Assembly: GCA_018675425.1 (NCBI GenBank)
Contig: JABGYD010000032.1
Coordinates: forward strand, 1-51,268
DNA from: Kordiimonadaceae bacterium
Lineage (GTDB): Bacteria > Pseudomonadota > Alphaproteobacteria > Sphingomonadales > Emcibacteraceae
Length of the DNA stretch: 51,268 bases
Reading direction: 5' to 3'
Of the stretch, positions 1 to 51,268 are shown one piece after another; positions within the stretch are counted from its first letter, which is position 1; every line of letters begins with the position of its first letter. The position numbers and the translations under genes were made by a program. Under the pieces are notes generated by a model, which did no database searches, had not been told where the DNA came from, and worked only from the letters and a program-made list of their open reading frames with translations.

Positions 1-220
1 GTCTGGGGCGTTTTTTTATCAACAAGAAGGAAACCTTGATATCATCGTCGTTGCTCATAATTCAGGCGTCTCATGGCCAAAAAAATCATGGGTCAAATGG
101 CCTGGCACATTATATGTAGATTATTTTCCACCAATGCCTCATGGAATGGATAAGACGTGCTTTATGACCGAGCTTGAAAAACGCCTTCTGGATCACAGTG
201 AGAAATTGATGTTGTTATAA
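1..220 (+). CDS. plsC: 1-acyl-sn-glycerol-3-phosphate acyltransferase, C-terminal end (partial)
   Basis: Only the last 72 codons are present; the reading frame starts at base 2 and the stop is TAA at 218-220. PlsC acylates lysophosphatidic acid to phosphatidic acid at the inner membrane. The fragment reads ...VAHNSGVSWPKKSW, then WPGTLYVDYFPPMPHGMDK, which matches the tail of alphaproteobacterial PlsC (NSG-W-R pattern, then PGT-V-PPIPPGLD). The catalytic HX4D motif would lie upstream, outside the window. The identity rests on this tail pattern alone. An SCPU gene starts 38 bp downstream on the same strand. Confidence 0.75.
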   Translation, partial: SGAFFYQQEGNLDIIVVAHNSGVSWPKKSWVKWPGTLYVDYFPPMPHGMDKTCFMTELEKRLLDHSEKLMLL

Positions 221-258
221 ATATCAAGATCCATTATGTTGTACAAAAGGGAAACAGT

Positions 259-798
259 GTGAAAACGAAAACAAATCAAAGACTGCTTAAACTTGCAATC
301 GTATCGATTGTGGCACTCGGCATTTCTGGTTTTAGAGTGCATACCTTCGCGTCACCAGCAACATCAGACATGGCTGTTACAGCTAATATAGCCATGTCCT
401 GCTCTATCAGTACCACAGACATAAGCTTCGGCGCGTATGATGCTGTTGGTGCCCACGCAGCAACCCCCCTTATGGCTACTGGCGGGGTAAGTTCGACTTG
501 CACTACGGGTGCATCCGGAAACATAAAAATAAGTCAAGGTTTAAACCCACATGCCGGTTCGAACGATAACATTCCAATTCGCCGAATGGTAGCCGCTGGA
601 GATGCTGCTAGTTTCCTAGATTATGAAGTTTTTAGTAATTCTGGAAGGTCAGTAGTATGGGAAAACGGAACTGGTGTAGGTTATACTGGTACCGGTAGTG
701 CAGTGCCTTTGACTGTTTACGGCTCAGTCGCCGCCGCACAAACTTCTGCTGTTTCAGGAAGTTATTCTGACACAGTAACCGTTTCAATCAATTATTAA
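259..798 (+). CDS. Secreted SCPU-domain (spore coat protein U / Csu pilin-like) protein
   Basis: 179 aa with a GTG start at 259; no better start is seen. Residues 1-32 form a signal peptide (basic Lys/Arg start, hydrophobic core, Ala-Ser-Pro cleavage region). The rest is one SCPU beta-sandwich: an N-terminal VTANIAMSCSIST strand, a second Cys near residue 81 (SSTCTT) that probably pairs with Cys48, and a closing YSDTVTVSINY strand. In the CsuA/B family such domains are chaperone-usher pilins. No chaperone, usher or adhesin gene lies near it, so its role is open: an orphan surface or periplasmic protein, or a subunit assembled by machinery encoded elsewhere. Domain call fairly sure, function unknown. 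Confidence 0.8.
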   Translation: MKTKTNQRLLKLAIVSIVALGISGFRVHTFASPATSDMAVTANIAMSCSISTTDISFGAYDAVGAHAATPLMATGGVSSTCTTGASGNIKISQGLNPHAGSNDNIPIRRMVAAGDAASFLDYEVFSNSGRSVVWENGTGVGYTGTGSAVPLTVYGSVAAAQTSAVSGSYSDTVTVSINY

Positions 799-878
799 TA
801 GCGACATAAGTAAAAATACAAGCCCTTTGCGGCCTGTATTCTTATAGCGGGAGCCAACATCGTAAGGATAGTTATTAT

Positions 879-1454
879 ATGCCACAAACCCCTCCGCCAG
901 ATATAGGCCAAAAAATAAAGTTGCTTCGCTCTGGCAAGAACTTGACACTCGACCAACTGGCAGGCTTGAGTGGCGTCTCCAAGTCAATGCTCTCTCAAAT
1001 AGAGCGCAACAAAACAAACCCAACTGTTGCCACACTATGGAGCCTAACCCGTGCCCTTGGTATTGAGGTTGGTGAACTACTAAGCAGCGATAAAGGTTTA
1101 CATGAAAAAAAACCTATAATTTCACTTATTAAATCTCATCAAATTCCAGAAATACAAAGTGCAGATGGGCGCTGTACCCTCAGAATACTTAGCCCCCTGG
1201 GTCTCGTCTCTAATATTGAATGGTACGACGCGAAGTTAAAAAAAGAAGGTGTTCTAGATTCTGATCCCCATGTTAAAGGCACGGAAGAACACCTAACAAT
1301 TATAAAGGGCGAGATAGAAATTTCATCTGCTGGTGAACTTCAAACACTCACCTCTGGTGATACCGCTCGCTATAAAGCAGATGTTGAGCACAGTATAAAA
1401 AATGTGGGTGAGGCAGAGGCTCATGTCCTATTAGTGGTTCTTTCGCCAAAGTAA
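879..1454 (+). CDS. XRE-family regulator with C-terminal cupin domain
   Basis: 191 aa. Residues about 10-65 are a helix-turn-helix of the XRE/Cro type (LDQLAGLSGVSKSMLSQIERN, then NPTVATLWSLTRALGI). Residues about 115-188 are a cupin_2 barrel with a GTEEHLTIIKGE strand and a DVEHSIKN-type His. Relatives such as PuuR and SutR sense small metabolites through the cupin and control neighbouring catabolic genes. An SD-like AAGGA lies about 10 nt upstream of the ATG. kbl-tdh starts 104 bp downstream in the same direction and the gap contains AT dyads, so a local regulator of threonine/glycine metabolism is the natural inference. The effector is unknown. Confidence 0.85.
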   Translation: MPQTPPPDIGQKIKLLRSGKNLTLDQLAGLSGVSKSMLSQIERNKTNPTVATLWSLTRALGIEVGELLSSDKGLHEKKPIISLIKSHQIPEIQSADGRCTLRILSPLGLVSNIEWYDAKLKKEGVLDSDPHVKGTEEHLTIIKGEIEISSAGELQTLTSGDTARYKADVEHSIKNVGEAEAHVLLVVLSPK

Positions 1455-1462
1455 AAAATTCT

Positions 1463-1504
1463 ATATATTAAATATATTCCCCACTTGTCTAATATATTAA
1501 ATAT
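1463..1504 (+). promoter_or_regulatory. Paired AT-rich dyads, candidate operator upstream of kbl-tdh
   Basis: A 13-bp unit ATATATTAAATAT occurs at 1463-1475 and again at 1492-1504, 29 bp apart, close to three helical turns. The first copy sits in a perfect dyad: arms ATATATT and AATATAT around a central A at 1470. The second keeps 5-bp arms. They lie between the XRE-cupin gene and kbl. AT-rich DNA makes such repeats more likely by chance, so this is a candidate only. Confidence 0.4.
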
Positions 1505-1558
1505 GATATTCTTTATATTGAACAAAATAAAATTAAAATGCTTAAAGTGGAGTAAATT

Positions 1559-2755
1559 ATGTCTGATCGTTATCAGCAGGTACTGGCCAAACAGATAGAA
1601 GAACTGAAATCAGAAGGGCTCTATAAGACGGAAAGGGTCATTACCTCTCCACAAAATTCTACGATTAAAGTAAAAAATAATCATGACAATGAGTTTATAA
1701 ATTTTTGTGCTAACAATTATCTTGGCCTTTCCAATGATCAAACACTCGTTGACACAGCTAAGCAGGCGCTGGACAAGTATGGTTATGGGATGTCATCGGT
1801 CCGCTTTATTTGTGGAACCCAAGATATTCATAAAACTTTAGAAAACCAACTTGCCAAGTTTCTTAAAATGGAAGATGTCATTTTATATCCTAGTTGTTTT
1901 GATGCAAATGCTGGACTTTTTGAAACCTTGCTGGGGCCAGAAGATGCTATTATTTCTGACGCACTTAATCATGCTAGCATTATTGATGGAGTACGTCTTT
2001 GTAAAGCCCAACGCTTTCGTTATGCTAATAATGACATGGATGCTCTTGAAAGCTGCCTAAAGGAAGCCCAGTCTTCACGCTTCAGATTAATCGCCACAGA
2101 CGGTGTGTTTTCAATGGACGGCATTCTCGCCAATCTGCCTGCAATTTGTGATCTTGCAGAACAATATGATGCCATGGTTATGGTTGATGATAGTCACGCA
2201 GTCGGCTTCACTGGTAAAACAGGTGCAGGAACACCAGAGTTTTTTAATGTGTCAGACCGTATTGATATCTTAACCGGTACCCTAGGTAAAGCCTTGGGGG
2301 GCGCTTCTGGTGGCTATACTGCCGCTTCAAAAGAAATTGTTGAATGGCTTCGTCAGCGCTCAAGGCCTTATCTTTTTTCAAATACACTCGCACCTGTAAT
2401 CGCAGCCACCTCCTGCAAGGTTATTGATCTTATTGAAGAACGAGGACACCTTCTTGAAAAGCTAGTCTGGAATAGCCAGTATTTTCGTAACCAAATGACA
2501 GCTCTTGGCTTTACTTTAGCCGGGGCTGATCATGCCATCATTCCTGTTATGCTTGGTGATGCTAAACTAGCTAGTGAAATGTCTGAAAAACTTTTAATAC
2601 TGGGTATATTTGTAATTGGTTTTTCCTTTCCTGTTGTCCCAAAAGGCCAGGCAAGGATAAGAACACAGATGTCTGCCGCACATACAAAAGAGCAATTAGA
2701 TTTGGCAATAGGCGCATTTGCGCAAATTGGCCGTCAGCTTAACATTATCAAATAG
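1559..2755 (+). CDS. kbl: 2-amino-3-ketobutyrate CoA ligase (glycine C-acetyltransferase)
   Basis: 398 aa, the family length. This PLP enzyme of the alpha-oxoamine synthase family cleaves 2-amino-3-oxobutyrate with CoA to glycine and acetyl-CoA, the second step of threonine catabolism after Tdh. The PLP lysine is Lys244 in [10 protein letters not shown]; the cofactor-binding [11 protein letters not shown] and the substrate-loop ANNYLGL are also present. The ATG at 1559 follows a good SD (GTGGAG). tdh begins 8 bp after the stop, so the two form an operon, as in E. coli, and the XRE-cupin gene directly precedes it. Gene order here is kbl then tdh. Secure call. Confidence 0.96.
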
Positions 2756-2763
2756 GTGACATC

Positions 2764-3792
2764 ATGAAAAGCCTTGTTAAAGCAAAAGCAGAAGTCGGCC
2801 TTTGGTTGGAAGACATTGAAATACCAGTGATTGGCCATAATGACGTACTAGTGAAAATCAAAAAAACTGCTATTTGTGGTACAGATATTCATATTTTTAA
2901 CTGGGATGAATGGGCCCAAAAAACTATTCCCATCCCAATGACTGTCGGCCATGAGTTTGCTGGAAAAATTGTAGAAATAGGGTCAGAAGTCAGAGGAATT
3001 AATATTGGCGATAGGGTTTCTGCCGAGGGCCATATAACATGTGGCTTTTGCCGCAAGTGCCGTGCTGGTGAAAGACACCTATGTCGAAACTCCTTAGGCG
3101 TTGGCGTAAACCGACCGGGTGCTTTTGCCGAATTTATCAGTGTTCCCGCTTGTAACATTTGCCTCCTACCTGACACTATTAGTGATGACCTAGGGGCAAT
3201 GCTTGATCCTCTGGGTAATGCCGCCCATACAGCACTTGAATTTGATCTAGTTGGTGAGGATGTTTTAATTACTGGTGCAGGACCTATCGGTATCATGGCT
3301 GTTGCTATCGCCAAACATGTAGGCGCGCGGCATGTAGTGATTACAGATTTAAATAATACAAGACTTGATCTTGCTAAGAAAATGGGCGCAACTCGCGCTG
3401 TAAACGTGAAAAATCAAAATCTTCAAGATGTTATGGAAGACCTTCGAATGACTGAAGGTTTTGATGTGGGCCTTGAAATGAGCGGTAACGCAGAAGCCTT
3501 TTCTGACATGCTTGAGATAATGAACCACGGTGGAAAGATAGCCATGTTAGGAATTATACCAGCAGGCACAGCAATTAATTGGGATCATATCATATTTAAA
3601 GGTCTTGAAATTAAAGGTATTTATGGCAGAAAAATGTTTGAAACTTGGTATAAAATGATAGCTATGCTTGAGAGTGGCCTTGACCTAAGTCCCGTCCTTA
3701 CCCATCATTTTGCAGTAAATGATTATGCTGAAGCGTTTGAAATTATGAGATCCGGAAATTCTGGAAAAATAATTCTTGATTGGCACTCTTAA
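2764..3792 (+). CDS. tdh: L-threonine 3-dehydrogenase (zinc, NAD-dependent)
   Basis: 342 aa (E. coli 341). It oxidises L-threonine to 2-amino-3-oxobutyrate, the substrate of the upstream Kbl. It belongs to the medium-chain dehydrogenase family. Catalytic zinc ligands are visible as Cys38 (ICGTDIH) and His63-Glu64 (VGHEFAG). The structural zinc lobe is Cys93, Cys96, Cys99 and Cys107 ([15 protein letters not shown]). The NAD-binding Rossmann motif is [10 protein letters not shown]. The SD AGGTGA precedes the ATG. All key residues sit at E. coli-like positions, so the enzyme should be active. It converges on msrA with a 74-bp gap. Confidence 0.96.
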
Positions 3793-3866
3793 CAAGATAA
3801 CTAATTAGTTTTTTTTAAAGTTATTACTGATCATATTTAAAAAGCATAAATTCCTTCTGTTGAATA

Positions 3867-4337
3867 TTATCTACAAGAAATGGTAATGTTTCTCTTTTTT
3901 AAATATTGCTGGTGATACTCTTCCGCCAGCCAGAATTCACTAGCCAAGCAGACTTCCGTTACAACTGGTTTATTAAATTTTTTAGAGTTGTTGATTTCCG
4001 CCTTAGATTTTTCAGCTGCTAACTTTTGTTCCTCGTTTAAATAAAAAATAGCAGAACGGTATTGGGTTCCTACATCCGGACCTTGTTGGTTAAGAGTTGT
4101 AGGGTTATGAATTTTCCATAGATTATCAAGAAGCTGCTCGTATGAAACAACCTTCGGATCATAACTTATTTCAATCGCCTCCGCATGACCTGATCTTCCG
4201 CTACACACCTCTTCATAGGTGGGGTTAGACGTATTCCCAGCAATGTATCCAACAAGTGTTTCAATAACACCTTCAATCTTAGAAAAGTTAAGTTCCACCC
4301 CCCAAAAACACCCAGCTGCAAAAATTGCTTTTTCCAT
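3867..4337 (-). CDS. msrA: Peptide methionine-(S)-S-oxide reductase
   Basis: 156 aa from the ATG at 4337. I prefer this to an in-frame ATG at 4349 because it has a GGAAA SD at proper spacing and gives the usual N-terminus MEKAIFAAGCFWG. The GCFWG catalytic motif puts the nucleophile at Cys10. The SGRSGHAEAIEISYDP block and the EYHQQYLKK tail are family hallmarks. One Cys near the extreme C-terminus (ISCR) could be the resolving thiol. It reduces the S-epimer of methionine sulfoxide with thioredoxin. Divergent from msrB, which handles the R-epimer, with a shared control region. Confidence 0.95.
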   Translation of the reverse strand: MEKAIFAAGCFWGVELNFSKIEGVIETLVGYIAGNTSNPTYEEVCSGRSGHAEAIEISYDPKVVSYEQLLDNLWKIHNPTTLNQQGPDVGTQYRSAIFYLNEEQKLAAEKSKAEINNSKKFNKPVVTEVCLASEFWLAEEYHQQYLKKRNITISCR

Positions 4338-4358
4338 ATTAATTTCCATTTCTATTTT

Positions 4359-4398
4359 TGTTCAACACTGCAATAAAGTGTGATAATGTTCAATTCAA
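4359..4398. promoter_or_regulatory. msrA / msrB divergent control region
   Basis: On the minus strand TTGAAT (4393-4398), a 17-bp spacer and TATTGC (4370-4375) make a fair msrA promoter. Across it lie an inverted repeat ACACT-N7-AGTGT (4365-4381) and a direct repeat TGTTCAA (4359-4365 and 4387-4393). The symmetry overlaps the -10 and spacer, where an operator would act. No regulator for it is in view. Confidence 0.4.
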
Positions 4399-4424
4399 TC
4401 ATAGCACAATGAAAAGTCAATTAA

Positions 4425-4814
4425 ATGAAAAAAACAGACAGCGAATGGAAATCCTTCCTTAATGATAAAGAATATCAAGTTACCAGAAGAGGTGCTACAG
4501 AACATCCTTTCAGCGGTAAATATAACGACCACAAAGAAATAGGAACTTATATTTGCAATTGCTGCAAGAAACCAATATTTGATTCAGAGGCAAAATATGA
4601 TAGCGGAAGTGGTTGGCCGAGTTATTATGCTCCATTTAATGAACAAGTAGTCAATATTCTTCGCGACTCGAGCCATGGCATGATCCGCGAAGAAGTAAAA
4701 TGTAGTAACTGTGACGCACATCTCGGCCACGTCTTTACAGATGGCCCGCAACCAACAGGTAAACGTTATTGTATAAATAGCCTATCGTTAGATTTTGTAT
4801 TAGAAGAGCATTAG
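4425..4814 (+). CDS. msrB: Peptide methionine-(R)-S-oxide reductase
   Basis: 129 aa, a single SelR domain. Two CxxC pairs (CNCC near residue 45 and CSNC near 94) bind the structural zinc. The catalytic Cys116 lies in GKRYCINSLSL. GSGWPSYYAP and HLGHVFTDGP are family signatures. It reduces methionine-R-sulfoxide, complementing MsrA across the divergent promoter. No obvious SD precedes the ATG. The stop lies 9 bp from the end of convergent nrdB. Secure. Confidence 0.95.
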   Translation: MKKTDSEWKSFLNDKEYQVTRRGATEHPFSGKYNDHKEIGTYICNCCKKPIFDSEAKYDSGSGWPSYYAPFNEQVVNILRDSSHGMIREEVKCSNCDAHLGHVFTDGPQPTGKRYCINSLSLDFVLEEH

Positions 4815-4823
4815 CCTCTAAAG

Positions 4824-5783
4824 TTAATCAAACGCGTCTTCCCATACGCCCTCGGTAGAAGCCCGTGAGTATTCTGTTGCTCTGCTTTCAAAGAAATTAG
4901 CGTGCTCAATTCCGTTTAAAATCTCGTCCATCCACGGAAGTGGGTTATTCCCAATAAAGTAGATCGGATTAAGTGCGAGTTGATTGAGACGTCGATCAGC
5001 AATATAACGGATATAATCCTTTACTTCCTGGGCTGTTAGTCCTTCAATATCACCCATTTCGAATGCCAAATCAATAAAGGCATCTTCATGCTTAACAATG
5101 GTTTTACATGCATCAACTAAATCATTTTGAAGTTCGTCAGTCCAAACTTCCGGATTTTCATGAACAAATGAATGAAAAAGCTTTATGATTGAGCTTGTGT
5201 GTAGTGTTTCGTCGCGCACTGACCACGTAACAATTTGCCCCATGCCCTTCATTTTGTTGAAGCGTGGGAAATTCATTAAAATCGCAAAGGAAGCAAATAA
5301 CTGAAGTCCTTCGGTAAAGGCACCAAAAACAGCAAGCGTCTTAGCTATATCTTCTTTTGTATCAATCCCCCACTTCTGCATATAATCGTATTTATCCTTC
5401 ATTTCTTCATACTTAAGAAATGCTTCATATTCACTTTCCGGAATACCAAGAGTATCAAGAAGATGACTATAGGCCGCTACATGAACCGTCTCCATATTAG
5501 AAAAGGCGGCAAGCATCATTTGCACTTCAGTTGGTTTAAATACGCGCCCATATTTCTGCATATAGCAATTATTAACTTCCACGTCGGCTTGAGTGAAAAA
5601 GCGGAAAATCTGCATTAATAAATTGCGTTCCCCTTCTGAAATTTTCATATTCCAGTCTTTAATATCATCGGCCATCGGAACTTCTTCCGGTAGCCAATGC
5701 AACCGCTGCTGCGTTAGCCAGGCATCATATGCCCAAGGGTACTCAAACGGTTTATAGTGGATTCGTTCCTTTAGTAAAGTCAT
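4824..5783 (-). CDS. nrdB: Ribonucleotide reductase class Ia, beta (radical) subunit
   Basis: 319 aa, a compact R2. It houses the diiron-tyrosyl radical that is passed to NrdA for each reduction. Visible are the first Fe-ligand Asp (VPMADDIKDW), helices with Glu and His ligands (NMETVHVAAYSHLL, where the Tyr is the likely radical residue), FTEGLQLFASFAI, and the SVRDETLHTSSII Glu/His ligands. There is no N-terminal ATP-cone. The tail ends in an acidic/aromatic segment (EDAFD) that would dock into NrdA. It is the second gene of the nrdAB operon, 41 bp after nrdA. Confidence 0.95.
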   Translation of the reverse strand: MTLLKERIHYKPFEYPWAYDAWLTQQRLHWLPEEVPMADDIKDWNMKISEGERNLLMQIFRFFTQADVEVNNCYMQKYGRVFKPTEVQMMLAAFSNMETVHVAAYSHLLDTLGIPESEYEAFLKYEEMKDKYDYMQKWGIDTKEDIAKTLAVFGAFTEGLQLFASFAILMNFPRFNKMKGMGQIVTWSVRDETLHTSSIIKLFHSFVHENPEVWTDELQNDLVDACKTIVKHEDAFIDLAFEMGDIEGLTAQEVKDYIRYIADRRLNQLALNPIYFIGNNPLPWMDEILNGIEHANFFESRATEYSRASTEGVWEDAFD

Positions 5784-5824
5784 ACATATTACCTAATAAT
5801 TTTTATGGGTGATTAATATTTGGA

Positions 5825-7669
5825 TTACTGACAAGAGAGACATTCTTCATAATCTGATGATTCCTGTGCCTTTGCCATCGCCTTAAGCATTTCTTCTTTT
5901 GCACCTTCGCTGGAAGTATCAGAGCTTTCTGCCCGCTGGATAGAAAGTGACCGGCAGTAATAAAGACTTTTAAGACCTTTTTTCCAAGCTTGATAGTGAA
6001 CTTGATGAAGATCTCGCTTATTTACATCTGCTGGTAAGAAAACATTTACTGATTGAGCTTGATCAACCATTGGTGCCCTGTCTGCCGAATGTTCAACAAC
6101 CCATCGCTGATCTAACTCAAACGCAGTCTTAAACACATCTTTCTCAAGATCATCTAGGAAATCAAGGTGTTGCACAGACCCCCCATTAATAGTAATTGCC
6201 GACCATACCTCTTCAGTATTTTTTCCTTTTTCTTCTAAGAGAATTTTCAACGCACGGTTACGAACGTTAAAAGACCCAGAAAGTGTTTTTTGCGTATAAC
6301 TATTAGCTGCAATTGGTTCAATTCCTGGGCTTGCACCACCACAAATTGTAGAGATTGACGCCGTAGGTGCAATCGCAGTTTTATTGGAAAAACGCTCCAT
6401 CATACCGTAGTCAGCTGCATCAGGACAGGCACCTTTTTCGTGGGCCAATTTTACCGAAGCTTTATCAACACCTACCTTAATATGGTTAAATATCTTTTTA
6501 TTCCAGACTTGAGCCATCACGCTTTCGAATGGGATCATCCGGTCTTGAAGAAAGGAATGAAAGCCCATAGCCCCTAGACCGACACTACGCTCACGCATTG
6601 CAGCGTATTTGGCACGGGACATTGTATCCGGAGCTCTATCAATAAAGTCCTGAAGAACATTATCGAGAAAGCGCATCATGTCCTCAATGAATAGATCATC
6701 GTCTTTCCATTCGTCATATTTCTCTAAATTAATAGAAGAAAGACAGCAGACAGCGGTGCGCTGTTCCCCTAGGTGGTCAATGCCCGTTGGCAAGGTAATT
6801 TCACAGCATAAATTAGAGGTTTTTACAGCCAGACCAGCAATCTTGTGGTGTTCTGGTGTCGCGTCATTTACATGGTCAATATTCAGAATATAAGGTTCCC
6901 CGGTCTCAATACGAGCTGTAAGAATTCTAATCCAGAGCTCACGAGCTCCAACTGTTTTTTGAACGGCGCCATCATGGGGGCTGGTCAAAGGCCACTCATC
7001 ATCAGCCTCTACCGCACGCATAAAGGCGTTTGAGACAGAAACACCGTGATGAAGATTAAGAGCCTTGCGGTTTGGATCCCCTCCCGTTGGTCTCCTTATT
7101 TCAATAAACTCTTCTATTTCAGGATGGCTTATTGGCAAATAAACTGCAGCACTCCCGCGACGCAACGAGCCTTGTGAGATCGCCAACGTTTGGCTATCCA
7201 TCACACGAATAAACGGTATAATGCCAGATGTCTTTCCATTAGTACTAACATCCTCTCCAATTGAACGAAGGTTCCCCCAGTAACTTCCAATGCCACCGCC
7301 TTTTGAGGCAAGCCAGACATTTTCGTTCCAAAGACCTACAATGCCTGCAAGGCTGTCACTTGCCTCATTTAAAAAACAAGAAATTGGAAGACCACGTTTT
7401 GTACCACCATTACTAAGGATCGGAGTTGCCGGCATAAACCAAAGACGGCTTATATAATCATAAAGGCGTTGAGAATGTGCTTCATTATCGCCGTAAAAAC
7501 TGGCAACACGGGCAAACATATCCTGAAATGTCTCGCCAGGCATAAGATAACGGTCTGTTAATGTTGCTCGCCCAAAATCAGTGAGCAAGTCATCCCTACC
7601 GTCATCGGTAACTACCCGTGAACGATCTTTAACCTGAATAGTTTCTTTAAGTATTGACGCAGACAACAT
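5825..7669 (-). CDS. nrdA: Ribonucleotide reductase class Ia, alpha (catalytic) subunit
   Basis: 614 aa from the ATG at 7669, which has a GGGAG SD; an ATG at 7681 adds four residues. It reduces NDPs to dNDPs. Active-site cysteines are seen in GLPISCFL, SNLCCEI (radical-site Cys, with a second Cys beside it) and AVCCLSS. The radical-transfer Tyr pair is SLYYCRS, and the C-terminal thioredoxin-reducible pair is ECLSCQ at the very end. The sequence begins directly in the R1 core: there is no roughly 90-residue N-terminal ATP-cone, and E. coli NrdA is about 760 aa. dATP feedback through that site is therefore not expected. Promoter with NrdR-like boxes lies about 260 bp upstream. Confidence 0.96.
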   Translation of the reverse strand: MLSASILKETIQVKDRSRVVTDDGRDDLLTDFGRATLTDRYLMPGETFQDMFARVASFYGDNEAHSQRLYDYISRLWFMPATPILSNGGTKRGLPISCFLNEASDSLAGIVGLWNENVWLASKGGGIGSYWGNLRSIGEDVSTNGKTSGIIPFIRVMDSQTLAISQGSLRRGSAAVYLPISHPEIEEFIEIRRPTGGDPNRKALNLHHGVSVSNAFMRAVEADDEWPLTSPHDGAVQKTVGARELWIRILTARIETGEPYILNIDHVNDATPEHHKIAGLAVKTSNLCCEITLPTGIDHLGEQRTAVCCLSSINLEKYDEWKDDDLFIEDMMRFLDNVLQDFIDRAPDTMSRAKYAAMRERSVGLGAMGFHSFLQDRMIPFESVMAQVWNKKIFNHIKVGVDKASVKLAHEKGACPDAADYGMMERFSNKTAIAPTASISTICGGASPGIEPIAANSYTQKTLSGSFNVRNRALKILLEEKGKNTEEVWSAITINGGSVQHLDFLDDLEKDVFKTAFELDQRWVVEHSADRAPMVDQAQSVNVFLPADVNKRDLHQVHYQAWKKGLKSLYYCRSLSIQRAESSDTSSEGAKEEMLKAMAKAQESSDYEECLSCQ

Positions 7670-7935
7670 TTCCACTCCCATTAATTCAACCTGAGTATTA
7701 TTTCAGGTCAAAAATATTTTTACAAAACGACTCCAAAAATACCAACTTTACATTATACAATTCAAAATTTATGAACTAGATGGCGTTTTCCCCAGTCTGT
7801 TTATTGTATTTTTTTAAGCAACTACATTTTGTTTTCTAACAAACGAACACCCTAATTATTATTATAACTTTAGCTAGGGTATTGTAGTATAATCATTTTC
7901 TTGATTGCCGCCCGTAAAAACCTCAATTAACACAA
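7670..7935 (-). promoter_or_regulatory. Long untranslated leader of nrdAB
   Basis: From the predicted start near 7932 to the nrdA ATG there are about 250-260 nt with no gene on either strand. It is AT-rich. A second -10-like TATAAT (minus strand, 7752-7757) lies inside without a clear -35. I recognise no riboswitch or T-box. Its length is unusual for an ordinary leader. Confidence 0.4.
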
Positions 7936-7945
7936 GATATGGTAT
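7930..7945. promoter_or_regulatory. NrdR box 1 (candidate), overlapping the nrdA -10
   Basis: The 16-mer acacaagatatggtat matches 13 of 16 positions of the NrdR consensus acaCwAtATaTwGtgt as I recall it. It overlaps the predicted -10 of the nrdAB promoter, the expected place for NrdR repression when dATP is plentiful. Confidence 0.65.
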
Positions 7946-7967
7946 TTGTGCAGTGACCTAATGTCAA
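7939..7967 (-). promoter_or_regulatory. nrdAB promoter
   Basis: On the minus strand a perfect -35 TTGACA (7962-7967) is followed by a 17-bp spacer and TACCAT (7939-7944) as -10. The predicted start is near 7932. It is the best sigma-70-type promoter seen in the window and both hexamers are covered by NrdR-like boxes. Confidence 0.7.
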
Positions 7968-7977
7968 TAACTAGTAT
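7962..7977. promoter_or_regulatory. NrdR box 2 (candidate), overlapping the nrdA -35
   Basis: The core CAATAACTAG (7965-7974) matches 8 of 10 core positions of the NrdR consensus; the 16-mer matches about 10 of 16. Its core starts 32 bp from that of box 1, the three-turn spacing typical of NrdR box pairs. It is weaker than box 1 alone, but the spacing supports it. Confidence 0.55.
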
Positions 7978-8040
7978 GGTGCATTTTTCAAATTTTTTAT
8001 AAAGTCCACTATTTCTGCGGCTTTTAACGTTAAAAAAATA

Positions 8041-10551
8041 TTATTTTCGTGACTTCAGTTTTTGTGTTGGCATAGCTTCTAAGGGATTATCTGGCCAGGG
8101 GTGTTTAGGGTAGCGACCCTTCATCTCTTTTTGTATCTCTGGATAAGAATTTTTCCAAAATCTTGCCAGGTCCGAAGTGATTTGAAGCGGTCTTCCAGCA
8201 GGTGAAAGAAGGTGAAATATTAATCCTTTGTGACCGTCTAAGATGGTTGGTGTCTCAACAGCCCCAAACATTTCTTGCAGTTTGACTGCAAGAACTGGTG
8301 GATCTGTCTCATAATCTAATTTTACATTTGATCCACTCGGCACTATTATATGTGTAGGAGCCAAACGTTCCAATAGCTGTTGTTGCTTCCAATTAAGCTG
8401 GCTTTTTAAAATAGCATAGAGATCAAGGCCCTTGAGAGCTTGCCTATTATTAATATTTGTCAGATATCCTGCCAACCACATTTCAATATTTTTCAACAGC
8501 CCATCATCGGTAAAATCTGGAAACTCTAACCCTAGATTACCCCTAATGAGTTCAACTCGCTTTCTTATCGCCACACTATTTTTTTCCCAAGGCAATACAC
8601 CAAGACCCATTTTTCTTATTCCTTCTATCAAGGCCTCGAGTGTTTTATTAGGGTCTGGTGTTGATATTTTTTTTGTCTCAAATATCATTTTACCTAGCAT
8701 TTTTGTATTAACCGACCGCACGGCTTGAGCTTTTGTATTCCACTCAACAACATTTTCCTCAGTCATCCGATCCTGAAACGCGTCCTCTAAATCATTTTTC
8801 TCTATTGGTGCTGCTATGTATATTCGGGCATCTCGAACCCCTTTATCCAAGTGCGCCACCGCAATAAACTCTTCCCTTGCGAGCGGATCGTCGGCCAATA
8901 AGCTTGCCCCTCTTCCACCAGACAATAGATAAACCGGTGACGCAATAACTCTCCTCCCTCCTATGCGGTCAGGAAATGCAACCGCTAAACATAGGCCTGC
9001 CTTTGAAATGTCAATTTTATCATCCGTTATCTTGTGGCTTCGTTGCCAGACACTTATTTGGCGAAGAATTGATTTAGCTAGTCTAATATTAACCCCTAGC
9101 ATTTTTGCTTGCTTAAGACGCCCGCTCTTCATATGGATAAGTGCCTCAATACGAAGTCGAAAATCAACTGTTCTCATATTAACTGATTGACGAAGAAGGT
9201 CTCGTTCCTGAAGCAGTGCCGCAATAGTTAGGGCCAGAAAACCATAACCATTTTTTTTTGCCGTTAGTATCATATGAGAAAGTCTCGGTGACATTGGAAA
9301 TTGCGCCATAACCCTACCGTGATCTGTAATCCGCATTTGATCATTAAGCGCCCCCAGTGATTGCAGCAAATCTCTTGCCCTACCCATCGATACAGGATCT
9401 GGAAGATCTAACCATTTAAGTGCCGAGGCATCTTTTATTCCCCAAAGCGCTAAATTTAAAGCCAAAGGTGTTAAATCAACCTTCATTATCTCGGGTAGGT
9501 CAAACGGTTTTAACGCGCGGTTTGCCGCTTGGCTCCATAACCGAAAACAAATTCCTTCCTCTAGCCGACCCGCCCGGCCCGCTCTTTGTAATGCAGATGC
9601 CTTAGAAAGCATTCTTGTTTCAAGTCCAGTCATTCCAGACTTTACATCAAAAATAGCACTTCTTTGTTGGCCGCTATCTATAACAATACGAATGCCTTCT
9701 ATAGTTAAACTAGTTTGGGCTATATCAGTAGCAAGAACCACTTTTCGCCACCCTTGGGGAGGAGGCTTAATCGCCAAATCTTGCTCTCCAAAGGACATCG
9801 ATCCATATAAGGGGCATACGACAACATTCTTTAAAAACTTAGTATTTTCGACCTCTTTTTTAGTTTTTTCAATTTCGCGAGCCCCGGGTAAAAAGGCTAA
9901 AATACTACCTGGTTCAGCTTGTAAGGACCTAATTATTGCAGCGGCCATTTCATCTTCAATAGAACGAGTTATTTTTTTATCAAGATACCTATATTCAACT
10001 GGAAAAACTCGACCTTCGCTGGTGATTATAGGAGCATTATTCATTAGGCTAGCAATACGTCCCCCATCAAGTGTTGCCGACATGACCAAAATCTTTAAAT
10101 CGGCCCTAAAGCCCTCCTGAACATCAAGACCTAGAGCTAGGCCTAGATCTGCATCAATCGACCGTTCGTGAAATTCATCAAAGATCAAAAGCCCCACACC
10201 TGTAAGCTCTGGGTCTGATTGAAGCTTCCTAATAAGAACACCCTCGGTTACAATCTCGATACGAGTTTTGGGACCAACCTGACGATCCATTTTTACTCTA
10301 TAACCAACGGTTTCACCCACCTTCTCACCAAGAGTTTCTGCCATACGTCTTGCGGATGCGCGTACAGCTAAACGCCTTGGCTCAAGCATAATAATTTTTT
10401 TATCCCCTAGCCAATTCTCACCTAGCAGTTCCAAAGGGATCACCGTCGTCTTACCTGCGCCGGGTGGAGCTTGCAAAACAACATTATTTAATTTTGAGAG
10501 GGTACTCTTCAACTTCGGAATAATTTCATAAATAGGTAATTTCTTAATCAT
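8041..10551 (-). CDS. hrpB: ATP-dependent helicase HrpB (DEAH/RHA family)
   Basis: 836 aa. Domain order: RecA-like domain 1 with Walker A APPGAGKTT (residues 28-36), the DEFHERS motif II and SAT motif III; RecA-like domain 2 with QRAGRAGR motif VI; the helicase-associated HA2 region (LNLALWGIKD, then MSPRLSHMIL); and the C-terminal HrpB domain. The last contains LPWEKNSVAIRKRVELI, and the end carries HPWPDNPLEA. HrpB is a putative RNA helicase widely kept in proteobacteria, with cellular substrates still poorly known. Divergent from slyX; the nrdAB promoter lies 73 bp beyond its stop. Confidence 0.94.
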   Translation of the reverse strand: MIKKLPIYEIIPKLKSTLSKLNNVVLQAPPGAGKTTVIPLELLGENWLGDKKIIMLEPRRLAVRASARRMAETLGEKVGETVGYRVKMDRQVGPKTRIEIVTEGVLIRKLQSDPELTGVGLLIFDEFHERSIDADLGLALGLDVQEGFRADLKILVMSATLDGGRIASLMNNAPIITSEGRVFPVEYRYLDKKITRSIEDEMAAAIIRSLQAEPGSILAFLPGAREIEKTKKEVENTKFLKNVVVCPLYGSMSFGEQDLAIKPPPQGWRKVVLATDIAQTSLTIEGIRIVIDSGQQRSAIFDVKSGMTGLETRMLSKASALQRAGRAGRLEEGICFRLWSQAANRALKPFDLPEIMKVDLTPLALNLALWGIKDASALKWLDLPDPVSMGRARDLLQSLGALNDQMRITDHGRVMAQFPMSPRLSHMILTAKKNGYGFLALTIAALLQERDLLRQSVNMRTVDFRLRIEALIHMKSGRLKQAKMLGVNIRLAKSILRQISVWQRSHKITDDKIDISKAGLCLAVAFPDRIGGRRVIASPVYLLSGGRGASLLADDPLAREEFIAVAHLDKGVRDARIYIAAPIEKNDLEDAFQDRMTEENVVEWNTKAQAVRSVNTKMLGKMIFETKKISTPDPNKTLEALIEGIRKMGLGVLPWEKNSVAIRKRVELIRGNLGLEFPDFTDDGLLKNIEMWLAGYLTNINNRQALKGLDLYAILKSQLNWKQQQLLERLAPTHIIVPSGSNVKLDYETDPPVLAVKLQEMFGAVETPTILDGHKGLIFHLLSPAGRPLQITSDLARFWKNSYPEIQKEMKGRYPKHPWPDNPLEAMPTQKLKSRK

Positions 10552-10693
10552 AGAGGCTCTTTATTTATTAATTTTTCATATGTTTCGTTGTAAGCATATT
10601 CCTTGGATATAGTTATGTACTGCAATAATATCCCATTAAACTCTGTTTAACATACTTACCCGCTACGTTTATCTATTAAATTACAAAACAAAT

Positions 10694-10722
10694 TTGACTA
10701 AGAGCCTTTTCATTTCTATGGC
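10694..10722 (+). promoter_or_regulatory. Candidate promoter for slyX and the downstream dehydrogenase
   Basis: TTGACT (10694-10699), a 17-bp spacer and TATGGC (10717-10722). It sits about 45 bp before the slyX ATG, inside the 216-bp divergent hrpB / slyX gap. The -35 is good and the -10 moderate. No other strong signal was seen in that gap. Confidence 0.4.
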
Positions 10723-10767
10723 TAAAAAAAATCAGCCGTGATATATCAACTTTTAAGGAATGAATAA

Positions 10768-10986
10768 ATGACAGAGCAAGAAAATAGATTGAATAGGCTA
10801 GAAATAAAGTCCTCTCACCAAGAGTCCCAGATCAATGATCTCAGTGAAATGGTGTCTGACCAATGGAAATTAATAGAGAGACTTGGTGGTATTCTCAAAA
10901 AGGCGGATGCAAGACTAGAAAGTTTGGAAAATAATTCATCCGATAGCTTAACAGAAATTCAAGATGAAAAACCTCCGCATTATTAA
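10768..10986 (+). CDS. slyX: SlyX family protein
   Basis: 72 aa, the family size. It is a short coiled coil: heptad-like ENRLNRLEIKSS, then ESQINDLSEMVSDQWKLIERL, then ARLESLENN. It closes with the characteristic PPHY tail shared with E. coli SlyX. The biochemical role of SlyX is not established. The ATG follows an AAGGA SD. The next gene's SD (AAAGGA, 10985-10990) overlaps this stop, so the two are probably co-transcribed. Confidence 0.85.
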   Translation: MTEQENRLNRLEIKSSHQESQINDLSEMVSDQWKLIERLGGILKKADARLESLENNSSDSLTEIQDEKPPHY

Positions 10987-10996
10987 AGGATTACAA

Positions 10997-11863
10997 ATGA
11001 AGCTTAGTTTTATCGGCCTTGGTGTTATGGGCTACCCCATGGCACGTCATTTACAAAATTCTGGACATGACGTTTCTGTATATAATAGAACACTTTCCAA
11101 AGCGGAAAGTTGGATCTCAGAACATAATGGAAATTATTATAAAACGCCGCGTGAAGCTGTTGCGGGCGCAGAAATTGTTTTTATTTGTGTTGGTAATGAT
11201 GATGATGTTCGTTCAGTCGCCTTTGGCGAAGATGGTGTTTTAGCCAGCTTAAAGAATGGGGCTATACTTGTTGACCATACAACAACATCAGCTGGCCTTG
11301 CCCGTGAGTTAGGTCAGGTTTGTGTTAAAAAAAATATTGGCTTTCTAGATGCGCCGGTTTCAGGTGGTCAAGCAGGTGCTGAAAATGGCGCACTTAGCAT
11401 TATGATTGGTGGTAACGATATTACTTATAGTAAAGTAGAACCTATTTTAAATTGCTATGCAAAAAAGACAAAGTTACTCGGTCCGATAGGCAGTGGACAA
11501 CTAGCAAAAATGGTCAACCAAATATGTATCGCTGGTATAGTTCAGGGCCTCTCAGAAGCTCTTAATTTCGCGATGAAAACCGGTTTAAATGCCGACGACG
11601 TTGTTGAGGTAATATCGCAGGGGGCTGCACAAAGCTGGCAAATGGAAAATCGCGCCTCCACAATGGTTCGTGATGAGTTCGATTTTGGCTTTGCACTTGA
11701 CTGGATGAGAAAAGATTTAGGCTTTGCCCTTAAAGAAGCAGAGGGGCTTGATATACCGCTTCCCGTTACTAAATTAGTTGACGAATATTACCAAAAAATA
11801 CAGCAAAATGGTGGCGGGCGGTTGGATACTTCAGCCCTCATTTCTCTCTTAAATAAAAAATGA
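10997..11863 (+). CDS. NAD(P)-dependent beta-hydroxyacid dehydrogenase (3-hydroxyisobutyrate dehydrogenase family)
   Basis: 288 aa from the ATG at 10997, which has an AAAGGA SD 6 nt upstream; an in-frame ATG at 10964 would overlap slyX and add a non-homologous tail. The Rossmann motif is GLGVMGYPMARHL at the N-terminus. The substrate motif is DAPVSGGQAGAENGALS, and the catalytic lysine lies in QLAKMVNQ. Family members oxidise 3-hydroxyisobutyrate or reduce tartronate or succinic semialdehydes; the sequence alone does not settle which. No valine-catabolism or glyoxylate genes are nearby to help. Confidence 0.9.
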   Translation: MKLSFIGLGVMGYPMARHLQNSGHDVSVYNRTLSKAESWISEHNGNYYKTPREAVAGAEIVFICVGNDDDVRSVAFGEDGVLASLKNGAILVDHTTTSAGLARELGQVCVKKNIGFLDAPVSGGQAGAENGALSIMIGGNDITYSKVEPILNCYAKKTKLLGPIGSGQLAKMVNQICIAGIVQGLSEALNFAMKTGLNADDVVEVISQGAAQSWQMENRASTMVRDEFDFGFALDWMRKDLGFALKEAEGLDIPLPVTKLVDEYYQKIQQNGGGRLDTSALISLLNKK

Positions 11864-11875
11864 TGACCTCAAGGT

Positions 11876-12268
11876 ATGTGCCTAATCAATAAATGCCTAT
11901 ATTCTCGAGACAACTATTCAGTGTTTAATTCAATTATTCGTGGTGTAAAAAGAACCTGTCCTCACTGTGGAGATGGTAAACTTTTTAGTGGATATTTAAA
12001 AATTACAAATTGTAGAGTTTGTAAAGCTCCAACCGGTGATATTCGCGCAGATGATTTGCCGCCTTACCTCACAATCCTACTAGTCGGTCATATTATTGTA
12101 CCAATGCTGGTATTTTTTGAGGCCGTTTACCACCCGCCTCTTTGGATACAAATGGCAGTATGGCCATCTATGGCGCTACTTCTGATGCTTTTTGTTCTTC
12201 CCTTCATCAAAGGAGGCGTAGCCGGTCTAATATGGCATCTACAGCCTAGCGGTTCTGAACAACCTTAA
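11876..12268 (+). CDS. DUF983 family membrane protein
   Basis: 130 aa. An N-terminal zinc-ribbon-like part has CPHCGDGKLF (near residue 33) and CRVCKAP, a treble of CxxC-type pairs. Two hydrophobic helices follow, about residues 62-80 (LTILLVGHIIVPMLVFF) and 90-115. The spacing and the DDLPPYLTIL / PPLWIQM motifs match DUF983, a family common in alphaproteobacteria with no proven function. The start is uncertain: AAGG lies only 1 nt before this ATG, so a downstream GTG (codon 16) is possible. It overlaps the convergent gene by 4 bp. Confidence 0.85.
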   Translation: MCLINKCLYSRDNYSVFNSIIRGVKRTCPHCGDGKLFSGYLKITNCRVCKAPTGDIRADDLPPYLTILLVGHIIVPMLVFFEAVYHPPLWIQMAVWPSMALLLMLFVLPFIKGGVAGLIWHLQPSGSEQP

Positions 12269-12600
12269 TGATCTGAAACATTAAATGTATCTGCAAAACC
12301 AGTTTCATAACATAGGCCCTGCCTAGTTAAAATAAGACGGTGCGGGTATTCTGACCTCGCAAGCCCTTTTCGTTCTAATGCTTTCCATACACTTTCGTTA
12401 TTAAAACCGCTTGCCTCTCTTGCCGAAACAACAAAATTTCCTATATGGGCATGATTACCGTGCGGTAACGCAATATACATAATCGAAATATCATCGGTCC
12501 CTTCAACCCGAAAAGACGTTTCTTCACTTTTTGCTAGCTCTTGAAAAAGTGCTAATGTACGATTTTGCAGAGCGTTTAATTTAGTTTTGCTCTGCCGCAT
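12265..12600 (-). CDS. Conserved hypothetical protein
   Basis: 111 aa from the ATG at 12600 (AGGA SD 8 nt upstream; an ATG at 12609 adds three residues). No named domain is recognised. The middle reads LPHGNHAHIGNFVVSAREASG followed by NNESVWKALERKGL, then LTRQGLCYETGF. The HGNHxHIG part looks like a possible metal or ligand site. The ALERKGL...LTRQG part resembles a winged-helix wing region, a weak hint of nucleic-acid binding. I believe similar proteins occur in other alphaproteobacteria, but cannot check. It converges on DUF983 with a 4-bp overlap. Confidence 0.65.
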   Translation of the reverse strand: MRQSKTKLNALQNRTLALFQELAKSEETSFRVEGTDDISIMYIALPHGNHAHIGNFVVSAREASGFNNESVWKALERKGLARSEYPHRLILTRQGLCYETGFADTFNVSDH

Positions 12601-12759
12601 ATTTAGCATCCTATTCTCATTTTTTATTATATTTTTTGATTTAAATTTATTTCTTTTATCAAAAAACTTGTTTTATTTGAGAATTCACAGTAGTTAAATT
12701 ACAATTGTAGTTTTATTGAATATAACACATTCTATTTTTCGAAAAGGAAAAAGACAAAA

Positions 12760-12969
12760 ATGGCTAATACAATCAATTTTATTACGTGTGCATTCGTAAC
12801 CGTTTTATTACTAATATCTATTGCACTTGCTGGACCGCATTTATTACTTCCAGCTGTCGCAATGATTGTGGTCATTCTAGTGGGAGGCCTTTGCATTTAT
12901 GTTGCAAATTCAATAATTGTAGCTCGGAATAAAATCGAGAAAGAATGGGAAACTAAAAATCCAGAATAA
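12760..12969 (+). CDS. Small two-helix membrane protein, unknown
   Basis: 69 aa. Two hydrophobic stretches, about residues 8-27 (ITCAFVTVLLLISIALAG) and 29-51 (LLPAVAMIVVILVGGLCIYV), are followed by a charged tail (ARNKIEKEWETKNPE). An AAGGA element lies about 12 nt upstream of the ATG. It stands alone between two minus-strand genes, with 150-bp gaps either side in which I see nothing else. No family is recognised. Confidence 0.5.
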   Translation: MANTINFITCAFVTVLLLISIALAGPHLLLPAVAMIVVILVGGLCIYVANSIIVARNKIEKEWETKNPE

Positions 12970-13115
12970 CTATACCTATCATAAATACGTATCCTAAATA
13001 CTCAATAAGAAACCACCAAAATAAAAAGCTTTATTAAAAAATGAAATCTACTTTATGTGTTTAAGGTAAGATTTTTAGAATTGATAAACCAGATCCTCTA
13101 GATCATTAACTTTCT

Positions 13116-13703
13116 TTAATACTCAGCACCACCACTTTCAAGGATCCGCGCCAGGGAACGGAGGCGGCGATTTTCTTTAGTTAGATCTAGAGGGGTGCGC
13201 CCTGTATTATCGGCCAGAGACCAGTCAGCATTAGCTTCCATTAGCGCCTTCACTATTGCGCGATCATTAGAGAGAACTGCCTTATGCAAGGCCGTTTCAC
13301 CATTTCTGTCTTTAATGTTAACGTTGGCATTTTGACCAATAAGAAGGTTTACAATTTCACGTGAATTTAACCTTGCTGATGCCATCAGTGCAGTCTCTCC
13401 TGAAGATTTAATAGTCAAATCAGTATCGGCACCAGCATTTAAAAGAAATGTAACACCAACAGGATCCTTCATATTTGCTGCAATATATAATGGAGTCGCT
13501 CCAGTTTTATATTGTCGCGTATTTGTGTTTGCTCCTTTCTGCAGGAGGGACCGAAGTTTGCTATAATTCTTTTCTTTCACCGCTTTAAGTAAATTATACC
13601 CACTTGAAAAACTACCTTCCTGGGCTTTTACTGTATTAAAAGTAATTGGAAAAGTAAGCATTACAGCCAATATACAGTGAATTATATATTTTTTGGGGCT
13701 CAT
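13116..13703 (-). CDS. Exported ankyrin-repeat protein
   Basis: 195 aa. A signal peptide covers residues 1-27 (IIHCILAVMLTFPITFNTVKA, cleavage after AQ-like context). About four ankyrin repeats follow: KLRSLLQKGANTNTRQ with GATPLYIAANM; VTFLLNAGADTDLT with GETALMASARL; IVNLLIGQNANVNI with GETALHKAVL; IVKALMEANADWSL with GRTPLDLT. Ankyrin domains mediate protein binding; the partner in the periplasm is unknown. It is divergent from the SCO1 gene across about 95 bp. Confidence 0.85.
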   Translation of the reverse strand: MSPKKYIIHCILAVMLTFPITFNTVKAQEGSFSSGYNLLKAVKEKNYSKLRSLLQKGANTNTRQYKTGATPLYIAANMKDPVGVTFLLNAGADTDLTIKSSGETALMASARLNSREIVNLLIGQNANVNIKDRNGETALHKAVLSNDRAIVKALMEANADWSLADNTGRTPLDLTKENRRLRSLARILESGGAEY

Positions 13704-13797
13704 ATCAAAATCCAGTCTTTATAAATCGTTCTGGTCATATTATAACAGGAACTTATAACTAGTCTATTATTAAACTAATATGAAGCAAGGCCTTAAT

Positions 13798-14415
13798 ATG
13801 AGCATATTCCCCCCAAATAAAAAAACGGTGGTACGAATTTTTATCATCATATTTCTTACAATTATCGCATTTGTTGTTTGGGACAAGTACTTGGACACAT
13901 ACTCTACCCCCACCGCATCAGAAAATAGCCGCGCCCTTATTGGTGGAACATTTAAACTTGTCAACGACATGGGTGAGCCTGTTACCAACAAAACTTTTCA
14001 TGGTAAATTTATGCTTGTTTATTTTGGTTATACATATTGTCCTGACGTCTGCCCCATGGATCTTCAAATTATGTCAGATAGCTTGACGTACCTTAACGCT
14101 GAACAGCTAAATCAAATCACCCCAGTTTTTGTAACGATTGATCCTGAACGTGATACAATAGAAGTCATGGCTGAATATATTCAATTTTTTCACAAAGACC
14201 TTACCGGGCTTACGGGGACAGTGGAACAAATTGAGAATATTAAAAAGGTCTACAAAGTATACGCAGCGAAAGCTGACGATTCTGATGATTATTTAGTTGA
14301 TCATACTGCATACACTTATTTAATGGATAAAAATGGTATATTTTTACAACATTTTAATCACGGTGAGGATCCAGAGGTTATGGCATCCAAAATAGCTTCT
14401 TTTATTAACTCATGA
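13798..14415 (+). CDS. SCO1/SenC-family copper-binding thioredoxin-fold protein
   Basis: 205 aa from the ATG at 13798 (AAGG upstream; an ATG at 13780 adds six residues without an SD). It is a type II membrane anchor ([17 protein letters not shown]) with a periplasmic domain. The copper ligands are the CPDVCP motif (C-x3-C) in [14 protein letters not shown] plus the distal His in [14 protein letters not shown] proteins metallate or reduce the CuA site of cytochrome c oxidase. No oxidase genes are in the window. Its stop overlaps the next ATG (ATGA at 14412-14415), indicating translational coupling. Confidence 0.92.
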
Positions 14416-14867
14416 CAGATGGTGCGTTACCTTTCTGGAAGAATAAAAGCCTAACACAAATGTCGCGTAAAGAATGGGAATCCCTTTGCGACGGCTGCGG
14501 TCTTTGCTGCCTACATAAGCTTGAGGACGAGAAAAGTAGCGTGATTTCTTATACAGATGTTGCCTGCCGATTATTAGATATTCAAAACTGCCGTTGTAAA
14601 AATTACACTCGGAGAAAAAAATTAGTCCCCGACTGCGTAATCTTAAAGCCTGAGCAAGTTTCAGAGTTCAAATGGCTTCCAAAAACATGTGCATATAGAC
14701 TAATTTCGGAAGGGAGGGACCTTTATTCATGGCACCCCTTGATAAGTGGCCATGAGAATAGTGTCCATCGCGCTGGGATTTCTGTACAGAATAAAGTAGT
14801 ATCAGAACGTGATGCTGGCGATCTCGAGGATCATATTATTGAAATAGATGAGATTAGTCATGAGTAA
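14412..14867 (+). CDS. YcgN / UPF0260 family cysteine-cluster protein
   Basis: 151 aa. Conserved cysteines fall in [14 protein letters not shown] (near residue 27), [24 protein letters not shown] and TCAYRL, as in E. coli YcgN and the wider YkgJ CxxCxxCC group. These are thought to bind zinc or an iron-sulfur cluster. The [23 protein letters not shown] block is typical of UPF0260. Function is unproven. It overlaps SCO1 by 4 bp and the next gene by 8-20 bp, so the three are one operon. Confidence 0.88.
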
Positions 14868-15540
14868 TTTAAATAACTTTCCACTTGAATTTAAAACTCA
14901 CAATCGAGCAAAACGTATGAAATTACGTTATGATGCTGCGAAATGTTGTGCGGTTGTAACAATGCCGCCAGAAAGCACCCGAAGAGAGGCACAGCACTTC
15001 GCATCTCTCCATATTTCCTGGCTTGAAAAACAACGCAAATCATCATCGGAGCGTATTTTTCTCTCTCCAGGATACCACATACCTATTGAAGGGATACCCT
15101 ATTTTATAGTTCATAAAAATGATAATATTGGCCTAATAAAACAAACTGATTTTGAAATAGTCGTCGGTGGTGATAAGATCGGTTTTTCTAAACGACTTGA
15201 AAATTACTTAAAAAAATTAGCTCAAAAAAAGATTGAACCCCTTGCTCAGCAAATGGCAGAATCAATTGGTCTGAGTTTTCGCCGTATTCAAATACGAGAT
15301 ACTAAGAGCCGTTGGGGGAGTTGCTCTTCAAGTGGTACTCTTTCTTTTTCTTGGAGGCTTATAATGTGTCCCAATAAAATTATCGAATATGTGGTTGCAC
15401 ATGAGGTGTCCCATATTAAAGAAATGAACCATAGTCCTGCATTTTGGAGTGTTGTTGATGAATTGGTTAACGATGCAAAAATATCGAGAAAATGGTTAAA
15501 AAGTGAAGGCCAAGCTTTGATGATGATATTATCTGAGTAG
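14860..15540 (+). CDS. YgjP-like (DUF45/WLM) zinc metallopeptidase-like protein
   Basis: 226 aa from the ATG at 14860; an ATG at 14848 would add four residues and lengthen the overlap with ycgN. The zinc motif is [16 protein letters not shown] (HExxH, with a third His five residues later), preceded by the family signature [21 protein letters not shown]. The N-terminal half ([20 protein letters not shown]) is the usual beta-rich part. YgjP-like proteins are presumed metal-dependent hydrolases with unknown substrates. Third gene of the SCO1 cluster, converging on the penicillin-binding protein with 7 bp between. Confidence 0.88.
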
Positions 15541-15547
15541 ACGTAAG

Positions 15548-17431
15548 TTATGACCCCGGTCTAGCTCTTGGGTAAACATTTGGCGTTGCAAGAGTTGCGT
15601 CATTTCTTCTAAGCGAGCTGCTATACATAAAGTTCTTCCATATTTGGGCAGGTGTGCTGCCACCAGTTACCCCTTGCATGGGCGTACTATCATCCTTGCC
15701 CACCCAGACCCCACTCACAATACCTTTTCCATATCCTACAAAAAGTGCATCTTTGTAATTCTGAGTTGTTCCAGTTTTACCAAAAACTGGAAAATCCATA
15801 GATGCCGCCCTTGCTGTTCCAGTTGTCACAACATTTTTAAGCATTGATTCCATCATAACGTTTATTTTCTTCTCCAAAACCCTCACATCTGGTCCCGGTA
15901 GGTGACGATAAAGTATTTGACCCGAACTACTTTGAATTTCCATAATACCATAGGGCTTTATCTCTATGCCACCACTGGCTATCACGCTGTAAGCACCCGT
16001 TAACTCCAGAAGATTAAGTTCCGATGTACCTAGCGCTAGACTTGGCTCTATCGTAAGTGGTGATTTAATTCCTAGTCGCTCCGTGATATCAACTACTAAA
16101 CCTCTATTGACACGTTCGGATAACTTTACCGCAACTGTATTAATAGATTTAGCAAACGCACTCTCAAGCGTCACATCGCCTATAAATTCACCACTATAGT
16201 TTTGAGGGCTCCAGCCATTTAAAATGACTGGACTATCTCGCATTACTGTCGTTGGGCTCAGCCCAGCTTCTAGTGCAGCAAGATAAACAAATAACTTGAA
16301 AGCACTTCCGGGTTGTCGCTGAGCCTGCACGGCACGATTAAACTGACTTTTATTATAATCTCTACCTCCTACCATAGCCTGAACTGCACCGTCATAATCC
16401 ATAGATACTAAAGCTGCTTGTGTATTTTCGTGTCTCTCATCACGACCAAGTACTTGGCGCACCGCATTTGTGGCCATATTCTGAATTTCAGGAACCAGCG
16501 TAGTTTTAATTACAATAGGCTCATTAGTCTGCCCGATTAAATTTGGGACTTGATCAATAATCCAATCAGTATAATAACGCACGTCACTACCAGCGCTAGT
16601 AGTATTAATGTTCACTTTTATTTTTTTCGCCCGCTCCCCCGTTAATCTATTAATAAAGCCAGCCGTAATCATATTATCGAGCACCAAAGATGTCCGGCCA
16701 TAGGCACGTTGCACATCACGGAGAGGAGAATAAAGAGAAGGCCCCTTAAGCATACCCGCTATCATAGCTGCTTCAGTTAAAGTTAAATTTCGAGCACTAT
16801 GACCAAATATTGTTCGAGAAGCAGCATCAATCCCATATGCGCCACTTCCAAAATAAGCCCTGTTAAGATACACAGCCAAAATTTCTTGTTTACTAAGCTT
16901 CATCTCTAACCAGAAACTAAGAAGTAGTTCCTGAACTTTGCGCTTAAAGGTTCTCTCCGCACTGAGGTAAAGATTTTTTGCTAATTGCTGAGAAATAGTA
17001 CTACCACCCTCAACCATTCTACCCGCTATTAAATTACTTACTATTGCTCTGGCTAACCCACGAAGATCTAGGCCGCTATGGTCAAAAAATCGTTTATCTT
17101 CTATTGCTATAACAGCCTCTATGTGATTGATCGGAATTTCCTGATAATCAAGCCATTCCCCATACACATTACCGTATGTAGAAATAACATCCCCATTTTG
17201 AGCCATAACCATAATAGTTGATTTAGTATTATTTTGTTCTAAATTTGAAATATCTGGTAAATCATATGCATAATAAACCACAAGTGGAACAAGTAATATT
17301 GTTCCCCAAACAAGGATAACCAAAGATCCATAAAGAAACTTTGAAAAGAAGGTTACTGACTTTGTGTTGTTATTTTTTTTGGTGCCTTTTGCTTTCGAAG
17401 GCTTAATAGGCTTTCTAAATATACCAAACAT
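15548..17431 (-). CDS. Class A penicillin-binding protein (PBP1A-type)
   Basis: 627 aa, bifunctional. Basic cytoplasmic tail, TM about residues 33-54 (YGSLVILVWGTILLVPLVVYY). The GT51 glycosyltransferase domain has EDKRFFDHSG (catalytic Glu) and EGGSTISQQLAKNLYL. The transpeptidase domain has the SxxK serine in QPGSAFKLFVYL, SxN in AKSINTVAVKL and KTG in FGKTGTTQNYKDALFVGY. All active-site motifs are present. It polymerises and cross-links peptidoglycan. It is compact and lacks an obvious extra C-terminal domain. It lies 94 bp downstream of gyrB on the same strand. Confidence 0.94.
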   Translation of the reverse strand: MFGIFRKPIKPSKAKGTKKNNNTKSVTFFSKFLYGSLVILVWGTILLVPLVVYYAYDLPDISNLEQNNTKSTIMVMAQNGDVISTYGNVYGEWLDYQEIPINHIEAVIAIEDKRFFDHSGLDLRGLARAIVSNLIAGRMVEGGSTISQQLAKNLYLSAERTFKRKVQELLLSFWLEMKLSKQEILAVYLNRAYFGSGAYGIDAASRTIFGHSARNLTLTEAAMIAGMLKGPSLYSPLRDVQRAYGRTSLVLDNMITAGFINRLTGERAKKIKVNINTTSAGSDVRYYTDWIIDQVPNLIGQTNEPIVIKTTLVPEIQNMATNAVRQVLGRDERHENTQAALVSMDYDGAVQAMVGGRDYNKSQFNRAVQAQRQPGSAFKLFVYLAALEAGLSPTTVMRDSPVILNGWSPQNYSGEFIGDVTLESAFAKSINTVAVKLSERVNRGLVVDITERLGIKSPLTIEPSLALGTSELNLLELTGAYSVIASGGIEIKPYGIMEIQSSSGQILYRHLPGPDVRVLEKKINVMMESMLKNVVTTGTARAASMDFPVFGKTGTTQNYKDALFVGYGKGIVSGVWVGKDDSTPMQGVTGGSTPAQIWKNFMYSSSLRRNDATLATPNVYPRARPGS

Positions 17432-17525
17432 CCGTCACCATACTTTTTACACAAAGGATAATAAGGGATTTCAAAGATATCGATTGAAAAATCAGCCCTA
17501 ATAATCTGTTTTTTTATTCAATTAC

Positions 17526-19997
<2,472 letters not shown>

Positions 19998-20024
19998 TTA
20001 TACTTAATGTACTATAACACATAA

Positions 20025-21161
20025 CTAAGTATCTACCTCTATTTTTCCATCAGAAAAATGAAAAAATTTCGCAGATTTTTCTATTTGTCTAAAAAGGGAT
20101 TTATCCGTTCCCGTCAACCAAACCTGAGAACCTATATCCCGAAGTTCTTCAAATAAATAACCACGCCGGCTTTCGTCCAGGTGAGCCGCTACTTCATCAA
20201 GCAACAAAAGAGGTGGCGCGCCAAATTGAGTGGCACTAAGGCGGGCACTAGCAAGAGTTATTCCAATCAAAAGTGCTTTTTGCTCTCCCGTAGAACACAG
20301 ATCTGCTGGCATATTTTTTTCTGCATGCCTTACCAACAGATCCGATTTATGAGGCCCTATTGAAGTCCTCCCCGACTTACTGTCATAACTTCGTGTTGAA
20401 AAAAGTCGTTCGCAAAAGGTTCGTTCCACCTCAAGTGCTGGCCTGTGGCTCAATTCTTTTTCAAGTTCCCCGCCAATTGAAAGTACTGCAGTTGGAAATT
20501 CTGACTGGCTCTCTTGGATCGCCTGTGATAATTTTCCAAGTGCATCAAGCCTAGCCGCGGCCACCGCTACCCCATGCTCAGCCATACGCTTTTCCAAACT
20601 TTCAAGCCAGAGTTGATCTGCATTTTCTTCACTCAACAACCGACCTCGTTCTCGCATTACTTTTTCATATGCGTTAACCTCACGTGCGTGACTTGGATAA
20701 TATGCGGCCACCAGGCGGTCAAGAAAGCGACGCCTACCTGACGTTCCCTCTATAAACAGTCTGTCCATTTGTGGCGTAAGCCAAGCCACCTGCAACACAT
20801 TAGCAAAGGCTAGCGGGCTCGATAGTATTTCACCGTCAAGCTTGCCTATCCTGCGGTCTACCGACGTCTCTGATGAAAGTTCATGGCGAGGCTGGAGCCC
20901 ACTTCCGAGTTGCCGCTCGCCGTCTGGAGTTATTACACGACCAGAAACTGCCCAAGATATACTTGACCCTATGAGATTAACATCTGATAATTTAGCCCTT
21001 CTCAGTCCCCGTCCCGGCGATAAAAACGACAAGGCTTCAAGCAAGTTAGTCTTACCAGCACCATTGGCTCCAACCAAAACAACTGAGTTTGAACCTACAT
21101 TAAGCTCAATATTTTCATATGATCTGAAGTTGCTCAGCAATAAACGGTCCACATAAAGCAC
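20025..21161 (-). CDS. recF: DNA replication and repair protein RecF
   Basis: 378 aa from a GTG at 21161, chosen because AAAGG lies 5 nt upstream and the product then begins MLYVDRLLLSNFRSYE, the normal RecF N-terminus. An in-frame TTG at 21230 would add 23 unrelated residues without an SD. Walker A is GANGAGKTNLLEAL, the signature region STGEQKALLIGITLA, and Walker B LLLLDEVAAHLD. RecF with RecO/RecR loads RecA at gaps. It sits between dnaN and gyrB as in many bacteria. Confidence 0.95.
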   Translation of the reverse strand: MLYVDRLLLSNFRSYENIELNVGSNSVVLVGANGAGKTNLLEALSFLSPGRGLRRAKLSDVNLIGSSISWAVSGRVITPDGERQLGSGLQPRHELSSETSVDRRIGKLDGEILSSPLAFANVLQVAWLTPQMDRLFIEGTSGRRRFLDRLVAAYYPSHAREVNAYEKVMRERGRLLSEENADQLWLESLEKRMAEHGVAVAAARLDALGKLSQAIQESQSEFPTAVLSIGGELEKELSHRPALEVERTFCERLFSTRSYDSKSGRTSIGPHKSDLLVRHAEKNMPADLCSTGEQKALLIGITLASARLSATQFGAPPLLLLDEVAAHLDESRRGYLFEELRDIGSQVWLTGTDKSLFRQIEKSAKFFHFSDGKIEVDT

Positions 21162-21242
21162 AAGCGCCTTTGCTGAAGGTGGAACACTCTTATAATCTTT
21201 AATGGTTCGCGAATTCGATGAATCACTCAACCGAAATACACA

Positions 21243-22364
21243 CTAAACTCTCATCGGCATGAGGACATATAACGCACCCTCATCGGTCAGGTCTCTTAGG
21301 ATCGTTGGCGCTGCAGCATCAGCAAAAGCTACCTGAACCGTATCACCTTCAATTTGAGCAAGTATATCAAGGAGATATCGCGAATTAAAACCAATTTCCA
21401 TGTCGTCAGATTCATAGCTAACCAAAAGCTCCTCGGTGGCGGTACCATGCTCTGGACTATGAACGGAAAGCTTAAGTTGGCCAGCACCCATAGCCAACTT
21501 AACTGACCTAGTTTTATCTGTTGAAATAGTAGATACGCGGTCTACAGATTCTGCAAGAACGTTACTATTCACTTCCATGTTTTTATCATTGCCTTCAGGT
21601 ATTACACGTGTGTAATCTGGAAAGGTTCCATCAATAAGTTTAGATGTCAAAACAATATCTGAAAAACTAAAGCGGATTTTCGTATCTGATAAGCTAACCT
21701 TAACCTCACCCTCATACTCGTCTATAAGCTTCCTAAGTTCGCCAACCGCCTTTCTTGGGACAATAATGCCCGGCATGTCCGCGGCACCTTCCGGCTGGTC
21801 CATATCAAAACGGGCTAACCTATGCCCGTCAGTAGCAACGCCACGAAGTACGTTCTCGCCATTATCGTCGGTGGCCGCATGAAGGTAAATACCATTGAGG
21901 TAGTAACGAGTTTCTTCGGTTGAAACGGCAAAGCGAGTTTTATCAATAAGCCGTTTTAGGTTTACCCCTGTTACTTTAAAATTTACAGGAAACTCACCTT
22001 CAGACATCACAGGAAAATCCTCTCGCGGAAGGCAAGAGAGAGTAAACCTTGAGCGCCCTGCACTTATAGAAAGTCTCGTACTGTCCAAATCATAGTATAG
22101 TTCAACTTGCGACCCATCTGGAAGCTTTCTAACAATATCATATAGTGTGTGGGCTGGAGCAGTGATGCCACCAGGCTCCTGGGTTTCAGCTACAACACTT
22201 TCGCCAATGGCTATATCAAGATCAGTTGCGGCAAGGTTTAGACGGCCGTCTTCACTCTCAAGCAAAACATTCGACAGAATGGGAATAGTGTTTCTACGCT
22301 CAACGACACTTTGAATGTGTCCCAAAGATTTCAGTAATTCACCTCGTTCGATATTCAATTTCAT
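21243..22364 (-). CDS. dnaN: DNA polymerase III sliding clamp, beta subunit
   Basis: 373 aa with the three repeated clamp domains. N-terminus MKLNIERGELLKSLG; GRSRFTLSCLPREDFPVM near residue 105; the hydrophobic-cleft region RYLLDILAQIEGD; and the C-terminal LYVLMPMRV, the standard VxPMR end. The homodimer encircles DNA and tethers Pol III and other partners. It has its own likely promoter in the 192-bp gap after dnaA (22451-22478). Confidence 0.97.
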   Translation of the reverse strand: MKLNIERGELLKSLGHIQSVVERRNTIPILSNVLLESEDGRLNLAATDLDIAIGESVVAETQEPGGITAPAHTLYDIVRKLPDGSQVELYYDLDSTRLSISAGRSRFTLSCLPREDFPVMSEGEFPVNFKVTGVNLKRLIDKTRFAVSTEETRYYLNGIYLHAATDDNGENVLRGVATDGHRLARFDMDQPEGAADMPGIIVPRKAVGELRKLIDEYEGEVKVSLSDTKIRFSFSDIVLTSKLIDGTFPDYTRVIPEGNDKNMEVNSNVLAESVDRVSTISTDKTRSVKLAMGAGQLKLSVHSPEHGTATEELLVSYESDDMEIGFNSRYLLDILAQIEGDTVQVAFADAAAPTILRDLTDEGALYVLMPMRV

Positions 22365-22450
22365 TTGATAATTTCACGCTTCATATTTATTATAATTTTA
22401 GCCCAAGACTTAGATAGTCCGTTTGATATTTTTTAATTTAACTGAGAAAC

Positions 22451-22478
22451 AGACTACCATAAATAGACATGAGGTCAA
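22451..22478 (-). promoter_or_regulatory. Candidate dnaN promoter
   Basis: On the minus strand TTGACC (22473-22478), a 16-bp spacer and TAGTCT (22451-22456) lie about 85 bp before the dnaN start. It would let dnaN-recF-gyrB be transcribed apart from dnaA. No DnaA box is visible beside it. Confidence 0.45.
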
Positions 22479-22556
22479 TGGGTTTTTCACCGCATTCCTG
22501 CCGAGTCGCATTATATTTTAAACTCAAATTAAAAGCGCTTAAATAGAGCCTTAAAT

Positions 22557-23987
22557 TTACGTGCTAAACATTCTTTCTAGATGCAAAATATCTTCGTCTA
22601 GGACACTGTCAGTCTGACGTAGTTCATCTATTCGTTTAACTGCGTGCATCACGGTTGTATGGTCTCGGCCGCCAAACTTGCGGCCGATAGACGGCAGGGA
22701 CTTTGAGGTCAAATGCTTGCAGAGATACATAGCAACCTGCCTTGGACGAGCGACTTGACGGGCCCGACGCGCAGAAAGAAGATCGGAAAGTTTAATATTA
22801 AAGTAGTCAGCTACTCGCCGTTGAATTTCATCTGCCGTCACACGCCGATCATTAGCCCGTAATAGATCCTGTAATACCTCTTGGGTCATATCAAGTGTTA
22901 TTGGCCTACCAATCAGCGTTGAATGAGCAACCATCCTATTAAAAGCGCCCTCAAGTTCACGAACATTTGAGCTGATCCGACGAGCAAGGAATTCGAGCAC
23001 CTCACTTTGAATTTCAACTTCTGGTACACCATTTGCTTTTTGCTGCAAAATACCGAGCCTAAGCTCATAATCAGTCGGATGAATGTCAGCAACTAGGCCC
23101 CACCCAAGTCTTGAACGAATCCGCTCCTCAACGCCATCAAGATTTGATGGTGATCTATCAGCCGATAGCACCACTTGTCGGTGATGATCAATGAGCGCAT
23201 TAAATGTATGAAAAAATTCTTCCTGGGTTGAATTTTTATTAGCAATGAATTGAAGGTCATCGATCATCAATAAGTCTACATTACGGAATTTCTTTTTAAA
23301 AGACATGGTATCTTTGTAGCGGATCGAAGATACAAACTGATACATAAATTGTTCAGCAGACAAATAAACCACCTTACGTTCCGGAAAATATTCACGGTTA
23401 GCCCAGGCAATAGAATGCATTAGGTGCGTTTTTCCCAAACCAACCCCACCATGCAAAAAAAGCGGATTAAAATTAACATCTTTATTTTCAGCAACTCGTC
23501 GGGCTGCAGCATAAGCAAGCTCATTTGATTTACCCACCACAAAACTATCGAAGGTAAAACGCGGATCAAGCAGTGCTCCAAATTGATCATCTCGAATAAT
23601 TTTGACCTGCTCAGTCGAGGCAATATCAGTTGTTTTTTTTAAAATTTTACCAGAAGGGCTAGCTGGCAACACTTTATGATCCAACCCCTTATGACTAGAG
23701 AGGACCATAATTTCAATATCATTCACATGGCCGTTAACTTTACTCCAAGCACTTTTTATACGTTCAGAAAAATTTTCCATGATCCAGTTGCGCATGAAAC
23801 GTGTCGGCGCAGCCATCACAGCGCAGCCGTCTTCAATATTGACGAGAGCAAGTGGCTTGATCCAGCTTTTATAACTACTTTCATCAAAGTCTGATCGCAA
23901 GTAGTCCAGAACCGAAACCCATTGCGCATCAATAGTGTCTTTTAATATTACTTTTGTTGGATCTTGCTGAATTAATTTTTTTGCCAT
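22557..23987 (-). CDS. dnaA: Chromosomal replication initiator protein DnaA
   Basis: 476 aa. Domain I is at about residues 20-90 (WVSVLDYLRSDFDESSYKSWI). The AAA+ domain III has Walker A GGVGLGKTHLMHS, Walker B LLMIDDLQFI and the arginine-finger region RSRLGWGLVADI. Domain IV carries the DnaA-box-binding signature GGRDHTTVMHAVKRI near the C-terminus. It opens oriC and autoregulates in many bacteria. Just downstream of a rhodanese gene (36 bp), with which it may share a promoter. Confidence 0.97.
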   Translation of the reverse strand: MAKKLIQQDPTKVILKDTIDAQWVSVLDYLRSDFDESSYKSWIKPLALVNIEDGCAVMAAPTRFMRNWIMENFSERIKSAWSKVNGHVNDIEIMVLSSHKGLDHKVLPASPSGKILKKTTDIASTEQVKIIRDDQFGALLDPRFTFDSFVVGKSNELAYAAARRVAENKDVNFNPLFLHGGVGLGKTHLMHSIAWANREYFPERKVVYLSAEQFMYQFVSSIRYKDTMSFKKKFRNVDLLMIDDLQFIANKNSTQEEFFHTFNALIDHHRQVVLSADRSPSNLDGVEERIRSRLGWGLVADIHPTDYELRLGILQQKANGVPEVEIQSEVLEFLARRISSNVRELEGAFNRMVAHSTLIGRPITLDMTQEVLQDLLRANDRRVTADEIQRRVADYFNIKLSDLLSARRARQVARPRQVAMYLCKHLTSKSLPSIGRKFGGRDHTTVMHAVKRIDELRQTDSVLDEDILHLERMFST

Positions 23988-24023
23988 TTAAACTATTTCT
24001 TCATCTTAAAAAATTATTACCAA

Positions 24024-24443
24024 TTAATGCTTCCATGGAAGGCTCAGTCCCTGCCAACCTGTTTTTCTGCCGCGGTGGCCAAATTCATCTGGTGTCCCCT
24101 CAAAGCCCTCTAATATATTATAACTATGCCTAAAACCAACATCATTAGCTGCTATAGCAGCGCCGACGGATCTGATACCACCTCGGCATAAAAAATAAAT
24201 AGGCGTATCTTTATTTGGTACAGCCTGACTAAGCTCAGATAGGAAAGCTGTATTTGGAACTCCATCGGGGAAACTAACCCATTCAATTAAAATACTATTC
24301 TTGGAAAGGCCTGATAAATCAACGACACCAACACATTTCCATTCAGCAAGTGTTCGCACATCAACTAATACTGCACTTTTATCCCGAGCAAGCACATCCC
24401 AGGCTTCTTTAGGCGTGACATCACCCTTATATTGTCTGGTCAT
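24024..24443 (-). CDS. Rhodanese-like sulfurtransferase domain protein
   Basis: 139 aa, a single rhodanese domain. It starts with the CH2A-like VLVDVRTLAEWKCVGV. The active-site loop is FLCRGGIRS, with Cys as nucleophile, and the CH2B-type SYNILEGFEG follows. The tail GRKTGWQGLSLPWKH is typical of alphaproteobacterial members. It presumably transfers or traffics persulfide sulfur; the substrate is unknown. A GAGGGAA SD precedes the ATG. It lies immediately upstream of dnaA on the same strand, so its expression may be tied to replication initiation, but no functional link is shown. Confidence 0.9.
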   Translation of the reverse strand: MTRQYKGDVTPKEAWDVLARDKSAVLVDVRTLAEWKCVGVVDLSGLSKNSILIEWVSFPDGVPNTAFLSELSQAVPNKDTPIYFLCRGGIRSVGAAIAANDVGFRHSYNILEGFEGTPDEFGHRGRKTGWQGLSLPWKH

Positions 24444-24588
24444 ATTTGGTGTTCCCTCTATTAAACTTTATATTTCGATCATTAATTGAGCTTTTTTAGA
24501 AACAAAAGTCTATCAAGCTGCAAAATTTATTCTGCAGGGCGACGCCTCTATTGATGTCGATAAATTCTTATGTGATTAAACTACCCAT

Positions 24589-24610
24589 CATATTGCCATC
24601 ATGCAATATG
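24589..24610. repeat. Perfect 8-bp inverted repeat with 6-nt loop
   Basis: Arms CATATTGC (24589-24596) and GCAATATG (24603-24610) around CATCAT. There is no adjoining T-run, so it is not an intrinsic terminator. It lies about 150 bp upstream of the rhodanese-dnaA start, a possible protein site or cruciform. Confidence 0.45.
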
Positions 24611-24662
24611 ACTCCAGCCAAAAAAATAAAATAAAATACTATTCTATGTATTTACCTGAGCA

Positions 24663-24686
24663 CTACCTACTAGATGTAGTAGGTAG
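24663..24686. repeat. Perfect 10-bp inverted repeat with 4-nt loop
   Basis: Arms CTACCTACTA (24663-24672) and TAGTAGGTAG (24677-24686) around GATG. It is a strong hairpin without a good T-run on either side. It could be a backup terminator, an mRNA-end stabiliser for rpsT, or a DNA-level site near dnaA. Confidence 0.5.
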
Positions 24687-24753
24687 CCAATACAGAAAAA
24701 AAATCTCCCATAACTTAAAAGAACATAAGAAGAATATCCAAAAATAAGATGGC

Positions 24754-24791
24754 AAAAAAAAAGTCAGACCATAACAGGTTTGACTTTTTTT
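24754..24791 (-). terminator. Intrinsic terminator of rpsT (bidirectional shape)
   Basis: A-rich left side, stem GTCAGACC (24763-24770) pairing with GGTTTGAC (24777-24784, one G-U) around ATAACA, and a run of seven T on the right. Read on the minus strand it also ends in a T-run, so it terminates rpsT about 85 nt after its stop and could work in both directions. Confidence 0.85.
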
Positions 24792-24876
24792 GATCAATTT
24801 TAGTCTTTAGTAGGACTTTATTCTTGCGAATCGTTACTAACTCTAACGCGACTCGAAACTATCTCTGCTAAGAGAA

Positions 24877-25140
24877 CTAACTGAGAGCTTTCACTCGTTT
24901 GGATAGACGTGAAACTTTACGGGAAGCTGTCTTCTTATGAAAAATACCCTTAGTTACTCCACGCATTAATTCTGGTTGCGCTGCTTTAAGAGCAACCTTT
25001 GCTTCATCAGCATTACCAGCTTCAACTGCAAGTTCAACTTTTTTCACAAATGTGCGAATTCGACTGCGACGTGCCTTATTGATATCTTCACGCGCTGCAT
25101 TACGCCGCACTCTTTTCTTAGCTTGTAATGTGTTAGCCAT
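24877..25140 (-). CDS. rpsT: 30S ribosomal protein S20
   Basis: 87 aa, highly basic, all-helical S20. N-terminus [27 protein letters not shown] trimmed to its signature parts: KKRVRRN and [13 protein letters not shown]. The C-terminal [23 protein letters not shown] is also diagnostic in pieces (FHKKTASRK). It binds 16S rRNA early in 30S assembly. Its own promoter (25248-25276) and terminator (24754-24791) make it a single-gene unit, with a leader of about 100 nt. Confidence 0.97.
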
Positions 25141-25463
25141 TATTTTTTATTCCTTTAGCGACCGCGTTCTCAAAAACTGCATTTATTTTTAAATTAGCAG
25201 GAGAACCACTTTCTTCAAATAATTATCAATTCTTCTCTAATTTGTGGCTTATAAACATGCTATAACCATTGGTCAACAAGCTTTTCATATATTTAACCTG
25301 ATTGACCAAATTAATCCTAATTTTTTCTTCTTTTGTACTTTATTAGGCTCGACCTCCTCCATTATGACCCACAGACCTTCACAAGCACTATTCAAACCAG
25401 TCATTTATAGCAGAAAAACTAACTCGCCAATCGAATCACACCGTAGTCTTATCGCAATAAAAA
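25141..25463. other. 323-bp non-coding interval upstream of rpsT
   Basis: It holds the rpsT leader and promoter. A plus-strand open frame (25244-25489) crosses it, but its product has no family features and overlaps the rpsT promoter. I see nothing else supportable. Confidence 0.6.
25248..25276 (-). promoter_or_regulatory. rpsT promoter
   Basis: On the minus strand TTGACC (25271-25276), a 17-bp spacer and TATAAG (25248-25253). It starts RNA near 25241, about 100 nt before the rpsT ATG. A good match with ideal spacing. Confidence 0.65.
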
Positions 25464-25856
25464 TTATTTTGGCACAAGCGAATAGCTAATGATTGTTTTG
25501 TTATCCGTCACAGAGATATCAAGAAGTAAACTTTCTGTCCCTCTGGTCGCTTTAATGCAAAAAACTAAGTTGGGGTCACAAGACGCAGACTGATCAATAC
25601 TCCATTCAAGAGACGGAAGTGCCATACTATAATATATATGAACATCCTTAGCCGCGTTTTGTCCACTAGCTTCAGCATATATAATGCGCCCTCCAGGACT
25701 ATCAAAAAGCATTGACCCTTCGTTATTTTCTGTCAATCCATCCATTAGAGGTATGGCCACATCTCTAAGCATATCATTTTCTTGAGCAAGCACAGCAACG
25801 GGTGCTATTAAAAGACTAAGTATTACAAATAAATATAGGTTTGTAGATTTCAACAT
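25464..25856 (-). CDS. Exported hypothetical protein downstream of mutM
   Basis: 130 aa. A signal peptide at residues 1-24 (LYLFVILSLLIAPVAVLAQ) is followed by a small soluble domain: IPLMDGLTENNEGSMLFDSPGGRII, in which PLMDGL and F-SPGGRI look like conserved motifs, then a YYSMALPSLEWS strand and a closing ISYSLVPK. Two cysteines (SCDPNLVFC) may form a disulfide. I recall similar small exported proteins beside mutM in other alphaproteobacteria, without a known function. It starts 13 bp after mutM, so likely the same transcript. Confidence 0.7.
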   Translation of the reverse strand: MLKSTNLYLFVILSLLIAPVAVLAQENDMLRDVAIPLMDGLTENNEGSMLFDSPGGRIIYAEASGQNAAKDVHIYYSMALPSLEWSIDQSASCDPNLVFCIKATRGTESLLLDISVTDNKTIISYSLVPK

Positions 25857-25869
25857 ATTATTAGCCTAC

Positions 25870-26700
25870 TTATTTCTGGCACTCAGGGCAATAAAATGTT
25901 GATCTACCCGCCTGATTAATTCTATTGATCTCCCCTATGCAACCAGGGTTCTTGCAGTATTCCCCTTCACGGCCATAGCAGACAAATTGGTGTTGAAAAT
26001 ATCCAAGATCCCCGTCCGCCCCAACAAAATCCTTGAGGCTAGATCCACCTGCCTCGATCGCACGGTTAAGTACATCTCTAATAATAACCACTAACCGCTC
26101 CACATCATCAATACAGAGGTCTGATGCTTTTTTAGTAGGTGAAATTAGGGCTATATTGAGGGCCTCACAAACATAAATATTACCCAGCCCAACAACTACA
26201 CTCTGGTCAAGAAGATTAATTTTTATCGCAGATTTCTTAATCTTCAACTTCTCCTTTAAATAAGCACCATTAAATTCATTTCCCAGAGGCTCTACAGCCA
26301 TTTTCTTGAAAAGTTTGTGACCTGCCAGTTCACCCTGAGTGCACAGTGTGATAAGACCAAAACGCCGCGGGTCATTATAAATAATCCATTCGCACCGATC
26401 AGTTTCGAAAATGACATGATCATGCTTTTCAAAAGGGGTACTATCTATTTTTCGAACGGTAAATTTACCGGACATTCCTAGGTGGCAGATAATTACATCA
26501 CCGCTATCTAATGGTATTTGTAGATATTTTGCTCGCCGATCAACCGAAAGGACACGACAGCCAATTATTCTTTTTTCGAAATCCTCTGGAATAGCAATGC
26601 GGATTTTATTTCGTCGTTTAGTGACCCCTAGAATTTTTCTTCCTTTTAATGAGGGAATAAGGCCACGTCTGGTAGTTTCTACTTCTGGTAATTCAGGCAT
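25870..26700 (-). CDS. mutM: Formamidopyrimidine-DNA glycosylase
   Basis: 276 aa. The N-terminus MPELPEVETTRRGL gives the catalytic Pro2 and Glu3. The H2TH region is LLDQSVVVGLGNIYVCEAL, and the C-terminal zinc finger uses Cys pairs YCKNPGC (C-x4-C) and FYCPEC with the GRSTFYCP motif. The C-x4-C first pair, instead of C-x2-C, is usual in alphaproteobacterial MutM. It excises 8-oxoguanine and ring-opened purines. Divergent from ubiE with only 47 bp between starts. Confidence 0.96.
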   Translation of the reverse strand: MPELPEVETTRRGLIPSLKGRKILGVTKRRNKIRIAIPEDFEKRIIGCRVLSVDRRAKYLQIPLDSGDVIICHLGMSGKFTVRKIDSTPFEKHDHVIFETDRCEWIIYNDPRRFGLITLCTQGELAGHKLFKKMAVEPLGNEFNGAYLKEKLKIKKSAIKINLLDQSVVVGLGNIYVCEALNIALISPTKKASDLCIDDVERLVVIIRDVLNRAIEAGGSSLKDFVGADGDLGYFQHQFVCYGREGEYCKNPGCIGEINRINQAGRSTFYCPECQK

Positions 26701-26747
26701 TTATTTTACAACTCTGTTAATTCTTAAAGCGTTTCTACTGGAACAGA

Positions 26748-27563
26748 ATGCAACACTGCGCTATGTTCCGCAATATGACAAATAAAGAAAATATAAATAG
26801 AAAAAAAACCATTCATTTTGGCTTCAAAGATGTTCAAGAAGAGGAAAAACAATCTCTTGTCAGAAACGTCTTTGATAGTGTTGCTGAAAAATATGATATT
26901 ATGAATGATGTTATGAGTGGTGGGCTACATAGGCTCTGGAAAAATGACTTTATCCGTGATCTGCGGCCAGAACCGAATATGCATTTACTCGATGTTGCTG
27001 GTGGTACCGGCGATATTGCCTTTCGTTTTTTGAAAGCTGCAAATAAACGGGCTAATAATAAATCAACTTCCGCCATAGTCACCATTTGCGATATTAATCA
27101 AAAAATGCTCGTGGCAGGACGTGCTCGCGCGTTCGATCAGGGTATTTTTGACCCAATTGATTGGGTTGCTGGAAACGCAGAAATGCTGCCCCTTCCTGAT
27201 TGCTCAGTTGACGTCTATACAATTGCTTTTGGCATTCGAAATGTAACTCATATTGATATCGCACTTAAAGAAGCCCTGCGTGTTTTAAAGCCTGGCGGCA
27301 GGTTTATGTGTCTTGAGTTTAGTAGCGTTGATCTTCCACTTCTCAAAAAAATATATGACGTCTACTCCTTTAAACTTATTCCACATTTTGGTGGACTTAT
27401 CACTGGTAATAAAGACAGTTATCAATACTTAGTTGAGAGCATTCGGAAGTTTCCTACCCAAGAAAAATTTATGAAAATGATTGATGATGCAGGATTTAAA
27501 AGAACTTCTTACCGTAATCTATCTGGTGGCATAGTAGCCATACATTCTGGTTGGCGGGTCTAG
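26748..27563 (+). CDS. ubiE: Demethylmenaquinone/ubiquinone C-methyltransferase UbiE
   Basis: 271 aa as given; in-frame ATGs at 26763 and 26775 are also possible. The first has the only SD-like element (TGGAA), while the family core begins near HFGFKDV. SAM-binding motif I is [15 protein letters not shown], followed by ICDINQKML and the [24 protein letters not shown] block specific to UbiE. It C-methylates the quinone ring in ubiquinone synthesis. It overlaps or abuts ubiB, the usual pair. Confidence 0.96.
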
Positions 27564-27565
27564 TT

Positions 27566-29098
27566 GTGTTTAAATGGATTTTCCATATTGGACGCATCGT
27601 GAAGATTGGACACACACTTTCCAAGCATGATGCGCTTATGGATATTATAAAACTTTTTAACGATGGTCCTAAAAATTTAGAAAAACTTCGCAACATCAAA
27701 TTAAAATATGACGTGAGCGCTAAACCAGAAACCCCCCTTGTTATTGCACTGCAAAATTTAGGTCCAGGCTTTATAAAAATTGGTCAAGCACTCGCCACTA
27801 GACCCGATATTATCGGTACTGAAACTGCCTTTGATCTTTTAAAACTTCAAGACGATGTACCTCCTTTTCCTGGCAAAAAAGCCATCCAAATAATTGAGGC
27901 CGATCTCGGACTTAAAATTACCGATTTATTTGAAGAGTTTAGCGCAGAACCTATCGCCGCAGCGTCAATAGCTCAGGTTCATATGGCAAGAACTATCAAA
28001 GGTAAAAAGGTTGCTGTTAAAGTGTTGCGCCCCGGTATTGCTAAGGCTTTTAAACGCGATCTCGAAGCCTTCACATGGCTGGCAGGCATAGCGGAACTCT
28101 TCTCAAACGAAGCACGGCGCCTCCGTCCAAGTAAGGTGATTGAAACCATTGCCGAGGTTATCTCTCTGGAGATGGATTTACGTATTGAGGCGGCCTCTGC
28201 CGCAGAGCTTAAACAAAATGTAAAAAACAATCCTTATTATGATGTGCCCGAAGTAGACTGGAGCCGAACCAGCCGCCGAGTGCTTACAACCGGCTGGGTT
28301 GATGGTATATCTTTTAAAAAATTGGAAAAAATTAAAAGTGCCGGCCTTAATCCTAACAAGCTTGCGGAAAATTTAGTGCAAAGCTTTCTAAGTCAAGCGC
28401 TTAATGACGGGTTTTTTCATGCCGACCTTCATCAGGGTAATTTATTTGCCTCTTTGGATAACAAGGTTACAGCCATTGATTTTGGTATTATGGGCCGTAT
28501 TGATCTTCCTACACGGCGGGCTTTAGCCAATATTTTATATGGCTTTGCAAACCAAGATTACGACCGTATTGCCAAAGCGCACTTTGATATGGGGTACGTT
28601 CCTAAAAATCAAGACTATGTTAATTTTAAGCAGGCAATTCGTGCCATCGGCGAACCCGTTGTTGGTAAGCCACTTAGCGAGATATCGGCGGGTAAATTAC
28701 TCGGCCAGCTTTTTGAAACTACTACTCGTTTTAATATGAGCACACAACCACAACTAATCTTGTTACAAAAAACTATGGTCACGGCTGAAGGGGTTGCTCT
28801 TAATTTAAATCCAGACATAAATATGTGGGAAGTTTCACGTCCAATTATTGAAAAATGGGTTTCCGAAAATCTTAATCCGATAGCAATAATTAAAGACGCA
28901 TTTAAAATTACGTTTGATACCCTGTCCAGACTGCCACAGATTATTGTAGATGTTGAAAAAATAGTTGACCAAGCTAAGCAGATGCCGTCACCTAATATGC
29001 AGAGAAGAAGTTCCGCTATACTAGTTTTATACGGTCTTTTGGCAGGCATACTTGGAAGTGCGCTTTTTTATTCTCTTTATATAATGTTGCAACTCTAG
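27566..29098 (+). CDS. ubiB: Ubiquinone biosynthesis kinase-like protein UbiB
   Basis: 510 aa from a GTG at 27566, 2 nt after the ubiE stop, giving MFKWIFHIGRIVKIGHTLSKHDAL as the start of the product in the usual alphaproteobacterial style. A TTG at 27551 would add five residues. ABC1/ADCK hallmarks: the KxGQ-type GPGFIKIGQALATRPD, the Ala-rich nucleotide loop AAASIAQVH, Lys in VAVKVLRPG, and HADLHQGNLF with AIDFGIMG. The C-terminus is a membrane helix (AILVLYGLLAGILGSALF). UbiB is an atypical ATPase needed for ubiquinone synthesis. Confidence 0.95.
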   Translation: MFKWIFHIGRIVKIGHTLSKHDALMDIIKLFNDGPKNLEKLRNIKLKYDVSAKPETPLVIALQNLGPGFIKIGQALATRPDIIGTETAFDLLKLQDDVPPFPGKKAIQIIEADLGLKITDLFEEFSAEPIAAASIAQVHMARTIKGKKVAVKVLRPGIAKAFKRDLEAFTWLAGIAELFSNEARRLRPSKVIETIAEVISLEMDLRIEAASAAELKQNVKNNPYYDVPEVDWSRTSRRVLTTGWVDGISFKKLEKIKSAGLNPNKLAENLVQSFLSQALNDGFFHADLHQGNLFASLDNKVTAIDFGIMGRIDLPTRRALANILYGFANQDYDRIAKAHFDMGYVPKNQDYVNFKQAIRAIGEPVVGKPLSEISAGKLLGQLFETTTRFNMSTQPQLILLQKTMVTAEGVALNLNPDINMWEVSRPIIEKWVSENLNPIAIIKDAFKITFDTLSRLPQIIVDVEKIVDQAKQMPSPNMQRRSSAILVLYGLLAGILGSALFYSLYIMLQL

Positions 29099-29146
29099 GT
29101 ATCAGCGTTTATCTTTAATGTAGACACAATAAAGAGAGATAGACTT

Positions 29147-30358
29147 TTGATTGACACCCTTGACGGTAAAAAAATACTAATAATCATTGGCGGCGGCATC
29201 GCCGCCTATAAATGTCTTGACCTTATTCGTCGGCTAAAAGATCGGGGTGTCAAAATTCAATCTATACTTACTAAAGGCGGCGAACAGTTTGTCACACCCC
29301 TTGCTGTTAGCAGTCTTACAGAGAGGAAAGTTTATCAAGACCTTTTCTCGCTTAATGACGAAGCCGAAATGGGCCATATCAAATTATCTCGTGATAATGA
29401 ACTTATACTAGTAGCACCCGCCACCGCCGACCTAATGGCAAAAATGGCAACGGGCATTGCCGACAACCTAGCAACCACAACTCTCCTTGCCAGCACTAAA
29501 CCGATTATGATTGCCCCGACCATGAACAGTCAAATGTGGGACCACCCCGCAACACAGCATAATTTAACTGTGCTCAAAGAACGCGGTACATTAGTCATCT
29601 CTCCTGCTGCTGGCGATCTGGCCTGCGGCGAGGTTGGAACAGGGCGCCTTGCAGAAGTTGAAAATATTATAGAAGAAATAGAATCTTTTTTTTTAAGTAA
29701 TTCAAACCTTGCCCTGCAAGGTAAAAAAATAACCATCACCGCGGGCCCAACTCATGAAGCAATTGATCCCGTTCGTTATATAGTTAATCACTCTTCAGGA
29801 AAGCAAGGTTACGCTATTGCGGAAGCCCTTTATAGAGAAGGCGCTGAGATTACATTAATATCAGGTCCAACAAACCTAAATGTTTCATTAGGGATTAAAA
29901 AAGTTAATGTTATATCAGCACGTGAAATGATGTCTGCAACAGAGAAGAGCCTTCCCGCAGATGTTGTAATTTGCGTTGCGGCCGTAACTGATTGGTACAT
30001 TAAAAATAGGGCCGTACAGAAGATCAAAAAACAAAAAGAGGGACTACCATCCCTCGAACTTTCTGAAAATCCAGATATATTAAAAACAATTGCAACCCAT
30101 AAAAGTAACCGTCCCCCGCTAGTAATTGGTTTTGCCGCTGAAAGTGAAAACCTAATCGAATATGCGAAAGAAAAACTTAATTCAAAAAGATGTGACTGGA
30201 TTGTTGCTAATGATATATCTGGTGAAGTTATGGGTGGCGAGAATAATCAAGTTCACATTATTACTTCTAAATTAGCAGAAAAATGGCCAGATATGAAAAA
30301 AACAGATGTTGCGGTTAAGCTGACAAAAAAAATTGTATACTTTTTTAAGGAAAAATAA
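29147..30358 (+). CDS. coaBC: Bifunctional phosphopantothenoylcysteine decarboxylase / synthetase
   Basis: 403 aa with a TTG start at 29147; no upstream ATG is in frame. The CoaC flavoprotein half has [18 protein letters not shown], the catalytic His in MGHIKLSR, and [12 protein letters not shown]. The catalytic Cys lies in [14 protein letters not shown]. The CoaB half has [22 protein letters not shown], the CoaB lysine region VQKIKK, and ENPDILKTI. It makes 4'-phosphopantetheine for CoA. Its stop shares one base with the dut ATG (TAATG). Confidence 0.95.
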
Positions 30359-30813
30359 TGATCCCCGTAAATATTAAAATATTACCTAATGGCAAAGGAT
30401 TAAAGCTACCCGAGTATGAGACTAGGAACAGTGCGGGGATGGATCTTATGGCCGCTACCAAAGAAGGCGAAGACCTTGTTATAAAGGTTGGTGAACGCCG
30501 GATGGTACCAACAGGGTTTTCTATGGCTATGGGCCCCGGGTTTGAGGCACAAGTTCGTCCGCGTTCTGGTTTAGCTTGGAAAAATGGTATCACCCTGCTG
30601 AATTCACCAGGAACAATCGACGCCGATTATCGTGGTGAGGTCAAAGTCATTCTTATAAATCTCGGGGATAAAGATTTTATTATAAATCGAGGTATGCGAA
30701 TTGCTCAGATGGTTATAGCACCCGTCACGCAGGTTTTATGGAATGAATGCGATAGCCTTGATGAAACTATGCGTGGAACTGGTGGATTTGGTTCAACCGG
30801 AATAAAGCTATGA
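30358..30813 (+). CDS. dut: Deoxyuridine 5'-triphosphate nucleotidohydrolase
   Basis: 151 aa, a trimeric dUTPase. The five motifs are in order: [42 protein letters not shown] and the C-terminal P-loop-like GTGGFGSTG. It hydrolyses dUTP to dUMP, protecting DNA from uracil and feeding dTMP synthesis. It overlaps coaBC by one base and the next gene by four (ATGA), so the run from ubiE to moeB looks like one translationally coupled operon. Confidence 0.97.
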
Positions 30814-31058
30814 ACTCCACCGTCACCTTAATAATTGCTGGGACGGAAAGTAAAATTTCCACAGAGGACCTAACTATCGAACGGATTATCGCCGAGGCGC
30901 ATTCAGTAGGATATAAAAAATTTAGTGTTTTTTGTAATGATCAAGAAATTGACAGGCCTGATACTTTTAAAGCTATCCCCAATTCTACTTATATAATCGC
31001 CGCCCCTGAGCATGCAATCAATCCAAATGATATCGCTTATGCAGGACATGAGTCATAA
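30810..31058 (+). CDS. Small unknown protein between dut and moeB, possible beta-grasp fold
   Basis: 82 aa. No family is recognised. The order of likely secondary structure is strand (STVTLIIAG), strand (ESKIST), helix ([13 protein letters not shown]), strand (KKFSVFCND), then a closing strand (STYIIAAPE). This is the order seen in ubiquitin-like beta-grasp proteins. It ends ...AYAGHES, with no C-terminal Gly-Gly as in MoaD or ThiS. It overlaps dut by ATGA, and the moeB ATG begins 1 nt after its stop, so translation is tightly coupled to both. A partner of the adjacent E1-like enzyme is an inference only. Confidence 0.7.
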
Positions 31059-31059
31059 T

Positions 31060-31809
31060 ATGGCACTTAGTAATGACCAGCTTGAACGTTACGCCAGACA
31101 TATCATTCTCAAGGAAGTTGGGGGCGCTGGTCAAAAAAAATTGCTGCAGGCAAAGGTTTTAGTCGTTGGTGCTGGCGGTCTTGGAAGCCCCCTACTTATG
31201 TATTTGGCGGCGGCAGGAGTGGGAACTATTGGGATCATTGATAGCGACACAGTCGATTTAAGTAATCTTCAACGTCAAATTATTCACATGACAGATAAAA
31301 TTGGTGACCATAAAACTCTAAGTGCCAAACAAATGATAGCAAACATTAACCCTGATATCAAAGTAACTACTTATCAAGTGCGTCTCAGCGAAAATAATGG
31401 CGATAAAATCATAAAATCATATGATTATATTGCTGATGGATGTGATAATTTTTCCACTCGGTTTTTAATTAATAATCTTTGCCTCAAGTATAAAAAACCA
31501 CTTATTTCAGGGGCCCTTAGTCAGTTTTCTGGGCAACTTTCCACATTCAAAGGTTTTGAAAGCGATAAGCCCTGCTACCGTTGCCTTGTTCCAGATCAGC
31601 CTATAGGTACATTGAGTTGTGCTGAAGCAGGTATATTAGGTGCTATTGCTGGTGTGGTCGGAACAATGCAGGCTACTGAGGTTATTAAAGAAATTTTAGA
31701 GATTGGTGATAGTCTTGCAGGAAAGCTTGTTATATATGATGCTTTAAGTGCTACAAGCAGGACAATTAAGTTACCAAAGGATCCCTACTGCAAATACTGC
31801 GGCGGATGA
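31060..31809 (+). CDS. moeB: MoeB/ThiF-type adenylyltransferase (E1-like)
   Basis: 249 aa from the ATG at 31060, matching the 249 residues of E. coli MoeB; earlier in-frame ATGs (31012, 31039, 31048) lie inside the previous gene. RYARHIIL start motif, ATP loop VLVVGAGGLGSP, arginine-containing DLSNLQRQIIH, and the DGCDNFSTR aspartate. Zinc cysteines are paired as CYRC and the C-terminal CKYC. A Cys in GTLSCAEAG could form the thioester. It adenylates the C-terminus of MoaD or ThiS-like proteins. Which one is uncertain, since no mo- or thi- genes are near. Confidence 0.92.
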   Translation: MALSNDQLERYARHIILKEVGGAGQKKLLQAKVLVVGAGGLGSPLLMYLAAAGVGTIGIIDSDTVDLSNLQRQIIHMTDKIGDHKTLSAKQMIANINPDIKVTTYQVRLSENNGDKIIKSYDYIADGCDNFSTRFLINNLCLKYKKPLISGALSQFSGQLSTFKGFESDKPCYRCLVPDQPIGTLSCAEAGILGAIAGVVGTMQATEVIKEILEIGDSLAGKLVIYDALSATSRTIKLPKDPYCKYCGG

Positions 31810-31813
31810 TTAA

Positions 31814-32782
31814 TTAAGCCAGCACACGATCCCCAGGACTGTGACCATCTAAAAATGTTTTTACATTAATGATAACTTTCTCACCCATAGCTATACGCGC
31901 TTCATCCGTTGCCGAGCCCATATGTGGAGTAAGTAGGACGTTATCAAGGTTAAGTAGTCTAGGATTAATATTGGGCTCATTTTTATAAACATCTAATCCT
32001 GCTCCTGCAATCGTCTTCTCTTCGAGCGCCTCAATCAATGCATCTTCATCAACGACATCACCCCGAGTTGTATTAATCAGATAGGCATTTTTTTGCATGA
32101 GGCCGATGCGACGGCGTGACATTATATGGTGAGTGTCGGGTGTTGATGAACAGTTAAGAGAAATAATATTCATCTGCGTGATCATTTGATCAAGGCTCGC
32201 CCAATAAGTCGCACAAAGGCTTTTTTCAAGATCCTCGTTAATTTGCTGACGATTATAGTAATGGATATTAAGTCCAAATGTTTTTGCTCGTAAGGCCAAC
32301 GCCTGGCCAATACGGCCCATACCAATAATACCAAGGTTTTTATCACGAAGTCGCATACCTAACATCCCTATTGGCGACCATATTTTCCACTTACCCGCCC
32401 GCAGCATTTTCTCGCCCTCACTCATCCTGCGGGTAATACCAAGTATAAGTAACATAGCCATATCTGCAGTATCTTCTGTAAGCACCCCTGGTGTATTTGT
32501 TATTATGATCCTTTTATCTCTTGCTGACATAAGGTCAATGTGGTCAACACCCACGCCGTAGTTTGCAATCATCTTTAAGTCGGGGGCGGCCTTTGACAAA
32601 ACACCCCCACTTATTTCATCCGTCACCGTAGTTACTAGAACATGTGCCTCTTTTACCGCTGCTATAAGGTCCTCTTTAGTGAAGACCTTATCATCCCCAT
32701 TTAGACGAACATTAAATAGCTCTTTCATTCTCAATTCAACGGATGCTGGAAGTTTCCTTGTGACTATCACCAACGGTTTCAT
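31814..32782 (-). CDS. D-isomer 2-hydroxyacid dehydrogenase (glyoxylate/hydroxypyruvate reductase-like)
   Basis: 322 aa. The catalytic arginine lies in MIANYGVGVDHID to LINTTRGDVVDE (TRG), the Glu in the YKNEPNINP region and the His in LLTPHMGSAT. The NAD(P) motif is LGIIGMGRIGQALALRA. The overall pattern (ANYGVGVDHID, LTEDTADMAM) fits the GyaR/glyoxylate reductase group. Substrate preference cannot be fixed. It converges on moeB with 4 bp between and is divergent from the SH3-like gene. Confidence 0.9.
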   Translation of the reverse strand: MKPLVIVTRKLPASVELRMKELFNVRLNGDDKVFTKEDLIAAVKEAHVLVTTVTDEISGGVLSKAAPDLKMIANYGVGVDHIDLMSARDKRIIITNTPGVLTEDTADMAMLLILGITRRMSEGEKMLRAGKWKIWSPIGMLGMRLRDKNLGIIGMGRIGQALALRAKTFGLNIHYYNRQQINEDLEKSLCATYWASLDQMITQMNIISLNCSSTPDTHHIMSRRRIGLMQKNAYLINTTRGDVVDEDALIEALEEKTIAGAGLDVYKNEPNINPRLLNLDNVLLTPHMGSATDEARIAMGEKVIINVKTFLDGHSPGDRVLA

Positions 32783-32915
32783 TTATGATCTCTTTCTTAT
32801 GAGTTTCTGATTAAAGTATATTTACTAAAATTTTTAACACAATCAAAAAGCTTCCTTGACCACAGGGCAAAAAAGACACATAAATTTTCTAACCTAATAA
32901 TTAGCGAAATTTGTA

Positions 32916-33428
32916 ATGAAAAATTCAAATAAATCACTTCTTCTATGTTGTCTTATATTGCTCTTATCAAACATCTCTTGGGCCCAAGCACCCAACAAAC
33001 CAACGATTGGTGCTTCCGGTTATCCATTACCGCGGTTTATGTCACTCGACGATGCCGTTACAAACATGAGAACCGGCCCTGGTTTAGAATACCCTATTGA
33101 CTGGATCTATCAAAAAGAAGATTATCCTCTTTTAGTTATAGCAGAATATGCCAATTGGTTTAAGGTGACTGATATTGACGGCTCAAGCGGCTGGATACTT
33201 CGTGCTTTATTATCATTAAAAAGATACGGTATCATATTGAATAACTCCCAAAAATTAGTAAAGTCCCCCAAGGAGCGCAATATAGTAACAGTTATTGCAG
33301 AACAGGGCGTATTAGGGTCTATCCTTAAATGTGAGAATGGATGGTGTGAAATGGAAATAGGTGGATTTAACGGCTGGATCAGGGCAGAAAATATTTGGGG
33401 AACGCTGGACCAGGAAAGGCCTGATTAA
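32916..33428 (+). CDS. Exported protein with two SH3-like domains
   Basis: 170 aa. A signal peptide covers residues 1-24 (LLLCCLILLLSNISWAQA). The first SH3b-like unit is residues about 38-105: PLPRFMSL, then AVTNMRTGPGLEYPIDWIY, WFKVTDIDGSSGWI. A second weaker repeat has SILKCENGWCEMEIGGFNGWI. The NxRxGPG...YPIDW pattern is common in alphaproteobacterial SH3 proteins next to D-2-hydroxyacid dehydrogenases, as here. It probably binds peptidoglycan or another envelope ligand. Converges on the flavoprotein gene. Confidence 0.85.
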   Translation: MKNSNKSLLLCCLILLLSNISWAQAPNKPTIGASGYPLPRFMSLDDAVTNMRTGPGLEYPIDWIYQKEDYPLLVIAEYANWFKVTDIDGSSGWILRALLSLKRYGIILNNSQKLVKSPKERNIVTVIAEQGVLGSILKCENGWCEMEIGGFNGWIRAENIWGTLDQERPD

Positions 33429-33496
33429 ACGGCTTTTTATCAACACATACCACAATGCTTCCTTACTTCACAAAATTGCGGGATCTTAGTAGCTAG

Positions 33497-34900
33497 TTAA
33501 TCACCTGTAGCTATACGTTTCATTAGTTCTTTCACAGTTGGAACAAAACCGTTGCTATAGAAGGGATCTGAGGCAAAGTTAAATGCAGTATGGCCAGCAA
33601 ACATCAAGTTATCTTCGAGACTTTCACCATGAGCAATGTTCATTAGAGCTTTCTGAATACAAAAACTGCGTGGATCAGCACCACGGCCAGTTGAGTAGTT
33701 TGTATCTGGATTTTCCGACCAATTTGAAAATTTACACTGACTTAAGCAACCCATACAGTTTTTTTGATCAAGCCTAATACTGCCAGCATCTTCTGCTGTA
33801 ACAAGGATTAAACTATCATCTGGGGTCCTCATAGATGTATTAAATCCCTGATCAACCCAATTAAGAACTTTCGAGCGATCGTCTTCCTTGACGAAATATT
33901 TTTTTCTACCTATTGCGACTTCAGTGTTAAACAATTCATCAACGCCAGCCTTACGACGGAAATCAACCTGTCTAACTGAACGACCCTCAAGGGCCCGCAA
34001 AAGGTTGTTGCGTACAGCTGAAGAATAAAAACCTGTGGGACTAAAGCGATGCAAAGTAATGTCACCCTCTTGCAGCCCTGTTAGTCTGTCTTTCCACCCC
34101 TGAGGAATTGGGCTCTCCTTCGTAAGAAGTGGTCTTGTTCCATATTGAAAGGCGATTAGACCAATTTCAGGATTATCAAACCAGTGTTCCCAGTCACGAA
34201 GGAACCAAACACCGCCAGCCATAATTATCGGAACATGGTCAAGTCCAAACTTATTCATTAAGGCGCGAAGGGCAGCAACACGTGGATAAGGGTCTTGAGG
34301 CTCAAGCGGATCCTCTGCATTCGAGAGCCCGTTATGCCCACCAGCCAACCATGGATCTTCATATACCACCCCACCTAACCACTCGCCATAGTTTTTGTAA
34401 GCGCGCTTCCATAGGATCCCGAAGGCCCGCGCCGAGGAAATAATTGGGTGGAAAAAGACTTTATGATTAGCCGCAATTTCTGATAATTTATAAGGCATGC
34501 CTGCACCGCAAGTTATACCATGCACAAGGCCTTTTGTTTCGTTGAGTATACCCTCAAGAACAGGTTCTGCTCCACCCATTTCCCATAACACATTGATATG
34601 AATACGACCCTGACCATTAGAAACATCATGGGCGTCTTTTACCTGACGCACACCCCCGTCAATACCATACTGAATAAGTTCTGCATGACGTTCAGTGCGA
34701 GTTTTACCATGATAAATCTGTGGAATAACATTACCATTCTCATCAAAATTATCAGCATTAACACAAGACACTGTTCCTACACCACCGGCAGCCGCCCAGG
34801 CACCAGAACTAGCGCCATTGGTCGCAGAAATCCCCTTCCCTCCTTCAACAAGAGGAAGAACTTCATTGCCCGATATATTTAATGAATTTAATGCCTTCAT
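33497..34900 (-). CDS. Nitronate monooxygenase-like flavoprotein with C-terminal cysteine cluster
   Basis: 467 aa, longer than typical nitronate monooxygenases (about 320-380). The TIM-barrel features include SSGAWAAAGGVGTVS near the N-terminus, GITCGAGMPYKL, and the FMN-phosphate-type HVPIIMAGGVWFLRD followed by IAFQYGTRPLLTKES. The C-terminal extension has NCMGCLSQCKFSNW (C-x2-C-x3-C) and a later Cys in PRSFCIQKAL, which looks like an iron-sulfur or zinc site. The real substrate is unknown. SD AAGGA precedes the ATG. It stands alone, 93 bp upstream of the pnp stop. Confidence 0.82.
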   Translation of the reverse strand: MKALNSLNISGNEVLPLVEGGKGISATNGASSGAWAAAGGVGTVSCVNADNFDENGNVIPQIYHGKTRTERHAELIQYGIDGGVRQVKDAHDVSNGQGRIHINVLWEMGGAEPVLEGILNETKGLVHGITCGAGMPYKLSEIAANHKVFFHPIISSARAFGILWKRAYKNYGEWLGGVVYEDPWLAGGHNGLSNAEDPLEPQDPYPRVAALRALMNKFGLDHVPIIMAGGVWFLRDWEHWFDNPEIGLIAFQYGTRPLLTKESPIPQGWKDRLTGLQEGDITLHRFSPTGFYSSAVRNNLLRALEGRSVRQVDFRRKAGVDELFNTEVAIGRKKYFVKEDDRSKVLNWVDQGFNTSMRTPDDSLILVTAEDAGSIRLDQKNCMGCLSQCKFSNWSENPDTNYSTGRGADPRSFCIQKALMNIAHGESLEDNLMFAGHTAFNFASDPFYSNGFVPTVKELMKRIATGD

Positions 34901-34993
34901 AAAAATTCCTTGCTTAACATCGCTTTTGCAAGCCGGATGAATACCTAAGCATTCACCCGGTTACACTATAAATAGGGAAAGACCTTATTTTTC

Positions 34994-37105
34994 TTAGTTA
35001 TCATCCGCCTCTTTGGCTTCATCGTTAAGCACAGCTTTCATGCTTAAACGAACTTTACCCCTATCATCAATGCCGAGCACTTTTACTTTAACCATTTCGC
35101 CTTCTTTGACGACATCAGTTACTTGTTTCACTCGCTCATTAGCCATCTCACTGATGTGAACCAAACCATCTTTGCTGCCAAGAAAATTAACGAATGCTCC
35201 AAAGTCAACTGTTTTGACAACCTTGCCTTCATAAATTTTACCAACCTCTGCCTCTGCAACGATACCATTGATCCAGTCTAATGCTGCTTTAATAGCTGCC
35301 CCGTCTGGCGAGGATACCTTCACTACACCCTCGTCATCAATATCAACTTTAGCCCCCGTCACTTCACAAATTTCACGGATTACTTTGCCGCCTGTACCTA
35401 TGATTTCACGGATTTTTTCTTTCTTAACAACAAGTGTTTCAATACGTGGCGCATATTCATTCATTTCTTCGCGTGCCGTATCAAGCGCTTTGTTCATTTC
35501 AGAAAGGATCATTGCACGCCCCCCTTTGGCCTGCTCAAGTGCAGCTTCCATAATGTCTTTAGTGATACCAGTAATTTTAATATCCATTTGAAGCGATGTA
35601 ATCCCTTCACTTGTGCCTGCAACCTTAAAGTCCATATCTCCCAAATGATCTTCATCACCTAGAATATCGGAAAGTACGGCATAATCATCACCTTCTTTGA
35701 TTAGTCCCATCGCAATGCCCGAAACTGGACGAGAGAGCGGAACTCCCGCATCCATCATGGAAAGTGACGCACCACAAACAGTAGCCATTGAAGATGAACC
35801 ATTTGATTCAGTGATTTCAGAGACTATACGAATTGTATATGGAAACTCTTCTTTTTCAGGAAGAACCGCGCGCATTGCACGCCACGCTAATTTACCATGC
35901 CCGACTTCTCGCCGGCTGGTAAACCCTGAGCGCCCAACTTCCCCAACAGAATAAGGGGGAAAGTTATAATGAAGCATAAAATTCTCTTTGTAAGTTCCTG
36001 TAAGAGCATCAATAAACTGCTCGTCATCTCCCGTTCCAAGAGTTGTCACACAAATAGACTGCGTTTCTCCGCGCGTGAAAAGAGCAGAGCCATGTGTACG
36101 CGGCAGAATATTTACTTCGCCAACGACTGCTCTTACAGTATCAAGATCACGGCCATCAATCCGCTTACCGGTTTTGATGATGTCCCCGCGAACAATATCT
36201 TTTTCTAAGTTTTTAAGAATACCACCTACAAGCTGGCTTTGTGCGTCATTGTCCTCTGGAACGAATTTTTCTTTGACTGCATCTTTAACTTCTGAAATTT
36301 TTCCAACTCGGGTTTGTTTATCAGTTTCACCGTAAGCTTCACGAAGGCCTTTTTCGGCCAATTTTTTAATGTCTGCGATAAGCGCACTGTGGTCTTCTTC
36401 TTTTGGAAGTTCAATGGGGTCTTTCGCAGCTAATTCGGCAAGGTCAATTATTGCATCAATCACTACCTGCATCTCTGCGTGACCAAACATTACCGCACCG
36501 AGCATAATTTCTTCTGAAAGCTCACTTGCTTCAGACTCAACCATAAGAACGGCATCACGGGTCCCGGCAACAACAAGATCTAAGTCTGAATTTTCCAACT
36601 CTTCATCGGTTGGGTTAAGGATATATTCACCCTCAATGTAACCAACACGTGCCCCAGCTATTGGCCCCATGAAAGGGAGTCCAGATAGTGTAAGAGCCGC
36701 ACTTGTTCCAATGATTGATGGAATATCAGCCTGGTTTTCTAGATCGTGGCTCATTACTGTACATGAGACCTGTGTTTCATTTTTAAATGAAGGTGCAAAA
36801 AGCGGACGAATAGGACGATCAATAAGACGACATATTAAAATTTCTGACTCGCTAGGACGTGCTTCACGCTTAAAAAATCCCCCTGGTATTTTACCAGCAG
36901 CGTAAGCTTTTTCTTGATAATTAACTGTGAGTGGGAAAAAATCGATCCCTGCTTTCGCTTTTTTGGCCGCCGTTACGGCTGTAAAAACTGACGTCTCTCC
37001 GTAAGTAACCATTACGGCTCCCCCAGCTTGACGAGCAATTTGTCCTGTTTCGATTATAAGCGGACGTCCGCCCCAAGTGATTTCTTTTTTGTGTTTATTA
37101 AACAT
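34994..37105 (-). CDS. pnp: Polyribonucleotide nucleotidyltransferase (PNPase)
   Basis: 703 aa from the ATG at 37105 (GGAA SD); a TTG at 37117 would add four residues. Two RNase PH-like domains: the first with [18 protein letters not shown] and [14 protein letters not shown], the second with [14 protein letters not shown] and the catalytic [21 protein letters not shown] domain [15 protein letters not shown] and S1 domain [19 protein letters not shown] follow. It is a 3'-5' phosphorolytic exonuclease. It follows rpsO as usual, and the 115-nt leader has a hairpin. Confidence 0.97.
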
Positions 37106-37139
37106 ATGAATTTCCAACTTAATTTTCAGCTTTAATTTT

Positions 37140-37169
37140 GGTTAGCGGGCTAAGGCCCATCCTTGAACC
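37140..37169 (-). promoter_or_regulatory. Leader hairpin between rpsO and pnp
   Basis: GGGC (37147-37150) pairs with GCCC (37155-37158) around TAAG, enclosed by an outer GGTT / AACC pair (37140-37143 and 37166-37169). In E. coli the rpsO-pnp gap carries an RNase III hairpin through which PNPase autoregulates; this may be the equivalent, but it is smaller. Confidence 0.35.
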
Positions 37170-37220
37170 CACACGCCAAAAGCCATTGTATGACCCCTAT
37201 GACCATACTTTCATTTTTTA

Positions 37221-37490
37221 TTATTTACGCAGCCCAAGGCTTTTAATCAAAGCTTGATAGCGATCTTCATCTTTACTTTTTAAATAATCCAGAAGCTTAC
37301 GACGTTTATTTACAAGCATAAGCAGTCCACGGCGGGAGTGATTATCCTTTTTATGTGTTTTAAAATGTTCCGTAAGGTGGACTATTCTGTGCGTGAGAAT
37401 AGCAACTTGAACTTCTGGCGAACCTGTATCAGTTTTATTCGTAGCGTATTTTTTAATTAGTTCTTGTTTTTTTTCTGCAGTAATCGACAT
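37221..37490 (-). CDS. rpsO: 30S ribosomal protein S15
   Basis: 89 aa, exact family length. Characteristic [34 protein letters not shown] and the C-terminal [13 protein letters not shown]. It binds the central domain of 16S rRNA. A strong SD (AAGGAGTTATCG) precedes the ATG. It lies 20 bp after truB and 115 bp before pnp in the conserved truB-rpsO-pnp order. Confidence 0.98.
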
Positions 37491-37510
37491 CGATAACTCC
37501 TTAAATTAAT

Positions 37511-38419
37511 TTATAAATTAAAAACTCTTACCGGCTTTAAATAGTTTTCATCAAGCTCACAAAGGGCAATCAATTTTTCACCCAACATCACTTTATACGT
37601 TCCACCAGCAAGGCTCGAAGAAGGTAGGTTATCCCTGGAGATAAACCCTCCATTTTTTAAAAGATAAGCCTGCTCTTTAGTTAAGGCCAGTGCCAAGATG
37701 TCGTCCAGCACGGTCACAACGTTAAGAATCCACTCCTCAAGCGGGGCACTATGTAGTAATTCCTCCATCTTTGCTAGTGAAATCGTACTCTCTAAATCAA
37801 ACAGCCCTACCTTCGTACGCCTCAGCATAGAAATATAGCCAAAAGTGCCTAGCTTCAGGGCCATGTCCCGCCCTAATGAGCGGACATAAGTTCCTTTTGA
37901 ACACCGCATTTCAAATGTCGCATTTTCCATATTAGCGTTAAGAAAGTCTAGGGCATAAACTTCAACTTCACGCTCTTTAATTTCAAATTTCTTCCCCGCG
38001 CGGGCTAGGTCATAAGCTCGCTCTCCGTTAATTTTAATTGCACTAAACGCTGGTGGGGTTTGTTTAATTTTTCCTCTAAATTCCGGTAAAATTCTTAAAA
38101 TTTCTTCGCGTGTTGGCCTCTTCTCGCTTAGCTCGTCCACTTCCCCCTCAGCATCATCGGTTAATCGTGACTCCCCCCACGTTACCGTAAATTGATAGGT
38201 TTTTTCTGCGTCCGCAACATACGGAATAGTTTTAGTAGCCTCACCGAAAGCTATCGGCAGTACGCCTGTAGCCAATGGATCAAGCGTACCCGCATGACCT
38301 ACTTTTTGAGCTTTAGCAAGAAACCGGCATTTGCCTACAACTTTAGTTGAGCCCATGCCGTAAGGTTTATCAATAACCAGCCAGCCATCGACTTTATTGC
38401 CTTTACGCTTCCTTGCCAT
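37511..38419 (-). CDS. truB: tRNA pseudouridine(55) synthase
   Basis: 302 aa. It modifies U55 in the T-loop of tRNAs. The catalytic Asp is in HAGTLDPLATGVLP, preceded by GWLVIDKPYGMGST. RNA-binding KIKQTPPAFSAIKINGERAYDLAR and the FEMRCSKGTYVRSLGRDMA block are standard. A short C-terminal PUA-like tail (EQAYLLKNGG) is present. 5 bp after rbfA; same operon. Confidence 0.97.
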   Translation of the reverse strand: MARKRKGNKVDGWLVIDKPYGMGSTKVVGKCRFLAKAQKVGHAGTLDPLATGVLPIAFGEATKTIPYVADAEKTYQFTVTWGESRLTDDAEGEVDELSEKRPTREEILRILPEFRGKIKQTPPAFSAIKINGERAYDLARAGKKFEIKEREVEVYALDFLNANMENATFEMRCSKGTYVRSLGRDMALKLGTFGYISMLRRTKVGLFDLESTISLAKMEELLHSAPLEEWILNVVTVLDDILALALTKEQAYLLKNGGFISRDNLPSSSLAGGTYKVMLGEKLIALCELDENYLKPVRVFNL

Positions 38420-38424
38420 TGGGC

Positions 38425-38826
38425 TTAGTCATCTTTCTTAAGGTCTTGAATAACATGAGCGCTGTTAAGAAGGTCTTCCATATGATCCACCGTACCAAAA
38501 CTATGATCAGAAATAAATTTAAGATTCGGCAAGTATTTCATACGCACCATTTTTGAAAGTTGACCGCGAATGAATTTCACATTTTCGTTTAAACCTTCAA
38601 CCACTTTTTGTTCATTTTTTCCCGCAAGAGGCATAACAAATATTGTTGCGTTTCGAAGATCAGGACTGCAGCGAACTTCTGTAACGGTAACAGAAACACC
38701 TTCAAGGGCTGGATCTCGAATTTCTCCGCGTAAAAAAATGTCAGAAAGTGCGTGGCGAATATTTTCACCCACCCTCAACACTCGCTGACTGGAACCACCA
38801 TCATTTTCGAATTTTGATTTAGACAT
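38425..38826 (-). CDS. rbfA: Ribosome-binding factor A
   Basis: 133 aa. It has the KH-like fold of RbfA: SQRVLRVGENIRHALSDIF at the N-terminus, the VSVTVTEVRCSPDLRNATIFV core and VRMKYLPNLKFISDHSF. It acts in late 30S maturation and cold adaptation. It comes 71 bp after infB, and a strong terminator hairpin sits in that gap, so rbfA-truB may be expressed below infB or need readthrough. Confidence 0.96.
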   Translation of the reverse strand: MSKSKFENDGGSSQRVLRVGENIRHALSDIFLRGEIRDPALEGVSVTVTEVRCSPDLRNATIFVMPLAGKNEQKVVEGLNENVKFIRGQLSKMVRMKYLPNLKFISDHSFGTVDHMEDLLNSAHVIQDLKKDD

Positions 38827-38838
38827 TATTTACCCCTT

Positions 38839-38877
38839 AAAGAAAAACGGCTTCCCTAATCTATACTTGGGAAGCCG
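38839..38877 (-). terminator. Intrinsic terminator between infB and rbfA
   Basis: A perfect 9-bp GC-rich stem CGGCTTCCC (38848-38856) / GGGAAGCCG (38869-38877) with a 12-nt loop. On the minus strand it is followed by TTTTTCTTT (38847 down to 38839). It ends 13 nt before the rbfA start codon and 21 nt past the infB stop, inside a normally continuous operon. Confidence 0.85.
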
Positions 38878-38897
38878 AACAGAACCATCAATTCACC

Positions 38898-41441
38898 TTA
38901 TAGATTCCGTTCAATTTCCTCCACTTCATAACATTCAATTACATCACCTGTTTTCATATCGTTATAACTGGCAAAGTTCATTCCACACTCGACCCCGCTC
39001 TCCACTTCTTTTGCTGAATCCTTAAAGCGCCGGAGTGACCCGAGATCACCTTCATAAACAACGATATCATCCCGCAGGAGCCTAGCGTGAGTTCCTTGCC
39101 TAACTACACCACTAGTAACCAAGCACCCCGCTGCCTTACCTTTACCGGCATTAAAGATATCAAGTATCTCTGCTGTACCAAGAATAGTTTCTTTAATTTC
39201 TGGCGCCAGAAGGCCCGACATCACCGACTTAATATCGTCGATTAGGTTATAAATAATCGAATAATAACGAATTTCCACACCTTCCCTACGAGCAAGGTCC
39301 GCAGCATTACGGCTAGCGCGAACATTAAAGCCTATAACTGGAGCCCCTGTTGCAACTGCAAGGCTAATATCAGATTCATTAATACCACCAACGCCACTGT
39401 GAACGATTTTACACTTCACTTCATCTGTATTAAGTTGTTCTAATGATGAAATAATTGCCCCAACAGAACCCTGTACGTCCGACTTCAAAAGAACAGGAAC
39501 AGATGATATTTCAGCCTCCTTGAGTTTATCAAACATATTCTCAAGACTAGCCTCAGGTGTTTTATTTTTATCTTCTTTAATTTGGTTCAACCTAAAAGCA
39601 ACAACGCTGCGCGCTTTTGCCTCGTCTCCAACAATAACAAAATCATCTCCCGCACCTGGCGCATTATCAAGTCCAAGAATTTCAACCGGCATAGACGGAC
39701 CAGCTTCCTTAATTTTTGAGCCACGGTCATCAACAAGTGCACGCGCACGTCCCCAGGTTGAGCCTGCCACCACAATATCACCAACCCTAAGCATTCCGCG
39801 CTGAACGATAACCGTCGCAACCGGCCCGCGACCTTTATCAAGTTTGGCCTCAACCACGACACCTTCAGCTGCACGATTAGGGTTAGCCCTAAGGTCATTG
39901 AGTTCCGCCTGCAGAAGAATGGCCTCTTCCAGCTTATCAAGGCCGTTACCTTCCTTTGCAGATACCTCAAGGTCAAGTACTTCACCACCCATACTTTCAA
40001 CAAATACTTCGTGCTGCAAAAGATCCTGGCGGACTTTCGTTGGGTTTGCTCCTGGCGCGTCCATTTTATTTATAGCGACAATAATAGGAACTTCAGCTGA
40101 TTTAGCATGGCTAATAGCTTCAATAGTTTGTGGCATTATGCCATCATCTGCCGCCACAACCAGCACAACAATATCGGTAATCTGAGCACCCCGTGCACGC
40201 ATTGCCGTAAAAGCAGCATGCCCCGGTGTATCAAGGAATGTAATTCTATCCCCGCTTGCACCTTTAATCTGATAAGCACCTATATGCTGTGTAATACCGC
40301 CAGCCTCACCTTCAGTCACACTAGTTTTTCGAAGGGCATCAAGGATCGAAGTTTTGCCATGATCAACATGACCCATAACCGTAACTACAGGTGCCCGTGA
40401 AATTAGATCTGTTACGGCATCCGCTGGACCCGTCAGGTCCTGCTCAACGTCAGAAGCACTAATACGCTTAAGTTTGTGTCCAAACTCTTCAACAATTAAT
40501 TCCACAACATCATGATCAACCTGATCACTTGCTCCAGACATTACACCCATTTTCATCAAGGCACGGACTACATCGTTTGTTTTTTCTGTCATTCTATTGG
40601 CTAGCTCTGCAACAGTGATGCTATCGGGAACAACTACCTCGCGGTAGATTTTTTGTGCAGGTTCCACCACACCGGTTTGTCTTTTTTCTTTAGCACGTTT
40701 TCGCTTCAGAGACGCAAGACTTCGTTGACGCTCATTACTTCCTGATAGCGCTTGCGTAACGGTAAGGCGTCCACTACGTCGACGATTGTCATTATTGTTC
40801 GTTTTTTTGACTTCTGGACGTTTTAGCTGCTCTTCTTTAGTTGCTTTAGGAGCTTCTTTTGATTTTAAAGATTGTCCAGACGCTAACTTTGCAGAAATTG
40901 CTTCAGCCTCAGCTATTTTTTGCGCTGCTTCTTCAGCTTTTTTCTTTAATTCAAGGTCAATTAGACGCTTTTCTTCATTAGTATCTTGTTGAACATCTGA
41001 TTCTTTTCTCGGATTATTCTTATTCTCTTCAGCTTCTTTGGCAAGACGCTCGCCATTTGCTGCATCTTCCACAGCCTTACGCTTAGCTCCTTCTGCAACA
41101 AGTTTTGCCTTTTCTTGATTGTCCTTCTGGGATTTTTCTAGAACTTGGGCACGTTTTTCACGCTCCCCCTCAGAAAGACCCCCTAAGGTTGTTTTTGCCG
41201 CCGCAGTCTTTTTTGAAATATCTTTTTTTTCTTTGTCAAATGACGACTTAAAGATAGATTCAGGCGTTGGAGCCCCGGTTTCGACTACTCGCTTTTGTCC
41301 CGGCATAATAAGCTTCTTCTTACGCTGAACTACTACACTGCCAGATCCACCCCCCATACCAGGGTCGCCTGCAGGTTTCATCTGAAGTGTCTTACGCCCA
41401 GAAGTAGATAGGGGTGTTTTTTTATTTTTATCGTCACTCAT
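38898..41441 (-). CDS. infB: Translation initiation factor IF-2
   Basis: 847 aa. The N-terminal basic IF2-associated segment ([28 protein letters not shown]) is followed by a long charged Lys/Glu/Ala coiled region to about residue 240. Next come IF2_N ([16 protein letters not shown]) and the G domain with [17 protein letters not shown] and NKMD. The beta-barrel and C2 domains end with ...[16 protein letters not shown]. It delivers fMet-tRNA to the 30S subunit. 59 bp after ylxR. Confidence 0.97.
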
Positions 41442-41500
41442 TCTTTTATCGCCTTAAAAACTAATTTATACTTTGTAACATAAAGAAATTATAAATTGGT

Positions 41501-42151
41501 CTATTTTATAACCGTTTTTCTACAGTGCTCAAAACGGGATAACTCCCGCAATAAACTTGTTCTTATTCCGCCGGGGAGGAGCGCTAGATGCACAGCGTTT
41601 TCTATTCCCATGGCCTTACTTAACTCGTCTCGGGAAAATGTAGTAATTACCCTTAACTCATCAAGCCCTTGACACACTTTACTGCGCCCGTTGCTTGCGC
41701 CATCACGCGCAGTTAGTAAAACATTTGTCCTACCAGATTTTAATGCCGCCCTCACCTTTTCAAACCCTGAAAGTACATTTCCCGCACGGTTGGCAAGGCC
41801 TAAATATTCAAGGCACCGTCTACATAACAAAGCCTCTACCTGATCCACAAGGTTGTCTGCCACCTTAACGAATTGATCTTTATTTTTAAATAGTGTCTCA
41901 TCTAACTCGTCAATGTCTTTTTTTTTCTTACCCGAAAGGACCTGATGCCCGAACCTCAAAAATATATCCTTCTTTAACGCTTGCTCTAATATGCCCCTCC
42001 TAGCTGTAACCCAACAACCTCTTCCGGGCAACTTGGCAGCTACGTCTGGAACTATTTGACCATCTGGCCCGCAAACAAACCTTACTAAATCAAATGCAGA
42101 GTGGACGCCTCCTGTGACCAGACATTTACGAATTTTTGGCTTTTTGGTCAC
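41501..42151 (-). CDS. YlxR-type RNA-binding protein fused to an L7Ae-like domain
   Basis: 216 aa, GTG start at 42151 with AAGG just upstream. Residues about 6-80 are the YlxR (DUF448) domain: RKCLVTGGV, FVCGPDGQIVPDVAAKLPGRGCWV. Residues about 115-205 are a YlxQ/L7Ae-like domain: YLGLANRAGNVLSGFEKVRAAL, and VLLTARDGASNG. In Gram-positives these are two genes (ylxR, ylxQ) between nusA and infB; in alphaproteobacteria they are fused, as here. Probably RNA binding, role unsettled. Confidence 0.92.
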   Translation of the reverse strand: MTKKPKIRKCLVTGGVHSAFDLVRFVCGPDGQIVPDVAAKLPGRGCWVTARRGILEQALKKDIFLRFGHQVLSGKKKKDIDELDETLFKNKDQFVKVADNLVDQVEALLCRRCLEYLGLANRAGNVLSGFEKVRAALKSGRTNVLLTARDGASNGRSKVCQGLDELRVITTFSRDELSKAMGIENAVHLALLPGGIRTSLLRELSRFEHCRKTVIK

Positions 42152-42162
42152 GAAGCCTTATC

Positions 42163-43731
42163 CTACTCTTCTGCCTCAGATTTAGGCTCTTTTGGCATTT
42201 CTTCTGCAGGCTCATCTTCGTCTTCAAACCAATGAGCACGAGCAGCCATAATAATTTTATTCGCTTGATCCATTGTCAGGTCAAATTCTTTCAAGATACC
42301 ATCTTCAGAGCTTGTTAGCTCGTCAGCAGCAAGGTCCCCGAGGTCATCCAACGTTTTAATGCTAGCCTCACCCAACGTCGCTAGCATAGGCAAGGTTAGA
42401 CCCTCAATTGTTGTCAGGGCATCCTCAACACCAAGCTGTTTACGTTTCTCATCTGCCTCCAGAGAAACAGCCTCTAACGCTTCTTTAGCGCGAGACTGAA
42501 GCTCTTCAACCAAGGCCATGTCGAAACCCTCGATACCAGCAAATTCCTCGGACGCCACATATGCAACCTCCTCGAGATTTCTAAAGCCCTCACCAACAAG
42601 CAAAAGGGCAAGGGTCTCGTCAACGTCAAGGCTGCCCATAAATAACTCACTGCGGACCTTATATTCTGCTTGACGACGCTCACTTTCATCTGCTTCCGTC
42701 ATTATATCAACCTGCCACTCCGTAAGCTGAGAGGCAAGACGAACGTTCTGTCCTCGGCGCCCAATAGCCAGACTTAGCTGATCTTCCCCAACAACAACAT
42801 CCATTCTACCCGCATCCTCGTCGATAACTACCTTAGAAACATTAGCGGGCGCAAGTGCTCGTATAATATAAGTAGCTGGATCTGGAGACCATTGAATAAT
42901 ATCAATTTTTTCGCCTTGCAGCTCTTCAACCACTGCTTGAACACGGCTACCGCGCATACCAACACAGGCTCCGATAGGATCAATACTTGGATCACTACTA
43001 GTAACAGCAATCTTTGCCCTACTCCCCGGATCACGGCTGACGCCAACTATACTGATGACACCATCATAAATTTCCGGTACTTCCCCTGCAAAAAGTTTTG
43101 CCATAAAGTCTGGATGGCTCCTCGATAGAAAGATCTGTGGCCCACGTACCTCTTCGCGAACATCCTGAATTATTGCCCGCACACGCTCACCATTCCTGAT
43201 GTGCTCCCGTGGTATAAGCTGATCACGACGAATAATAGCTTCAGCAGAACCTAGGTCGATAATAGCATTACCATACTCTACACGCTTCACCACACCATTT
43301 ATGAGTTCACCAATTTTATCCTTATATTCTTCAAACTGTCTAGCCCGCTCTGCTTCACGGACCTTTTGCACTATAACCTGCTTAGCTGTTTGAGCAGCGA
43401 CCCGGCCAAAATCAATAGCGGGAAGTTCATCAGCAAGGATATCACCAATTGCTGCACCCTCTTTATATTCTTCCGCAGCCTCAACAGTAATTTCCGTTGA
43501 ATGGTTCTCTACATTTTCGACAACCTCCAAGACACGATAAAGCTTTATGTCGCCTGTTTTCCTATCAATATGTGCTTTTATTTCGTTTTCCATACCGTAT
43601 CGTGACCTGGCCGCTTTTTGAATAGCTTCTTCCATTGCGCCAAGAACAATCTCTTTATCGATGTTCTTTTCACGTGCCACAGCATCGGAAATTTGTAAAA
43701 GTTCTAATCTGTTTGCGCTTACTGCTGTCAT
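42163..43731 (-). CDS. nusA: Transcription termination/antitermination factor NusA
   Basis: 522 aa from the ATG at 43731, chosen for its GGAG SD and because the upstream in-frame start (43794) would overlap rimP and add a foreign tail. N-terminal RNAP-binding domain (EIVLGAMEEAIQKAARSRYG), S1 domain (INGVVKRVEYGNAIIDLG), two KH domains (PIGACVGMRGSRVQAVVEEL; LAIGRRGQNVRLASQL), then C-terminal repeat-type helices and a short acidic end (EDEDEPAEEMPKEPKSEAEE). It governs pausing and termination. Second gene after rimP. Confidence 0.96.
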   Translation of the reverse strand: MTAVSANRLELLQISDAVAREKNIDKEIVLGAMEEAIQKAARSRYGMENEIKAHIDRKTGDIKLYRVLEVVENVENHSTEITVEAAEEYKEGAAIGDILADELPAIDFGRVAAQTAKQVIVQKVREAERARQFEEYKDKIGELINGVVKRVEYGNAIIDLGSAEAIIRRDQLIPREHIRNGERVRAIIQDVREEVRGPQIFLSRSHPDFMAKLFAGEVPEIYDGVISIVGVSRDPGSRAKIAVTSSDPSIDPIGACVGMRGSRVQAVVEELQGEKIDIIQWSPDPATYIIRALAPANVSKVVIDEDAGRMDVVVGEDQLSLAIGRRGQNVRLASQLTEWQVDIMTEADESERRQAEYKVRSELFMGSLDVDETLALLLVGEGFRNLEEVAYVASEEFAGIEGFDMALVEELQSRAKEALEAVSLEADEKRKQLGVEDALTTIEGLTLPMLATLGEASIKTLDDLGDLAADELTSSEDGILKEFDLTMDQANKIIMAARAHWFEDEDEPAEEMPKEPKSEAEE

Positions 43732-43771
43732 ACTTTTATGCTCCAGTATTGTCTCTTTTGGTAAATTATTT

Positions 43772-44272
43772 TCAAGATGGCCTCGCACTCGCAAACGCCA
43801 TTAATTCATCGGTCATTACCAGTTTTGCTTTTTGAATATCAGAAAAAGAAAGCTTGCACACTTCTCCTTCAACATCCATTAAAATTAAATTGTCTTCAAT
43901 ACCAAGTAATTTTCCTCGGTAACGTTTTCTATTATTTACAGTCTTATTCATTTCTACTTTTGTTTGAAACCCAGCGTAATTCGCAAAATCTTTAAGACGG
44001 GTAAGTGGTCTGTCCAGACCAGGCGAGCTGACTTCAAGCACATATTCACAATCTATAGGGTCTTCTACATCCATAATTGCAGAAATACCCCGGCTTATTT
44101 TTGCACAACCCTCTACGGTCATAGTGCCATCTTCAGATTCTGCCATCACCTGAAGAGTAGATGCCCCGCCCTTAGGGGAGCTAAAAAGCTGAACCCGGAC
44201 AAGTTCAAAACCAAACCCTTCAATCGTTGGCTCAATAAGCTTTGCAATTTTATCCATCAGGACATTCGTCAT
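43772..44272 (-). CDS. rimP: Ribosome maturation factor RimP
   Basis: 166 aa. The family block YVLEVSSPGLDRPLTRLKDF is intact, after the N-terminal IEPTIEGFGFELVRVQLFS and before the Sm-like C-terminal domain (RGKLLGIEDNLILMDVEGE). It assists 30S maturation. GGAAAACTA precedes the ATG. It heads the rimP-nusA-ylxR-infB operon. A terminator-like hairpin sits between its likely promoter and its start, as in an attenuator. Confidence 0.95.
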   Translation of the reverse strand: MTNVLMDKIAKLIEPTIEGFGFELVRVQLFSSPKGGASTLQVMAESEDGTMTVEGCAKISRGISAIMDVEDPIDCEYVLEVSSPGLDRPLTRLKDFANYAGFQTKVEMNKTVNNRKRYRGKLLGIEDNLILMDVEGEVCKLSFSDIQKAKLVMTDELMAFASARPS

Positions 44273-44302
44273 TAGTTTTCCAAAATATACCAGTTACAAA
44301 CC

Positions 44303-44329
44303 AAAAAACAGGCCAGTGAAACACTTGCC
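44303..44329 (-). terminator. Terminator/attenuator hairpin upstream of rimP
   Basis: Stem GGCAAGTG / CACTGGCC (44311-44318 with 44322-44329, one mismatch) around TTT, followed on the minus strand by TGTTTTTTGG. It lies 95 nt past the trmB stop and 30 nt before the rimP ATG, downstream of a likely promoter. It can end metK-trmB transcripts and also attenuate the rimP-nusA operon. Confidence 0.6.
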
Positions 44330-44369
44330 CGACCAAAATTAACAATTTCATATGATTCGGATGGACATA

Positions 44370-44397
44370 TATATAGCGCAATTTTTTGGGACTTCAA
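44370..44397 (-). promoter_or_regulatory. Candidate rimP-nusA operon promoter
   Basis: TTGAAG (44392-44397), 16-bp spacer, TATATA (44370-44375) on the minus strand. Predicted RNA start near 44363 would meet the hairpin at 44303-44329 after about 35 nt. Confidence 0.45.
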
Positions 44398-44424
44398 GTT
44401 CTTTATTGAGTATAAGCCTTCTGG

Positions 44425-45123
44425 CTACCTTGGCTTTCTCTGAAATGTTAGATATGTACTTTTTCGTCCCACAGCAAGTGCTTTTTTCTCATAACGTGTT
44501 TGCGGCCAATCCGCAGACCTTTTATGCCACTCATCTGGGTGACTGTCATTCCAATTAAAATTAATGTCCTCCATTAGTCGCGCAAGGATCCAACGACAAT
44601 AGTCATGGTGGTCCGTTCCAATGCGCAGCTGAGCACCATCTTTAAGAATTTCTGCTAAAATAGTCAGGTTCCCTGCGCTCACAATACGGCGCTTATAATG
44701 TCTTTTTTTACGCCAAGGGTCAGGGAAAAGTATAAATGCTCGGGACACGGATTGCTTCTTCGTCGCATCCATCAGAAGTCGAGCATCGTCCATAAAAAAT
44801 CGAATATTTGTAACATTGTCCCTTACCATGTGGTCAACTAATCCTGAGACGCCATTGATAAACGGTTCACAGCCAATGAACCCTACGTCCGGATTTGCCT
44901 TGGCTTGGCTGATCAGGTGCTCGCCTTTACCAAAACCTATTTCTAGCCAAACCTCCCTTGGATTATATCCAAATAGCTTTGTGTAATCAACTTGACCGCC
45001 CTCAAGAGAAATAGAATATTTAGGAAAATACTCACGCAGACGCGCCTCACTTGTTTTTGTCAATGGCTTAGTAAGGCGCCGACCATAGACCCGGCTACCT
45101 TGAATATTTTCTAAATCTTTCAT
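44425..45123 (-). CDS. trmB: tRNA (guanine-N7-)-methyltransferase
   Basis: 232 aa from the ATG at 45123 (AAGGGG SD 9 nt upstream); a TTG at 45144 would add seven residues. SAM-binding EVWLEIGFGKGEHLISQA, then the diagnostic FILFPDPWRKKRHYKRRIV, then LRIGTDHHDYCRWIL. It makes m7G46 in tRNA. Follows metK by 38 bp in the same direction, so the SAM supplier and a SAM user share a transcript. Confidence 0.96.
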   Translation of the reverse strand: MKDLENIQGSRVYGRRLTKPLTKTSEARLREYFPKYSISLEGGQVDYTKLFGYNPREVWLEIGFGKGEHLISQAKANPDVGFIGCEPFINGVSGLVDHMVRDNVTNIRFFMDDARLLMDATKKQSVSRAFILFPDPWRKKRHYKRRIVSAGNLTILAEILKDGAQLRIGTDHHDYCRWILARLMEDINFNWNDSHPDEWHKRSADWPQTRYEKKALAVGRKSTYLTFQRKPR

Positions 45124-45161
45124 AGAGGCAGACCCCTTTTTCAAGAACCTATTGGTATATA

Positions 45162-46328
45162 TTAGAATTCATTTTTAAGCACATCGACCAAATCTATTTT
45201 TTCCCAAGAAAACCCGCCATCTTCTTCTGGATCTCTGCCAAAATGACCATAGGCAGCCGTTCTTTCATAAATTGGTCTACTAAGACCAAGATGTTCACGA
45301 ATACCCCGGGGGCTCAAATCCATCACCTCCGAAAGTATCACCTCAAGTTTTGCGGGATCTACATGGCCCGTTTGATGAAAATCAACATAGAGGGAAAGGG
45401 GTTTTGAAACGCCAATAGCGTAAGCAAGCTGAATAGTACACCTATCGGCAAGCCCCGCTGCTACAACATTTTTTGCCAAATATCTTGTGGCATAAGCTGC
45501 TGAACGATCGACCTTTGTTGGGTCTTTCCCGGAAAAGGCTCCTCCACCATGCTGGGCCGCCCCCCCGTAAGTATCGACAATTATTTTACGACCCGTCAAG
45601 CCCGAGTCTCCGTCCGGGCCTCCAATAATAAACTGGCCTGTTGGGTTAATATAAAGTTCGTCCGCAGATGGCATCCAACCCTCTGGTAAAATATTTTCAA
45701 TGTGGGGAAGCACAATTTCCCTTACCCTTTCCTGGCTGGTATTTGGGCTATGCTGCGTGGAAACCACAACTGACGTCGCCCTAACTGGCTTTCCTTTTAT
45801 ATATTCTAGAGTAACTTGGCTCTTTGAATCTGGTCCGAGCTCTTTCATTGTGCTTTTATGACGCTCCCCTGCCATTGATTTTAAAATTTTATGTGAGAAA
45901 TCGAGGGTTGCAGGCATCAGACTTTGTGTTTCATTAGTAGCATAACCAAACATAATTCCTTGATCTCCTGCACCCTCATCCTTATTACCCGAGGCATCAA
46001 CACCCATAGCAATGTCGCCTGATTGACCATGAACATGAACCTTAACGTTCATGTTTTTCCAGTGAAAACCATCCTGTTCATAGCCAATCTTCCTAACAGC
46101 GTCCCTCGCCGCCTGCTCCATCACTTCTTTCGTAATGCTTTCTGGCCCTCGTACTTCCCCAGCAAGAACTACTCTATTCGTAGTTGTGAGTGTTTCTACG
46201 GCAACGCGAGATACTGGGTCTGCCTCGAGAAACTTATCTACAATCGCATCTGAAATACGATCAGCAACTTTATCTGGATGTCCTTCAGACACAGATTCAC
46301 TGGTAAATAAATAACTATCTCTAATCAA
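45162..46328 (-). CDS. metK: S-adenosylmethionine synthetase
   Basis: 388 aa from a TTG at 46328. AAGGA lies 8 nt upstream of it and the product then begins [20 protein letters not shown], the family N-terminus; extension to 46406 adds 26 unrelated residues. Motifs: [10 protein letters not shown] (ATP), [33 protein letters not shown], and [20 protein letters not shown]. It makes SAM from methionine and ATP. A 22-bp perfect palindrome lies 45 bp upstream of the TTG. The rare start codon may limit translation. Confidence 0.96.
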
Positions 46329-46372
46329 AGCTCTATTCCTTAATAATGATTTAATAAATCGTTGACAATTCA

Positions 46373-46394
46373 TATATAAAGAATTCTTTATATA
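46373..46394. promoter_or_regulatory. 22-bp perfect palindrome upstream of metK, candidate operator
   Basis: Two 11-bp arms, TATATAAAGAA and TTCTTTATATA, meet at an EcoRI-like GAATTC centre. A TATATA that could be the metK -10 lies inside it on the minus strand. It resembles, from memory only, the AT-rich palindromes of ArsR-family SAM/SAH-responsive regulators (SahR/SamR). Confidence 0.55.
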
Positions 46395-46462
46395 ACAATA
46401 CCACAAATATACTGATTAAAACCGAAAATCAACTTTTATTTACCTAGTAATGAGCAAAAATT

Positions 46463-46702
46463 TTATTCTCTATGAATTGCCTTTTTTAATTTGAAGTCAA
46501 AAGAAGCCTCTAACTTCACCCTCGGTATTAAATCATAATTGGAGTCACAGAGCCGAATCATTTTTATTCCCTCAGACAGTTTGCAATTCCCAACAGACAC
46601 TGTTGATCTCATTGGATTTCCCATTACATGGGCTAGAACAACCGGCTCTTCAGCAGTCATGTGACAATTCCAGATAAACGGAAAACTACCAACCTTAAAC
46701 AA
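46463..46702 (-). CDS. Hypothetical open frame downstream of the Rieske gene (doubtful)
   Basis: 79 aa. It would begin with a TTG at 46702 that overlaps the Rieske stop, after GGAAATATAATA. An internal ATG (MTAEEPVVLAHVMGNP) is an alternative. No family, signal peptide or membrane helix is recognised. Without it, 46407-46694 would be empty, which slightly favours a real gene or a decayed remnant. Low confidence. Confidence 0.35.
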   Translation of the reverse strand: MFKVGSFPFIWNCHMTAEEPVVLAHVMGNPMRSTVSVGNCKLSEGIKMIRLCDSNYDLIPRVKLEASFDFKLKKAIHRE

Positions 46703-47057
46703 TTATTATATTTCCACTTTTTATCATAATATCAAATTTTTCTAACGATGCCCCATTGCAAGGACCCGCGACACAAAAGCCGTCATCTAACTGAAACAAT
46801 GCTCCGTGAGTGTGGCACATTAAATAGGTGCCACTTTTTTCCATAAATTGTCCCAACTCCATATTAAGTGGCGCTCCTGTGTGTGGACATGCGTTATTAT
46901 AAGCAAAAACGTCATCCCCTTTTCTTTGTAGAAAAATATTATAGATTTCATCGCCTGCGCTATAGGAAAGCTCTTTGGCTGACCCGTCGTCTATATCTTC
47001 TAACTTGCATAAAGTTACCCCTGAGACCAAACCAAAAAATATTTTTCTATGATCCAT
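46695..47057 (-). CDS. Rieske [2Fe-2S] ferredoxin-like protein
   Basis: 120 aa from the ATG at 47057 (AGGA SD 8 nt upstream); upstream in-frame extension overlaps yciI and is discarded. The cluster ligands are CPHTGAPL (C-x-H) and CHTHGALF (C-x2-H), spaced about 35 residues, with a following GFCVAGPCNGASLEKFDI. It lacks a signal or membrane anchor, so it is a soluble Rieske ferredoxin. The electron partner is unknown. It starts 5 bp after yciI. Confidence 0.9.
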   Translation of the reverse strand: MDHRKIFFGLVSGVTLCKLEDIDDGSAKELSYSAGDEIYNIFLQRKGDDVFAYNNACPHTGAPLNMELGQFMEKSGTYLMCHTHGALFQLDDGFCVAGPCNGASLEKFDIMIKSGNIIIV

Positions 47058-47062
47058 AGTTA

Positions 47063-47362
47063 TTATCCTTGGCGGGGCAGCCACGGACCAAGGGCACCCA
47101 TCCAACGATGAATGGTAATCTTTTCAAAAAGACCCGCTTTGTTGTAGGGGTCGTTTGCAGCAAACTCTTCTGCCTGCACCCTACTCTCAACTTCCACGAT
47201 AAGCATGCTTCCTCTTGGCTTGGGATCATCCATTTCTGTTAGCAGAGGGCCTGCAAGAACTGTGATGCCTTTTTCTTCAGCATAGGCTAAATGATCAGGC
47301 CTTACGCTCATACGTAACTCGAGGCTATTTTCTTTATCAAATGCGGTAATTATATAATACAT
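47063..47362 (-). CDS. YciI family protein
   Basis: 99 aa. Family motifs are visible: MYYIITAFDKEN, the conserved His in RPDHLAYAEEKG, LAGPLL, and NDPYNKAGLFEKITIHRW. YciI proteins are small dimeric ferredoxin-fold proteins, possibly enzymes using a His-Asp pair; the role is unclear. It lies between gpsA (20 bp) and the Rieske gene, a usual alphaproteobacterial arrangement. Confidence 0.92.
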   Translation of the reverse strand: MYYIITAFDKENSLELRMSVRPDHLAYAEEKGITVLAGPLLTEMDDPKPRGSMLIVEVESRVQAEEFAANDPYNKAGLFEKITIHRWMGALGPWLPRQG

Positions 47363-47382
47363 TATTGTTCCTTATTTTTTTA

Positions 47383-48396
47383 TTAGATTTCTGATACGAA
47401 TGGCCTGTTAAGCAAATCACCAATCACCTGATCAATATTTTTACCTTCATGAAGGATATCATTGACAGCCATCACGATTGGCATATCAATGTTTTTATCT
47501 TGGGAAATTTTAGCAAGCACGGATGAGGTGTAGTATCCTTCAGCAACAGTTAGACGATTAGTCATTAAGTCTTCAATAGTTTTCCCTTCGCCAAGGGCTA
47601 TCCCAAGGGATAGATTACGCGATTGTGTTGAAGAACATGTAAGAATTAAGTCTCCAAGACCACAAAGGCCCATCATTGTTGATCTTTCGGCGCCGTAACT
47701 CTCGCCGTAACGCACCATTTCTGAAAGGCTCCTTGTAATTAGCGCTGCCCTGGCATTATCACCCATTTTTCGTCCTGTCGTTATACCACATGCTATGGCA
47801 AACACATTTTTAAGTGCCCCGCCAATTTCTGCACCAACAATGTCACGCGATACGTAAGGTCTAAAGGTGGGCTGACCAATTACCCCCAAGAGGCGCTTCG
47901 TAATTTGTTGATATTTCGATGCAATAGTGACTGCTGATGGTAACCCTAGCGCCACCTCACGTGCAAAAGTTGGTCCTGAAAGAACGACGAGAGGCGACTT
48001 TGGCATGATTTCTGAGACTACCTCCGTCATTAATTTTCCCGAAGACTGCTCAATGCCTTTTGCACACAGGACAAGTATGACACCATCTGATAGATATTTT
48101 TTTACCTCTTTGAGTACTGAGCGAACAAATTGCGCGGGGACAGCTATAAAAATAAACTCGTTATCTACCATATCTGCCAAATTAGTTGTTGCTCGTACAT
48201 TGTTTGAGAGCTCCACTCCTTTTAGAAACATTTCGTTCTCATGTTCCTCATTAATTTTTTTAACAACCTTTTCCTCTCGGGCCCAAAGTATTACCTTGCT
48301 TCCTGCCTTGGCCGATAGCTGTGCCAAGGCTGTGCCCCACGCACCCCCACCTATCACTCCAATTTTTAATTGTCCTATTTCTGCGTTTTCTGGCAC
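47383..48396 (-). CDS. gpsA: Glycerol-3-phosphate dehydrogenase [NAD(P)+]
   Basis: 337 aa. NAD-binding IGVIGGGAWGTALAQL at the N-terminus, then VLCAKGIEQSSGKLMTEV and VVLSGPTFAREVALGLPSAV. The catalytic lysine lies in IGGALKNVFAIACGI, and TMMGLCGLGDLILTCSS is the family end-block. It reduces dihydroxyacetone phosphate to sn-glycerol-3-phosphate, the first backbone for phospholipids, feeding the pathway that includes PlsC. An AGGA SD precedes the ATG. 25 bp after tsaD. Confidence 0.97.
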   Translation of the reverse strand: MPENAEIGQLKIGVIGGGAWGTALAQLSAKAGSKVILWAREEKVVKKINEEHENEMFLKGVELSNNVRATTNLADMVDNEFIFIAVPAQFVRSVLKEVKKYLSDGVILVLCAKGIEQSSGKLMTEVVSEIMPKSPLVVLSGPTFAREVALGLPSAVTIASKYQQITKRLLGVIGQPTFRPYVSRDIVGAEIGGALKNVFAIACGITTGRKMGDNARAALITRSLSEMVRYGESYGAERSTMMGLCGLGDLILTCSSTQSRNLSLGIALGEGKTIEDLMTNRLTVAEGYYTSSVLAKISQDKNIDMPIVMAVNDILHEGKNIDQVIGDLLNRPFVSEI

Positions 48397-48421
48397 ATCA
48401 ATTCCTATTTATAGATTATTA

Positions 48422-49516
48422 TTATGCTTTTATTCCCGCACCCACAGCAGGCTTTGCATCTGGGTCAAGGGGCCACCGCGCTACAGCACCAATATTAAGG
48501 TCTGCAAACTCTTTAAGTTTAAATTTTTCCACCCCAGCCCAAGCAATCATTGCACCGTTATCTGTACATAAATTCATTGGCGGAGCCTTCAGGAGCAACC
48601 CCTTTTGTATGCAAAGCGCCGCCAGCTTCTCTTTTATACAACTATTCGCAGCAACGCCACCCGCCACTACCAAGATATGTTCGCTTATAGGCGTTTTATC
48701 AATATAATAATCAATTGAATTTGCAACACGGTCTATAATGGCGTCCGTTAGTGCCTCTTGGAAGCTTGCTGCAAGATCACAAATATCTTGGCGGCTCAAA
48801 ACACCATCTTTTGCTTCAACTAAGCGGTCTTTTGCCCTCAGAACCGACGTTTTGAGGCCAGAAAATGAAAAGTTACTCCCAGGCCTCCCCTTAAGGGGTC
48901 TCGGAAATTTAAATCGGCTAGCATCTCCTAAAAGTGCTGCCTTTTCAACTGCAGGACCGCCCGGATATTCTAGGCCAAGAGTTTTTGCTACTTTATCAAA
49001 AGCTTCTCCAGCTGCATCATCAATGGTTGTCCCCAGTCTTTCATAATTGCCTACTCCATACACAATCAAAAGCTGACAATGTCCCCCAGACACTAAAAGC
49101 AGAAGATACGGAAACTCAACCGCTTCAGTCAGTCTTATAGATAGTGCGTGGCCTTCAAGATGGTTAACACTAATAAGAGGTACCCTTCGGGCATAAGCAA
49201 TGGCCTTGGCTGTCATCAAGCCAACCATCACCCCACCGATAAGCCCAGGTCCTGATGTCACGGCGATAGCAGATAAATCACTCCATTTAACAGAGGCTTC
49301 TTCAAGAGCCTGACGGACCAATCGATTCAGATGGTTAATATGCGAGCGCGCAGCAATTTCAGGGACCACGCCACCATAAGGTTTATGCTCTTCAAGTTGG
49401 GTAAGCACAATATTTGATAATATTTTTTTATTATCGGACACGATTGCTACCGCCGTCTCGTCACAGCTACTTTCTATACCCATTATGAGGCTTTTTTGTT
49501 CTTTCAAATAACCCAT
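48422..49516 (-). CDS. tsaD: tRNA N6-threonylcarbamoyladenosine transferase TsaD
   Basis: 364 aa. Start motif LIMGIESSCDETAVAI, metal-binding HLEGHALSIRL (two His), ASP-type LLLLVSGGHCQLL, GEAFDKVAKTLGLEYPGGPAVEK and VVAGGVAANSCIKEKL. With TsaB, TsaE and TsaC it makes t6A37 in tRNAs reading ANN codons. The ATG at 49516 has only an adjacent AGG; an ATG at 49483 is possible. Divergent from hemC across 107 bp, followed by gpsA. Confidence 0.97.
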   Translation of the reverse strand: MGYLKEQKSLIMGIESSCDETAVAIVSDNKKILSNIVLTQLEEHKPYGGVVPEIAARSHINHLNRLVRQALEEASVKWSDLSAIAVTSGPGLIGGVMVGLMTAKAIAYARRVPLISVNHLEGHALSIRLTEAVEFPYLLLLVSGGHCQLLIVYGVGNYERLGTTIDDAAGEAFDKVAKTLGLEYPGGPAVEKAALLGDASRFKFPRPLKGRPGSNFSFSGLKTSVLRAKDRLVEAKDGVLSRQDICDLAASFQEALTDAIIDRVANSIDYYIDKTPISEHILVVAGGVAANSCIKEKLAALCIQKGLLLKAPPMNLCTDNGAMIAWAGVEKFKLKEFADLNIGAVARWPLDPDAKPAVGAGIKA

Positions 49517-49623
49517 CCTAATTACTTTTTTATATCTTTACTGGCTTCGCAAGAAAAATTCTATTAAACCTTATACCATGTATAGAAAATAATAACACAG
49601 GCTCTAACATCTGGATATCATCA

Positions 49624-50541
49624 GTGCAAGATACAGTTAAAACAAATCTCAAAATCGGAACCCGTGGCAGTAAATTGGCATTAATGCAGGCCGCTGAAGT
49701 CAAAAACCTCCTTATAATAGCACACGAGCACCTTAATCAGGAAAATATAGACATAATTGTCATGTCCACAATGGGTGATCGTATCCAGGAACAGAATTTA
49801 AGTGATCTTGGTGGTAAGGGGCTTTTTACCGAAGAAATAGAACGAGCGCTATACGTTGGAAAAATTGATATTGCTGTTCACTCCCTTAAAGATATGCCAA
49901 CTAAATTACCTGATGGGCTCGAGCTTGCTTGTTTTCTGGAGCGCGAAGATGCTAGAGATGCCTTTCTTTCTGGAAAAGCAAAAACCTTAATAGATTTGCC
50001 ACAAGGCTCAGTTGTTGGCACATCTTCTATCCGACGAAAAGCACAAGCGCTTGCGATAAGGCCGGATCTTGAAATTGTTAATTTTCGCGGTAACGTGCAA
50101 ACTCGCTTAAAAAAGCTTGATAACGGCGTCGCTGATGCTACTTTTCTAGCCATGGCAGGCTTAAATAGGCTCAATATTAATGACCCTCGGATTAACCCGA
50201 TTGAAATAGTTGATATGCTGCCCGCGGTTGCTCAAGGTGCAATTACTATCGAGGTAGCTTGCGGTAACACCGCTATAAAAAATATCTTGCAGCCCCTCAA
50301 TCATACAGAAACAGAGCTTCGAGTTCGGGCAGAGCGAGCGATGCTAGATGTTCTTGACGGCTCTTGCAGAACTCCTATTGCCGGACACGCCACTATAAAC
50401 GGAGATTTATTGTCTTTGAACGGCCACATCCTTGGTGAGGATGGAAAAACAAGCTATTCTGAACAGATAAACGGTAGTAAAACCAATCCTGAGAGCCTTG
50501 GTGAAAAGCTAGGAGAAATAATAAAATGCGCATCCTCCTAA
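49624..50541 (+). CDS. hemC: Porphobilinogen deaminase (hydroxymethylbilane synthase)
   Basis: 305 aa, GTG start. KIGTRGSKLALMQAAEV, the catalytic Asp region VHSLKDMPTKLPDGL, GTSSIRRKAQAL with the two Arg that grip the pyrroles, and Cys248 in DGSCRTPIAGHA, which carries the dipyrromethane cofactor. It joins four porphobilinogens for heme. It overlaps hemD by 16 bp, so the two are translationally coupled. Confidence 0.97.
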   Translation: MQDTVKTNLKIGTRGSKLALMQAAEVKNLLIIAHEHLNQENIDIIVMSTMGDRIQEQNLSDLGGKGLFTEEIERALYVGKIDIAVHSLKDMPTKLPDGLELACFLEREDARDAFLSGKAKTLIDLPQGSVVGTSSIRRKAQALAIRPDLEIVNFRGNVQTRLKKLDNGVADATFLAMAGLNRLNINDPRINPIEIVDMLPAVAQGAITIEVACGNTAIKNILQPLNHTETELRVRAERAMLDVLDGSCRTPIAGHATINGDLLSLNGHILGEDGKTSYSEQINGSKTNPESLGEKLGEIIKCASS

Positions 50542-51236
50542 CACGCCCTATTAATGACAGCCACAGGATAGAGCGTCAGCTAGGCCAATCAAAAATTATC
50601 GTTTATATTGAGCCTCTTATGCATATTGAAAGTCTCAATGTGCTTAAAATTAATGCCTTAAATTACCAAGCACTGGTTTTTACAAGTGCCAATGGGGTGA
50701 TGGTGTATTGTAAAGAAATACAAAAGTGTGCTCTTCCAGTCTACGTGGTAGGAGAGAGTACCCGACAAGCAGCCCTAGAGGCTGGCCTGAACCCCGTTAT
50801 TAGCGCCGGGGCTGATGTTAAAAAATTATCTGCTACAATAATTTCAAAATTAAGTCCCAGTAATGGACCGCTGCTTTATCTAACTGGAAAACATGTTGCG
50901 GGAAATTTAGCAAAAGACCTTGAAGACGCAGACTTTCAAGTAGACCATCAGAAAATTTATACCGCCGTTGCCGCTCAGCAGTTTTCAAATAACACCAAAA
51001 GTTTACTAAAACAAAAGCTGATTGATTATATCCCCTTTTATTCCCCGAGAAGCGCGCGTATATTTAAACAATTAATAGAAGCCGAAGGGATACGCGATCT
51101 CCTTTCAACGGCTTCGGCCCTTTGCATTAGCGATGCCGTAAAAAAAGAAATTTTATTACTGGGCTGGAAAAATATACTTACGGCGAAGGAGCCTACACAA
51201 GACAGTATTTTTGAACTGATTAATATTAAGCTCTAG
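50526..51236 (+). CDS. hemD: Uroporphyrinogen-III synthase
   Basis: 236 aa. HemD is poorly conserved, but MRILLTRPINDSHRI at the start, ALVFTSANGVMVYC, VYVVGESTRQAALEAG, PLLYLTGKHVAGNLA and IPFYSPRSARIFKQLI are its usual landmarks. It closes hydroxymethylbilane with ring-D inversion. The position after hemC with a 16-bp overlap strongly supports it. Confidence 0.92.
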   Translation: MRILLTRPINDSHRIERQLGQSKIIVYIEPLMHIESLNVLKINALNYQALVFTSANGVMVYCKEIQKCALPVYVVGESTRQAALEAGLNPVISAGADVKKLSATIISKLSPSNGPLLYLTGKHVAGNLAKDLEDADFQVDHQKIYTAVAAQQFSNNTKSLLKQKLIDYIPFYSPRSARIFKQLIEAEGIRDLLSTASALCISDAVKKEILLLGWKNILTAKEPTQDSIFELINIKL

Positions 51237-51247
51237 GAAACCACTAA

Positions 51248-51268
51248 ATGACCAAAGCTCAAAAAGAC
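51248..51268 (+). CDS. Start of a gene cut by the window end
   Basis: Seven codons, MTKAQKD, after the hemD stop with AGGAAACC as a possible SD. In many alphaproteobacteria hemD is followed by a mitofilin-like membrane protein gene, which this may be, but the residues do not prove it. Confidence 0.5.

Follow-up and report, generated by a model that had tools for sequence, protein, structure and literature searches.

The SahR regulon was reportedly described by Novichkov et al. in 2014. According to the parts of PMC4239095 available to us, it occurs in Alpha- and Deltaproteobacteria and in some Gammaproteobacteria, has a 20-bp palindromic operator and comprises sahR, ahcY, metH, metH2, metF and metK as core targets. 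The same parts of this source report a second regulator, SamR, only from Xanthomonadales, with a 24-bp palindrome in which ATC-10 nt-GAT is common with the gamma-proteobacterial SahR, and no gene of the SAM cycle besides metK was found in the SamR regulons. For Ensifer aridi SahR, sites have been predicted upstream of sahR, ahcY, metH and metK and a deletion mutant supports autoregulation (PMC8877191, in the excerpt at hand), and a sahR mutant of Pseudomonas aeruginosa is also on record (PMC7950407, likewise in excerpt).

Here we analyzed a palindrome in front of metK within a window of 51,268 bases, which is the whole stretch of DNA under study, and compared it with these systems. As in the published SahR regulon, the regulator belongs to the ArsR family, the operator is a palindrome of about 20 bp (22 bp here), and the targets sahR, metF, metH, ahcY (with a weaker site) and metK are matched, with metH being present as two ORFs here and metH and metH2 being named there (PMC4239095, available parts). 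We found no defining difference from the regulon as described in these parts, the likeness being one by description that does not include the letters of the alphaproteobacterial logo. The sites upstream of sahR, ahcY, metH and metK are also shared with Ensifer aridi, which differs in having bhmT as an additional predicted target, and this likeness is again one by targets and not by motif letters (PMC8877191, excerpt). SamR of the Xanthomonadales is likewise SahR-like and regulates methionine genes, metK among them, but its motif ATC-10 nt-GAT is absent from TATATAAAGAATTCTTTATATA, in which no ATC...GAT arrangement occurs, and in contrast to the SamR regulons as given in the available parts of PMC4239095 ahcY has sites here. 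As SamR is reported there only from Xanthomonadales and its motif is missing here, SahR appears to fit the locus better than SamR. A full-text search found no publication joining SahR and Kordiimonas, and this genus is not named in the parts of PMC4239095 at hand. We regard the palindrome as a real but ordinary control element and as nothing new in kind: it is the SahR regulon, here in another genus.

The palindrome and the metK gene

The gene metK (45162..46328, minus strand) encodes a methionine adenosyltransferase of 388 aa from a TTG start, which matches NCBIfam TIGR01034 with 479.7 bits (cut-off 309.4) and shows three Pfam S-AdoMet_synt domains. The TTG start with a good Shine-Dalgarno sequence, proposed by an earlier sequence-only reading of this DNA, was borne out: the TTG is located at 46326-46328, AAGGA (46337..46341, minus strand) lies 8 nt ahead of it, and in the genus relatives the aligned start codon is TTG, GTG or ATG with a GGAG- or AGGA-like Shine-Dalgarno sequence before it. 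These aligned starts back the TTG and disfavour the ATG that is found in frame at 46371-46373 and shares one base with the end of the palindrome. Downstream of metK, and also on the minus strand, an ORF (44425..45144) follows after 17 bp. The earlier reading called it trmB; we keep this name as putative, and the ORF is probably co-transcribed with metK. Upstream of metK, at 46475-46645 (minus strand), the window carries the apparent remnant of a gene that we take to be hydrolase-like and that precedes metK in at least two relatives within the genus (L011 and L013). The tblastn comparison with this gene gave 33-39% identity over 44-57 residues with E values of 2e-5 and 2e-6 (2-kb search space), and no Pfam match was obtained for the ORF over 46475-46645.

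The palindrome itself, TATATAAAGAATTCTTTATATA, occupies 46373..46394 (no strand assigned) at a distance of 44 bp from the TTG. It is exact, as had been read from the letters, being its own reverse complement with eleven bases per arm, 11/11 pairs and no spacer, and it is the sole spacer-free palindrome with arms of at least 9 in the window and hence the longest, the runner-up having arms of 8. The accompanying statement that this is far beyond chance stands for the local stretch, for which a model of the 190-bp AT-rich surroundings gave a probability of 0.0006 (20,000 simulations), but is overstated genome-wide. A first-order Markov model of the window gave 0.075 palindromes with arms of at least 11 per window (3 in 40 simulations and therefore a rough value), and 0.075 per 51 kb amounts to a few such palindromes per 2.2-Mb genome by chance. 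Palindromicity alone is weaker evidence than had been held and by itself not extraordinary within a 2.2-Mb genome. The decisive evidence is the conservation of the palindrome and its second copy, and also its place.

A SahR-type regulator and further copies of the site

In the 2.2-Mb genome the 22-mer has one other place with up to 3 mismatches, the copy TATATAAAGATATATTTATATA at G000:C72:33478-33499, and a reversed control pattern gave no match with up to 3 mismatches over 22 positions in the same genome. This second copy precedes the ATG of a 312-aa ORF, sahR, by 28 bp, and in this ORF an ArsR-type HTH_5 domain (PF01022, residues 18-62, 47.2 bits with a cut-off of 22) is joined to a C-terminal Methyltransf_11 domain (PF08241, residues 157-253, 83.7 bits). 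Its HTH was also the best ArsR match of the genome in an independent Pfam HTH_5 search, and the SAM-binding motifs LDVGTGTGR and GIDLS are invariant among 12 orthologues of the protein. Behind sahR and on the same strand follow metF (PF02219) and then metH, which points to a sahR-metF-metH operon. The metH gene appears split at L021:3895-7705, where two adjacent ORFs match consecutive parts of the metH models, the first one PF02574 (the homocysteine-binding part) and the second one Pterin_bind, B12-binding and Met_synt_B12.

Other ArsR-type genes were considered as regulator and rejected: three more ORFs of the genome match HTH_5 over the cut-off, and by eye a methyltransferase domain was seen in none of them, one being ArsR-like, small and stand-alone and the other two resembling different regulator families.

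A third copy was found with a looser pattern in which the three central bases are free, and which gave one further place (G000:C32:34687) in the own genome. This copy, TATATAAAGATTTCTTTATTGT, lies at G000:C57:2766-2787, and 86 bp separate its end from the ahcY match at C57:2874. Its 3 mismatches are also seen in matches of the reversed control, which number 3 and 4 in this genome and, at the looser setting, 0-6 per strand in the genus. As the control gives matches too, the ahcY site of the own genome rests on its position and its conservation. Thus both the search for an ArsR-family gene of the SahR type and the search for further copies near the methionine genes that had been suggested were successful, the copies lying upstream of sahR-metF-metH and of ahcY, and the regulator combining an ArsR HTH with a C-terminal SAM-binding methyltransferase domain.

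In the relatives, places with 2-3 mismatches were also considered as true sites. Five of them were read (G012:C35, G006:C34, G001:C1:3308545, G008:C201 and G003:C2) and showed no evident methionine gene by eye. In view of the counts of the reversed control, all of these places, and G000:C32:34687 of the own genome as well, were treated as chance.

Conservation in the genus, order and class

The metK gene was present in 13/13 genus genomes searched, the own one included. Conservation upstream of metK in relatives, on which the sequence-only reading had made its operator depend, is pronounced: the site is found in 12/12 genus loci with readable upstream DNA (own included) with 0-2 mismatches over the 19 positions compared, one locus having been left out with 14 bp of upstream DNA at a contig end (L016). 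The mean majority fraction is 0.95 in the 22 site columns and drops to 0.59 in 60 upstream and 0.49 in 38 downstream columns, and the shared core in the genus is close to ATATAAAG-N4-CTTTATAT. An orthologue of sahR occurs in 12/13 genus genomes, the one without it being 53% complete; the close orthologues in 11/12 other genus genomes show 69-76% identity, and the site is present upstream of sahR in 11/11 loci with upstream DNA (L038-L046, L048, L049; L047 with 50 bp was left out). At sahR, 10 of these 11 loci carry the identical 22-mer TATATAAATATATCTTTATATA, the centre of which is unlike that of the metK sites. For ahcY, which was found in 12/13 genus genomes, the site is present in 10/10 loci with upstream DNA with 2-4 mismatches of 19, L078 (51 bp) and L079 (54 bp) being left out. 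In G005, the genome of L079, another contig ends with a site that follows an HPr-like ORF (named by eye); this site was kept outside the counts, as were L099-L108, which apparently are genus genomes again.

The metK and sahR sites in the genus are near-perfect and near-symmetric, unlike the ahcY sites. In the latter (L068-L077) the left half is exactly TATATAAAG in 8/10 loci and otherwise nearly so, and the right half is broken in a conserved way, reading CTTTATGCT in seven, CTTTATACT in two and CTTTATTGT in one of the ten, the last being that of the window's genome.

A functionless chance palindrome in AT-rich intergenic DNA, a few of which would be expected anyway at this size in a genome of such composition, is contradicted by this conservation, as the site is kept in front of metK throughout the genus while its flanks drift. 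Such a palindrome would also have to account for the copies at regulon genes and for the sites in G+C-rich relatives described below, and we give it a practically negligible probability.

The named relatives of the regulator (25 loci) belong to MAGs labelled Emcibacteraceae, Kordiimonadaceae, Emcibacter, Kordiimonas or Alphaproteobacteria, with one labelled Sphingomonadales and one Proteobacteria. Among the 14 loci L109-L122 the site was found in 13/13 with upstream DNA with 0-2 mismatches of 19; L116 (39 bp) and L123 (partial match at a contig end) were dropped from the counts. At the level of the class, the regulator is present at an E value of 1e-40 or better in 55/115 genomes. Upstream of sahR, 25/29 non-own loci of the class show a match with up to 5 mismatches of 18 compared to 0.4% of 580 shuffles, these loci being the best-scoring 29 of 54 non-own genomes matching at 1e-40 and not a random draw. 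The four regions without a good match have 6, 6, 7 and 9 mismatches. Not all matches with 5 mismatches seem genuine either: at least that of L138, at a distance of 276 bp, looks spurious. Many of the class sahR loci have 60-69% G+C, with L145 (65% G+C) carrying TATATAAAGATATCTTTATATA, and thus the AT-rich word is not mere background.

At the level of the order we read the upstream DNA of metK in 24 non-genus loci and that of ahcY in 30, in both cases the best-scoring loci of 60 genomes and not a random draw. For metK, ten loci have a site with up to 3 mismatches of 18, a level reached by no shuffle, one has 5 mismatches, one has 6, which is within noise (8.5% of shuffles), and 12 have 7-9 and were counted as being without a site. 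In 10 of these 12 loci ahcY precedes metK in the same orientation at a distance of 18-105 bp, and a 2-mismatch site was found upstream of ahcY in each of the three of the ten in which this region was read (G178, G166 and G136). In the other two of the 12, G141 and G160, ahcY and metK are on different contigs; in G160 (66% complete) the ahcY site is present and SahR was not found in the genome. The arrangement with ahcY ahead of metK (same strand, 18-105 bp apart) occurs in 13 genomes, all from a single family of the order (f119; for example G178:C6, G166:C1 and G136:C1), and metK is without its own site in all 10 of these 13 genomes whose metK upstream DNA was read.

Upstream of ahcY, 25/30 loci of the order have a match with up to 5 mismatches, compared to 0.6% of 600 shuffles. 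The five loci without it are those of G144 and G154, which are also without SahR at 1e-40, G149 and G171, whose SahR matches are weaker (3.8e-65 and 5.0e-74), and G162, in which ahcY follows a metK copy on the same strand. When the two halves of these 25 ahcY sites are compared, the right one is worse in 15 and the left one in two, and in eight they are equal. Three metK sites of other families (L158, L160 and L161) end in CTTTATGCT too.

The ahcY sites also bear on the effector. The same ArsR-methyltransferase protein might bind this operator and sense SAM instead of SAH in a SamR-like end-product feedback, as its ligand domain is by sequence a generic SAM-dependent methyltransferase domain, the SAM-making enzyme MetK is among the targets and the effector of SamR itself is given as undetermined in the available parts of PMC4239095. 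However, ahcY, the gene of the SAH-consuming enzyme, has sites both in the genus and in the majority of the order loci read, and it is a core target of SahR, whereas the SamR regulons and the SamR motif differ from what is found here as outlined above (PMC4239095, available parts). SAM as the effector therefore seems very unlikely to us.

Putative promoter, proposed mechanism and possible graded response

Ahead of the palindrome the minus strand shows a promoter-like pair of hexamers, TTGATT (46427..46432) as a putative -35 and TATTTG (46404..46409), a weak match to the consensus, as a putative -10, with a spacer of 17 bp between them and 9 bp from the -10 to the palindrome. TTGATT is present in 10/12 genus upstream regions, and TTGATT, 17 bp and TATNNN occur together in 8/12 genus metK loci, 9-13 bp before the site, which makes this promoter-like pair the commonest in the genus. 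The aligned -10 hexamers in relatives are TATGAC, TATCAC, TATTAA and TATCTA, with TAAGAC in L006. The arrangement is absent ahead of the site in 4/12 loci (L006, L009, L012 and L015), L009 and L015 being without TTGATT and L012 having a -10 that would lie inside the palindrome. The overlap of the palindrome with a possible -10, as claimed at first, is thus borne out only in part: it would hold for this one relative, and with the shared pair the palindrome lies downstream of the -10 in the window. A consensus promoter scan did not report the shared TTGATT/TATTTG pair and gave one site only, fewer than shuffles give, and another hexamer pair in the window slightly outscores TTGATT/TATTTG by consensus, so the assignment of the metK promoter is weak. 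From the positions of the two hexamers, transcription of metK would be expected to start at about 46397, with the operator covering the start region.

Once transcribed, the palindrome can fold into a 9-bp stem, and in other Alphaproteobacteria methionine genes are under the control of SAM-sensing riboswitches (PMC4239095, available parts), which would suit a hairpin or an unknown riboswitch in the metK leader. Nothing in the window reached the gathering score of an Rfam family, though, the predicted fold of the leader is not better than that of shuffles (z 0.07), and no terminator-like site was found in 46000-46900. Moreover, the same DNA word is present at sahR and ahcY, and at ahcY promoter-like hexamers (TTGCCA- and TATAGA-like, read by eye) are located downstream of the site, which would place the site outside the transcript. 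An RNA element of this kind is extremely improbable. SAM, SAM-SAH and SAH riboswitches in the metK leader are unlikely by the same fold value and by the lack of any match of their Rfam covariance models in the window.

The palindrome is very probably the operator of SahR, an ArsR-family repressor that, bound near the expected transcription start of metK, would block initiation until relieved by SAH. The idea of a SAM/SAH-responsive repressor operator before metK, already put forward from the letters, is supported by the copies, the genus conservation and the SahR-type gene. In the model that we propose, a dimer of SahR, whose gene heads sahR-metF-metH at another place in the genome, would bind the half-sites TATATAAAG and CTTTATATA, and at metK the occupied site at the expected transcription start would prevent initiation of metK and the genes behind it. 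When SAH builds up, it would bind the methyltransferase-like C-terminal domain, which is predicted to bind SAM or SAH, and SahR would be released from the DNA. As a result metK, metF-metH, ahcY and sahR would be expressed together and SAH could be returned to methionine and SAM. The site, its copies, their conservation and the regulator gene were observed directly, and we infer the binding, dimerisation, repression, SAH as the effector and the exact promoter.

It could also be that the operators are tuned gene by gene and that this tuning is conserved, with SAH releasing ahcY first and metK and sahR later. We see this as a possibility with rather less than even prospects: the occurrence of CTTTATGCT at the three metK sites of other families counts, on its letters, against a gene-specific tuning, and the asymmetry at ahcY may simply reflect the adjacent promoter. 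If the tuning were true, the methyl cycle would have an ordered and graded response rather than a single switch, and the asymmetric ahcY sites make this graded-release model directly testable.

In summary, clean comparative evidence links metK, here in an uncultured genus of the Alphaproteobacteria, with a SAH-sensing circuit that is already known. As the order relatives that were read and are without a metK site mostly (10/12) have metK directly behind ahcY, the control of metK could there persist through operon rearrangement.
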